A DNA stretch of 43,386 nt from a virus. The position numbers and the translations under genes were made by a program. Under the pieces are notes generated by a model that saw only the letters and a list, made by a program, of their open reading frames with translations, made no database searches and was not told the origin of the DNA. Each line of letters starts with the position of its first letter. Within the stretch, counting starts at the first letter, position 1. The stretch lies in IMG/VR virus record IMGVR_UViG_3300019758_000002, positions 1 through 43,386 of that record; one strand, given 5' to 3'. This document shows, piece after piece, positions 1 through 43,386 of the stretch.

Positions 1-123
1 CTGTCTACGAGTAATAACGCTCTGATCATCGCCGAATCTGGCAACGTCAATGCCTAAAGTTTTAGGAGCAAACCCCCAAATGTCCTCGGTCAGTGAGTTT
101 TGCTGTGCTGACCTCACCAAATC
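1..123. repeat. Direct terminal repeat, left copy
   Basis: These 123 bases are identical to 43264-43386. The simplest reading is that the sequence is a circular or terminally redundant molecule cut at an arbitrary point, so the unique genome is 43,263 bp. The repeat lies inside the large terminase gene and the reading frame continues exactly across it, so it is not an intergenic element. Confidence 0.97.
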
Positions 124-978
124 AGATGGAATAAACTGAGCTGAACCCGCACGAGGGAAAACCCCTCTGACTCTGACTCGAACAAAATCAGAATCCTCCC
201 CGAAATCTTCGACCCAAGTATTGAGCAACTCTTTGTTGGTTCCAGCAACGTCTCGACTGTCAATCGTGCGTGTAATCCACCTGTGCTTGAGCCGTCCAAA
301 ACACTCAAAAAAACGCCCGCTGTTACGGGTCGGGTTACCAAAAGCAAAACGCATGGGTTCCCCATCGGTTAGGCCGCCATCGGAAACCTCCCAAATTTTA
401 TTTGGAATTGCGCTGGCCTCGTCAAACAAATAAAAAGGCGTGGATGTAGCCGCATGGAGTCCGGCAAAAGATTCGCTATTCTCCTCTCGGCAAGTTTGCG
501 CGTCAACGCGCCAAGTGTGCTGATGGTCCTTATGCAGCAGGTTCATGTTGCCTTTGGATGAGTTGTAAATAAACCAATCCTTTGTGACGCACATAGACAG
601 CCACTTGCCCAACTCTGACCACGTTTTAGTTTTAAGCTGATCAGAAGTGTTTGAGGTGACGATACCTTTGCAATGAGGCCTAGTAGAAGCAATAAACAAT
701 ATAATCCAGCTACTTAGTGCCGACTTGCCTATCCCGTGGCCAGAAGAAATAGCAAACTGCAACGGATCAACAGCATGCACGCCATCAAACCTACGCTGTT
801 TAATGTTTTTTCCCCATTCTTCTAAAAACTCCCACTGCCAGAGCCGAGGCCCGTTGAAATTGGCAAGCTGCCCTTCTTCACCCCAAGGGAAAGAGAACAA
901 CACAAAGCCTAGCGGGTCGTCATAAAATTTACTGATTTCTTCTGCAAGTATGATGTTATGGTCTTTTTTTGCTGCCAT
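1..978 (-). CDS. terL: Terminase large subunit, N-terminal 326 codons (continues at 43263)
   Basis: The packaging motor ATPase/nuclease cuts phage DNA and pumps it into the prohead. This part holds the ATPase domain. A Walker A motif GHGIGKS lies at residues 80-86 and a Walker B FYLFDEAS at about 182-189. The nuclease motif begins as GIDVARFGDD at 309-318. Position 978 to 1 is exactly 326 codons, and on the circle the frame continues at 43263 and ends at 42769, giving 490 aa, a normal length. The ATG at 978 has no Shine-Dalgarno site. It follows a TATATT box by 6 nt, so the message may be leaderless. It heads the late operon and diverges from the small plus-strand cassette. TTG or other upstream starts are not available in frame. 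Confidence 0.96.
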   Translation of the reverse strand, partial: MAAKKDHNIILAEEISKFYDDPLGFVLFSFPWGEEGQLANFNGPRLWQWEFLEEWGKNIKQRRFDGVHAVDPLQFAISSGHGIGKSALSSWIILFIASTRPHCKGIVTSNTSDQLKTKTWSELGKWLSMCVTKDWFIYNSSKGNMNLLHKDHQHTWRVDAQTCREENSESFAGLHAATSTPFYLFDEASAIPNKIWEVSDGGLTDGEPMRFAFGNPTRNSGRFFECFGRLKHRWITRTIDSRDVAGTNKELLNTWVEDFGEDSDFVRVRVRGVFPRAGSAQFIPSDLVRSAQQNSLTEDIWGFAPKTLGIDVARFGDDQSVITRRQ

Positions 979-1084
979 GATGTCAATATAATGACTTTGT
1001 GAGAAAAAGGAAAGTCCAGAACTTAGATTTGATATAGTTTAAATTTATGTGTAGTTGTATAAAAAACTTATAGGAGAATTTATT
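979..1084. promoter_or_regulatory. Divergent AT-rich promoter region between terL and the plus-strand cassette
   Basis: This 106-bp AT-rich gap separates two divergent start codons. On the plus strand TATAAA at 1059-1064 can serve as a -10 box, with only a weak -35, followed by AGGAG at 1072-1076 before the ATG at 1085. On the minus strand TATATT ends 6 nt before the terL ATG, also with a weak -35. Weak -35 boxes suggest that late transcription here may need an activator, which is inference. Confidence 0.45.
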
Positions 1085-1198
1085 ATGGCAGCTAAAAAGA
1101 AAACTGGTAAAGGCAAAAGTTCAAAAAGCAAAAGCTCCAGCAGCAAAAAAACAGCAATGGTTCGGGGCACAAGTCGCAGGGGCAAGGGGAAAGCATGA
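1085..1198 (+). CDS. Small Lys/Ser-rich basic peptide, 37 aa
   Basis: A 37-codon gene with a good AGGAG ribosome site. The peptide is almost only Lys, Ser, Gly, Arg and Ala, begins MAAKKKTGKGKSSK and has no acidic residue, so it must be disordered and bind polyanions such as nucleic acid if made. Its stop overlaps the next start as ATGA, which shows translational coupling with the membrane protein downstream. The function is unknown. Its first residues MAAKK coincidentally resemble the terL start on the other strand (MAAKKDH), and the two begin 107 bp apart in opposite directions. Confidence 0.7.
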   Translation: MAAKKKTGKGKSSKSKSSSSKKTAMVRGTSRRGKGKA

Positions 1199-1539
1199 TT
1201 CCATTAACCGCCATTTTTCTGATAATCGGAACTGTGGTCGTGAGTGCCTTTTTGCCCTCAGAGTGGGTGATTGATCGTAATGCGTTGCTGAATCAACTGG
1301 TTAGCGCACTGTGTCTACTCGGTTGGATATCGGAGACTAAGAGCAAAAGCGGTAGCAAAAAAAGGAAATGCGCCCTTTTTGTCATGCTTGGGTTTTGTGC
1401 TTGGACCGCTGTGAGTCGTCCCTTCTTGGAGCTGAGCGACAAGTTTGTCAGGGTTGAAGCAATCATTTTTGCTCTTTTGGTACTAGCCGCTCTGTTCGTA
1501 GGGGGTTACTACAGTGGAACTGGAACAAGCAGAACTTGA
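1195..1539 (+). CDS. Small polytopic membrane protein, holin-like
   Basis: A 114-aa protein with about four hydrophobic segments (residues 3-20, 31-45, 58-72 and 86-105). A short basic loop containing KSKSGSKKRK lies near the middle. Size, multiple membrane segments and position beside another small membrane gene next to the terminase fit a holin or antiholin, but no family motif is recognised. It is coupled to the basic peptide by ATGA, and its 3' end overlaps the next gene. Confidence 0.65.
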   Translation: MIPLTAIFLIIGTVVVSAFLPSEWVIDRNALLNQLVSALCLLGWISETKSKSGSKKRKCALFVMLGFCAWTAVSRPFLELSDKFVRVEAIIFALLVLAALFVGGYYSGTGTSRT

Positions 1540-1804
1540 AGCTCTTGCCGACAGGATCGCCCAGAAAACCGCCGAACAAACAAGAGCCGAGATATTCTCT
1601 TTACTCGGATTTAATGACGATGATAAAGGGCGTGAAAGTCTCAAGGAGCTGGGAGATTTAGCCCGGCTGTTTAAAGATTTTAACCACGAGCTGAGAAAAA
1701 AAAGCATATCCGGCGTTATCTCGACAGTCGGATGGATCGTAAAACTCACGATCATTGGAGCCATAGCCTACTGTGCTATTAAACTCGGAGTAACCATTAA
1801 ATAA
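1514..1804 (+). CDS. Small protein with C-terminal membrane anchor (DUF6127-like)
   Basis: A 96-aa protein beginning at GTG, preceded by a GGGGG ribosome site inside the upstream gene. The first two thirds are charged and helical (MELEQAELEALADRIAQK at the start, then a KELGDLARLFKDF segment). One membrane helix lies at about residues 68-92. This plan matches DUF6127-type small phage membrane proteins often listed as holin-like, a family assignment made from memory of the pattern. With 1195-1539 it could form a holin/antiholin pair. It ends at a strong terminator. Confidence 0.65.
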   Translation: MELEQAELEALADRIAQKTAEQTRAEIFSLLGFNDDDKGRESLKELGDLARLFKDFNHELRKKSISGVISTVGWIVKLTIIGAIAYCAIKLGVTIK

Positions 1805-1845
1805 AAAAACCCTCTTGGCCCGAAAGCTGAGAGGGTTTTCTATTT
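1804..1845. terminator. Bidirectional intrinsic terminator
   Basis: The 9-bp stem AAACCCTCT/AGAGGGTTT (1807-1815 with 1830-1838) has a 14-base loop. T-rich runs follow on both strands (TTTTCTATTT on plus, seven T on minus). It closes the plus-strand cassette and would also stop minus-strand transcripts leaving terS, so terL would need its own promoter. Confidence 0.85.
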
Positions 1846-1949
1846 AAAGAATGTTTTTATTATTATGTACGCCAAAAATGGACCAAATTTTAACCAACAG
1901 TCCGTAATCTATCCAAAATTGCCGCAACCTACACATCACTTTTTTTATT

Positions 1950-1976
1950 TAAAACGCTTAGAGCGCAGATTTGAAA
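1950..1976 (-). repeat. Repeat flanking terS, downstream copy
   Basis: On the minus strand this reads TCAAATCTGCGCTCTAAGCG followed by TTTTAAA. A similar block with the same TCAAAT...TCTAAGCGTTT core lies at 2857-2886, immediately upstream of terS. The pair brackets the terminase small subunit gene. A terminase recognition site, a recombination scar or a phage regulator site are all possible. Confidence 0.4.
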
Positions 1977-2020
1977 GCCGTTTTGTTTATGTTTTGCTCC
2001 ATAATACCCCGAACCTCCAT
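1958..2020 (-). CDS. Possible 20-aa peptide behind terS
   Basis: A 20-codon frame (MEVRGIMEQNINKTAFKSAL) with a good GGAGG ribosome site 8 nt before the ATG, starting 4 bp after the terS stop. It is a micro-gene candidate only. The strong ribosome site is the only support. The rest of 1846-2023 shows nothing else I can support. Confidence 0.3.
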   Translation of the reverse strand: MEVRGIMEQNINKTAFKSAL

Positions 2021-2023
2021 TTT

Positions 2024-2836
2024 TTAATCCTCCGGCTTATCACGTTTAGCTGCTCTAGCCCGTCCCATTTCCAGAGCCGAAGTGATCGAGAGGTCGCCAT
2101 TCACGTTCGCGTCAACTGTCTGACGATCTTTATAAACATCCGGCATGCGGTTATTCAACCAATATCTAATTGAATTTGGGTTAGGAGGATTTTTCCTTGT
2201 TATTTTTTTCGTGACAACTAAACTTGGGTCAAAAGTATTTTCTTCCTCTAAAAGCTGGCGACAATCTGCTAAATATTCTTCAATCTTTTTAAGCCTTTCC
2301 TCTGAATATCCTGAACAATTAGGATACCAATCCGCAAATATCCTGTCCTTTTTGCTACTGTTGCACCGCTGGCAGCAAGGCAAAACATTTCCAAACTCAA
2401 GTTTGCCACCCTTAGACAAGGGGACAAAATGGTCTTTAGTCAATTTAGAGTTGCTATCGCCGCAATAGGCGCAAGTATTGTCAAAAAAACTTTTTGCATC
2501 GTCCCAATCTTCGGGAGTAAAGGTTTCACCACGCTCTCTCAAGCGAGTAAGCCCATTTCCAGCGGTGAGTTCCTCGACAATCTCATAGGACACATAACCC
2601 AAGGCCGATTCGTACAAACTTCTCTCGACTCTCTGGTCCGCTTCCTTCTTCCAATCCCTTAGGGACTCGCGAAACGAACTGTGCTTTCCTTTCCATCTGT
2701 GCCACGTTGAAATGTCGACTTCAAAAAAATCAGCCATTTCCTGATCAGTCCAACCCGCTTTAGCGAGTTTAGAAACCTGCTCAAGATCAACGCCACCATA
2801 TTTGCTTGGCCTTCCACCTTTGTTTTTCTCTGCCAT
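2024..2836 (-). CDS. terS: Terminase small subunit with an inserted HNH nuclease domain
   Basis: This 270-aa protein should recognise phage DNA for packaging. The N-terminus (1-95) is an HTH TerS domain (GGRPSKYGG..., then an ERSLYESALGY helix). The C-terminus resumes at about 205 with the TerS hallmark NPPNPNSIRYWLNNR (216-230). Between them, about residues 98-200, lies an HNH domain with zinc cysteines C122, C125, C155 and C158, the DH pair at 135-136 and N150. The domain is in frame, with no intein splice residues seen. The ATG at 2836 has GAGGG five nt upstream, whereas the earlier ATG at 2854 has no site. HNH proteins beside terminases are known to be needed for cos cleavage in some phages, so the graft may be functional. 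Confidence 0.88.
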   Translation of the reverse strand: MAEKNKGGRPSKYGGVDLEQVSKLAKAGWTDQEMADFFEVDISTWHRWKGKHSSFRESLRDWKKEADQRVERSLYESALGYVSYEIVEELTAGNGLTRLRERGETFTPEDWDDAKSFFDNTCAYCGDSNSKLTKDHFVPLSKGGKLEFGNVLPCCQRCNSSKKDRIFADWYPNCSGYSEERLKKIEEYLADCRQLLEEENTFDPSLVVTKKITRKNPPNPNSIRYWLNNRMPDVYKDRQTVDANVNGDLSITSALEMGRARAAKRDKPED

Positions 2837-2856
2837 GTATCCCTCACTTTTCATTT

Positions 2857-2940
2857 TTTAAACGCTTAGAATCTAAAATTTGAGTGCAATTTTTTGCACA
2901 AGTAGCTATTACATTAAAACTTTGTCCTCTTTGCGTCAAA
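2857..2940 (-). promoter_or_regulatory. terS leader: weak promoter, hairpin and upstream repeat copy
   Basis: On the minus strand TTGACG-N17-TAATGT overlaps the end of the upstream winged-helix gene and could start terS transcription. A perfect hairpin GTGCAA-AAAA-TTGCAC follows, then the TCAAAT...TCTAAGCGTTT repeat also found at 1950-1976. The hairpin lacks a clean T tract, so an operator is as likely as a terminator. Confidence 0.35.
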
Positions 2941-3318
2941 TCACCACTTTTCACCAAGTTTTTTTAGCCTCTCAATGGCTCGATCTTGATCGTCTACGCA
3001 CTCTTCAAAATCTCCACACTCGTTCACTGTGACCGGTTCACTCGTCCACTGTGAACGACAAACAGAAAAAGAACACTGATAGGTCATTTTCCCGAGAGTT
3101 CTTTTGATTATTTTTTTATCCTCCAGTTCTTTCATAGCTCGACGCACAGAACTGATAGAGAATCCTGTTTCCTGAGCTATAGTTGCCTGAGCTGGGTTGC
3201 ATCGTTCTGTTTTTACATTATAGTGCCAGATTAGACAAAGAAGGACGGCTTTTGGAGCTGGCTTCATTTCTAGCGAGTATGCCCACTGTTGCAGCGTAAA
3301 TTTTTTAGCCGTTTTCAT
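2941..3318 (-). CDS. Winged-helix DNA-binding protein, leaderless
   Basis: A 125-aa protein with an N-terminal winged HTH of the phage/plasmid replication type. WAYSLEMKPAPKAVLLCLI precedes a recognition-helix segment GFSISSVRRAMKEL at about 52-65. The C-terminal tail is acidic. It lies directly upstream of terS and behind a strong promoter. The ATG is only 6 nt from the -10 box and has no ribosome site, so transcription should start at or next to the start codon. It is probably a regulator, perhaps of the packaging genes or itself. Confidence 0.75.
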   Translation of the reverse strand: MKTAKKFTLQQWAYSLEMKPAPKAVLLCLIWHYNVKTERCNPAQATIAQETGFSISSVRRAMKELEDKKIIKRTLGKMTYQCSFSVCRSQWTSEPVTVNECGDFEECVDDQDRAIERLKKLGEKW

Positions 3319-3324
3319 TTCTGA

Positions 3325-3353
3325 ATAATAAGTATATTTTTTTATCTCGTCAA
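3325..3353 (-). promoter_or_regulatory. Sigma70-type promoter for the winged-helix gene (leaderless)
   Basis: TTGACG (3348-3353), a 17-bp spacer and TATTAT (3325-3330) precede the ATG at 3318 by 6 nt. The -35 box abuts the T tract of the upstream terminator, so the unit is insulated from read-through. Confidence 0.75.
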
Positions 3354-3354
3354 A

Positions 3355-3381
3355 GAAAAGCCCCCACGTTAAGCGGGGGCT
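3355..3381 (-). terminator. Intrinsic terminator after the small-gene run
   Basis: On the minus strand the stem AGCCCCC/GGGGGCT has an eight- to nine-base loop and is followed by TTTTCTTTG. It ends the minus-strand operon that includes 3420-5909. Confidence 0.85.
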
Positions 3382-3419
3382 AACCGAGAACCAAGTCGAC
3401 CATCTCTTTTGGTAGGGGC

Positions 3420-3620
3420 TTATTGTAGTGGAACGTGTACATAAACCAGCGGCAAAAAGTCTTCGGCATTTAAGTAAGCTGGTTCAACAATTTCTTTCAC
3501 AGTTAACGCAGTAGAATCAAGAGGGTAAATACTATGCCCTTCTTTGTCACAAGGCATAACGTGTATCTCTTCAACCCTATCGTTTTTTTCTACTTCAAAT
3601 ACTCCCCATTCTTCTTTCAT
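3420..3620 (-). CDS. Hypothetical protein, 66 aa
   Basis: A small acidic soluble protein with an AAAGG ribosome site. It has no recognised family, one Cys-His-rich stretch (HVMPCDKEGHS) and no membrane segment. It is the last gene before the terminator at 3355-3381. Confidence 0.6.
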   Translation of the reverse strand: MKEEWGVFEVEKNDRVEEIHVMPCDKEGHSIYPLDSTALTVKEIVEPAYLNAEDFLPLVYVHVPLQ

Positions 3621-3632
3621 TTGCTTTTACCT

Positions 3633-3749
3633 TTAGGGGTTAAGTTTGTTCTCAAGTTCTCTTTTAGCTCCGCACATATCACAAGTAAACACCGTCACTT
3701 TTTCTACCTCAGTCTTTTCAACTTCCCTTTTCACGACTTCAAAGCTCAT
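3633..3749 (-). CDS. Small CxxC protein, 38 aa
   Basis: The frame starts at the ATG directly after the stop of the upstream gene (TAA-ATG) and encodes a charged N-terminal strand (MSFEVVKREVEKTEVEK) and a single CDMCG knuckle near residue 23. It looks like half of a zinc ribbon that would dimerise. Coding is supported by tight packing and composition only. Confidence 0.5.
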   Translation of the reverse strand: MSFEVVKREVEKTEVEKVTVFTCDMCGAKRELENKLNP

Positions 3750-3983
3750 TTAAACATCTTCCGCTGATTCTAGTGCATGATAAGCCAAATTTATTACTTT
3801 TTTAGAATATTTATTTATCGGGGCGGGCATTTTCATCAGCTTCTCTAAAGCCTCAGCCAGAATTACCACGCGTTTGGCTTGGGTTGCCAGTTCCATGTCA
3901 CTGTCGTTTTCAATGCATTCTCCTCGTTGTTTAGCAGTCTCTAGTGAGTTGATAACAATTACCGCGTCTTGTTTGACTTTCAC
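3750..3983 (-). CDS. Hypothetical helical protein, 77 aa
   Basis: I choose the GTG at 3983, which overlaps the upstream stop as GTGA. The ATG-like frame further upstream would run deep into the previous gene. The protein is predicted largely helical (MELATQAKRVVILAEALEKL in the middle) and soluble. No family is recognised. Confidence 0.6.
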   Translation of the reverse strand: MKVKQDAVIVINSLETAKQRGECIENDSDMELATQAKRVVILAEALEKLMKMPAPINKYSKKVINLAYHALESAEDV

Positions 3984-4177
3984 TTTACAACCCCCCACTC
4001 GCAGCAACTTTCGTCAAATTCCATTTCAGAATTAGCGTCCAGCCATTTCAGGATCATGCGGCGACACAGGTTAGATTTGCTGTTTCCGGTGCGCTTGGCC
4101 TCCGCTTCGATGTAGTCAATTACCTCACATGGCAGGGTGACATAGACCCTGTGCAATTTTTGAACATCATCGCTCAT
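3980..4177 (-). CDS. Ribbon-helix-helix type regulator, 65 aa
   Basis: A small DNA-binding protein with a beta strand (RVYVTLP) followed by two helices (EVIDYIEAEAKRTGNSKSNL and CRRMILKWLDA), the classic RHH arrangement. The ATG at 4177 has an AAAGGAGG ribosome site. RHH proteins act as dimeric repressors. The target here is unknown. Confidence 0.7.
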   Translation of the reverse strand: MSDDVQKLHRVYVTLPCEVIDYIEAEAKRTGNSKSNLCRRMILKWLDANSEMEFDESCCEWGVVK

Positions 4178-4210
4178 TACATTTCCTCCTTTACTTTTTT
4201 TGAAACACAC

Positions 4211-5599
4211 CTACCCATCACAACCCCCAACCATTGCCTCGGTGGGGTTCTGGGATGTTGCTATAAAATTTTCAATCCACTCACCCAACCGATGTATAGC
4301 AGGTACTGCCATGCTGTTTCCTAGAGATTGATACCTATGCCCGTCGGGACATTCCTCTACTGGCTTGCCGTTCCATGGAATGCGGGTGTAATTGTCCTCA
4401 AATCCTTGGAGGCGTTCACACTCGACGGGAGTTAAGCGGCGGATTTTAGACGTTGAAATACATTGATTCACAACTCCACCGCCTGAACCACTTCGTAAAC
4501 TAGCCGCATCATTTTGAGTAAAAGCAATTAGGTCAGATGCCCCTTTATAGTCCCTAGCGTTTACCATACTAGCTACAGGACTAGTCCCATATTCACTACT
4601 TGATTGGCGGTCGAACGTTTGTACAAGTCCAGCCCCACCCTGTGAGAATAGTTCCTGATTACTAGCACCGATACCTCCCGTGTTATGGGACTGACTTAAG
4701 GACGGGTGGGGTCCACCTTCCCAGTGAGAAACAATATTTTGTCCGCGGTCAGCACATGCACTTAAATCATGCCTTGCACTTATCGTTCCAGCTACTTCCC
4801 CATATTGAGAAACTACGAAATGGTTTTGAGCTGCGCCCTCTGGTCTTCCTCCCGCACCACCTGTAAAAGAGCATCGGCTAATTGTGCCGGCAACGTCTTC
4901 CCTCGTTTTTCTGCTCGGCGGAGTATCCCGGCGCATGCAGCCGCACTCAAAAAGTATTTCTCTGGGATCTGCCCCGTTTCGAGGACTTGCCATAACGAAC
5001 ACACGCTTGCGTCGCTGGGCCAATCCGAAAAACTGAGCGTCAAGCACCCGCCATGCAATTGTTCTTTTGGGACCAGCAACCCAACCTGAGTGGGGCCACT
5101 TTGGAATATGTCTCCGTGTTTTTCTATCCCATCTCCAAAATTTCGAACTCTTGCCCATTTGCGGGACTGGTCCGGGGAAAACAGTTTCTCTGTGCCCGGA
5201 CAATGCTCCGAGAAAGCATCCGAAGGCGTTATCCCTGGTGCTGAGTACTCCGGGAACGTTTTCCCAAATAGCGAAAGCTGGCTTGATTGCATCACATAAT
5301 TCCACAAATTTTAGAGTAAGGTTCCCACGTTCATCGTCCAGAGACCTACGCTTTCCAGCTACTGAAAAAGACTGGCACGGAGTTCCGCCGATAAGCACAT
5401 CCACTTTCCCGGCGTATTTGGAACCGTCGATTTTGGTCATGTCTCCCAGATTCGGAACATCGGGATAATGATGCTGAAGGACGGCACTAGGGAAGGGCTC
5501 TATTTCAGAGAAAAAAATCGGTTCCCATCCCAATGGCCCCCAAGCGGCACTAGGGGCTTCAATCCCGGAACATACGGAGGCATAGCGAAGATTAAGCAT
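4211..5599 (-). CDS. DNA (cytosine-5) methyltransferase
   Basis: This 462-aa enzyme transfers a methyl group from SAM to C5 of cytosine, probably shielding phage DNA from host restriction. Motif I ASVCSGIE lies at 7-14, the catalytic PCQ at 74-76 (nucleophile Cys75), ENV at 113-115, QRRKR at 195-199, and motifs IX-X as RRLTPVECERLQGF and SLGNSMAVP near the C-terminus. The long target-recognition region contains two copies of VAGTIS about 30 residues apart. The start at 5599 precedes motif I directly and overlaps the upstream gene by 8 bp. An earlier ATG would only add the alternative frame of that gene. Confidence 0.93.
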   Translation of the reverse strand: MLNLRYASVCSGIEAPSAAWGPLGWEPIFFSEIEPFPSAVLQHHYPDVPNLGDMTKIDGSKYAGKVDVLIGGTPCQSFSVAGKRRSLDDERGNLTLKFVELCDAIKPAFAIWENVPGVLSTRDNAFGCFLGALSGHRETVFPGPVPQMGKSSKFWRWDRKTRRHIPKWPHSGWVAGPKRTIAWRVLDAQFFGLAQRRKRVFVMASPRNGADPREILFECGCMRRDTPPSRKTREDVAGTISRCSFTGGAGGRPEGAAQNHFVVSQYGEVAGTISARHDLSACADRGQNIVSHWEGGPHPSLSQSHNTGGIGASNQELFSQGGAGLVQTFDRQSSSEYGTSPVASMVNARDYKGASDLIAFTQNDAASLRSGSGGGVVNQCISTSKIRRLTPVECERLQGFEDNYTRIPWNGKPVEECPDGHRYQSLGNSMAVPAIHRLGEWIENFIATSQNPTEAMVGGCDG

Positions 5600-5909
5600 T
5601 TTTCCGCCACCCTTCCGGTTTCTCGCACCGCTTAGCCTTGGCAATCTCAACACGGTTACGGATGATTTCATCATCTCTTTTTGTAACACACCTACCGCAA
5701 ATATACCCAGACCCATCATCCCGCATGTCCTCAACCTCTCCCAGTTTCCCGCACGAAGAGCAGGAAAGAATGTCATACTGGCAGAGCTTCGACCGCAAAA
5801 GCTCGCGGAGCATAGCCGACCAATTTCCGTTGTGTTCAGAGTTGGCAACTATTTGACCGTACTTGATGTAATCTTCTGGCATCGTGAACGATTTTGACAC
5901 TGTAATCAT
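5592..5909 (-). CDS. RHH-like protein with C-terminal zinc ribbon
   Basis: A 105-aa protein with an RHH-like N-terminus (ITVSKSFTMPEDYIKYG, then an NWSAMLRELLRSKL helix) and a zinc ribbon with CSSCG at about 50-54 and CGRC at about 71-74. It has a strong AAAGGAGG ribosome site and sits directly behind a promoter containing a perfect palindrome. Autoregulation through that palindrome, together with the methyltransferase gene, is plausible. Confidence 0.7.
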   Translation of the reverse strand: MITVSKSFTMPEDYIKYGQIVANSEHNGNWSAMLRELLRSKLCQYDILSCSSCGKLGEVEDMRDDGSGYICGRCVTKRDDEIIRNRVEIAKAKRCEKPEGWRKNA

Positions 5910-5934
5910 TTTTCAACCTCCTTTTGTTTCACTC

Positions 5935-5963
5935 ACAATATTATAACAATATTATATTGTCAA
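5935..5963 (-). promoter_or_regulatory. Promoter with embedded palindromic operator
   Basis: TTGACA (5958-5963), a 17-bp spacer and TATTGT (5935-5940) form a good promoter for the RHH-zinc ribbon/methyltransferase genes. The spacer contains the perfect palindrome ACAATATTATATTGT (5946-5960), and ACAATATTATA is also repeated in tandem (5935-5945, 5946-5956). A repressor bound there would block both promoter boxes. Confidence 0.75.
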
Positions 5964-5974
5964 AAGAAAAGGGT

Positions 5975-6005
5975 AAAAAAAAGCCCCGGCTTTTAAACCG
6001 AGGCT
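5975..6005 (-). terminator. Terminator of the small RNA
   Basis: On the minus strand AGCCTCGG pairs with CCGGGGCT (one G-U) around an eight-base AT loop and is followed by eight T. It separates the small RNA from the promoter of the methyltransferase operon 12 bp downstream. Confidence 0.9.
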
Positions 6006-6151
6006 GGTTGATCTATCGTATTTGTACCGCGCCCCTTATTTACGAGGCGCGGCAGTCAAACAGGGTGTTCGGGGTCGGGATGGGAGGAAGCCGTCACCCG
6101 ATCTACGAAAGGAGGTGTGTACGGTAGGAAATCTTTTATACTGATCAACAT
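5975..6151 (-). ncRNA. Structured small RNA carrying an anti-Shine-Dalgarno sequence
   Basis: The region is bounded by a promoter (6158-6186) and a terminator (5975-6005) and has no credible frame. The predicted transcript is about 177 nt. A long-range helix GTTGATC (6149-6143) pairs with GATCAAC (6013-6007), extended by GTAT (6141-6138) with ATAC (6021-6018). Inside is a GC-rich hairpin CCGCGCC/GGCGCGG (6052-6046 with 6033-6027). At 6117-6108 it reads CACCTCCTTT, the 3' end of bacterial 16S rRNA. It could bind phage ribosome sites or compete for them. The existence of the transcript is inferred from signals, and the function is speculation. Confidence 0.6.
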
Positions 6152-6157
6152 GTATAG

Positions 6158-6186
6158 ACTCTACAGGTTTTTACGGGTTTGGTCAA
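6158..6186 (-). promoter_or_regulatory. Promoter of the small RNA
   Basis: TTGACC (6181-6186), 17-bp spacer and TAGAGT (6158-6163) on the minus strand. Transcription should begin near 6151, just before the 5' arm of the closing helix. No start codon with a ribosome site follows. Confidence 0.7.
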
Positions 6187-6222
6187 GGTTATTTCAAAGC
6201 GAGGACAATTGCCCTGAAAAGA

Positions 6223-6336
6223 CTATCCGGTCAACCCTTTCCAGAATCCTTTTAAAAAAGGAATTACAATTAATTCTGACAAAGCATTGCCGACCAATAC
6301 CGCCCAGAAGATACCCCAAAAGTCTAGATCTATCAC
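6223..6336 (-). CDS. Small membrane peptide, 37 aa
   Basis: This GTG start has an AAGGAGGGGGAG ribosome site and overlaps the upstream stop as GTGA. The peptide has one hydrophobic stretch (DFWGIFWAVLVGNALSELIV) and ends with GFWKGLTG. It is the last of a chain of tiny coupled genes, just before the small-RNA promoter. A role in lysis or membrane interference is possible but not shown. Confidence 0.5.
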   Translation of the reverse strand: MIDLDFWGIFWAVLVGNALSELIVIPFLKGFWKGLTG

Positions 6337-6479
6337 TTCTCCCCCTCCTTAATCTTGCGCCGGATTTCCTCGGCGTTGTTTATCACTTGCTGTTTAGTGC
6401 TTGCCATTAAAAGAATCTCGCTATGCCCTTTTTTAATCCTTGCCCACCAAACACCATATTTTTTATATGGTTCGGTCAT
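6333..6479 (-). CDS. Hypothetical protein, 48 aa
   Basis: Starts at an ATGA overlap with the lipopeptide gene and ends at a GTGA overlap with the next gene. It is basic, with an aromatic N-terminus (MTEPYKKYGVWWARIKKG) and a helical charged C-terminus. No family recognised. Coding is supported by the chain of exact overlaps. Confidence 0.5.
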   Translation of the reverse strand: MTEPYKKYGVWWARIKKGHSEILLMASTKQQVINNAEEIRRKIKEGEK

Positions 6480-6544
6480 ATCATCCCAGCCTCACACCCA
6501 GCCGCCAGACATAAGAAAATGATTGCGAATATTGCGGTTTTCAT
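6476..6544 (-). CDS. Miniature lipoprotein, 22 aa
   Basis: The frame encodes a signal sequence and lipobox, MKTAIFAIIFLCLAAGC, and only five residues after the cysteine. If processed it would leave a lipid-anchored hexapeptide. GGAGGAG overlaps the preceding stop and provides the ribosome site. Very small lipoproteins occur as lysis proteins or as outer-membrane spanin remnants. With no soluble part, a spanin function is doubtful. Confidence 0.5.
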   Translation of the reverse strand: MKTAIFAIIFLCLAAGCEAGMI

Positions 6545-6630
6545 CACTCCTCCATCGCCTCTTTGTAGAGACGGGCTGCTTTTTGTTCGTATTCGTTGCG
6601 CTTTTCCCAGCAAGCTTGAGAAAGATCAAT
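6544..6630 (-). CDS. Possible 28-aa peptide with ATT start
   Basis: An open frame ending with TGATG overlap into the lipopeptide gene reads like a real helical protein end (QACWEKRNEYEQKAARLYKE) but has no ATG, GTG or TTG before its upstream stop. An ATT at 6630 lies five nt after AAGGA and is the only start that fits. Either a rare AUU start is used or the gene is a remnant. Confidence 0.3.
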   Translation of the reverse strand: MDLSQACWEKRNEYEQKAARLYKEAMEE

Positions 6631-6685
6631 ATGTTTCCTTATTTATGTTGCATCACGAACTAAGCATGAGGTCGCATCAAGGGGT

Positions 6686-6964
6686 TTAATAAGGCTTGAA
6701 ACCTTTAAATCTCTCATGAATAGGCCATTGCTTGAACCATTCATGGTCATTAAAGAAGGCGTTGTTCTCTTCGGTAGAATGGACCTCTTTTGAAGTGTGG
6801 TGAACTTCTATACTGTCGTGTTCCTCCTTGACGGACCACAAAGGCTGCCTTGAACTCCAAGCGGCAGAGAGAGTATCCCATACTTTTTTGCCTGTCTTCC
6901 AGTTGGCTATTTTGCCATCAATCAGCAGAACGCTTTTGTGTAGTACATATGGGTATTCTTTCAT
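6686..6964 (-). CDS. Hypothetical protein, 92 aa
   Basis: A soluble protein with an AGGAGAG ribosome site, rich in His, Trp and Glu (SIEVHHTSKEVHSTEENN in the centre). Its start overlaps the end of the upstream RHH-like gene. No family recognised. The 55 bp after its stop hold only the upstream end of the possible ATT-start frame. Confidence 0.6.
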   Translation of the reverse strand: MKEYPYVLHKSVLLIDGKIANWKTGKKVWDTLSAAWSSRQPLWSVKEEHDSIEVHHTSKEVHSTEENNAFFNDHEWFKQWPIHERFKGFKPY

Positions 6965-7121
6965 CTTCTCTCTCCTTCTCTACAAGTTCGTTTACTACCT
7001 TCGTCACGCCGCCGTGGGCCTTGAGCCAATCCAGATTGCGCGGGGACAGCCTAACCTTTACCTCTACACGTTCGGGGCCTTTCGGTCGTCCGGCCCCCTT
7101 GCGTTTACCCCCTTTAGGCAT
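6918..7121 (-). CDS. RHH-like small DNA-binding protein, copy A
   Basis: A 67-aa protein with a basic, glycine-rich start (MPKGGKRKGAGRPKG), then a strand VEVKVRLS and helices LDWLKAHGGVTKVVNELVEK, an RHH-type plan. It starts inside the end of the methyltransferase-like gene, with a G-rich ribosome site. The segment WLKAHGGVTKVVNELVEKER is shared, almost base for base, with the gene at 7707-7883. The last 15 residues (DERIPICTTQKRSAD) are unique to this copy and overlap the next gene. Confidence 0.65.
   Translation of the reverse strand: MPKGGKRKGAGRPKGPERVEVKVRLSPRNLDWLKAHGGVTKVVNELVEKEREDERIPICTTQKRSAD
6969..7028. repeat. 60-bp identical duplicate, copy A
   Basis: Identical over 60 bp to 7716-7775. 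It encodes the second half of the RHH-like domain in both genes, while the flanks differ clearly. This points to recent gene conversion or recombination through the segment. Confidence 0.95.
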
Positions 7122-7710
7122 CCTCCCCCCATTGATCTGCCATTGCCAAGGCGATTCCTTTAAAGGTGGTGGACCTTATCTTCCAGCGATCTTTGCTTGG
7201 AGGCAAATAGTGAAGCTTTTGCTGCTCTCTTTTGGGAAGCTTTTCCATCTCTGCCTTAACGTTGCTTGTCTCTTTTAGCTTTGGAAGACCTTTCAACCAT
7301 AGACATGTAGCCTTTTTCTCTGTGTGACCAAACATCCACGGCTGAACTATTTGAGAATAACTTTGCCCTATGACCTCTCTTGCATATTTGTGTTGGATTG
7401 GGTTCTCAATGCAAATCTTAGGTATGTCAAACTCTAAAAGTGTCTTAAAAAAAAGAGCACCTTCTCTCATTTTATCCCACCTAGAGGCATCTTTATGTAG
7501 CCAGCAAACACCGCTGTTAGACAAAAAAGTACAAGGAGGGTGAGCTATCATCAAATCAAACCCGCCCCCTATGATGTCAAAAACGTTCCCTTGATAATGT
7601 GGACCCTTTGATTCCGTAGGAAGCAGGTCGCAAGAAATAGCCTCGTGTCCTTTTGCAATAAAGGCATCTCTTACTGTTCCGCTAAACTCGCAGGCAACAA
7701 GAACTTTCAC
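7114..7710 (-). CDS. DNA methyltransferase-like protein
   Basis: A 198-aa protein starting at GTG 7710, which overlaps the upstream stop as GTGA and has AGGAGAG before it. It opens with a SAM-binding-like strand and loop VKVLVACEFSGTVRDAF, then an acidic strand end SCDLLP. A catalytic-looking AHPPCTFLSNSG motif follows at about 60-71. This family is usually called a putative DNA cytosine methylase of phages. It is shorter than the 4211-5599 enzyme and lacks its later motifs, so the base and position modified are uncertain. Confidence 0.75.
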   Translation of the reverse strand: MKVLVACEFSGTVRDAFIAKGHEAISCDLLPTESKGPHYQGNVFDIIGGGFDLMIAHPPCTFLSNSGVCWLHKDASRWDKMREGALFFKTLLEFDIPKICIENPIQHKYAREVIGQSYSQIVQPWMFGHTEKKATCLWLKGLPKLKETSNVKAEMEKLPKREQQKLHYLPPSKDRWKIRSTTFKGIALAMADQWGEDA

Positions 7711-7883
7711 CTTCTTCTCTCCTTCTCTACAAGTTCGTTTACTACCTTCGTCACGCCGCCGTGGGCCTTGAGCCACTTGAAGTTGGCGGGGGTGAGGTAT
7801 ACGGGCCGCTGTATGGTGCGCGGCCCTCGTACACCCTTTTTGCGCCCTGAGCCTTCTCGTTTGCCGCCGTGTGTGTTTGTCAT
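7707..7883 (-). CDS. RHH-like small DNA-binding protein, copy B
   Basis: A 58-aa paralogue of the gene at 6918-7121: basic glycine-rich start (MTNTHGGKREGSGRKKG), strand TIQRPVYLTP, then WLKAHGGVTKVVNELVEKER. The two copies flank the methyltransferase-like gene, one directly before and one directly after. Small basic RHH proteins commonly repress their own operon or act as antirepressors. Which applies here is unknown. Confidence 0.65.
   Translation of the reverse strand: MTNTHGGKREGSGRKKGVRGPRTIQRPVYLTPANFKWLKAHGGVTKVVNELVEKERRR
7716..7775. repeat. 60-bp identical duplicate, copy B
   Basis: Second copy of the repeat at 6969-7028, 747 bp away in direct orientation. Recombination between the copies would delete the methyltransferase-like gene and fuse the two RHH genes into one. 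Confidence 0.95.
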
Positions 7884-7922
7884 GCTTCTCCTTTTATCTT
7901 ATAGACTAACATTATAGTTGGC

Positions 7923-8201
7923 TTAGTCATGAACATCTGAAGGTTCAACCCTAAAGTGAAGTCTGTCCACGCTAAAAAAGGCGGTAGGCAGTTTAAACAG
8001 ACTGGCGTCTCTCCCCCACTTCGCTTTGGCCTCGGCTTCTGTTTCGATTACCTCAGAAATCATCTTTTCCTCTATTTCGTGTTCTGAAATAAACTTTCCG
8101 CACTCCATGCAGGCGTGAAAGCAGGCAGACGAAAAGGAGGTAAAGTGCGTGTCCGACCTAAAAGAACTTGCCATAAACTCATGTGCTGTAAATATAATCA
8201 T
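7923..8201 (-). CDS. Hypothetical protein with Cys/His cluster, 92 aa
   Basis: First gene of the minus-strand unit driven by the promoter at 8248-8276, with an AAGGAA ribosome site. It has a Cys/His-rich section (CFHACMECGKFISEHE at about 28-43) that may bind metal, followed by a charged helix. No family recognised. Confidence 0.6.
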   Translation of the reverse strand: MIIFTAHEFMASSFRSDTHFTSFSSACFHACMECGKFISEHEIEEKMISEVIETEAEAKAKWGRDASLFKLPTAFFSVDRLHFRVEPSDVHD

Positions 8202-8247
8202 TTTTCATTCCTTTGTTTTGTGGATTTTATCCCGTTTCGTTAAATAC

Positions 8248-8276
8248 ACTATGCGCTTACTTCGAAAGCTTGTCAA
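8248..8276 (-). promoter_or_regulatory. Strong minus-strand early promoter
   Basis: TTGACA (8271-8276), 17-bp spacer and CATAGT (8248-8253). The spacer contains nested short palindromes (AAGCTT, TTCGAA) that may be an operator. It drives the operon from 7923 downward and diverges from the plus promoter at 8345-8373. Confidence 0.7.
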
Positions 8277-8315
8277 TATCTTTTTTTCAAGTTTGTGTGA
8301 AACAATAGCACTCAG

Positions 8316-8342
8316 CCCGCCCCCACCAAAAAGGGGGCGAGG
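8316..8342. other. GC-rich hairpin between divergent promoters
   Basis: CGCCCCC pairs with GGGGGCG around an ACCAAAAA loop. There is no T tract on either side, so it is not a standard terminator. It sits just upstream of the plus-strand -35 box and the surrounding GCGAGGCGGTTG is repeated at 8724-8735. Confidence 0.5.
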
Positions 8343-8344
8343 CG

Positions 8345-8373
8345 GTTGACTAAGCAAGGAACACCCTATATAA
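8345..8373 (+). promoter_or_regulatory. Strong promoter of the isolated plus-strand gene
   Basis: TTGACT, 17-bp spacer and TATAAA give a near-consensus promoter. The start codon at 8415 follows about 35 nt after the expected start of transcription, behind a GAGG ribosome site. Confidence 0.8.
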
Positions 8374-8414
8374 ACAAAGGACGTAAGCAACAATTTAACT
8401 AACGAGGCGAAAAA

Positions 8415-8669
8415 ATGATTGCAAAGTTTAATTGCGGAAATGGTAGCTGGAAGCTGATGGAGTGCATGGAAGTTTTGACCTTGGGCGAGACTGAAAAAGA
8501 GTTCGAAGCCCTGACAGGTTGCTATGTATTTATTCCAGACGCAAAAAACAATCTTAAGGGAGTGAAGGAAGTTCTTCTTACACGCCAGAATGGGCAGTCA
8601 GACACGGTCCTTTATGGTTTCGATGCCTACCTTATGAATGACCAAGGAGACACGATTCAAGCCCTGTAA
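8415..8669 (+). CDS. Moron-like hypothetical protein, 84 aa
   Basis: A single plus-strand gene inside a minus-strand region, with its own near-consensus promoter and terminator. The product is small, acidic and soluble (begins MIAKFNCGNGSWKLMECMEV; a GCYVFIPDAKNNLKGVKEVL stretch lies mid-protein). No family recognised. The autonomous promoter-gene-terminator form is typical of phage morons, which often encode anti-defence or host-fitness functions. That reading is from context only. Confidence 0.7.
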   Translation: MIAKFNCGNGSWKLMECMEVLTLGETEKEFEALTGCYVFIPDAKNNLKGVKEVLLTRQNGQSDTVLYGFDAYLMNDQGDTIQAL

Positions 8670-8691
8670 ACAGCACTACAGACCAGATAGA

Positions 8692-8722
8692 CCCCGCCAG
8701 CTTATGTTGGCGGGTTTTTTTG
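8692..8722 (+). terminator. Terminator of the plus-strand moron
   Basis: CCCGCCA (8693-8699) pairs with TGGCGGG (8708-8714) around an eight-base loop, followed by seven T. It lacks a T tract on the minus strand and overlaps the 3' end of the peptide gene at 8702-8818. Confidence 0.9.
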
Positions 8723-8818
8723 TGCGAGGCGGTTGGGGTTGACGAGTGGTGAGCTAGCGTGGGCCTGTATTCCAGCCATGAGACACACAAAAACTATTGC
8801 AAAAATTGCTTTCTTCAT
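8702..8818 (-). CDS. Small secreted peptide with signal sequence, 38 aa
   Basis: A strong AAAGGAGG ribosome site precedes an ATG. The peptide MKKAIFAIVFVCLMAGIQAHA ends in a good signal peptidase I site (AHA-S), leaving 17 residues rich in Pro and Asn. It follows the holin-like gene directly. The signal part resembles the 22-aa lipopeptide at 6476-6544 (MKTAIFAIIFLCLAAG), which suggests that the two are related by duplication. Confidence 0.55.
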   Translation of the reverse strand: MKKAIFAIVFVCLMAGIQAHASSPLVNPNRLAQKNPPT

Positions 8819-8832
8819 AAAAAAAACCTCCT

Positions 8833-9258
8833 TTATTTTTTCATCATTTTACCGACTATAGGCGCAATTAACCAGCGCAGACCAAATGTCGCTGCAACGA
8901 TCCCCAGCAATATTACAACATACCACGTTGGAGTGTTTTGATCTAAAAACTTAAAACCCCTTTCGACATATGGCTGTGCTGATGGTATAAAACACCCCAC
9001 AAATGGAGCAATAAAAATCAGCATAAGCAATTCATCTTTCCATGAATTTTTCATCTGCTCCTGCGCTCTTTTGTCCCAATCTGCCTCTATTTTTTGCCCA
9101 TTCTTTGCCGCTTCGACAAGAGCCTGAGCGTTGATTTTGCGTATTTCGATGTCTCCCTGCGCTGCTATAGTTTTACGCTTTGCTCCCTCCTTAAAGGGGA
9201 AAGCTATAGCATCAACTACCGCCGTAAAAGGGGCGGCTAAAACTGTCCACCAAGCCAT
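8833..9258 (-). CDS. Holin-like membrane protein (3-TM type)
   Basis: A 141-aa protein with an amphipathic/hydrophobic N-terminus, a charged helical middle (RKINAQALVEAAKNGQKIEAD) and two clear membrane helices at about 76-92 and 110-132. The NSWKDELLML entry to the first helix and TPTWYVVILLGIVAATFGLR match the pattern of 3-TM holins related to the gene-transfer-agent holin family, as I recall it. Its neighbours (small membrane protein, DUF5675 protein) fit a lysis module. Confidence 0.7.
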   Translation of the reverse strand: MAWWTVLAAPFTAVVDAIAFPFKEGAKRKTIAAQGDIEIRKINAQALVEAAKNGQKIEADWDKRAQEQMKNSWKDELLMLIFIAPFVGCFIPSAQPYVERGFKFLDQNTPTWYVVILLGIVAATFGLRWLIAPIVGKMMKK

Positions 9259-9260
9259 AT

Positions 9261-9437
9261 CTATTCTCCCAAATTACCTTGATTTATTTTGTATTTGTCA
9301 GATGCACAGACAACGTTGACCCAGATAGCCAGAAAAATTCCGACAATACAAGGCCATCCAAAAGGATTACTCCAAAAAACTAGGCTCGTTAACGCAGTAA
9401 AAACCACGAAACTGATAAAAAGCATAATAATATTCAT
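9261..9437 (-). CDS. Small two-helix membrane protein, 58 aa
   Basis: The frame starts MNIIMLFISFVVFTALTSLV, continues with a second hydrophobic stretch (CIVGIFLAIWVNVVCAS) and ends polar. It has a weak AGGAAA ribosome site and its stop is 2 nt before the holin-like ATG. Size and place suggest an antiholin or pinholin, without proof. Confidence 0.6.
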   Translation of the reverse strand: MNIIMLFISFVVFTALTSLVFWSNPFGWPCIVGIFLAIWVNVVCASDKYKINQGNLGE

Positions 9438-9468
9438 TCTATTTCCTGTAAATTAAAGGGTGAATAAA

Positions 9469-9876
9469 TCAACTTCCGACTACCTTTACGGATATTTCAG
9501 CTTCTTTTGATCCTTCCATTGCATGAGAAAATTTAGACAAGGCTCTCCTGCTATCTAAAACTGCTCTTTTGCCATTGAGAGAACCGATAGCATTGCCTGT
9601 AAGCGGACACCCTTCGGTATCTTCCACAGTGTTACCGGCATGAATACGCACATAAGAACGCTGCGGCACATTTTGTATGGTCCAAAGCCTGCGCCCCTTC
9701 AATGGAGAATATTCCAGAACCAGAGGATAACTTCCTTCCGGTATGCACGAAACATCCTTTCTATTGTCTCGCCACGGCTCCTCTAGCGTCCAGCACACCG
9801 CTTTACCGTCAACTTTGAGCACGCCAATGGTGGCTTTGTCGTCCTGCTCTACTCTGATCAATTCAACCTTTTTCAT
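9469..9876 (-). CDS. DUF5675 family protein, candidate lysis enzyme
   Basis: A 135-aa protein with the DUF5675 signature: TLEEPWRDN near 30, then SCIPEGSYPL and IHAGNTVEDTEGC at about 76-88. The His-Gly...Gly-Cys arrangement resembles the active site layout of L,D-transpeptidases, an analogy rather than a demonstrated relation. No other endolysin-like gene is visible in this genome and this gene sits beside holin-like genes, so it is the best candidate cell-wall enzyme. It overlaps the nuclease gene upstream by 14 bp. Confidence 0.8.
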   Translation of the reverse strand: MKKVELIRVEQDDKATIGVLKVDGKAVCWTLEEPWRDNRKDVSCIPEGSYPLVLEYSPLKGRRLWTIQNVPQRSYVRIHAGNTVEDTEGCPLTGNAIGSLNGKRAVLDSRRALSKFSHAMEGSKEAEISVKVVGS

Positions 9877-10294
9877 TTATTCCCTCCTTGATTGCCCCAA
9901 TCGCTTTTAGGTTCAAATACCACTCAATCACACATTTGGCTTCTTCGAATGAATAGCATACGGCAACATGATGAGCTGCATGCTGCATCTTGTTGATCCA
10001 ATCCCACTGGTTCTCTGTAGGCTTGTTGCTGTCTACCTTCATTTCAATCCATAATCCAATAAAGCACCCTTTAGACACTGGCAAATGCACATCGCTAACC
10101 CCAGACTTAAGACCTTCTGCTTTCATGTATTTGGCTGCGGCTATACTACGCTTACCAGCATTAGGAATAGCGTACAAACAAGCCAATTCCGGAAACTTTT
10201 TCTCTTGCAATCTAGCCCACTTAAATAGAGCTACCTGCTCTTCGTGCTCTTTGGGTTTATTCTTTTTGCGCATTGCGTACTTACTTTTTGCCAT
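9863..10294 (-). CDS. VRR-NUC domain nuclease
   Basis: A 143-aa protein of the VRR-NUC branch of PD-(D/E)xK nucleases. E18 (EHEEQVALFKWAR) opens the domain. IPNAGKRSIAAAKYMKAEG is followed by SGVSDVHLP with catalytic Asp and GLWIEMKVD with the E-x-K pair (about 85-91). Phage members are thought to cut branched DNA such as replication or packaging intermediates. A strong AGGAGG site lies upstream. Confidence 0.88.
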   Translation of the reverse strand: MAKSKYAMRKKNKPKEHEEQVALFKWARLQEKKFPELACLYAIPNAGKRSIAAAKYMKAEGLKSGVSDVHLPVSKGCFIGLWIEMKVDSNKPTENQWDWINKMQHAAHHVAVCYSFEEAKCVIEWYLNLKAIGAIKEGINEKG

Positions 10295-10496
10295 CTTCCA
10301 ACAACCTCCTGTTTTTAATTTTCAACCGACCGTCCGTAATTCTTTTCAAAACAGCCGCCTTCGTCCACCCGCAATGCCCCGCCGGAGCATCAAGCGGATA
10401 TCACCACCTTTTATTTTTGTTTCTGCCGTTCCAGCAAGTGTGCAGCTTGCAGAAGTCGGGGAACATCTTTTCCATTTCTGCTATGGTGTATCTCAT
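10281..10496 (-). pseudogene. 70-codon gene interrupted by in-frame UGA
   Basis: The frame starts at ATG 10496 (TAATG overlap with the upstream stop), reads MRYTIAEMEKMFPDF... to KRW, meets TGA at 10403-10401, then stays open in the same frame for 39 codons (YPLDAPAGHCGWTKAAVLKR and onward) to a TAA that overlaps the VRR-NUC start. The tail reads like a real protein. A TGG-to-TGA mutation, UGA read-through, or a truncated 31-aa product are possible. I recognise no family. Confidence 0.5.
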
Positions 10497-10657
10497 TACA
10501 AAAAAGAGATCGCTACCGAAACAGGAATAAAAATAGTCGCCCAAATAGCCCTGCCTCCAGCTCCCCATACTCTGGGGTCAAAATCCCAAGCGCAGAATGC
10601 GCCGATCAAATACGAAAAGAACATTAAAGACACAAATAATAATAAATTTTTTTTCAT
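10496..10657 (-). CDS. Small membrane protein, 53 aa
   Basis: Starts MKKNLLLFVSLMFFSYLIGA, which is either a signal anchor or first helix. A second hydrophobic stretch (AIWATIFIPVSVAISFL) ends the protein. GGAGTAGG provides the ribosome site and the stop overlaps the next start (TAATG). Function unknown. Confidence 0.6.
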   Translation of the reverse strand: MKKNLLLFVSLMFFSYLIGAFCAWDFDPRVWGAGGRAIWATIFIPVSVAISFL

Positions 10658-10662
10658 CCTAC

Positions 10663-11007
10663 CTACTCCATCGTAAAAAGTTCAAAAAGCCAGTTCCAGC
10701 AATCTTTAGATTTGGTTGTTTCTTTCATAAAACCATCCCATAAAAGAGACCCCGGGCCTGTTCGCTTAAATAAACAACCTGCTTCCTGCCGTTCATATTC
10801 TCTCAAAGGCAAATCTCGATAAGGCCAGTAGCAACCATGAAATCCATCTTCGTCCACAGAAGTAGACCCTTCTTCACCACAGTTGACACAGCGCAAAGTA
10901 TCCCCGTCATAGCAAAATCCTTCTTCAAGCTCGTTGTAAACTTCAACGCTGGACCCGCACCTTGGGCAATCCTCTCCGCAATCAAATTCTTTCCACTCTT
11001 TTACCAT
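10663..11007 (-). CDS. Zinc-ribbon protein, Lar-like
   Basis: A 114-aa acidic protein with CPRCG (about 14-18) and CVNCG (about 42-46), arranged like the restriction-alleviation (Lar) zinc ribbons of phages, followed by a Trp/Tyr-rich tail. Lar proteins modulate host type I restriction. The resemblance is limited to the knuckles and spacing. The ATG at 11007 has AAGGAAG directly upstream. A GTG 21 bp earlier is less likely. Confidence 0.55.
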   Translation of the reverse strand: MVKEWKEFDCGEDCPRCGSSVEVYNELEEGFCYDGDTLRCVNCGEEGSTSVDEDGFHGCYWPYRDLPLREYERQEAGCLFKRTGPGSLLWDGFMKETTKSKDCWNWLFELFTME

Positions 11008-11159
11008 TCTTCCTTCCCCCTTGCGCACACTTCATACTGTCCGCTGATCCACAATTCGTGATTCTCTTTGCTGGTCTGCACCAACACACCACAAGTTAAA
11101 TTCTGCACCACAACACCTATTTTATTGCTATGGCGGTTTTTGCAAAAAGTTACGGTCAT
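11001..11159 (-). CDS. Hypothetical protein, 52 aa
   Basis: The ATG at 11159 overlaps the stop of the ATPase gene as ATGA, and the frame ends inside the start of the zinc-ribbon gene. The product (begins MTVTFCKNRHSNKIGVVVQN) looks like a small beta-rich protein with three cysteines. No family recognised. Exact coupling on both sides supports coding. Confidence 0.55.
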   Translation of the reverse strand: MTVTFCKNRHSNKIGVVVQNLTCGVLVQTSKENHELWISGQYEVCARGKEEW

Positions 11160-12139
11160 ATTCTTAATTCCTGATTAGCAAGTTGTGAGTTGTTGTAAGC
11201 TTCAATCTCTCTGACTCTCTGAGATGCAACTTTATCCCTAGCTTTGCGCTGTTCTTCGGTAATGTGTGCCCAAGGATGAACTATTTCAAGGTGTCCACGG
11301 TTGAACCGGTAATCCAATTGCATTCCATCTGGGTGCGATCTGTCGTCAATGGGGTCTTTGCATTTAACGATGGTGGCCGTTCTGAGGTGAGTTTCTTTGC
11401 TGTACCCAACCGTAATAGTCAGGCGTGCGCGGTGGTTTGAAAACTGGCCGCCAACCCCGTATTCAGAATTCTTGCCCTTCTGGGTTAAAACAATTGCAAT
11501 CCCGTTCCTTAATCGCTGGTGAATCAAATCAATAAATCTACCCATGTTCCAAAAATCACCGATAACTTCAAGATAGTCGATTACGTTAAAGCCGTCCGGG
11601 TCAATTACGTCATGATAATTTTCATACCATGGATAGACGTTAAACCCTTGCCATTTATCAGGTTGACCCATGAAGGCCGTTCTTTTGCGAACCTCCTTTG
11701 GGGAAAGTTCACAAGTGAAATATTCTATCGAGTCGTGACAACCTCCGTTCTGTCTAAGATTATGAAAAGCTATTCTCATTCCCAAATCTGTTTTACCTGA
11801 GTTAGATTCACCCTGAATACAAATTACGTTCTGAGGTGAAAATTCAGCCATACGATGCAGATTGAGGGGCAACCAGATTGGATAAGGAGATGTGCTTGCC
11901 TCAATCCAGTTCATAGGCTCCGGCCTTTTGTTCACTAAACGATAAAATCCATTTTTCATCCCAACAGGCTCTATCAGACGATCATCCCTAAAATCTGACA
12001 ACAGCCGGTCTCTAAATTCTGTGTTTTCAATCCCCAATTCTTTACCAAAAACAAAAGCGCTAAACTGTCCTGTTGTGGATTTAACCCATTTCTTAGCCAG
12101 CTTAACCAGCCGTAACACATCTTGTTCAGTAACAGACAT
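11156..12139 (-). CDS. Replicative helicase-like ATPase with winged-helix N-terminus
   Basis: A 327-aa protein with a winged-helix-like N-terminus (about 10-70) followed by a RecA-fold ATPase. Walker A GESNSGKT lies at 110-117, a DnaB-like segment YFTCELSPKEVRKRT at about 140-154, and a Walker B-like FNVIDYLEV at about 184-192. It probably unwinds or loads at the phage origin. I use the ATG at 12139, 9 nt after GGAGAG. It overlaps the upstream gene by 14 bp. Against standard DnaB (about 450 aa) the primase-binding N-domain is missing, and that role may be supplied by 12126-12518. Confidence 0.8.
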   Translation of the reverse strand: MSVTEQDVLRLVKLAKKWVKSTTGQFSAFVFGKELGIENTEFRDRLLSDFRDDRLIEPVGMKNGFYRLVNKRPEPMNWIEASTSPYPIWLPLNLHRMAEFSPQNVICIQGESNSGKTDLGMRIAFHNLRQNGGCHDSIEYFTCELSPKEVRKRTAFMGQPDKWQGFNVYPWYENYHDVIDPDGFNVIDYLEVIGDFWNMGRFIDLIHQRLRNGIAIVLTQKGKNSEYGVGGQFSNHRARLTITVGYSKETHLRTATIVKCKDPIDDRSHPDGMQLDYRFNRGHLEIVHPWAHITEEQRKARDKVASQRVREIEAYNNSQLANQELRI

Positions 12140-12518
12140 CGTTTTCAACTCTCCATTCTAAAACCCTGTATGAATATTTCCAAGCCCACTCTGGCTCGTC
12201 TTCCGGTTCATTCAGCATAAACAATGCCGTTATTAACTGACTCCCAGAAAGATACTCCTCGACCATTTCCTCTCTATTTTTTGTTTCGTCCTCCATTAGC
12301 GCATAAACTCTCTCTGGCGAGACTTTTTTACTTTCCCTACTCAGTGTTCGGATTGCCTTAAAAATTCCGTGAGAGAGCAAGCTGGGCAGAAATAGCGTTG
12401 CATCTACCTCTTCTGACAACACCGGATTAGCCATCAACACCCGCAAACAGTCTTCACGCAATTTTGCGTTGCTGTAATTCGGGTTTTGGCAAAGGTCCCA
12501 GAAAAAGCTATCTGGCAT
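12126..12518 (-). CDS. DnaB N-terminal-domain-like protein
   Basis: A 130-aa, mostly helical protein that resembles the DnaB N-terminal domain: PVLSEEVDATLFLPSLLSHG, then IFKAIRTLSRESKKVSPERV and a GSQLITALFM segment, all typical of that fold's helix pattern. It is placed directly before and overlapping the ATPase gene, between it and the initiator. I infer that it acts as the separate N-domain or as a helicase loader. Similarity is by pattern only. Confidence 0.6.
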   Translation of the reverse strand: MPDSFFWDLCQNPNYSNAKLREDCLRVLMANPVLSEEVDATLFLPSLLSHGIFKAIRTLSRESKKVSPERVYALMEDETKNREEMVEEYLSGSQLITALFMLNEPEDEPEWAWKYSYRVLEWRVENDVCY

Positions 12519-13275
12519 TTATCAAAGTCCTGCGATATGCGGTCAAAATATTGCAAAATTTAGACTGTCCGTTGCTCTTGCTTTTCTTGTCTAATCCTCC
12601 AAGTGAACGAAGCTGATCTTGCCAGAAAGAGTCTTTCATACCCCATTCAAGGGTAGACCTTACTGTTTCTCCGTCAAACCCTTGAACCCTGATAAGGTTG
12701 TCCAGAACTTTAGCCCCGGCCTTAATCGAAGCCTGATTTACCGTTACAAGTTTGCCCAGCGTTTCTTGCTGCTTGCTGAGAAACCATTCAGAGTAGGCAA
12801 AGTATTTCGCCCATTGTTCAGGAGGAACTTTTCTACACAATCCCTCTAACTTTCCCGAAGGCCCGAAAGGGTCATCGGTAGATATATTAAGATGACTCTC
12901 TTTATATATAGAAGGAGAGGCACTATCTTGCCACTCATGATCGGCACTATCTTGCCGCTCTTGATCGGCAATGAAAATTTCCATCCATTCATGATGCAAG
13001 AACAAGTAGTAGTTGGGCTTGCCCATTCCTTGACGGACAGCCTTTAAAAGCTTATGTTCTACAAGTTCGCTTAAGCAGTTTCTTACTTGCCTTTCCTTTA
13101 GACCAACCTTTTTGGCGAGAGTGGTTTGTTTCGGGAAGGCTTTTCCGTTTTTGCCAGAGAACTTTGCTAGTCTGGCGTAAACGATTTTAGCACTACTGGA
13201 CACTTCCGGCCTTTCTATTAGCCAGTCATGCAGCGGTGAGAACCTAAACATTTTGTATGGGTTAATTGCTTTCAT
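12508..13275 (-). CDS. Replication initiator, winged-helix (lambda O-like role)
   Basis: A 255-aa protein with an N-terminal winged HTH: SSSAKIVYARLAKFSGKNGK, FPKQTTLAKKVGL and RQVRNCLSELVEHKLLKAVR. A low-complexity middle contains an eight-residue repeat (ERQDSADH/EWQDSASP) encoded by the tandem repeats at 12919-12966, and a helical C-terminus follows that could contact the helicase. Position before the helicase-like genes matches lambda O and similar initiators. The ATG at 13275 follows AAGG. A TTG 9 bp earlier is the alternative. Confidence 0.78.
   Translation of the reverse strand: MKAINPYKMFRFSPLHDWLIERPEVSSSAKIVYARLAKFSGKNGKAFPKQTTLAKKVGLKERQVRNCLSELVEHKLLKAVRQGMGKPNYYLFLHHEWMEIFIADQERQDSADHEWQDSASPSIYKESHLNISTDDPFGPSGKLEGLCRKVPPEQWAKYFAYSEWFLSKQQETLGKLVTVNQASIKAGAKVLDNLIRVQGFDGETVRSTLEWGMKDSFWQDQLRSLGGLDKKSKSNGQSKFCNILTAYRRTLINAR
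12919..12966. repeat. Tandem iterons, putative replication origin
   Basis: Two 24-bp direct repeats (12919-12942 and 12943-12966) differ at two positions. Each contains the inverted motif GGCACTATCTTGCC (GGCA-N6-TGCC), and a third half-site GGCA starts at 12967. An AT-rich run (TTTATATATA, 12901-12910) lies next to them. Iterons inside the initiator gene beside AT-rich DNA are the design of the lambda origin. Confidence 0.7.
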
Positions 13276-13290
13276 TTTAGACAACCTTGA

Positions 13291-13728
13291 TTATAAACTT
13301 GATCCTTTTGAACAGTTACATTTTTTACACAAGACTTGAAAGTTTGACCTTTCATTCGACCCGCCTTTAGACAAGGGAACAATGTGGTCTATTTCTAAGA
13401 AGTGCTCACTACCACAAATTGCACATTTACCCCCAAGTTCAAGAATAAACTCTTCTCTTTTCTCTTTGTCTTTAAACATTGAGGCAAAAGCAATTCTTTT
13501 GCTTTTGTATAGGTGGGCTTCTTTTCTTCTAATCTTGCTGTTTTTTCCAGATGTAACCCTATTGTGAAGGGTTTGAATCATGATGAAAAGAAGTTCCGTT
13601 ACCTTGTCACATTCAAGCTCTTTGCCATTAAGATAGAAAAGGATGGCATCTAGCAGGTTGGCCTTTTGTTCTGTTGTCAAGTCATCGCAAAAAAAGATAG
13701 CGTCTTTGTGAATTTTAATGTGTTCCAA
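13291..13728 (-). CDS. DUF6291-like domain fused to an HNH nuclease domain
   Basis: A 145-aa protein. Residues 1-60 follow the DUF6291 pattern found in phage replication proteins (LTTEQKANLLDAILFYLNG, then a LLFIMIQTLHNRV helix). Residues 100-142 are an HNH domain with C102, C105, DH at 114-115, C134 and C137. It starts at TTG with GAGG upstream and directly follows the HTH gene. The normal C-terminus of the DUF6291 protein seems replaced by the nuclease. The HNH core shares VPLSKGG with the one inside terS. Confidence 0.75.
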   Translation of the reverse strand: MEHIKIHKDAIFFCDDLTTEQKANLLDAILFYLNGKELECDKVTELLFIMIQTLHNRVTSGKNSKIRRKEAHLYKSKRIAFASMFKDKEKREEFILELGGKCAICGSEHFLEIDHIVPLSKGGSNERSNFQVLCKKCNCSKGSSL

Positions 13729-13730
13729 GT

Positions 13731-13907
13731 TTACCTCACCATAAATTCCATAAGTTTTACAAGATGACCAGACGGCTTTTTATTTCCATTTCTGATCTTG
13801 CTGTACCATTCCTCAGACACGCCAAGCTCTTCCGCTACTTTGCGGTGTGTTCCAAACTTAACGAGCAGTTTAGCTGCCAACTTTTCTACTTTTTGGTTTG
13901 TCTTCAT
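13731..13907 (-). CDS. HTH regulator, leaderless
   Basis: A 58-aa protein with an HTH core: KLLVKFGTHRKVAEELGVSE, then WYSKIRNGNKKPSG. I use the ATG at 13907. It has no ribosome site but lies 7 nt after a -10 box, so the message is probably leaderless. The TTG at 13934 would lie inside the promoter. Likely an early-region regulator. Confidence 0.7.
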   Translation of the reverse strand: MKTNQKVEKLAAKLLVKFGTHRKVAEELGVSEEWYSKIRNGNKKPSGHLVKLMEFMVR

Positions 13908-13914
13908 GAATATT

Positions 13915-13943
13915 GTTCTATGCTTTTTGTTCAAGGTTGTAAA
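13915..13943 (-). promoter_or_regulatory. Promoter of the small HTH gene (leaderless)
   Basis: TTTACA (13938-13943), 17-bp spacer and TAGAAC (13915-13920), 7 nt before the ATG at 13907. It begins inside the T-rich tail of the terminator at 13941-13981. Confidence 0.6.
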
Positions 13944-13981
13944 GAAAAATTTACCCCCGAAAAAGTTTCCTTGATCGGGGG
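13941..13981 (-). terminator. Intrinsic terminator inside the early operon
   Basis: On the minus strand CCCCCGA pairs with TCGGGGG around a 14-base loop and is followed by TAAATTTTTCTTT. It separates the upstream unknown genes from the HTH/replication module. Confidence 0.8.
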
Positions 13982-14002
13982 CGGGGGTTAGGCATCTTTT
14001 GG

Positions 14003-14557
14003 CTAGTCTCTTTCTTCCTCGTATTCCTTTTCGCCTTTTTTATAGAATGTGTCCATGTCCTCTTTTGTCACCTCTCCCCATTTGGGGAAGGTCTGTTCTT
14101 TTGTGAAGGAGTTAAATCCAAAGCGGATTCTCAGTCCAAGGCTTACGGATCCATCTTCCTTGAAATCGGGCAGTGTTGGTAGTACAATGTATGCGTCATT
14201 GTCTTTATAACAAACCTCTTTCCATAAATCATAAAATTCAAACTGTTCGTCTGTCCATCTCCATCGTGGACGCTCCGAAACTCTTTCTCTGCTGTATATG
14301 TTTATTCCAACATTCTCCCACCAGCTAAAGGAATTGTCCTCAACGCTCTCAAGGAGGTATTTAGGCCATCCATCATTTGGATTAATTTCGCGAACCCACG
14401 ACAAGTACCATTTTGTAGGAGGAGCCGAATTCAAGGAAACTAAATCCCCTACTTTTACTCCGTCTTTGTTTGCAAAGTCGCTGGTCCAGTTTACGTGTCC
14501 GATTGTCGGAAACGAAAGTATTTCACTCAGTATCTGTACTCTGGCTCTTTCACCCAT
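14003..14557 (-). CDS. Hypothetical protein, 184 aa
   Basis: A soluble protein rich in Trp and Tyr, with an AGAGGATAG ribosome site. A beta-type N-terminal part (VGDLVSLNSAPPTKWYLSWV) is followed by an acidic tail (KKGEKEYEEERD). It looks like a conserved phage early protein, but I cannot name a family. It is the last gene before the terminator at 13941-13981. The 89 bp upstream of it hold only a 17-codon frame. Confidence 0.65.
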   Translation of the reverse strand: MGERARVQILSEILSFPTIGHVNWTSDFANKDGVKVGDLVSLNSAPPTKWYLSWVREINPNDGWPKYLLESVEDNSFSWWENVGINIYSRERVSERPRWRWTDEQFEFYDLWKEVCYKDNDAYIVLPTLPDFKEDGSVSLGLRIRFGFNSFTKEQTFPKWGEVTKEDMDTFYKKGEKEYEEERD

Positions 14558-14646
14558 TCTATCCTCTTACTTTTTAAGTTGTTCTGCCACCCATCGTGAG
14601 ACACCACTTCTACGTCCCATCCAAACCTGTAAAAAAGAAGCTCTCC

Positions 14647-15147
14647 TTATGCCATGCCAGAGCTGAGCGCACCAGACGGCACAGCACCGCCCTTGTACGC
14701 CGTTAAATCGTTAAGCCTCTCTGTGTAACAGTCTGTCCCTTTCGGGCAGTAATAGTGCCGTTTTAAAACTACAGCACCGCACCTGTGACAACGCGCTCCT
14801 GTTTCGACCCGTGGAGATTTAGACTTTTTAGGTTTATTTTTCCCGCGAGTTTTTATTTTTTTTAGCTCTTGATCAAATGTTGCTACTTCAAAAGCTGTTT
14901 TTTGACTCACTAAATATTGATCTGAGCCAAAAAATTTTAAGACCAAAAGACGCGAATGTATAGTGTGCCCTTTTCCAAACTCAAAGATTTGATAGGCCAA
15001 ATTTTTGAGTTTTTTAAATTCTTTCGGGCGCAAAATACACCTTTTGCCTTTGACGATTCCGAATTTATTAACCATGGAAATCCCTTGTCTTCCAAATATA
15101 GTCTTCCACGGTCCGGCCGAATATTTTTCGTATTCCTGTTTAGTCAT
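14647..15147 (-). CDS. Hypothetical protein with zinc ribbon, 166 aa
   Basis: The protein has an N-terminal basic domain (about 1-90), a lysine-rich linker (TRGKNKPKKSKSPR at about 100-113) and a C-terminal zinc ribbon with CHRCG and C-P-K-G-T-D-C. It may bind nucleic acid. GAGGTGG provides the ribosome site and the start overlaps the preceding gene by 8 bp. Confidence 0.65.
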   Translation of the reverse strand: MTKQEYEKYSAGPWKTIFGRQGISMVNKFGIVKGKRCILRPKEFKKLKNLAYQIFEFGKGHTIHSRLLVLKFFGSDQYLVSQKTAFEVATFDQELKKIKTRGKNKPKKSKSPRVETGARCHRCGAVVLKRHYYCPKGTDCYTERLNDLTAYKGGAVPSGALSSGMA

Positions 15148-15553
15148 TATCCACCTCGTGGCAGGGCTTGCCGTTGATCAGGTGCGGGGTTGGATTCACG
15201 GTCTTATATTTACAGCACACATATTCAGGTGTGCGTTCAAACGCTTTCTCAGCAACAGGACGAGACCATTTCTCATAGTATCTACACCCCTCGCACGAGT
15301 CACAAAGCTTTGCAGGGGCTACGTGTTCGTCAATGGCATCAATAGCCCTAACGGTTACACATATAACCTGAATCAATTCTTTGCGTGCCGCCAGAAAATC
15401 AGGCTTGTCAGCTTCAAGTTCGTTTTTAGCTTCGTAAACCTCCTGAAAAATGGGGTTCAGGCTTTGCAGCGGGTTGCGTTTATTAGGGTATTTCTTACGA
15501 GCGCGGTCTAGTTCAAGTTTGACAAACTCGAAAATTCTTTCGTCTGAGTTCAT
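15140..15553 (-). CDS. MazG-like protein with C-terminal Cys cluster
   Basis: A 137-aa protein starting at ATG 15553 (GGAG upstream). The N-terminal two thirds resemble phage MazG-like nucleotide pyrophosphohydrolase relatives: PIFQEVYEAKNELEAD (an E-x-x-E type helix) and LIQVICVTVRAIDAI. The C-terminal third has CDSCEGC and CC pairs for metal. MazG-like enzymes hydrolyse NTPs or (p)ppGpp. Activity here is uncertain because only part of the acidic motif is recognised. Confidence 0.6.
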   Translation of the reverse strand: MNSDERIFEFVKLELDRARKKYPNKRNPLQSLNPIFQEVYEAKNELEADKPDFLAARKELIQVICVTVRAIDAIDEHVAPAKLCDSCEGCRYYEKWSRPVAEKAFERTPEYVCCKYKTVNPTPHLINGKPCHEVDND

Positions 15554-15555
15554 TC

Positions 15556-15729
15556 CTACACTCCATACATGGTTAAAAAGTACCAGAACACGCCACAAGC
15601 CACCATAAGGCACGCTATTGTTGCAGCGCAATCACAAAGAAATGTTGCACGTTTAAGACGCTCTGAGGACTTGAGGAGTTCCTCGGAAATTTCCATTGAT
15701 TTTGTTGATTCGTTCAGAGGTTTAATCAT
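15556..15729 (-). CDS. Small single-pass membrane protein, 57 aa
   Basis: The frame begins MIKPLNESTKSMEISEELLK and has one membrane helix (CAATIACLMVACGVFWYFL). Its stop is 2 nt before the MazG-like ATG, and its start follows the previous stop by 5 nt, with a weak AGGAA ribosome site. Function unknown. Confidence 0.55.
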   Translation of the reverse strand: MIKPLNESTKSMEISEELLKSSERLKRATFLCDCAATIACLMVACGVFWYFLTMYGV

Positions 15730-15734
15730 ATCAT

Positions 15735-15953
15735 TTATTCCTGTTTCACGACTTTTAATTTTTTAATGTTTACGCAGCCACGGTAGCCGTATGTGTAGAC
15801 GTTCGCGTAAGTTGCCTCCCTGCCGTCTTCGAAAACACGAGGGTAAGGCTTCCCCCTGATCCGCACCGTCACCAGTTTCATGACCCCGCCTACTTTTGCC
15901 CACGTGTTGTAGTGGGTGAGGTTGTCGTATGATTTTGGGGTTACTAATTTCAT
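15735..15953 (-). CDS. Hypothetical protein, 72 aa
   Basis: A small basic, beta-rich protein that directly follows the HTH gene (stop at 15954, start at 15953). MKLVTP at the start is echoed by MKLVTV at residue 25, whose ATG (15881) has GGCGGGG upstream and is an alternative start. No family recognised. Confidence 0.6.
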   Translation of the reverse strand: MKLVTPKSYDNLTHYNTWAKVGGVMKLVTVRIRGKPYPRVFEDGREATYANVYTYGYRGCVNIKKLKVVKQE

Positions 15954-16142
15954 CTATTCCCCCAACAAAACACTTAACGGAACTCCCAGTTTAGCATTAT
16001 AAAGGTTGATAGTTTTTTTGTTCATTCCCCCACCGTTTAAGTGTTTGCGTACAGCCTCGGAAGATATTCCAAGGCGTTTGGCTACTGCTGGTGCGGTCAT
16101 TCCCTTGTCAGTAAAGTATTTATTTAGTTTTTCGTTCTTCAT
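15954..16142 (-). CDS. HTH regulator at the early switch, leaderless
   Basis: A 62-aa Cro/XRE-like protein: KYFTDKGMTAPAVAKRLGIS forms the first helices and SSEAVRKHLNGGG the recognition helix. It is the first minus-strand gene behind a divergent promoter region, the place of cro or cI in lambdoid switches. The ATG at 16142 is 6 nt from the -10 box and has no ribosome site, like lambda cI from PRM. It most likely controls both divergent promoters. Confidence 0.78.
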   Translation of the reverse strand: MKNEKLNKYFTDKGMTAPAVAKRLGISSEAVRKHLNGGGMNKKTINLYNAKLGVPLSVLLGE

Positions 16143-16148
16143 GGACAA

Positions 16149-16260
16149 AACCTACTCCTTGAACGTTATGCTGTCAACAACTTTTTTTTGCATAAAAACA
16201 ACTTTTGTTCTTGACATCAACTCAAGCTTTGTTATTGTAACCCATCAACAACGAAACGGA
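16149..16260. promoter_or_regulatory. Divergent early promoter/operator region
   Basis: Minus promoter: TTGACA (16172-16177), 17 bp, TAGGTT (16149-16154). Plus promoter: TTGACA (16211-16216), 16 bp, TATTGT (16233-16238). TCAACAAC occurs at both ends (16174-16181 and 16245-16252) and related ATCAAC and ACAACTTTT elements lie between, as candidate operators. GGAG before 16272 is the plus-strand ribosome site. Confidence 0.7.
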
Positions 16261-16271
16261 GTAAGTAAAAA

Positions 16272-16460
16272 ATGCCTTACGAATTTGACTACAGAAAATT
16301 AAAAGACCAAATGACGGGTGAGCCTATCAGCTATGAGGAAGTATCAGAAATAGCGAGGGACGAAGAAGACCGCCGCGAACAGTTGGCAGAAGACCGCAGG
16401 GATGCGGATTATTATCGCGATTCGCTAGCAGGAGGGAAAAACGGTGCAGACAATGGCTAG
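16272..16460 (+). CDS. Hypothetical charged protein, 62 aa
   Basis: First gene of the recombination operon, with a GGAG ribosome site. Very acidic and helical in its second half (EVSEIARDEEDRREQLAEDR). No family recognised. Confidence 0.65.
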   Translation: MPYEFDYRKLKDQMTGEPISYEEVSEIARDEEDRREQLAEDRRDADYYRDSLAGGKNGADNG

Positions 16461-16638
16461 AACTCATGATCATTGCGAAAGATACGCTGAAACCGCCTTC
16501 GGGCGCGGAGAGTGCTCAAAACAGGAACAAATGATCAAGGAACAAACAGGGGTCAGCGCAACCGTGACCGTTGCTTGTGACGGTGATGCAAGCGAGTGTC
16601 CGTTTTTTAAAAAATGGGAGAAAGAAGAAAATGAGTAA
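16444..16638 (+). CDS. Cys-rich small protein, 64 aa
   Basis: The GTG at 16444 is chosen because AGGAGGG lies 7 nt upstream; the ATG at 16453 is too far away. Four Cys and two His (HDHCERYAET, GECSKQ, ACDGDASECPFF) suggest a metal site. It overlaps the genes on both sides. Confidence 0.6.
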   Translation: MQTMARTHDHCERYAETAFGRGECSKQEQMIKEQTGVSATVTVACDGDASECPFFKKWEKEENE

Positions 16639-17347
16639 AGAGCTACAGAAGAGAGACAACACCCCGGCAAGCGTAAGCCCCTCCGAAATGATGCAGATTG
16701 CCATGCAGTCGGAAGGTGGGCTTGATAAGCTTGAGAAAATGATGGAAATGCAGGAACGCTACGAAGCCAACGAAGCTAAAAAAGCTTACGTCAAGGCCAT
16801 GGCTGCATTTAAGGCTGATCCTCCACGGATAAACAAGGACCAAAAAGTTGATTTCAAAACCTCAAAAGGGAGAACAACCTACGAACATGCGAGTCTTGCC
16901 AATGTTACCAGCAAAATAAACGCTGCGTTGTCTGAGCACGGACTCTCTGCTGGATGGAAAACAGAGCAGGGCAACGGAGGTATATCCGTAACGTGTACTA
17001 TTACTCACGAAAAAGGACACAGTGAAAGCACAACTCTGATAAGTGCACCAGACCAAAGCGGAGGCAAAAATTCTATTCAGGCTATCGGGTCAACGGTTAC
17101 GTATCTCCAGAGATATACAATTCTTGCCTTGACTGGGCTTGCGACTCACGAAAACGAAAATGACGGCGCGCCTGTAGAAACAGTCACCCCAGAGCAGATT
17201 TCCGAACTAAATGCAGCTATTGACGCTAAGGGTGTTAATCGTGACGCGCTGTTCAACTATCTAGGGATAGGGGAACTGAGTGAACTGTGGTCCTGCAATT
17301 TTGATCGTGCGCTTAATGCAATAGCTCAAGCCAAGGGGAGCAAGTAA
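16631..17347 (+). CDS. erf: ERF-family single-strand annealing protein
   Basis: A 238-aa recombinase that anneals complementary single strands, working with the exonuclease downstream. The ERF core is clear: EANEAKKAYVKAMAAFKADP, YEHASLANVTSKINAALSEHG, and IQAIGSTVTYLQRYTILALTG (quoted in part). The C-terminus holds a small helical domain. The ATG at 16631 starts just before this core. An earlier frame start lies in the preceding gene. Stop and next start overlap (TAATG). Confidence 0.92.
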   Translation: MSKELQKRDNTPASVSPSEMMQIAMQSEGGLDKLEKMMEMQERYEANEAKKAYVKAMAAFKADPPRINKDQKVDFKTSKGRTTYEHASLANVTSKINAALSEHGLSAGWKTEQGNGGISVTCTITHEKGHSESTTLISAPDQSGGKNSIQAIGSTVTYLQRYTILALTGLATHENENDGAPVETVTPEQISELNAAIDAKGVNRDALFNYLGIGELSELWSCNFDRALNAIAQAKGSK

Positions 17348-17952
17348 TGATCATAGTCAATGATATAGAACAGGGTTCTCCAGAATGGTTTGCAGCACGC
17401 GCCGGAGTACCCTCGGCAAGCTGCTTTGACAAGATAGTGACAAGCAAAGGGGTGCGCTCCAAATCTCGCAAAGATTATTTGTACACTCTCGCTGGTGAGC
17501 GCATCCTTGGGACCAAAGCGGAAACTTTCCAAAGTGCCGCCATGGAGCGGGGAATTGAAATGGAAGAGGAGGCTCGTCTATTTTATGAGCTAACCAGCGG
17601 AGTTGAAGTGCAGCAAGTCGGCCTTGTCTACCGCAACGACAAAAAACTGTTTTCTTGCTCACCCGATGGGCTTATGGGAAACAAGGGAATTGAAATAAAA
17701 TGCCCTTCGCTTCATACACATGTCGGCTATTTGCTTGCCGATAAACTGCCCACAAAATACGTGCAGCAGGTCCAAGGTTCCATGCTGGTTACTGGTTTCG
17801 ACTCTTGGGTGTTCATGTCCTACTATCCCGGCATGCCCACACTGATCATTGAAGTGGAAAGGGACGCAGATTTTTGCGGAAAGCTTGCGGTTGAGCTTGG
17901 TTCTTTTTGTATTGATCTGGAAGAAATAACCAAAAAATTAAAGGCGATGTAA
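17347..17952 (+). CDS. YqaJ-type (lambda Exo-like) exonuclease
   Basis: A 201-aa nuclease that resects double-stranded ends to give ERF its substrate. GSPEWFAARAG opens the domain at 10-20, RGIEMEEEAR is at 68-77, and the catalytic D107 of SPDG with E116 and K118 of IEIKCP form the PD-(D/E)xK centre. QQVQGSMLVTG at about 139-149 is the conserved Q helix. It is translationally coupled to erf. Confidence 0.94.
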   Translation: MIIVNDIEQGSPEWFAARAGVPSASCFDKIVTSKGVRSKSRKDYLYTLAGERILGTKAETFQSAAMERGIEMEEEARLFYELTSGVEVQQVGLVYRNDKKLFSCSPDGLMGNKGIEIKCPSLHTHVGYLLADKLPTKYVQQVQGSMLVTGFDSWVFMSYYPGMPTLIIEVERDADFCGKLAVELGSFCIDLEEITKKLKAM

Positions 17953-18164
17953 TGAACGACAAGCAGCGAAAAGTCATATTTCCCATGCTTAAAGAGTGTG
18001 GTTGCCCAAACGATGGAGAACGCCGTATCGCGTGGGTAAATGGACTGCTGTTTGCGTTCGGAAAAGACAAACAAATAGCCAGCCTAAACGACCTTGACGA
18101 AACACAGGCAAAATGGCTGGCAATACTTTTAAACAAGAGGTTGAATTATGGCGAGCATGAATAA
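17952..18164 (+). CDS. Hypothetical protein, 70 aa
   Basis: Lies between the exonuclease and ssb and overlaps both. Soluble and helical (MNDKQRKVIFPMLKECGCPN at the start; DETQAKWLAILLNKRLNYG at the end). The position suggests a recombination accessory role. No family recognised. Confidence 0.65.
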   Translation: MNDKQRKVIFPMLKECGCPNDGERRIAWVNGLLFAFGKDKQIASLNDLDETQAKWLAILLNKRLNYGEHE

Positions 18165-18696
18165 GGCTATACTGATTGGCAGAGTGGGACAAGACCCTGA
18201 TCTTAAATACACAACAAATGGTCAAGCTGTCTGCAATATATCTGTTGCTACAGACGAAGGATACAAAGACCGCAATTCCGGTCAGAAAGTAGAGAAAACT
18301 GAATGGCACAAGGTCCAATGCTGGAGACAGACGGCAGAGTTTGTCGCTAAATACATATCTAAGGGCCGCCTAGTTTTGATTGAAGGAAAGATTCAGACCC
18401 GCAAATGGCAGGACCAGAACGGAAATGACCGTTACGCTACTGAAATTTTAGCGCACAACGTTCAAGCCTTGGACCGTGATCCTAATCAGCAAGGTAATCG
18501 ACAGCAGCAGCAGAGCAATCAAGGCGGTCAACAGCAAGGCGGTTATCAGCAGCAAGGTCAAGGACAACAGCAACAGTACAATCAGCAGCAGGGATACCAG
18601 TCGCAGGGACAGCAGCAGAGTGGATTCCTTGACGATGAAGACCTCGGACCTGCATTTCCTTCCGAAGCAAGTGGAATGGACAAAGCCCCGTTTTAA
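18148..18696 (+). CDS. ssb: Single-stranded DNA-binding protein with Gln-rich linker
   Basis: A 182-aa SSB. The OB fold spans 1-110 (NKAILIGRVGQDPDLKYT, TEWHKVQCWRQTAEFV, GRLVLIEGKIQTRKWQD). A linker of about 50 residues is nearly all Gln, Gly, Asn and Tyr. The acidic tail ends MDKAPF instead of the usual DDDIPF, so contacts with host SSB partners may be weakened or altered. AGAGG lies 7 nt before the ATG at 18148. Confidence 0.96.
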   Translation: MASMNKAILIGRVGQDPDLKYTTNGQAVCNISVATDEGYKDRNSGQKVEKTEWHKVQCWRQTAEFVAKYISKGRLVLIEGKIQTRKWQDQNGNDRYATEILAHNVQALDRDPNQQGNRQQQQSNQGGQQQGGYQQQGQGQQQQYNQQQGYQSQGQQQSGFLDDEDLGPAFPSEASGMDKAPF

Positions 18697-18744
18697 TAAT
18701 CAACCCCCGGCTTTCGGGTCGGGGAAATTTGGGAGACAAGGAAA

Positions 18745-18888
18745 ATGACACCCGTAGAAAAAACAAAAGGAATCGCAATTTGTTCTCTCATTCTCGGCGT
18801 AATTGACGATGCATCGCCGTGCAAAATGTTTCCAGATCATGAGGACTGTGAGTTGTATTTTAAGTTTGACAAAGTGGTTAAAATTTAA
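18745..18888 (+). CDS. Hypothetical protein, 47 aa
   Basis: The frame starts at ATG 18745 behind AAGGAAA, reads MTPVEKTKGIAICSLILGVI and contains three Cys. It lies between ssb and the ATPase gene. A GC hairpin (CCCCGGC/GTCGGGG, about 18704-18723) without a T tract lies between it and ssb. Confidence 0.5.
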   Translation: MTPVEKTKGIAICSLILGVIDDASPCKMFPDHEDCELYFKFDKVVKI

Positions 18889-18906
18889 TAAGGTTAATTT
18901 GCTTTT

Positions 18907-18975
18907 GGTGGAACGAAGGCACACATATTTGTTGTTAACAGCCCCTTTCTGTACTGATTCGTCAGTAGTTCCACC
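18907..18975 (+). promoter_or_regulatory. Structured leader before the Rad50-like gene
   Basis: GGTGGAAC (18907-18914) pairs perfectly with GTTCCACC (18968-18975). Inside, TACTGA-TTCG-TCAGTA (18952-18967) is a perfect hairpin with a UUCG loop that abuts the outer 3' arm, so the two helices can stack. TGTTAACA (18933-18940) is a further palindrome. The ribosome site AGGAAGGA follows at about 18996. A role in mRNA stability or translation control is inferred. Confidence 0.5.
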
Positions 18976-19006
18976 GGAGAGGGGTTTATCATTTTAGGAA
19001 GGAAAA

Positions 19007-20254
19007 ATGAAAGTTATTAGCCTTGAAGTCGAAAACGTAAAGCGTGTTTCCGCCGCATTCATCGAACCCAATTCTGCTCTTACCTGCATCGGCGGCAAGA
19101 ATGCACAGGGCAAAAGCTCCGTGCTTGATTCCATCGTGTTTGCGCTGGCTGGCGGCAAGAAGATTGACGCAAAGCCCCTCCGGGACGGCGAGAGCAAAGG
19201 CAAGATCGTGCTTGACCTTGGAGAATACCTCGTAACCCGCCGATTCACCGAAAAAGGCACAAGCCTTAAGGTTCAGGGCAAAGAGGATGAAGAAGGCACA
19301 AGGCCTGTATATTCTTCCGGCCAAAAGCTGCTGGACAAGTTCTTCAACGACTTTTCTTTTGACCCGGTATCCTTTGTCGGCCTCAAACCCAAAGCCCAGC
19401 TTGAACAGGTTAAAGCCCTTGTCGGTCTTGATTTTTCAGACCTTGACGAAAAGCGCAAGGCCTACTTTGACGAAAGAACCGAAGTCGGCAGGCAGGGCAA
19501 AAAAGTTGCTGGACAGCTTGAAAGCTTGTACTTCAGTGATTCTGCCCCAGAAAAAGAAGTGTCTTCCTCCGAAATATTCAAGCGGTTGCAAACTGCCAAT
19601 GATCACAACCGGAAATGCGATCAGGCCGAATCAGCCCTTTTGGATTGGCACAAACTTGAAGCCCACGAAAAAGAAAACGTTGAACGCCTTCGGGAACAGC
19701 TCAAAGAGGCCGAAGAGAAGTTAAAGAAATCCTCTGAGTCGAAAAAAGCAGCCGAAAAAGCCCTTGAAAAATTGGAAAAGGTAGACGTTTCCCCCATTGA
19801 GCTTGAGCTTTCAAATGTGGACAGCGTAAACGCGAAAGTGCGCCAGAACCAGCAGTACAAGACGGTTGAAGCCGAAAAAGAAAAGCTCACCGGGCAGTAT
19901 CAGGACTTGACCGACAAAATCAAAGCCATTGATGAAGCTAAAGCCAAATCTATGGCAGAGGCAAAGTTTCCTGTTTCAGGGCTTGCTTTCGATGAAACCG
20001 GACTGACATTCAACGGGTTGCCCTTTGAACAAGCCAGCTCTGCCGAACAGCTCCGGGTTTCCGTTGCTATGGGCTTTGCGGCAAATCCCAAGCTTAAACT
20101 CTTGCTGATCAAAGACGGCAGCTTGCTCGATGAAAACAGCCTTGATCTTGTCCGTGAACTAGCAGAGAAAGAAGACGCGCAAGTCATTATGGAGCGTGTG
20201 GGCCATGGCGAGGAATGCACATTCATTATTGAAGACGGAAAAATATTAGAGTAA
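19007..20254 (+). CDS. Rad50/SbcC-like ATPase
   Basis: A 415-aa SMC-type ATPase of phage recombination operons. Walker A GGKNAQGKSS is at 29-38. A coiled coil with many Lys and Glu spans about 200-300, and an ABC signature-like SSAEQLRVSVAMG lies near 345. The Walker B region reads LLLIKDGSLLDE, so the usual contiguous hhhhDE is absent and the acidic pair comes later. No nuclease partner (Mre11/SbcD) is next to it. It presumably works with ERF, the exonuclease and SSB on DNA ends. Confidence 0.85.
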   Translation: MKVISLEVENVKRVSAAFIEPNSALTCIGGKNAQGKSSVLDSIVFALAGGKKIDAKPLRDGESKGKIVLDLGEYLVTRRFTEKGTSLKVQGKEDEEGTRPVYSSGQKLLDKFFNDFSFDPVSFVGLKPKAQLEQVKALVGLDFSDLDEKRKAYFDERTEVGRQGKKVAGQLESLYFSDSAPEKEVSSSEIFKRLQTANDHNRKCDQAESALLDWHKLEAHEKENVERLREQLKEAEEKLKKSSESKKAAEKALEKLEKVDVSPIELELSNVDSVNAKVRQNQQYKTVEAEKEKLTGQYQDLTDKIKAIDEAKAKSMAEAKFPVSGLAFDETGLTFNGLPFEQASSAEQLRVSVAMGFAANPKLKLLLIKDGSLLDENSLDLVRELAEKEDAQVIMERVGHGEECTFIIEDGKILE

Positions 20255-20281
20255 CATCTCCCCACCTCACACTCCACAAAT

Positions 20282-20315
20282 AAGCCCCCGAGGTTATCCA
20301 AGGGGGCTTTTATTA
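20282..20315. terminator. Terminator between convergent operons
   Basis: AAGCCCCC (20282-20289) pairs with GGGGGCTT (20302-20309), followed by TTTTATTATT on the plus strand. A weaker T-rich run on the minus strand lets it also end the late operon after the tail fibre gene. Confidence 0.92.
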
Positions 20316-21263
20316 TTACTTGCGAACTACAACGCGCAGTCCGGTGAGGTTGGACAGGCATTCATTTTCAATCTGAATGGTATTCTCGTCAATGGATTTA
20401 ATGTCGAAGCTGTGAGTTACCAGCTTGCCAGTGGAGAGGTACACCGCAATACTGGAAGGGTAAGCTTCACCAAGGTTGTGAGTTACGTTGACAGTAGATT
20501 CTGCGTTGACAGAAACGTTTTCAGTATCAGAACGCTGACCGTCATAGTAGGTCTGAATCTGACCGGATACGTCAAGAGACTCGATAGCGGTCTCAAGTTC
20601 CTGCGCGGCGGTTTTGATATCGGTATTGTCGCTGATAATGTCACCGGTGAAAGTACCGAGATCGCTACCAGAAACGCCGCTCAGGTCGTCAATGCGAGTG
20701 GAGATAGTGCCGAGGTTGGTGTCGGCGGAAGCAAGTGCAGCCTGTGCGTTGTCGCCGGATATAACAGAAAATCCGGTGTCGTCTACATCGATATGTGCTG
20801 CGTCGTTGTCAAATGTGTAGGCATGCACCCAAGTCATGTTGTCAGTGTCAACGGTAACATCGGCGGTGGACTGCACAGCCATTTCGTGACCGCTACCCTC
20901 AGTTCCAGAAGTGACAAAAACATGAGCATAAGCCTTTACAGTGTCTCCGGTGACCATGTCTGTTGCTCTGGACCATGCACCAGAACCAGCAACATAGATA
21001 CCGTTTTCTGTTGCATCGGTCTGCCCAGTCAGAAGAATGCGGTCTCCGTCTACGGTCTGTACTCCATCGACAACAGCAAGACCGCCGGTGGAAATGTCGA
21101 AATTGCTGTGCTCATGCAAACGCACGGCTGCATAAATCTGGACAATACCGTCCACCATGGACTGAACCTGAGAAAAACTCGGAACGTCAGAAGGTGCTAC
21201 AGCGTCTTTAGATGTTGCAAGACCCGCCAAAAAACCACGCTTGGTGTAAATGTCAGTAGCCAT
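20316..21263 (-). CDS. Tail fibre/appendage protein
   Basis: A 315-aa protein with the tail-fibre insertion motif VVDGVQTVDGDRILLTGQTD, then ENGIYVAGSGAWSRATD at about 67-105, widespread in podovirus and siphovirus fibres. A helical repeat-like middle and a C-terminal beta domain (VNVTHNLGEAYPSSIAVYLS) follow. AAGGAG is 9 nt before the ATG. It is the last late gene and most likely a receptor-binding or accessory fibre subunit. Confidence 0.82.
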   Translation of the reverse strand: MATDIYTKRGFLAGLATSKDAVAPSDVPSFSQVQSMVDGIVQIYAAVRLHEHSNFDISTGGLAVVDGVQTVDGDRILLTGQTDATENGIYVAGSGAWSRATDMVTGDTVKAYAHVFVTSGTEGSGHEMAVQSTADVTVDTDNMTWVHAYTFDNDAAHIDVDDTGFSVISGDNAQAALASADTNLGTISTRIDDLSGVSGSDLGTFTGDIISDNTDIKTAAQELETAIESLDVSGQIQTYYDGQRSDTENVSVNAESTVNVTHNLGEAYPSSIAVYLSTGKLVTHSFDIKSIDENTIQIENECLSNLTGLRVVVRK

Positions 21264-21275
21264 TGTTAAAACTCC

Positions 21276-21518
21276 TTATAAGGTTTGAATAAATCCCGTT
21301 ATCGGAATCGCCGTAACTAGGACCAAATTCCATGCATCGGCGTTTTCGTCATGATCGTAATAGATGTCTATTGAGCTTGTGATATCTCTATACCGTTTTA
21401 ATCCTGCATAACCGACCTGCTCGGCTAGCACCACGGGGTTAACGTGTGGGCCGGCAACAGGAACGCTTAAGCTGGTGCTGTTCTCAAAATCAAAACGTGG
21501 CCCCAGCTGGTGCAGCAC
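21276..21518 (-). CDS. Hypothetical late protein, 80 aa
   Basis: The frame has no ATG at its beginning. A GTG at 21518 is the best ordinary start but lies immediately behind its own GGAGG, leaving no spacing. It overlaps the upstream gene by 29 bp in the +1 frame. It may be reached by a frameshift from 21490-21825. Beta-rich (LSVPVAGPHVNPVVLAEQ), probably a virion or tail component. Confidence 0.5.
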   Translation of the reverse strand: MLHQLGPRFDFENSTSLSVPVAGPHVNPVVLAEQVGYAGLKRYRDITSSIDIYYDHDENADAWNLVLVTAIPITGFIQTL

Positions 21519-21825
21519 CTCCGTTTTGAGTGACAGTGATGTTCACCACATTCCCCGCGCTATCTGTTACAACTGTGCCGCCTGACTCAAGGTAATATTT
21601 GCCGATAGCTTTGCCAGCTACGGGGATTACTCCGAAAGAAAGCTGTAATCCGTCAGGCGCAACTAGCTGAGAATCAAGGTCTATGATTTCCCCGCCTGTT
21701 GCGAACACTTTTTCAACTGACGCATATTTAGCCGTACCAGGTATGCCCAGAGATTCAAAATTTATATCCCAAGTCGTTGCGGGTGTGGTCTGCTCGAACT
21801 CGAAATAATGGTCAACAAGTGTCAT
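21490..21825 (-). CDS. Hypothetical late protein, 111 aa
   Basis: A beta-rich, acidic protein between the large tail protein and the fibre, with the likely ribosome site in the 3' end of the upstream gene. It ends with a Gly/Ala-rich stretch (QNGGAAPAGATF). No family recognised. Its place suggests a tail decoration or fibre-attachment protein. Confidence 0.6.
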   Translation of the reverse strand: MTLVDHYFEFEQTTPATTWDINFESLGIPGTAKYASVEKVFATGGEIIDLDSQLVAPDGLQLSFGVIPVAGKAIGKYYLESGGTVVTDSAGNVVNITVTQNGGAAPAGATF

Positions 21826-21829
21826 ATTT

Positions 21830-24800
21830 TTACCCCCAAAAGGTTAAATAAATTTTCCCTTCGTTTATGTTCCCAACCCGCACAGTCATTTTATTAGTAG
21901 TGGGATTGTATGAAAACTCTGAATTGTCGATACTCACGATGTTCCCGCCAACCAATCCAACAACGGAGTGTTGTCCTATTTCAACATCGGAAGGCACATC
22001 GAGGTCAAACTCATAGTTTTGGCCAGTAATTCCGCTGAATGGAATAACACGTTGATCAGTTAGCAACTTGCGTTCATATGGCCCATTTATTAAATCTGTG
22101 GTGTCTCCAGCTTCGACCAACTCAGTAAACGTGACGGCCACATCAACCATGGGCCTAGAATCGCTCACACACTGCAAGAACGCCCCATCTGCCTTGCTTG
22201 CACTTGCCCTTAAGGCTACTCGGTCGTTGACTTCAAAGTCATGAGAATACGCAAACCTGTGCAAAACTTCTTTGCTGTTTGCTGGCACATTGAAAGTAAA
22301 TTCAGAGTCAACAAGCTTGGTAAATGTGTTCCCGTCCGGCGAAACTTCTGACCACCAAAATTTGACAGTGTTGTCAGAGCTTTGTTCATTCCACAGACGA
22401 AGTGTGGTTACCAGTTTAGCGCGCCCTTCATTACCAAATTTTAAAGCACCTTCTCCCCCCTTTGCTTGTGATCCGCTAATCTGGTTAACAGAATCATCTA
22501 GTTCAATATCTAATTTCCCTTTATCGGTTGGGATACCAACGGGCATCGGCAAACCTTGCACGCTAGGATTTATTGTATACCTCAAGGAAAAGTTGCCCTG
22601 TGTATTTTGCACAAATTCTTTGTACTCTTCGCTTTGGTATAAGTGAATTTCATTGAGCAACTCAGGGGCTTGTAATGCATATCCGGTAAATGCTGGCGAA
22701 ACGTCAACCTTAAGCTGCTTTAGTTTTAAGGTCACTGGTAATTGAGCAGCAACGGGATAGATTACAATGGCGTAGTTGTTAGCATCTGCAGGAACGACCA
22801 TGGTCTTTGTCAAAGTGTGGTCACCTGATACAACATCCTCAGAGACAAACAAGCTATCAGCCTGTGCCCAGTCGGTTTGGAACTCTAATTGACCGCCCCC
22901 GCCCCTTGTTGTGTAAATTTCAGGGGTATATTCGTCTGGTTTTCCTGTCCATTTCATCAATCCGACTCGGAACCCTGAGTCTTTATCAACAACAGTTGCG
23001 GTTACATTAATGTCCTTGCCTCGAAGCATAACCGTTTCTTCGGCAGAAAACACTTTACCATAGTTAAAGTCTGCCAAATGAACACCATCGTCTTGAATAT
23101 GGGTGTGCCCATCGACAACTCCAACTTTTAAGCCATTGAGGTTTATCAATCGCCAGCCGTTAACAGAAGTAAAATGTGTTCCTGCTGTGTAGGTCTTAGG
23201 AGATTCAGGACGTGAGTTAATCCAGTTAAGATTCATGCGGTCAACTCCTAAGTAGTGACTGCTAAACTCAATATTCTGGTCTGTGTCGTTCTCAAACTGG
23301 AGTAGGCCCAATCCTGATTTTTCGTCTGAGGACAAAGCCTGAATCATTATTCCGCTTGCCCCTTCTGTGCGGTCTGTTATCTCAAGAATATCATTGGTGA
23401 AGGAGTCCACAACATGTACGGTAAATTCTTGCAAACCCTTTGCATTGACTACGCCCATAACGTCCAGAATCCCAAGTTCTTGAAACTGTCTATAATGACG
23501 CTCCACAGCCATTGGCTGACCGTTTTTATCAAGCAAGTAACCAGTGGGTTCAAAAGGATTCACAGATTTGTTGTAAAGGTACAAACGTACAAACCCATCA
23601 CTAGGGGCTTTCCCTTTCATATGAATACGTGCAGCAATCAGATAGTCAGTACCGCCTGTGACGTTTGGGTCTAATTCGTCTGATTCCTGAATACCATAAG
23701 TCTTATCAGCTTTTCTAAGCTCAATATACGCCCCTTCTGGGACGACTATATCATCAAACCATATCGCGCCGTTGTGGTGGGACCCTGCTGTATTCTCGTA
23801 GCCCTGTGGAATTTTCCCTACGATGTCTTCGTTCTCCGCAAGATATGCCAGAAAAGAAGGCTGGTGCATTGGCTCGTAGGATCCGGGCTTAACCTCAAGA
23901 ATTACCGCTTCGTCCCCAGTCTGGTTAGGGTCAATATAAGTATTCAGTGGCGGCTGTAAAATTATCTCATTTGCTAAAGCACTTCCAAACTGCTGATTCG
24001 GTGCAGCCATATGGATATTCACACCGGCGGTAACTTCGGCTTCGTTTGCGCCCATTCCGCCGCTGTTGGGTATCTCGGTAACCATCATGCCCTTAATGTT
24101 CAGGCGTTCGACTCCGGCAACATCGCTGGTTCCATCGTCAATATTTATTCCTGATCCACCAGAACCACCGCCGGCAGACATATCAATCTGTGAAAGTTCA
24201 ACCCAATTATTGGCTTTCTTGTCTGCTGCAAACAAAGCCCACACATCAACATCAAGTTCGTACTGGCTTTGTCCTTCAATGGTTTGACCAGATGCACCGG
24301 GAAGCAAAGTAATCACTGGAGAATCAGAAGATGTTAATCCTTGAGTACGCACTGCTAAAAGAGTTCCTTCACGCACATTGATAAGGTTCTGCAAGGTCTG
24401 CGTCACACTGGCCGTGCCTTCGTAATCGAGCATGACGATGGTTGCGTCTGTGTCGATTAGAACGGCGTTACCGTTGGTGATGCTGTATTTGCGCACTTCC
24501 TCAAGGTCAGCAATTATTGCAGCTGGAATCTGAGGGTTACCCGGGTCACTCTCAAGTGCTGTAATAATCTCTTGAGCGGTAGGAAGACCATCGGCACGGG
24601 TAAAGAGTTTGTCGCTGAAATGTGTCTGAATCTCGTTGAAGGTGTGTAAGTGGTCTTTCAACTGAGCTTGAATGTCTCCTATGGTGTGCAACTGACCTGT
24701 CAAAAGGACTTGGATTGAAGACTTCAAAGAGGTGAGAGTATTAGGGAACACACCACCGTAGGCCAAGTCAAAATTTGTGCCGGACTTTACAAAAAGGCTT

Positions 24801-25801
24801 AATGTGTCTGATTGAGCTTGATATGAACTTGCCCCGTTAATTGTCTCACCTGCCGCAGCGAGAATGGTGACATAGTCGTCACGGTCGTTGTTTTCAATGG
24901 AAAAGATACAATCTTCCGGTGTGTTTGCTGGTATCTGAATCGCTTGTGCGCTGTCAGGCAAAACACGAATGTGAATATAGTACGCTTTTTGCTGATCGGT
25001 AGGCAGGGTCGGCACACCTCTATCATACCAAGAAAAGATTGGCAGACCTGAGCCAGATGTATCGGTTTTGATACGTTCAATTTCGGTCTTGTTTGCCGCA
25101 ATTTCAGTATCAAGAGCGGCCCTTTCATCCTCCAGCATAACTTTTTTATACTGGACGGGCACACCAGCTGGATTAGCTAAAGCAGCGTCTATATTCTGAG
25201 GGACACGTAAAGAACCATCTGGCGCACCTGCAACAACAGGAAAATGATTTCCGTCTGAATCGCTAAATATGGGACGGAGAATACTAGCATCGCCATGATC
25301 ACCGTCTTTTAAAGATGCATTGTAAAGCCCAAGCTCACCCGGTTGAATAATCGGCTCTTGTACTGCCTCGGTTAGTTTTACAGTATCTACCGTGGCTGAG
25401 TCGGAAATTTTAAATTTTTCAACCCATGAGCCGGAGACCCTACGCTCAAAAATTAGATAACCTGTAGACTGATCACGCCTAGCACGCATGGACAAGTCGG
25501 TGGACGGATCACCCCAATAAATAGTATTCAAATTAGTTGTTGAGCCATCAATTGCAATTTCAACCCAATATTGAGCATCATAAGAGGAGGGTCTATCTTG
25601 ACCATTCCAGTAGGCATATTTCAAATTGGATGTTCCAACAAAAATAAGGGTTTGCTTTCCAGATGAATTTTCAAGCAATGAGGGGGACGCAGAAAAATAT
25701 GCATCACGGTCAGAATCATTTTCAAAGGTAAATGTGTAAGCTGTTCGCAATCCACTTTTACAAGCATCTTCCAGCATAGCACAATCAAGTTGGGTAACCA
25801 T
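21830..25801 (-). CDS. Very large tail protein, 1323 aa
   Basis: The start at 25801 (MVTQLDCAMLEDACKSG) has GGAG upstream; an earlier in-frame ATG would translate the structured leader and is rejected. Residues 1-200 look like a sheet-rich domain with signs of carbohydrate-binding or laminin-G-like folds (YWVEIAIDGSTTNLNTIYWG). A long helical/beta middle contains a Gly/Ser linker (SAGGGSGGSGINIDD) and a beta-rich C-terminus follows. It is probably a host-recognition or side-fibre protein. I cannot name a domain with certainty. Confidence 0.72.
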   Translation of the reverse strand: MVTQLDCAMLEDACKSGLRTAYTFTFENDSDRDAYFSASPSLLENSSGKQTLIFVGTSNLKYAYWNGQDRPSSYDAQYWVEIAIDGSTTNLNTIYWGDPSTDLSMRARRDQSTGYLIFERRVSGSWVEKFKISDSATVDTVKLTEAVQEPIIQPGELGLYNASLKDGDHGDASILRPIFSDSDGNHFPVVAGAPDGSLRVPQNIDAALANPAGVPVQYKKVMLEDERAALDTEIAANKTEIERIKTDTSGSGLPIFSWYDRGVPTLPTDQQKAYYIHIRVLPDSAQAIQIPANTPEDCIFSIENNDRDDYVTILAAAGETINGASSYQAQSDTLSLFVKSGTNFDLAYGGVFPNTLTSLKSSIQVLLTGQLHTIGDIQAQLKDHLHTFNEIQTHFSDKLFTRADGLPTAQEIITALESDPGNPQIPAAIIADLEEVRKYSITNGNAVLIDTDATIVMLDYEGTASVTQTLQNLINVREGTLLAVRTQGLTSSDSPVITLLPGASGQTIEGQSQYELDVDVWALFAADKKANNWVELSQIDMSAGGGSGGSGINIDDGTSDVAGVERLNIKGMMVTEIPNSGGMGANEAEVTAGVNIHMAAPNQQFGSALANEIILQPPLNTYIDPNQTGDEAVILEVKPGSYEPMHQPSFLAYLAENEDIVGKIPQGYENTAGSHHNGAIWFDDIVVPEGAYIELRKADKTYGIQESDELDPNVTGGTDYLIAARIHMKGKAPSDGFVRLYLYNKSVNPFEPTGYLLDKNGQPMAVERHYRQFQELGILDVMGVVNAKGLQEFTVHVVDSFTNDILEITDRTEGASGIMIQALSSDEKSGLGLLQFENDTDQNIEFSSHYLGVDRMNLNWINSRPESPKTYTAGTHFTSVNGWRLINLNGLKVGVVDGHTHIQDDGVHLADFNYGKVFSAEETVMLRGKDINVTATVVDKDSGFRVGLMKWTGKPDEYTPEIYTTRGGGGQLEFQTDWAQADSLFVSEDVVSGDHTLTKTMVVPADANNYAIVIYPVAAQLPVTLKLKQLKVDVSPAFTGYALQAPELLNEIHLYQSEEYKEFVQNTQGNFSLRYTINPSVQGLPMPVGIPTDKGKLDIELDDSVNQISGSQAKGGEGALKFGNEGRAKLVTTLRLWNEQSSDNTVKFWWSEVSPDGNTFTKLVDSEFTFNVPANSKEVLHRFAYSHDFEVNDRVALRASASKADGAFLQCVSDSRPMVDVAVTFTELVEAGDTTDLINGPYERKLLTDQRVIPFSGITGQNYEFDLDVPSDVEIGQHSVVGLVGGNIVSIDNSEFSYNPTTNKMTVRVGNINEGKIYLTFWG

Positions 25802-25817
25802 TTTAGCTCCTGTAAAA

Positions 25818-25922
25818 CAAAAGCCCTTACGAATCTGCACTGCTGTCAAAGTGCATCGTAAGGGCTTGTGCCTGCTGTCTGGCCTGTCGGAGGTGGGCAA
25901 GGATGGTGACAGCAACCATCCT
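25818..25922 (-). promoter_or_regulatory. Two-hairpin leader with complementary loops and attenuator-like terminator
   Basis: On the minus strand, hairpin A is AGGATGGT/ACCATCCT (25922-25915 with 25907-25900), loop TGCTGTC. Hairpin B is AAGCCCTTACGA/TCGTAAGGGCTT (25867-25856 with 25832-25821) with an inner TGCACT/AGTGCA stem and loop TTGACAGC. GCTGTC in loop A and GACAGC in loop B are perfectly complementary over six bases. Hairpin B is followed by TTTTGTTTT, as in a terminator, and then the CAGGAG ribosome site of the large tail gene. Confidence 0.65.
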
Positions 25923-25985
25923 GTACAGTCGCGAACTGCGCCCACACTTGAACGAACAGATGTGTTATATTTTAAGCCGTCAAGA

Positions 25986-28319
25986 TTACATGGCGTATAT
26001 TATGAAAGAAATTAATTCTCCATACCGGATACCCATTCTTGAGCCAGCTTCTATCTCCAATTCGCCTTTTTCATTAAATTGACTTTCCCACTCGTCATAA
26101 CAGAAAAGACCGTAATCTTCTGCGCTAAGTCCCTCTGACAAGAATGCATCTTTAACTTCCTGAGCTATTATACCCGTGTGGAGTCTTGCCGCCGCACCTT
26201 TCTTTTCAACAGCATCATTGAATTTAAAGATCCGAATTAATCCTTTTAGTTTTTGAGCAACGCGAGCTTCCGCAGCAGAAAGCGTTCTGATTTGCTGCTT
26301 CAACAATCCATCACTTGTATCAATAGTTCCAGTGCCGGCGTATACTGTACCCCATCTGGCAAATGGTTCACCTAAATCGATAGTATTGTCACCGGAAGGG
26401 GAAACAATCGGGTTAGTGGGGTTCATTTTAATTTTACCAATAGCTGAAATGGTTATGTTGCCAGCTCCGCCGCCGCCAGAAGCGAGAGAGATGTCAGCGT
26501 TGTTCGTGCCGTCATTAAATTTAAATCTAGGGCTATTTCCGTAGGCCGTGTAAGTATCTCCGCTAATCGGGTTTTTTGTCCCAATTGCAATTTGACCACT
26601 GTCTGAATCGATTAAGCCGCCATCCCCTTGCAACTCTATTCTTTTGTAAACGTCCACTTTCTCTTGTGGGTGCACATAATAATACCGGATACCCTCGTGC
26701 AGAACCATTTTACCAACAGAAACCGGTATTACGAATGGGTTTATTATACTGTTGTTCTGGGCCGTGGGGCCAAAATGCACTGGACTATGGGTTTTATAGT
26801 CTCCGTTGACAAAGGAACTCCATCCACCGACCTTCTTTGTTTCAATACGAACGTTTGTGATGCTATTGTAAAACCCGTTCACGCTTACGAACTGAGTGTA
26901 TCCATTATCAGGTGCATCGCAAACCGAATCTGAGATTCGGAAACAGCCACTACTTGTAGACTGATTGTCGTATAAAGCATGCTTACAGGCATTCCAATTG
27001 CAATTTGTAAACAATAATGCTGTTATGTCAAAGGGTCCATCTTCAATGGAAACTCCTTTAAAAAAATTCTGAAATCTACAATTTGCAAAACTGTGAATAC
27101 CGGACCATCCCAACAACCCCCGAAACCGAACCCCATAACTAAGGTCTGTCCCATGGTAGACCGTATCTATGTCCATATCATCAAACAGGTAATTAGTGCC
27201 GCCGCCCAACATATCTACAGCAACACAGGTTTCGCTAGTACAGTGTATTGTAAAGTTGCTCATTTTAAGATGGTGCGTATCATCTGCAATAGCAAAAGCA
27301 GAACCTGTGCCTGAATAGATTATGCCGGAAGATTCACAGCCCTTACCTATAATTGTTTTACCTGTCGTAGAAACAGTTAATGTCCCTGTTGTTGCATATT
27401 TATTGATCAGCAGCACAAATTTTTCAGAATCAATTGCCGCTTGAATAGCAGCAGTATCGTCTGTAACTCCATCGCCTACCGCCCCATGCTGCTCTGGTGT
27501 TGTGAAGTTGTCAGAAGCAGCCTCCACAGCAGCAATGGAAATAGTCTCTTGTGCTTTGACTTCTACGACAGCTTCATTTTTTGCATGGTCAATTTCAGAT
27601 TGCAGGTCTGGGTTGCTTGCACTTGTTGAAGTGATTACTCGCAAAGGCTGACCGGCAGGAGGGGCAGGGTTGAATCTTATAGTTGTAGGGTTGATAAACG
27701 AGTAATCAGAATCTGGGTCTTGAATTAAACCATTCAAAACGACAAGCGCGTTTTTATCCGTTTCGTTTACTGGATACTGAAAAGTGTAATCCGTTTGCCC
27801 GTCAACAGTTGTCATTAACGGATTCCAACGAGAAAACAAATTACTCATTGCCTCGTCCACGGCGTTCTTGTCTTCTTCGACCTGTATAGCCGCATCAAAA
27901 ATTGATTGCACTAACTGGTCTGGGTCAATGTCAGAAGCAATACTCGTCTTTACAGCTCTGTCAATTGCCTCAGAAAGCTGCTGTGAAATGAGTGTCAACT
28001 TGTCCAAAGCTCTTTCGTGCTCTTCAAGATCGTTCGGCCCAAAATTACGAAAATCTTTTTTTTGGGTTAGAGGTTCTTCTCTGTAAAGAGTAAGAGTTTC
28101 TCCATTTTGGACTAAAACCGTAGCCTCACCGCCGATGCTAGAAATGTTTTTAGTTACAGTGTAATCTGTGCCATAAGCTAAATCGTGTTCTACCCCGGAA
28201 GAGTCTACTCTGATTGCTAAAATAGACTTAGGCTCAGTGAAAGGGAAATTTATTGCCCAAGGTCCAGAAGAACCGTTTCCATGATATTTAACCTTAGTCT
28301 CTGTTGTTTCTACTGACAT
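25986..28319 (-). CDS. Tailspike with pectate-lyase-like beta helix and S74 chaperone
   Basis: A 777-aa trimeric tailspike is predicted. The N-terminus (1-130) resembles the T7 fibre attachment domain (WAINFPFTEPKSILAIRV, then YTVTKNISSIGGEAT). A coiled coil precedes the beta-helix entry motif HGAVGDGVTDDTAAIQAAID at about 280-300. The body probably degrades a surface polysaccharide. From residue 667 an intramolecular chaperone of the peptidase S74 type begins (DTSDGLLKQQIRTL, later GIIAQEV and IRYGELI). The Ser-Asp junction with a nearby Lys fits self-cleavage after folding. GGAGG precedes the ATG. Confidence 0.88.
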   Translation of the reverse strand: MSVETTETKVKYHGNGSSGPWAINFPFTEPKSILAIRVDSSGVEHDLAYGTDYTVTKNISSIGGEATVLVQNGETLTLYREEPLTQKKDFRNFGPNDLEEHERALDKLTLISQQLSEAIDRAVKTSIASDIDPDQLVQSIFDAAIQVEEDKNAVDEAMSNLFSRWNPLMTTVDGQTDYTFQYPVNETDKNALVVLNGLIQDPDSDYSFINPTTIRFNPAPPAGQPLRVITSTSASNPDLQSEIDHAKNEAVVEVKAQETISIAAVEAASDNFTTPEQHGAVGDGVTDDTAAIQAAIDSEKFVLLINKYATTGTLTVSTTGKTIIGKGCESSGIIYSGTGSAFAIADDTHHLKMSNFTIHCTSETCVAVDMLGGGTNYLFDDMDIDTVYHGTDLSYGVRFRGLLGWSGIHSFANCRFQNFFKGVSIEDGPFDITALLFTNCNWNACKHALYDNQSTSSGCFRISDSVCDAPDNGYTQFVSVNGFYNSITNVRIETKKVGGWSSFVNGDYKTHSPVHFGPTAQNNSIINPFVIPVSVGKMVLHEGIRYYYVHPQEKVDVYKRIELQGDGGLIDSDSGQIAIGTKNPISGDTYTAYGNSPRFKFNDGTNNADISLASGGGGAGNITISAIGKIKMNPTNPIVSPSGDNTIDLGEPFARWGTVYAGTGTIDTSDGLLKQQIRTLSAAEARVAQKLKGLIRIFKFNDAVEKKGAAARLHTGIIAQEVKDAFLSEGLSAEDYGLFCYDEWESQFNEKGELEIEAGSRMGIRYGELISFIIYAM

Positions 28320-30916
28320 TATCTAAAACCTCCGCCTCTTTTGATTACACTGCTCGGTTTAATAAAATATTCTTGCCCATACTCTTTTTGCATCCTGCGT
28401 TCAGTCCTACGGAGAGTACCGGGAGAAAGCATTTCTCGCACATGAAAAAGCATGGCATAATCCAAAGCCATTCGAGTATACCATAAATTTACAAAGGGGG
28501 TATTGTCTACCGCCATCCTTGCCGTGTCTGCCCCAACATCCTCTATATCTCCTCTGACTAGCTGTCCACCCAAACCAATGGCCTTGCCCAATGTCCCCGC
28601 AGTAGGTCCAGCCATGGTTTCAAGGAAACTTGAACCCACCCGGTTAACTTTTCCGAAAAGAAAATCGCCAAATATACCAGCTCCTCCAGACTGCACAGCT
28701 GCGGCAAACCATGTTTCAGGTTTACGGGGATCGCGAAATTCCTTACCTCTTGCAAAGTCTTTTGCAGTCATAGATATATACCCAAAAGCCACAGCCGCCG
28801 AAGCAAAGTGAGTTAATCCCAAAAGTTTTTGACTGTAGTTCGTATCTGCTGCTCGTTGCCACCTCTGTTCCCTCAGAATGCGCTGATAGTAAGCGATGGG
28901 AAAGCTTTTAAACTGAGTTAGAAAGCGCAAGGTTTCTCCCATGAATGTACCGGGACGAGAACCCCAAACCATAGCGGCTCTGGTCCTGTCGTCTGGCTCA
29001 ATGATGGCGTATTTGCATTCATCGGCGTAAAGCCCCATAAGTTGATTCTCAAGATCACGGCGGGCGCGGTCAATAGCCGCTGCTCTTGCAGCTTGATGGG
29101 CTTTGATGCTCCGGCCTTTTTGCGGCTTAACAGAGCGTAAGTTTTCATCAATCAAGGGCAAGATATCGTTAACTGAAAGGAGGTGTGCTTGATCCGGTAC
29201 AAGGTGGGTTAAGCCGTCCTCAGTTTTTACCGCCAACTTAGAGAGCGCGCTCCATTCTTTTTCTGTTATCCCGTTCCTACGCATAATAACTTGGATGTCG
29301 CGGCCCAGTTCGTTAAAATTCTTTCCAGCCATTCCACCAAGATCAGACGAAAGGGTATAGGTGAACCCTGCCTTGTGAGCCTCAGTCCATCCGGTAAGTC
29401 CTGAATATTTAAAGAATGTGTCCATCATGTCAGCCATTTTCCCGCGCATCTGATCTTGTGCATTAAATCGCATCATGATGTTACCCATTGAAGAGTCTAC
29501 AAAAGCACCTAAGCGGCGTGCGGTCTGGCGTTGCTGCTCCGGTGTGCCGCGCTCAGTCATAAACTTAAACGCCTTAACCCATGCGCTAAAGAGGTTGTCA
29601 CCTCGGTGACGGACAGCATTCGCTTTAACAAACACATCTGCAAAAGCAGAAAGGGTCGCCCCTCCCAACTTAGCCATTGATTGCACAGCCCTGATACCCG
29701 AAGAGATCCGCGCAGCTTTGATGTTAACGGGAGAAAAGGTTTCCCCTGACACCTCAGAATACCAACGAGCAAACTTTCCTGTTTGAACAAGACCACCTGT
29801 CCAGCTATTTTGTAAGGCTTCTATTTTTTTGCCTTTTGTCGCAACGTCAAGGTTAGACTCACGAATGGTGTTAATCTCCTTATCAATCAAGGACTTAATC
29901 ATAACTTCCGGGTTAGGTCCGAATGTTTCCATCAAAGATAATTTACGAGAACTTGAGTCAAGTTCACTTACCATGGCGTAGAACAAATTCCCCGTTCCGT
30001 AACGCTGGTGATAAGCGACCTCAGCATCCCCACCAGTGAAATGAAGCACACGAGATTTGCCCATGGACTTTGCTAGATTGGCGGGGCCTGTTGTAAGGCC
30101 CTGTTGACGCGCTGAGACTGTTTTATCTCTTCCCGTTACCAATGTTTCAAAAATATCATTTAGCGCAGCGTCAATAGCTTCTGGGTCGTTTTTAATGTCG
30201 GGAAAGGAACGTTCAACGTCCAGAATGTTTTTTGTGAACTCGACCCAACCAGCTTGACCTCCGTTATCGGCGGCAAGCATTCTGACCGGATCATGCGCGC
30301 GGGGAGTGCGTCCCTCAAGCTTTCCAATGTCCGCCCCTGCCTTGTTTAATCGTTGCCGTGCAAGTTCTGAATAATTGGTCATTACCTCGGCAACCTGACG
30401 AGCTGTTTCATCGCCGGTACTTCCCGGCTCGACCATTTCACGCATTGCTTGATAAGAAAAGTCCATGTCCTTTTGAATAAGGTCTTGCGCCCCGTCAATT
30501 TTTTCAAGATCGTTTGCCATTCCACCAATCCATGAATGCATAATAGAATCTTTGCGCACAGAGACAGATTGACGAGAGCCGGTAAACTTCTTAGGGCTAC
30601 CGACAAGGGAAGCTTCAAGAAAATCTTCAAAATCAAAACCTTCTTCTTTCACCGTGAGGGCCTGACCTTCAAGCCTTTTCCTTGAAATTATATTTAGGGC
30701 AGTAATCCTTTTTTGTTGGATAGCCGCCCTACGCGCCGCATCTGTTTTATTTGTCCACGCTTCGGCAAGTTTTTCGGTAGCATTGGCAATGTTTTCATCG
30801 GCTTTGAGGCGGTCCTTTTCCTTGACAAGTTCGTCAACAATTTGACTGGCTTCTTCTCTATCTAAGCCCTGATCTTGCAATGTTTTTATGCAATCTGCTT
30901 TACTAAGTGCTGCCAT
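28319..30916 (-). CDS. Large internal virion (ejection) protein, 865 aa
   Basis: A mostly helical protein in the position of the T7 gp16-type ejection protein and its relatives in BPP-1-like phages. The start is at 30916, one base after the stop of the preceding gene. The N-terminus has coiled-coil helices, the centre has Gly/Ala/Ser-rich segments, and the C-terminal third includes weakly hydrophobic stretches (FASAAVAFGYISMTAKDF) that could insert in membranes. It should leave the capsid with the DNA and help form the periplasmic channel. No transglycosylase motif is seen. Confidence 0.72.
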   Translation of the reverse strand: MAALSKADCIKTLQDQGLDREEASQIVDELVKEKDRLKADENIANATEKLAEAWTNKTDAARRAAIQQKRITALNIISRKRLEGQALTVKEEGFDFEDFLEASLVGSPKKFTGSRQSVSVRKDSIMHSWIGGMANDLEKIDGAQDLIQKDMDFSYQAMREMVEPGSTGDETARQVAEVMTNYSELARQRLNKAGADIGKLEGRTPRAHDPVRMLAADNGGQAGWVEFTKNILDVERSFPDIKNDPEAIDAALNDIFETLVTGRDKTVSARQQGLTTGPANLAKSMGKSRVLHFTGGDAEVAYHQRYGTGNLFYAMVSELDSSSRKLSLMETFGPNPEVMIKSLIDKEINTIRESNLDVATKGKKIEALQNSWTGGLVQTGKFARWYSEVSGETFSPVNIKAARISSGIRAVQSMAKLGGATLSAFADVFVKANAVRHRGDNLFSAWVKAFKFMTERGTPEQQRQTARRLGAFVDSSMGNIMMRFNAQDQMRGKMADMMDTFFKYSGLTGWTEAHKAGFTYTLSSDLGGMAGKNFNELGRDIQVIMRRNGITEKEWSALSKLAVKTEDGLTHLVPDQAHLLSVNDILPLIDENLRSVKPQKGRSIKAHQAARAAAIDRARRDLENQLMGLYADECKYAIIEPDDRTRAAMVWGSRPGTFMGETLRFLTQFKSFPIAYYQRILREQRWQRAADTNYSQKLLGLTHFASAAVAFGYISMTAKDFARGKEFRDPRKPETWFAAAVQSGGAGIFGDFLFGKVNRVGSSFLETMAGPTAGTLGKAIGLGGQLVRGDIEDVGADTARMAVDNTPFVNLWYTRMALDYAMLFHVREMLSPGTLRRTERRMQKEYGQEYFIKPSSVIKRGGGFR

Positions 30917-32215
30917 TTATTTTGCTCCTATAACACATTCAATTATTCCTAGACCGGCCTCTTCGTAGTCGTCCACTCTGTCTTGGACGTATTGGGCCTC
31001 GTCAAATTCAACTTTTTCTTCTGGCGTAATATTTCCTAATTCTTCTTGCTGTCGAAATTCAAGAATTTCTACCGGCTCGGCTTCTAGGGTTTCCATGGCG
31101 GCAAGCTCTTCGGTGACGTTTACGCGCTCTTCTGGCTCAAACGTTCCAAGGTTTATATACGGAGAGGCTTCGTCTGGAATTTGCTTTGCTATCGATGAAG
31201 AGCGAAGGACGGCAGATACATCAACGTCTTTACCGTTTCCCATGTCGTCAAGAGCCTTTTCAAGAGCATTGTAAATATCTTGTCTGCGCTCACCAGCCAT
31301 AAGTTCGCGAGACTGCCTTTTAACCCGTTTAACATCTTCTAAAGTTATATTTTCAAAGCGGGTTCCAGTTAAACGTTCAATTTCTTTTTTAAGCTCGGGA
31401 GTTATGTCCTCGCTACGCCAGTAAGTGCCATCAGAAAGTTCTCCGAATTCAAGTTTTTCGGTTGGTGTGGTTGCCGGCTCACCTAACCCGCGAAGGTATT
31501 TGCTTGCCGCATAACCGACAGAAGACAACCCCGCCCCCAAGACACCACCAATCACCACATCATTTATAGCGTCAATAAAAGTTAGTTCTTCGCCTTGCCT
31601 CTTCAACTCTGGGAAAACAAGAAGGTCTGCTACCGCAGCTCCTGTTGCGCCTTCGGCAAAACCTCTTAACGCAGTAGCTCCAAGGGCAGTGCCTTTTATT
31701 CCCGCTCCGAAAGGAATCAGGTTTACAGGATCAGGAAGATTTCCAATTAAATTCGCCCCAAACCCTAAAACCTTTGTGCCTATCCCTTGAGGACGGGTTA
31801 AAAGCTCGTCTTCGTATCTGCGCTTGTCGTAGCGTTCTTTTAAGACTTCTGCTCTGGCTTCTGTCCAGCCATCTTTCCACTCTGCTCCTTCAACGTAATA
31901 GGGGCTTGACTTCCATTCATCAGCAGTAAGCGTTTTAGGCTCATATGGTTTTACGTGTTCATTTAGTGCGGCTTGAATACCTAAACCAAGTATGCCGCCC
32001 CCAGAACGTTCGGCCTCAAGTGGAGACTCTCCGTATTCCTCCAGTTCACGGGCTTCAATATCCGCTTGGTACAAAGCCTGTTCTGTGGTGGTCATTCTAA
32101 AACCCGCTGACACAGAAGTTTTTAAGTATTGCCCGAGTGAAGGAGACACAGACGAATTGTCAATGAAAGTGTCCACTTCATCGGCTGGACGTAAGGAGGA
32201 TGGTATTTTTATCAT
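30917..32215 (-). CDS. Internal virion protein with glycine-rich membrane-active segment
   Basis: A 432-aa ejection protein. Residues about 150-250 hold Gly/Ala-rich stretches like membrane helices (TKVLGFGANLIGNLPDPVNL, then GIKGTALGATALRGFAEG and INDVVIGGVLGAGLSSVGYA). The rest is charged and helical, ending in a very acidic C-terminus. This design fits membrane-inserting channel proteins of podoviruses. It overlaps the next upstream gene by 4 bp. Confidence 0.68.
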   Translation of the reverse strand: MIKIPSSLRPADEVDTFIDNSSVSPSLGQYLKTSVSAGFRMTTTEQALYQADIEARELEEYGESPLEAERSGGGILGLGIQAALNEHVKPYEPKTLTADEWKSSPYYVEGAEWKDGWTEARAEVLKERYDKRRYEDELLTRPQGIGTKVLGFGANLIGNLPDPVNLIPFGAGIKGTALGATALRGFAEGATGAAVADLLVFPELKRQGEELTFIDAINDVVIGGVLGAGLSSVGYAASKYLRGLGEPATTPTEKLEFGELSDGTYWRSEDITPELKKEIERLTGTRFENITLEDVKRVKRQSRELMAGERRQDIYNALEKALDDMGNGKDVDVSAVLRSSSIAKQIPDEASPYINLGTFEPEERVNVTEELAAMETLEAEPVEILEFRQQEELGNITPEEKVEFDEAQYVQDRVDDYEEAGLGIIECVIGAK

Positions 32216-34203
32216 TGTGGATTCTCCACTGCTCTTCGCCCTGTAGTCCCTCCGATACCTAGAACCTCAGAAGGGGTGACAGTTATAGGTTCTCCATTCG
32301 CTCCGACATAAAGAGATTGGCTGGCTGTGTTAGCTAAAGCCCATCCTTCGCCGCTAGGGTTATCAATCCAAACAGTATTTTCACTTGCTGCCATGCGGGG
32401 AAAAGAGTTTTCAGGAAAGGAGTTAACAAGAACTTCTTTTCGTTCTTCAAGGTAATCCTCAACGTCACCTTCTTTTATCATTCCCCGATTATATGTAATC
32501 ATAATATCATCATCATTAATTGCCCCGATATACTTGTCGAGTATTGCTGCTTTTTCAGTTTCGCCTGTCAAAGAAATGACATTATAAAGAGTTTGATTAA
32601 GTTCGGCTACAGACTTGCTATATCTCTGATCAGCCGAAAACGTTCTAGAAACCTTGTCGTAGACATTATAAACATCTGACTTGTAGACTGCCTCCTTAAT
32701 GGCTGTAGGAAGCAAGTCCTTAGATCTTGGTATATCTGAACTTTTAGAAGTAGAGGCGGCAATAATTAGCTGAGCATCTAAACCAGAAGACTGAGTCATT
32801 TTGACTAGGTCTACGGCGATAGTTGCAGAAAAAGGAATACCGGCTTCTTCAAAAGCAGAAGAAGAATATGCTCCATATTCGTTATCTATCGACCTTAAAA
32901 GGTTTAATTTGCTTTTGCTATCCTCAGATTCTTCAAATTTATCTTTAATGGTTTCTTTTTCTACCTCGGTTAAGACGCTAGGTGTAAAATTTCCCAAACC
33001 CTCAGAGAGCTTAGTTTGATTTTCTATCCTGGCTTGAATTCGGTTCTCTCCGGTCAAGTCTGGAGGAATGCTTTCATCCACATAACCGGCTGGATCGTTT
33101 TGAAAAGCCTTTATGTTTGCTGAAATTATTTTGTTTAAAGTATCTTTGGCTTTAACCTGCAAGGCAGCTCCTTCCACTTCCGTGACAGGAAAAGAGCCTT
33201 CAACCTCTTGCAACTGAGTGGCAAAAGGTTTGTCGCTGTTTCTTTCCATATAAGAAAAAGCCATAGAACTTGCTTTAATTTGCCTGTCCACGTTGTCTGC
33301 GTCCTCGTTAAAGCCCAACTGCCTTAGCTGAATAGACGAGTTCCGAAGTGGGGCCGCATCTCCGGTAGAAAACAAATATGTTTCTGCGTCTGGCAACGTA
33401 CTGACAATCGTTGAACGCTGAGCTTTTCTTTGCTTTTCAAACTGGGCCTGTCTTCTGTCTGCTTGCCCTTGAATCCGTTCTACCAATCCGATTCTTGAGG
33501 TGGGTAGAATTAAATCTTTGTTTTGATTATAATAATTCATTGCTGAATTAGGATCAGATGAAGCCATAAAAGTAGCCCTAGAGCTGACTGCATTAGAAAT
33601 TTGTCCAACAATACTTGATTCTATTTGATCTTCTGTGAAGCCCTGAGCTTTGCCCAAAGAGCGAACGGTCAAAGACATGTTTTCTAAAATGCTTTGTTCT
33701 GTCTCTTGATCAGGGGCAGAAACGAAATCTTGATTTAAACTCTCAATTCTTGATCTTTGCGAGCTTAAAAATGACGAATCTCTCTCTTTGCGGCTATGCG
33801 TAAACATTCTGTTTAGAAATGTTTTTCTCCTCGGCGTAATTTGGCTAATGATAGCCTCTCTTGCTCTTTCGTCTTCAACTCCTTCCAAAGCTTTGTTCGT
33901 TAAATCATCAATATATTTAGTAGAATCTTTGTCTAAAGCTGAAGCGTTTTCCCCTCTCAAGGAGAGATATTCATTTTCCTGCTTACGACTTTCGTTCTCA
34001 AATTCTGTTGTTTTATCAATTACTTGCTTTGTAAGCTCGTCATTTTCAATTTCTTCCCCAATTTGTTCGACTGTTTTACCAGCTCCAGCAATAGCGTTTA
34101 CTATGCTTGGGTCATAGGGTCGCAGCTTAACGTCCTGTTGTCTGGGTATCTCCAAGGCACTTGGCGTAGCTGTAGCATAAAATCTTTTCATATTGACCGG
34201 CAT
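32212..34203 (-). CDS. Internal virion protein, helical, 663 aa
   Basis: A long, almost entirely helical protein rich in Gln, Glu and Lys (ENESRKQENEYLSLRGENAS near 70-90), with no membrane segment. It lies in the position of T7 gp15-type core proteins between the gp14-like gene and the other ejection proteins. The ATG at 34203 has GGAGG 8 nt upstream. Assignment is by context and helical character. Confidence 0.7.
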   Translation of the reverse strand: MPVNMKRFYATATPSALEIPRQQDVKLRPYDPSIVNAIAGAGKTVEQIGEEIENDELTKQVIDKTTEFENESRKQENEYLSLRGENASALDKDSTKYIDDLTNKALEGVEDERAREAIISQITPRRKTFLNRMFTHSRKERDSSFLSSQRSRIESLNQDFVSAPDQETEQSILENMSLTVRSLGKAQGFTEDQIESSIVGQISNAVSSRATFMASSDPNSAMNYYNQNKDLILPTSRIGLVERIQGQADRRQAQFEKQRKAQRSTIVSTLPDAETYLFSTGDAAPLRNSSIQLRQLGFNEDADNVDRQIKASSMAFSYMERNSDKPFATQLQEVEGSFPVTEVEGAALQVKAKDTLNKIISANIKAFQNDPAGYVDESIPPDLTGENRIQARIENQTKLSEGLGNFTPSVLTEVEKETIKDKFEESEDSKSKLNLLRSIDNEYGAYSSSAFEEAGIPFSATIAVDLVKMTQSSGLDAQLIIAASTSKSSDIPRSKDLLPTAIKEAVYKSDVYNVYDKVSRTFSADQRYSKSVAELNQTLYNVISLTGETEKAAILDKYIGAINDDDIMITYNRGMIKEGDVEDYLEERKEVLVNSFPENSFPRMAASENTVWIDNPSGEGWALANTASQSLYVGANGEPITVTPSEVLGIGGTTGRRAVENPQ

Positions 34204-34206
34204 ATT

Positions 34207-34746
34207 TTAACCTCCAAACATTCCAGAAATAGAGCTAGCCATTCCACCGCCGCCACCGCCACCGCCGCCGCCGCCAGAGTTGGCCAAGCTTTTTCCAATA
34301 TATCCGTAAACTTTCATTGCTGTTTCAAATCCAGTAGGAGCAGAAGCAGCAACCATTGCAGCGCGATACCGGTAGTTAAAAGCTTCTTGGTTTTTTTGGT
34401 ATGCTGCAATGTTAGCATCATATCTGATCAATTCTTCTTGGCGTGAGGCTTCGCTTACATTGGACATAAGAACGTCCATACTGGAACCCTCACCAACAGA
34501 AACGCCAGAAGCCCCACCGGATGTTCTGGCTTCACCCTGTAAAAGATGAAATTGAGTCTTGAAGTTATTAAGGTTGACCATTCCTCTTTCAATGGCTTGA
34601 TATGATTCATAGTCAGCAGCATAGGCGTTATTAGATAGGATTCCGGCACTAAGGGCAGCCTGATCCCTAGCTTTTTTGTCTTTAGCCATAATACCATATA
34701 TATTTGCAGTGTCCTGCATCCCTTTACCAACCCATTTCCACCACAT
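34207..34746 (-). CDS. T7 gp14-like ejection protein with poly-Gly tract
   Basis: A 179-aa protein. Residues 84-105 contain VGEGSSMDVLMSNVSEASRQ, which matches the LEGSSMD region of T7 gp14, the outer-membrane pore ejection protein. An Ala-rich helical N-terminus and a run of 11 glycines (about 157-167) before MASSISGMFGG complete it. It overlaps the nozzle gene by one base. The glycine run is encoded by a CCG/CCA trinucleotide tract prone to length change. Confidence 0.82.
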   Translation of the reverse strand: MWWKWVGKGMQDTANIYGIMAKDKKARDQAALSAGILSNNAYAADYESYQAIERGMVNLNNFKTQFHLLQGEARTSGGASGVSVGEGSSMDVLMSNVSEASRQEELIRYDANIAAYQKNQEAFNYRYRAAMVAASAPTGFETAMKVYGYIGKSLANSGGGGGGGGGGGMASSISGMFGG

Positions 34747-36845
34747 TATACAGTACCTCCTTCCATGTTCATGGATATAGCTAAAATAGTCATAGGCAAC
34801 GGATCAACTTGTTTTATTTTTATAGTAGACCTCTCGTTACAATTGCCCTCTAGCCCGAGAGTAACAATCCCGCTTGAAGCTGGCAAAGCCCCCGTTTCGT
34901 CACCAATCCTTGGTATTATTTCGCTCTCAGGGCCAAAATAGTTGTTCCCTCTGCGGTCTTTTGTAATAACCTGATACTTACCACCGATTGATTTAAAAAA
35001 TTTAATTCTAAGGCTATTAATAGACCTAGGCACAAGTATAGAGTTTGAACCGTCCTTGCCTTGAAACTCTTTTGTAAGCGGTACTAAACTAGATTCAAAA
35101 GGAAGACCGACCGTTGCAATACTGACTTCTTTTCCTAGTTCAAGTTTTCCATCTAAGTCTACTTCTTTTTCTGGAAGGACATACCCATCTGTTAGGATTG
35201 AAACAGTCTTTCCTGCTAGATGGGTCAGTCCTTCAATATATGAAATTGTTTTTCCTTCTTCTGCTTTTACGGTAACTCCACTATCTACAAAAAAAGATTC
35301 TTTTTCTTCGGTGTAGTCAAAGTAAGGGCGCATTCTCTCAACGAAACGGCGTTGTTCTCCATTTATCTCTCTCCTGACAACAAGGTACACATCGTCCTGC
35401 GTCTCGTGGGGTATGCTTGTTATAGATTCAACAAAACCATCTGTTGTATGTCTATGCCAAGCAGACACTTGATGTTCAATGTTGTAAGTAAATCCGGCTA
35501 TAGTTCCATCATTCAAGACACACCAAACGCAAGTGTAAGGAGACTGTTGATAGGCCCAGTCAACAATAGTTTTGCCCTCAAAAAGAGCATCTGCAAAAAC
35601 TATTTGGTTTGAGGGTACGTAAGAATCAGAAACATAATCATAAGTTAACTCTCTGATTGTGTGCCCGTCACGTTGGCAAAACAAAGTTCTACCGCTGATA
35701 TAAATAGGCATAAGCCTAGAAGAACCAGAAGAGCCAATGTTTCTAGCGTCGGGGTTATCTGGTTTCAAAGGCTCTTCATTTGCTCCGGTTATTAACCATT
35801 CCCCGCCCACCGTTCCAACTTGCAACCTGCGTCCCCCGTAAATCCAAACAATTTTATTCTGTTGCCCTGACGCTAGGGTTAATTTAATTGAGTCGTCAGC
35901 CTTTACGGGGTTGGATACGTTGAAGTTTTGGAAAGCGGCGGTCTGGCTAAAATCAACAGTTAGTGGATTTAAGTTTGATCCGGCAAAAACGAGCCGTTGC
36001 TGAAAAAAGGTTACAGTTGTGGGGTTGTTACCTCCGCTAAAAGGCTGCTTAGCGGCAGGAGGTCGGTCTTCCGCGCTAGGTGTCACGCCCCTGTCGACCA
36101 ATTTACCCGTTGTCCCTGCACTTCCAATGTAACCATAAATCCCAGACTCAGACCGATCTTTATAAACATTGTAAAGAGAAACGTTAGGCAACGTGTCCCA
36201 AGTCAGAGAAACAAAGTCTGTGGAAGTTAAAGACTCAGCTGCGTCAACATTAGCAACGGCAGACGCAACGGACTCTTCATTATTTTCATCATTTACAGCC
36301 GTGACAACGTAGCTATATTTTCTTGTTTTAGCGGCAGAGCCACTAGCAGAAGCAACAAGCCCAATCGGGGATATTTGGGACGACCCCGTCACAACATCAA
36401 CAATCGCCCAAACGTTATGTCCTCGTCTCTCTAAGCGTTTAGGGGGTAAAAATTCATTGCACATATACAACAAGTCTGCGCTTTGGACATAGCTTGTTTT
36501 AAGAATCATTTCAGATGTGTAAGGGGTTGGTAGTTCAAAAACTTTCCCATCATCTGACAGAATTAGTTTGCCGTCATACCAAACGCGCATGTAATAATCA
36601 CCGAATTCAAGAACGTAGCTTTGCTCTTCACTAAAAATAAATTCAATGAGTCGAACAGCAGAGGACTCTGTTTTTACTGCACCGCAAAACTCTAACCCCG
36701 GTCTTCTTTTAGCCGGGCCTTGAATCTCGGGAATCATATTTAATAGGTCTTCAACTCCGTTTTGGTAACGGGGTTGATCTATTCTCATTTGAACTCGAGG
36801 AGAAAGAATACCCCCATTAAAAGAGGTCTGCGCCATCATTACCAT
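34746..36845 (-). CDS. Tail nozzle protein (T7 gp12-like)
   Basis: A 699-aa tail tube/nozzle protein. The N-terminus has the hallmark AQTSFNGGILSPRVQMRIDQ followed by YQNGVEDLLNMIPEIQGPAKRRPGLEF, typical of podovirus gp12-like proteins. The body is beta-rich and of the expected length. I choose the ATG at 36845 (GGGGAG 8 nt upstream, MVMMAQTS). Starts at 36863 or 36839 are less well placed. It overlaps the adaptor stop. Confidence 0.87.
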   Translation of the reverse strand: MVMMAQTSFNGGILSPRVQMRIDQPRYQNGVEDLLNMIPEIQGPAKRRPGLEFCGAVKTESSAVRLIEFIFSEEQSYVLEFGDYYMRVWYDGKLILSDDGKVFELPTPYTSEMILKTSYVQSADLLYMCNEFLPPKRLERRGHNVWAIVDVVTGSSQISPIGLVASASGSAAKTRKYSYVVTAVNDENNEESVASAVANVDAAESLTSTDFVSLTWDTLPNVSLYNVYKDRSESGIYGYIGSAGTTGKLVDRGVTPSAEDRPPAAKQPFSGGNNPTTVTFFQQRLVFAGSNLNPLTVDFSQTAAFQNFNVSNPVKADDSIKLTLASGQQNKIVWIYGGRRLQVGTVGGEWLITGANEEPLKPDNPDARNIGSSGSSRLMPIYISGRTLFCQRDGHTIRELTYDYVSDSYVPSNQIVFADALFEGKTIVDWAYQQSPYTCVWCVLNDGTIAGFTYNIEHQVSAWHRHTTDGFVESITSIPHETQDDVYLVVRREINGEQRRFVERMRPYFDYTEEKESFFVDSGVTVKAEEGKTISYIEGLTHLAGKTVSILTDGYVLPEKEVDLDGKLELGKEVSIATVGLPFESSLVPLTKEFQGKDGSNSILVPRSINSLRIKFFKSIGGKYQVITKDRRGNNYFGPESEIIPRIGDETGALPASSGIVTLGLEGNCNERSTIKIKQVDPLPMTILAISMNMEGGTV

Positions 36846-37465
36846 GATTCTGTCTCCCCACAATAAAAAGAAGTCTCGCTATCAACACAACCCCTTCTTG
36901 CATCAACGAATGGTATCCTTTCTTTTCTGCGCTTACCTTGTGTCCCTTCTGTTAACTCTGCGACTTGCTGTGATTGCTGATAAAATAAATTTGCTTTCTC
37001 AATCCTATTTGAAATATTTTGAAGAGTTCCGGCTAACTCAATTGCCAAGCGCGCTGAAAATAAATCTATGAAGTGGGGAGGGAATAACCCACTATCAACA
37101 ATTCTCATTGTCACTTTGGCTACGGCATCGTCAACATCGGTATAAATGATATTGCCAGCCACAACGGAGAAAGGGAAACCTTGAGAGCGGCAAGACTCGC
37201 TGTAAATTCTTTGGATTTTAAGGGCATCGTTCGGGAAAGAATAGGCATTCTCCCATTCGACTAAGGGTTCTTCTGTCAGTTTATTTAAACGTTTATACGA
37301 AGAAGCAAAGCCCCAAGTAAATTCACTCAGGGCCATGTCTCTGACTGTTTCATATACAGCTTTGCAAGCTCTTGCTTCTGGTGTTTCCTGATTTAAGCTG
37401 ATAATTTCGCTTACACCGAGTATACTTAAAGCTCGGTTGCAAATTTGTGTTTCTGAAAAAGCCAT
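36839..37465 (-). CDS. Head-tail adaptor (T7 gp11-like)
   Basis: A 208-aa protein that should sit under the portal. The opening FSETQICNRALSILGVSEI and the helical region ARACKAVYETVRDMALSEFT are standard for tail tubular protein A. A LAIELAGTLQNISNRIEKAN helix follows near 140-160. Directly upstream of the nozzle gene, as in T7-like and BPP-1-like phages. Confidence 0.88.
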   Translation of the reverse strand: MAFSETQICNRALSILGVSEIISLNQETPEARACKAVYETVRDMALSEFTWGFASSYKRLNKLTEEPLVEWENAYSFPNDALKIQRIYSESCRSQGFPFSVVAGNIIYTDVDDAVAKVTMRIVDSGLFPPHFIDLFSARLAIELAGTLQNISNRIEKANLFYQQSQQVAELTEGTQGKRRKERIPFVDARRGCVDSETSFYCGETESW

Positions 37466-37472
37466 AAGTTAC

Positions 37473-37631
37473 CTACATTTTTTTATAAATTTCGCTCGGG
37501 AGATTTTCTGTTGTTTCAACAACATCACCGACTCTTTTCAGTCCATTATAAAAACAGTCCTGCTTAACCTGATACGTGAAAACCTTTTTTTTTGTAGTTT
37601 TCAAAGGAAGAGATTTTTTTTCTTCTGACAT
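37473..37631 (-). CDS. Small late protein, 52 aa
   Basis: The frame starts at ATG 37631, begins MSEEKKSLPLKTTKKK and continues with a compact domain VKQDCFYNGLKRVGDVVET. Small proteins with a C-YNG...GD pattern often lie between capsid and adaptor genes. A role in capsid or tail completion is inferred. It is the first gene after the terminator at 37647-37684. Confidence 0.6.
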   Translation of the reverse strand: MSEEKKSLPLKTTKKKVFTYQVKQDCFYNGLKRVGDVVETTENLPSEIYKKM

Positions 37632-37646
37632 GAACAAACCTCATTG

Positions 37647-37684
37647 TAAGAAAAAGGGGAAGGGATTCTAAGTCCTTCCCCTTT
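37647..37684 (-). terminator. Intrinsic terminator after the capsid genes
   Basis: AAAGGGGAAGG pairs with CCTTCCCCTTT (11 bp) around a 10-base loop and is followed by TTTCTTA on the minus strand. Placed behind the capsid and cement genes, it probably gives high capsid and lower tail expression through partial read-through. Confidence 0.88.
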
Positions 37685-37691
37685 GTTTTTT

Positions 37692-38108
37692 TTAGCGGGG
37701 CAGGTAGTAGGGAACTACGTTGATCTTACCGGTTGCACCGGTATCATCTGTTGCAATGTCTACTTTCCACCACTGTTTTGACGGTTCGGGGACCATAGCC
37801 GCAAAGCCAATTCTTTCCCCATCGACAAAAGCAGCCGCGCCGGAAGCGGTAAAGATTTTCTGAGCATCAACTGCGGTTGTATAGGTCCCGCCCTCTGAAT
37901 CAGAGGTTTTGATAGTCAAAGAAACGTTTTTTGTATCAGAAATTGCTACTGCACCATTTGCAACGACAGCAACACCGAGTGCGCCCATCACGCCCCCTGC
38001 GTTAATTTCTACTGTGCCGGCTGTCGAAGTGTTTGCCGGAATAGTAATATCACTGTGAAACTCTTCGTCATAGACCTCAAGAGTAGGCCCGACCTGATTA
38101 ATAGGCAT
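37692..38108 (-). CDS. Capsid cement protein (Bbp16-like)
   Basis: A 138-aa beta-rich protein next to the major capsid gene. It has the cement-like features of BPP-1 Bbp16: EFHSDITIPANTSTAG near 16-31 and the ending KVDIATDDTGATGKINVVPY. It should bind the outside of the shell and stabilise it. The ATG follows the capsid stop by 12 bp. Confidence 0.8.
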   Translation of the reverse strand: MPINQVGPTLEVYDEEFHSDITIPANTSTAGTVEINAGGVMGALGVAVVANGAVAISDTKNVSLTIKTSDSEGGTYTTAVDAQKIFTASGAAAFVDGERIGFAAMVPEPSKQWWKVDIATDDTGATGKINVVPYYLPR

Positions 38109-38120
38109 ATTGTCTTCTCC

Positions 38121-39059
38121 TTAAACGTTCTGTTCGGTTCCATCGAGGAAGTTGTAGCTTGTCACAACCGGGACACCGTTCCAACTCGCAACCTGACGAT
38201 CGTATTTCTTGTTTGCCGGATCCATCTGCAAAGCAGCAACCTTGTACTTAAACAAGCGGTTAAGCACTTTCTGGTGCATAAACAGCTGTGTGTAAGCGTC
38301 TGTTGCGCGAATGTCGGAAAGCATGTCGTCAATTTTAGTAGCAATCAGCTCTCTCGAAGCCTCAGTTGCAAAGTCTGCGGTAATGTCAATGTTGACAAGA
38401 GCACCAATCGTCTTAGGAGAAGCCATCTGCACACCGAGGTGAGATTTGTAGCGTCCACCGTAGACAAGAACGCCGTTAGAGTTCTTGTAAATAGAACCAC
38501 CGTTGATCGGGCTGAAATTGAGCATTGCGCCCTGTCCAAATCCTTTAGGATTATACAACCCACAGGTAGTGCCCGGCTCGTAACGAACGGCGATGATTGA
38601 ATAGTTCTGGTTTGAAGAGCCAGTGCCCTTGTACAAAAGCTTTTTGTTTGCCTCTCCGTTTTTGATAACAAAAGCGCGAAGACGATTGTAAAGGACATGC
38701 TTCTCTGCATCCATGCCAAATTTAGAAAAGATCGACTGTTCTTTTTTGGCAAGGTAAGCCCCCATTCCACCAAACTGCTGAATCGCATCCTCACCCCTTT
38801 CGATGATTCCACCGAACAAATCAAGGTCTACCTTTTTCAGTTCGGTATCAACATCGATAGCGGAAAGAGGGGCATCCATTTTAACGAGAGAAGGACCATT
38901 GATCTCGGTTACCTCTTCGTAGGCGTTCCAAAGCCCATGGCTTGCCTCTTCAAAAGGCATGGAATCAATAATTGGTGCTTCTTCAGTCAGGTAATTAACC
39001 TGAAGCGGCTGCTTCTTGGCAAGCTCGACTGAAATTTCCTTAAGTGTTTTTGTAGCCAT
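38121..39059 (-). CDS. Major capsid protein
   Basis: A 312-aa shell subunit by position (after scaffold, before cement) and size. It begins MATKTLKEISVELAKKQPLQ and has a long helical segment (DAIQQFGGMGAYLAKKEQ) and a late QLFMHQKVLNRLFKYK helix, in keeping with the HK97-fold capsids of BPP-1-like phages. An AAGGAG site is present upstream. Confidence 0.87.
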   Translation of the reverse strand: MATKTLKEISVELAKKQPLQVNYLTEEAPIIDSMPFEEASHGLWNAYEEVTEINGPSLVKMDAPLSAIDVDTELKKVDLDLFGGIIERGEDAIQQFGGMGAYLAKKEQSIFSKFGMDAEKHVLYNRLRAFVIKNGEANKKLLYKGTGSSNQNYSIIAVRYEPGTTCGLYNPKGFGQGAMLNFSPINGGSIYKNSNGVLVYGGRYKSHLGVQMASPKTIGALVNIDITADFATEASRELIATKIDDMLSDIRATDAYTQLFMHQKVLNRLFKYKVAALQMDPANKKYDRQVASWNGVPVVTSYNFLDGTEQNV

Positions 39060-39070
39060 TTAAACGCTCC

Positions 39071-39835
39071 TTAAACGGGTGTTTTGTAAAAGTTTCCATA
39101 ATACTCTTTCGGGTCCATCGGCTTTTCTTCTCCTCCAAATGCGGAGACATCAGAAATATCAGCTTCCCCGAAAGAGGGCCGAAGGAGTGCCATTGCCTCG
39201 ATAAAAGCAGCATTGCTGTGCAATCCGGCTTTAACCGCTCCAGAAAGTCTACCTTCCATTTTTTTATCTAAAAACGACACAGATTCCTTGGCTGCTTGGA
39301 CCTTCGGAGCATAGTCGTCTTTAAAGACCTCTTTTAACTGGGATATGTTTGATTCAACATATTCGTCATATCCTTCGCGGTCTTTTTCGCTGTACCATTC
39401 AGCAAACTTTGTTGCCTGTTCTTTTGTAAGCTGAGCTTCAACAGCAAATTCCTTGAATCCGTCAACGTCCTGTTCCCTGAGCTGAACCCCGTCTGCAAGC
39501 TCGATCTGGACATCATCAGCTTTTTCTAGCGGTTTGTATCCAGCTCCGCGCTCAAAAACTTTTGCCGCATCTTCTGCTGACAAATCTTTGACCTTGTCGT
39601 GCATTTCAGGAGGCAATCCAGCATACCACTCTGAGGGTTTAGGGCTTTCATCGGCAGAAGGCTTATTACCCTGTTCTGGTTCACCGCCGACAGAGGTGTC
39701 TCCAGATGGCGGTTCTTCTCCGTTTAAAATACCATCGGGTTGGGCTGGAGCTTCTGATCCACCCTCGTCTCCCACGATCCCAAACATTACAGGATTGATG
39801 TTTTTAAGGAGTGAGTTTTTAAAAAGTTTTTTCAT
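39071..39835 (-). CDS. Capsid scaffolding protein
   Basis: A 254-aa very acidic protein with a disordered Pro/Glu/Gly N-terminal third (PSGDTSVGGEPEQGNKPS) and a helical remainder. PEMHDKVKDLSAEDAAKVFE is a common scaffold motif, and a coiled C-terminal part follows. It lies directly before the major capsid gene, as scaffolds do, and should leave the prohead during maturation. Confidence 0.82.
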   Translation of the reverse strand: MKKLFKNSLLKNINPVMFGIVGDEGGSEAPAQPDGILNGEEPPSGDTSVGGEPEQGNKPSADESPKPSEWYAGLPPEMHDKVKDLSAEDAAKVFERGAGYKPLEKADDVQIELADGVQLREQDVDGFKEFAVEAQLTKEQATKFAEWYSEKDREGYDEYVESNISQLKEVFKDDYAPKVQAAKESVSFLDKKMEGRLSGAVKAGLHSNAAFIEAMALLRPSFGEADISDVSAFGGEEKPMDPKEYYGNFYKTPV

Positions 39836-39837
39836 TT

Positions 39838-40182
39838 TTATTCCTCGCTGTCTAAATTTTTTCGCTCTTCTCTGAGTTCATCCTTTAAACCAACTACCAT
39901 AAGCCGAATAGCGGCAGATGGTTCTGCTGCACATATTTCAAGCATACGGCTGTTGCCGTAGTCAGCCAATGCAGCTCTTCGATAAATTTCAGGCGAATCG
40001 CAAAACTTGTTGCTCAACTGGGTTTCATTTATCCAGTGACGGAGAACCCGTACCCCCGCAGAAGTTGAAAGAACTTCTTTAAGGTCGTCCATATAAATTA
40101 TAGCTCGGGCCTCGCGGTCCTCAATCTCTTCTTGAGCTAAGGACTCTGGGTCAAGCGTCAAAATTTCGTCTCTATTGATCAC
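39838..40182 (-). CDS. Bbp19-like late protein
   Basis: A 114-aa helical protein between portal and scaffold, matching the Bbp19 type of BPP-1: an EEIEDREARAIIYMDDLKEV N-terminus, then GVRVLRHWINETQL and YGNSRMLEICAAEPS. Function in capsid assembly unknown. It overlaps the portal gene by 11 bp. Confidence 0.72.
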   Translation of the reverse strand: MINRDEILTLDPESLAQEEIEDREARAIIYMDDLKEVLSTSAGVRVLRHWINETQLSNKFCDSPEIYRRAALADYGNSRMLEICAAEPSAAIRLMVVGLKDELREERKNLDSEE

Positions 40183-41845
40183 TGCCTATCCCCGCAATTT
40201 TTGCAGCCTGACCACTCAAAGAATCAGGTGTCGTTTTTATTTCGCCAGCTGTTTTACCAGCCTGTAATCCAGCTTGCATTGTTTGCATTTGCTGCATAGC
40301 CTGTTGTGCTTTGAGTCGCTGCTCTCTCACCATAGCCACTTGATCGTCCGAGGCCACGACGCCAGAGGGCGTTCCAAGGTTTTGCGCCATTTCATCCACA
40401 GCCTGATCTAAATCGAGCTTATCCATTATTTCAGGATAGACATTAGCCACGCTCCCGGCGAATTCCACAATACCCATAATTGAATTGCGGTCTGCGCTTT
40501 TCTGTGCTTGAGCCAACAGGGACAAGTATTCTATGTTCAACACATCGCCCTGAATTGCTTCTGGCGGTTCAGGCAAAAGGTTTTTACGAAACAGAATAGA
40601 AAAAAGCCTACTTAACAGAGGGTCAAGCACAGTATTCTGCAAACGCTGAACGACTGGCCCCATTTCGAGCATTTTTTCCTGTCTACGCTCAATAATTTCT
40701 GTAGCTGTTACCCCGCTTCGATTTTCTCCTGTAAACATTCTGAAAATGTCCTTAAAGAAATGAGCTTCAATTGTTGGGACAACAACTTCATCTGTCCACT
40801 GCTTAATCGGTCCAAAAACAGCGGGGTTTATCTGATAAAGAGGCCCATACGAAGCTGGATCGGAAACGTCAACTTGGTTTTGGGCAGAAGGCATCAGGTT
40901 TAAACGCCCAGAATAACCAGATGGAACTTTCATCGGAGGAAACAAAGTTAAGTGAGCTCCTTTGATCATCGCTTTAGCTTGCTGCTGTAGCTGCAAAATA
41001 TCTGGTATTGTATCAATTCCGGGGCAAGTTGGGCTGTAAACGTCCTGCCCATACTGGAACCAATGAGCGCATAAATGCGGAAATTCTTCGTACCCACTTT
41101 CTTCGAGAAAGCCCTCATCGTCTGGTGCAGAAGATTCAATCACATATGATGCAAACGGCAAGTTTTTATTGTCTACCGCATCAATGTTGTAATCCTTTCG
41201 GGGCATTACAAAATGATAACAAGTTACAATCTCGTTGGAATTCTTCTCATACAACGATTTGCACTTCGAAGACATCTTGTTTTCGCCATACTTTTCTTTT
41301 ATTTGTCTGGCTGTAAAGTTTACAGACCAGCAAACCGTATCGACTCGGCCTCGACTATTTAGAGACCAATAAAAAGAGCCGATAGGAAAATGAGTAAATC
41401 TAACAACATCTTCATCATCTTCGGACATGAGAACATCAAAAAGGCCAAAAGGGCCAAGTTCTGTATAAGCTGCTCCCATAACATCATAAAAATTTGACTG
41501 AGCTAGAACCTGATACATAGTCCTTTCTACGTCCGAAAACCATTTTGAAACGCCTGAAAGTTCCGTTTTGGATGAATCAGAGGGAAGCCACCTGAACCAT
41601 TTTTGTGCGGGAGGGGTTAAACCGGACATGAAGCCGGTAGCCAACGTCCTGTTTGCAAGCTGTGCCGTGGACATTATGACTTTCTGTGCGCGTTTGTCCC
41701 CTGTGCCATCTTGGCGGCTCTCTCCTTCAAAACAACCCAATTCTGGCAAAATATAGTCGCGCACCTCTCTCAGCTTGCTACCGACCTGATTGTCGAAAGT
41801 GCTTTTCATTTGAGAGTGGAGTTTGCGAAGTTTTTTAGCATTCAT
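40172..41845 (-). CDS. Portal protein (head-tail connector family)
   Basis: A 557-aa portal of the podovirus head-tail connector type. The N-terminus carries the characteristic YILPELGCFEGES, then STAQLANRTLATGFMSGLTP and KWFRWLPSD. A middle ENRSGVTATEIIERRQEKML segment and a Gln-rich C-terminus (RLKAQQAMQQMQTMQAGLQA) complete it. It forms the dodecameric channel for DNA entry and exit and initiates the prohead. Confidence 0.93.
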   Translation of the reverse strand: MNAKKLRKLHSQMKSTFDNQVGSKLREVRDYILPELGCFEGESRQDGTGDKRAQKVIMSTAQLANRTLATGFMSGLTPPAQKWFRWLPSDSSKTELSGVSKWFSDVERTMYQVLAQSNFYDVMGAAYTELGPFGLFDVLMSEDDEDVVRFTHFPIGSFYWSLNSRGRVDTVCWSVNFTARQIKEKYGENKMSSKCKSLYEKNSNEIVTCYHFVMPRKDYNIDAVDNKNLPFASYVIESSAPDDEGFLEESGYEEFPHLCAHWFQYGQDVYSPTCPGIDTIPDILQLQQQAKAMIKGAHLTLFPPMKVPSGYSGRLNLMPSAQNQVDVSDPASYGPLYQINPAVFGPIKQWTDEVVVPTIEAHFFKDIFRMFTGENRSGVTATEIIERRQEKMLEMGPVVQRLQNTVLDPLLSRLFSILFRKNLLPEPPEAIQGDVLNIEYLSLLAQAQKSADRNSIMGIVEFAGSVANVYPEIMDKLDLDQAVDEMAQNLGTPSGVVASDDQVAMVREQRLKAQQAMQQMQTMQAGLQAGKTAGEIKTTPDSLSGQAAKIAGIGSDQ

Positions 41846-41847
41846 AT

Positions 41848-42057
41848 TTACCCGCCCAAGATTCCCTGCTCTTGAACCTTAGCTGAACCAAGAGAATCTT
41901 CTTGTGTCAAAATTGTTTGTTTTTGTCCGGCTGCTACAATTTTCGCTTGATCGCGTTTTTTCTTCTTAGCCTCTTCGGAGTTCAAGTCTTCCTTTGGTGG
42001 GGCTGGTTCTGGTGCGGCAGGTGCAGCAGTCGGAGTTTTAGAGCTTCCTCCTCCCAT
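41848..42057 (-). CDS. Small late protein, duplicate B (69 aa)
   Basis: The start at 42057 (MGGGSSKTPTAAPAAPEPAP) has GGGAGG upstream and begins just after the previous stop. It ends KQTILTQEDSLGSAKVQEQG-ILGG, the same pattern as the gene upstream. Low-complexity Pro/Ala N-terminus and Lys-rich centre. Small proteins ending with T-x-ILT...LGG are common before podovirus portals. The function is unknown. An earlier in-frame ATG would read through copy A out of frame and is rejected. Confidence 0.68.
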   Translation of the reverse strand: MGGGSSKTPTAAPAAPEPAPPKEDLNSEEAKKKKRDQAKIVAAGQKQTILTQEDSLGSAKVQEQGILGG

Positions 42058-42058
42058 T

Positions 42059-42271
42059 TTATTTGCCTCCCATAATGCCAAGAGATTTTGTTTTAGGCTG
42101 TCCTTCCGCCCCGTCTTCATTCGTGAGAATAGTCTGCCGTCTCCCGATGTTTTTCTTTTCTCTGGCGGCGGCTGCTGCTTTTTCTTTTTCTGACTTTTCA
42201 TCAAAATCACGCTCTCTCGGCATTTCAGGTGGGGCCTGAGGAGCCGGGATACTCGGTGTTTGTTTACCCAT
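42059..42271 (-). CDS. Small late protein, duplicate A (70 aa)
   Basis: Begins MGKQTPSIPAPQAPPEMPRE, then an acidic/basic helix, and ends RRQTILTNEDGAEGQPKTKS-LGIMGGK. It shares the QTILTxED...LGI(M)GG tail with the next gene and the Pro-rich N-terminus, so the two are tandem duplicates. Confidence 0.7.
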   Translation of the reverse strand: MGKQTPSIPAPQAPPEMPRERDFDEKSEKEKAAAAAREKKNIGRRQTILTNEDGAEGQPKTKSLGIMGGK

Positions 42272-42788
42272 TTGTCACCTCTGCTGTTTTTACTGTAAGA
42301 ATTCCGTCCCGGACTTTTCCCCTGATAACAAAAGCATTTGGGATGCGTGCCAGAGTAACAAAGCCCAGACTTTTAACAAGTTTCCGTGCAGATCGATAGG
42401 CATACGGCAAAAAACCTAGCAACGAATCTACATAACCACTACCAATTAACCAATTGCATACAAATTCGCCAATGTCAAAACTTTGGCAGAAGTAGGCTCT
42501 AAACACACAGAAATGGAGTAAAGCAGTCCGGCCTGTAAAACCATTGAGCCAGCAAAATGCTACGGGTTCGCTTGTTTCATTATCAAATATAGCTATAAAA
42601 CAATTCTCGGCACTTTTAACAAAAGAAACAAAATCTTCCTCTGTAAAACATGGATTGTCATGAAAAACGGATCTGATCAAATCATCTTTAACCGCCGTCC
42701 TGTATAGAGTTCTCATTTGCGAATCTGTTACGTTGTGCTGTCCATTAACGTGAAGTTTCATGTAAAACTTAGAAGCGCAAGGGGTCAT
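42264..42788 (-). CDS. GNAT acetyltransferase-like protein
   Basis: A 174-aa protein between terL and the small late genes. It has a GNAT-like order: helix LYRTAVKDDLIRSVFHD, strand FIAIFDNETSEPVAFCWLNG, TALLHFCVFRAYFC, and a final YRSARKLVKSLGFVTLAR like the acetyl-CoA-binding end. Such proteins at this locus are frequent in podoviruses but their substrate is unknown. The ATG at 42788 has AGGAG about 9 nt upstream and overlaps the terL end by 20 bp. Confidence 0.72.
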   Translation of the reverse strand: MTPCASKFYMKLHVNGQHNVTDSQMRTLYRTAVKDDLIRSVFHDNPCFTEEDFVSFVKSAENCFIAIFDNETSEPVAFCWLNGFTGRTALLHFCVFRAYFCQSFDIGEFVCNWLIGSGYVDSLLGFLPYAYRSARKLVKSLGFVTLARIPNAFVIRGKVRDGILTVKTAEVTNG

Positions 42789-43386
42789 ATTCTGTCTCTC
42801 CTGTTTCAAATCTTTGCGCCGCTCCTTGAGAAATAGGCTCTGCAAATGTCAAGGCCACACTGTCTGCCTCGTCTGGAGAAGCCTCTCCTCTCTTTTTCAT
42901 ATCGTCTTTGCTCTCAAGGATAACTTGTCCCGAGGGGGTGAACCCGTATTCAACTGAGGTCATGGCAGACTCGAGTTCTGGGTCAATCGGTATGTCAGGG
43001 GAAATAGCAAGCCACTCTTTCATGTTTCCCCACATTTCAGCGCGCTTATTTTTGTACTTTTTGTTAAGCGGCTTTCCTCCGGCTTGAACGTCAATAACTC
43101 TATACCCCAGTTGCCTGAGTCTATCGACTACACCTGCGCCAAGTCCAACCCCATCGACAAACACTGCATCTGGTTTAAATTCATCAATTTCTTGGGCACA
43201 CAAGCCTGAAAAAGTCATAAGATCAATTGACCTAAACTTTTTCTGAGGCCACATTTTGCGCCCCTGTCTACGAGTAATAACGCTCTGATCATCGCCGAAT
43301 CTGGCAACGTCAATGCCTAAAGTTTTAGGAGCAAACCCCCAAATGTCCTCGGTCAGTGAGTTTTGCTGTGCTGACCTCACCAAATC
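42769..43386 (-). CDS. terL: Terminase large subunit, C-terminal part
   Basis: This is the continuation of the gene from 1-978. The last 164 unique codons run from 43263 to 42769, and the preceding bases to 43386 are the repeated copy. It holds the rest of the RNase H-like nuclease: GIDVARFGDD (in the repeat), an AVFVDGVGLGAGVVDRL strand with a second acidic residue, and DEADSVALTFAEP near the end. GQVILESKDDMKKRG precedes the last motif. Confidence 0.95.
   Translation of the reverse strand, partial: DLVRSAQQNSLTEDIWGFAPKTLGIDVARFGDDQSVITRRQGRKMWPQKKFRSIDLMTFSGLCAQEIDEFKPDAVFVDGVGLGAGVVDRLRQLGYRVIDVQAGGKPLNKKYKNKRAEMWGNMKEWLAISPDIPIDPELESAMTSVEYGFTPSGQVILESKDDMKKRGEASPDEADSVALTFAEPISQGAAQRFETGETEYDPLRF
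43264..43386. repeat. Direct terminal repeat, right copy
   Basis: Identical to 1-123. See that entry: the closing overlap of a circular sequence or a terminal redundancy within terL. Confidence 0.97.

Follow-up and report, generated by a model that had tools for sequence, protein, structure and literature searches.

The C-rich seeds of RNAIII and similar small RNAs (sRNAs) block Shine-Dalgarno (SD) sequences. RNAIII of Staphylococcus aureus has been cited as a comparison for C-rich seeds that act in this way (PMC3927594), and pairing through anti-SD seeds is an established mechanism of sRNA action (PMC10746234, PMC12559287). The alpha-r14 sRNAs of the Rhizobiales (NfeR1; SmelA075/SmelA099) silence mRNAs through anti-SD motifs that lie in unpaired regions and cover the ribosome site, and these RNAs fold into three (or four) hairpins whose loops all contain CCUCCUCCC (PMC3927594, PMC10746234). 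SisA-D of Caulobacter crescentus likely pair with many of their targets through a seed of 10 nt that bears an anti-SD signature (PMC12559287). Trans-acting sRNAs are also encoded by phages, among them c4 of P1/P7, sar of P22, PreS of lambda and VpdS; c4 base-pairs around a ribosome-binding site and thereby blocks translation, and none of the phage sRNAs in the table of a recent review is described with a seed resembling the 16S tail (PMC12197685).

Here we describe a candidate sRNA in a complete virus record of 43,386 bases, the whole of which is referred to below as the window. The candidate (5975-6151, minus strand; ~177 nt, with ends assumed from a promoter and a terminator) is contained in a 313-nt minus-strand interval between genes 6336-6223 and 5909-5592. 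A structured non-coding RNA ending at a terminator is well supported at this position by the folding statistics. Our preferred reading, held tentatively and at somewhat below an even chance, is that this phage non-coding RNA of ~177 nt acts in trans on ribosome-binding sites through one or more anti-SD seeds.

Results

The connector, tail and terminase genes of the virus record share ~30-48% identity with phages and prophages of Proteobacteria, a distant relationship, and no closer kin were found for the record. The last gene of the operon upstream of the candidate (6223-6336, minus) encodes a 37-aa hydrophobic peptide with a GTG start and the SD AGGAGG. The next gene downstream (5592-5909, minus; SD AAAGGAGG) encodes 105 aa with two CXXC pairs, for which no family match was found at E 0.001; its sole match, of 24 residues in locus L002, lies opposite a 360-aa ORF and was rejected as spurious. 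This gene has a separate putative promoter (5935-5963, minus; TTGACA-N17-TATTGT), and direct and inverted repeats, including two copies of ACAATATTATA, extend over it at 5935-5965 in an arrangement that looks like the operator of an autoregulated repressor.

Elsewhere in the window, one ORF (2024-2854, minus) begins with a region that matches terminase small subunit profiles and ends with one that matches HNH endonuclease profiles. Over 56% of its length, the protein of 21830-25945 (minus) shares 54% identity with a protein of Vibrio phage PVA1, and its C-terminal part matches an unannotated stretch of the same phage (54% identical); module exchange is suggested because the matches of the connector and tail genes are to other groups of phages. 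An unlisted 38-codon gene (8702-8817, minus) with the SD AAAGGAGG has a signal-peptide-like product (MKKAIFAIVFVCLMAGIQAHASSPLVNPNRLAQKNPPT) and is overlapped by a terminator-like hairpin.

The preliminary description of the candidate had called for a structure prediction, and the 177-nt RNA indeed folds beyond chance (predicted fold -61 kcal/mol, z -4.4 to -4.6 against shuffles). Among 1,154 scan windows covering both strands of the 43-kb record, the most extreme folding z (-7.2) was that of 5926-6071 (minus), which overlaps the candidate RNA, and the runner-up had a z of -6.3, individual values being rough because 25 shuffles were used per scan window. This signal is limited to the 3' half of the RNA, which consists of a GC hairpin and an intrinsic terminator, whereas the 5' 91 nt are unstructured (z +0.17). 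The GC hairpin had been proposed from inspection and is present in the model with 11 bp (6019-6062, minus; core GCCGCGCCTC/GGGGCGCGGT), the region 6009-6065 alone having a folding z of -5.0. A long-range helix of 7+4 bp, proposed at the same time, was recovered in part: GTTGATC (6143-6149, minus) is predicted to pair with GATCAAC (6007-6013, minus) at a probability >0.97, but the 4-bp GTAT/ATAC extension is not favoured, as GTAT prefers GTAC (pair probability 0.65-0.70). With the fold signal confined to the 3' half, the model thus has an open 5' arm whose base is closed by GTTGATC/GATCAAC.

Elsewhere in the window, the second most extreme z (-6.3) belongs to 38776-38921 (minus), which lies within the putative major capsid gene, on its sense strand. 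A strong fold on both strands at 25801-25946 coincides with the annotated start of ORF 21830-25945; it is probably a terminator, and the true start of this ORF may therefore be further downstream.

The strong terminator that had been claimed for the candidate is present (5974-6005, minus; 10-bp stem, run of 8 T), reading AGCCTCGGTTTAAAAGCCGGGGCT-TTTTTTT at 6005-5982, and provides the intrinsic termination looked for in a bacterial or phage sRNA. A transcript most likely does end here, and the quality of the terminator together with the strong folding indicates that the stretch is probably transcribed. The claim of a complete promoter fared less well. A sigma-70-like site, TTGACC-N17-TAGAGT (9/12 matches), does lie at the right place for an independent RNA (6186-6158, minus), but such sites occur at chance frequency, with no excess either locally (4 versus 3.1 +/- 1.9 expected) or in the first 20 kb (31 versus 26.5 +/- 5.2 expected). 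The candidate promoter is no better than chance in this respect, and transcription of the RNA as an independent unit from a promoter of its own is weakly supported by the sequence.

This bears on the main alternative, a strong contender that itself falls short of probable, according to which the stretch is the structured 3' UTR, with terminator, of the operon that lies upstream on the minus strand (last gene 6336-6223), set off from a separately promoted downstream gene, with the anti-SD match incidental. The upstream operon lies in order on the same strand, and the promoter at 5963-5935 and its gene follow directly past the terminator. A second strong terminator is found at 3381-3359 (minus), directly followed by a promoter-like TTGACG-17-TATTAT (3353-3325) and then by gene 3318-2941. 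The terminator-promoter-gene order at 6005/5963/5909 is thereby repeated at 3381/3353/3318, so that a new promoter directly past a terminator is nothing unusual on the minus strand, and a structured 3' UTR stays almost level in likelihood with an independent sRNA. Against the 3' UTR, the distance from the last stop codon to the terminator is ~217 nt, compared with ~38 at the 3381 module, and termination needs neither the extra strong hairpin nor the closing helix. The distance and the additional hairpin slightly favour the sRNA.

It is also conceivable, if improbable, that the minus strand carries a leaderless small gene whose terminator region accounts for the hairpins. The preliminary description saw no credible frame in the transcript and overlooked a 31-codon ORF, which opens with an ATG at the predicted transcription start (6151) and stays open to 6056. 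Its judgement holds nevertheless for this ORF, which has no SD and a codon score of -0.11, where true in-frame gene segments average +0.19 and wrong frames score about -0.07, in a test of low power for 31 codons. No PHROG match was found for the frame, and a coding minus frame in the candidate RNA is unlikely.

The 16S-like motif that first drew attention to the locus, CACCTCCTTTC, is present at 6117-6107 (minus) and is identical over 11 nt to the SD-pairing part of a 16S 3' tail. It is mostly unpaired in the model (mean unpaired probability 0.83), so that the predicted fold offers the accessible anti-SD stretch expected of a trans-acting sRNA with such a seed. Tails ending in CCTTTCT are found in many bacteria, while those of enteric gamma-proteobacteria end in CCTTA; the form compared here ends in CCTTTCT and may not be that of the host. 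An 11-nt match to the GGATCACCTCCTTTCTA tail arose in 0.045% (4.5e-4) of shuffles of the candidate RNA, a frequency to be read with the motif having been picked post hoc. The same sequence occurs at 29175-29185, inside a gene, and the 11-mer with at most one mismatch is not enriched in the whole window (2 versus 1.03 expected). A second CCTCC lies at 6083-6087 (minus), giving two in the RNA as compared with 0.33 in shuffles (p 0.039). As the motif is mostly unpaired, an anti-SD function of the RNA is possible under this model, although the folding signal leaves out the anti-SD arm.

The same identity, open in the model, could be read as a ribosome decoy, an RNA whose 16S-like tail would titrate SD sites or initiation factors across the whole infected cell. 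We consider this very unlikely: only the short SD-pairing core is in common, the preceding bases being ACA and not GGAT, no rRNA family matches the candidate RNA, and the RNA would have to be very abundant to act globally. We give next to no weight to the remaining explanation, named in the preliminary description as one that would overturn its proposal, that AAAGGAGGTG at 6108-6117 on the plus strand serves ribosomes translating a gene of that strand, the minus motif being merely its complement. Some CACCTCCTTTC matches in other viral contigs (e.g. L262, L263) do show an SD plus ATG on the opposite strand. At the present site no start codon is suitably spaced, the only one within reach being a GTG one base past GGAGG. 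The 97-aa frame from this GTG (6117) has a codon score of -0.14, like non-coding frames, and the two minus genes to which it lies antisense score +0.21 and +0.09. It is accordingly unlikely that a plus-strand gene uses AAAGGAGGTG, and with both the 31- and the 97-codon frames scoring like non-coding frames, the locus has the non-coding character expected of an sRNA.

Many genes of the virus had been thought to use AAAGGAGG sites that would pair with the RNA. This is true of three of the 45 starts examined (5909, 8817 and 4177); AGGAGG was found at 7/45 and an SD 4-mer at 28/45. When the 11-mer was kept fixed and its flanks were shuffled, pairing to the phage starts equalled or exceeded that observed in 38% of cases for the best site, 15% for the top five and 80% for the mean (p 0.38, 0.15 and 0.80), and preferential pairing with specific initiation regions was not found among these phage starts. 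Since shuffled flanks pair as well, there is no sign among the phage ribosome sites that target specificity has evolved. The SD AAAGGAGG of the neighbouring gene 5592-5909 could pair with the candidate RNA at 11/12 positions, a match that is close to that of any AAAGGAGG site. Pairing in cis, between the anti-SD motif and the SD of this next gene in a read-through RNA, was rejected as not robust (probability 0.12-0.58, depending on the assumed 5' end).

No homologue of the candidate was found by blastn of phages and of plasmids, by blastn and nhmmer over 249 loci, or by exact and gapped patterns in viral contigs. A covariance model (R1), built from the candidate sequence alone and thus weak for distant relatives, found none over ~2.75 Mb of kin and other loci, nor on six further loci and 23 records or genomes. 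Rfam 15 gave 0 matches at or above the gathering threshold, and the weak sub-threshold matches on the minus strand are located over the terminator. The best R1 match outside the window (20.5 bits), in Vibrio phage PVA1, was rejected because most of it lies within a 246-aa ORF and its best-aligned part is the terminator of that gene. Also discarded were five gapped-pattern matches with no R1 match at the pattern position, a 22-nt blast match of 91% identity in one record, too short to count, and a by-eye resemblance to 5S rRNA for which there was no Rfam match. Support from conservation and covariation is therefore absent, and the absence of homologues from the collections searched is itself weak evidence.

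Discussion

Computation shows that the stretch has a structured 3' half, a terminator and a motif that is mostly unpaired, and that it lacks a good coding frame. It is a fair sRNA candidate with one strong and unbiased support, the folding rank together with the terminator, and several weak ones. Under the preferred reading of a trans-acting RNA, transcription of the minus strand would run from just past 6158 to the terminator at 5974, and the closing helix and GC hairpin would stabilize the product. The open C-rich 5' arm would present CACCUCCUUUC and the second CCUCC as seeds, which may base-pair in trans with mRNAs of the phage and/or the host at ribosome-binding sites rich in purines. Such pairing would be expected to lower translation of the targets, and Hfq could possibly bind the U-tract of the terminator. 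In a bolder version, to which we attach little credence, the phage sRNA would carry in its open arm a copy of the 16S 3' tail of its host, compete with ribosomes for strong SD sites and so shift translation broadly during infection.

Characterized phage sRNAs are few. If the trans-acting reading is true, the candidate would combine an anti-SD seed with a phage-encoded sRNA, and a seed equal to the 16S tail would allow a test of whether a phage controls translation through competition for SD sites in trans. At present the candidate is an orphan, its virus being without a close relative in the searches made, and it serves mainly as a pointer for transcript mapping.

Among the systems outlined above, c4, sar, PreS and VpdS are likewise products of small RNA genes in phages, but they have defined targets and are mostly smaller than the candidate. 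RNAIII differs from it in size, structure and host, and the window is without an Rfam family match. The likeness to SisA-D is one of description; these are four chromosomal siblings in one genome, whereas the candidate is a single phage copy. Like the alpha-r14 RNAs, the candidate is, by prediction, a small non-coding RNA whose anti-SD motifs are left unpaired. It differs in being phage-encoded, with no homologues found, and in the placement of its motifs, one CACCUCCUUUC and one UCCUCCC sitting in the open arm and the predicted hairpins having no anti-SD loop. Three hairpins with CCUCCUCCC loops were not found in it, and CCTCCTCCC is absent from its sequence. The candidate is thus outside alpha-r14, having no CCUCCUCCC and a different predicted fold, and outside the Rfam families at the gathering threshold. 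It is plausibly a trans-acting sRNA with an anti-SD seed, a type that is already known from alpha-r14/NfeR1 and SisA-D.
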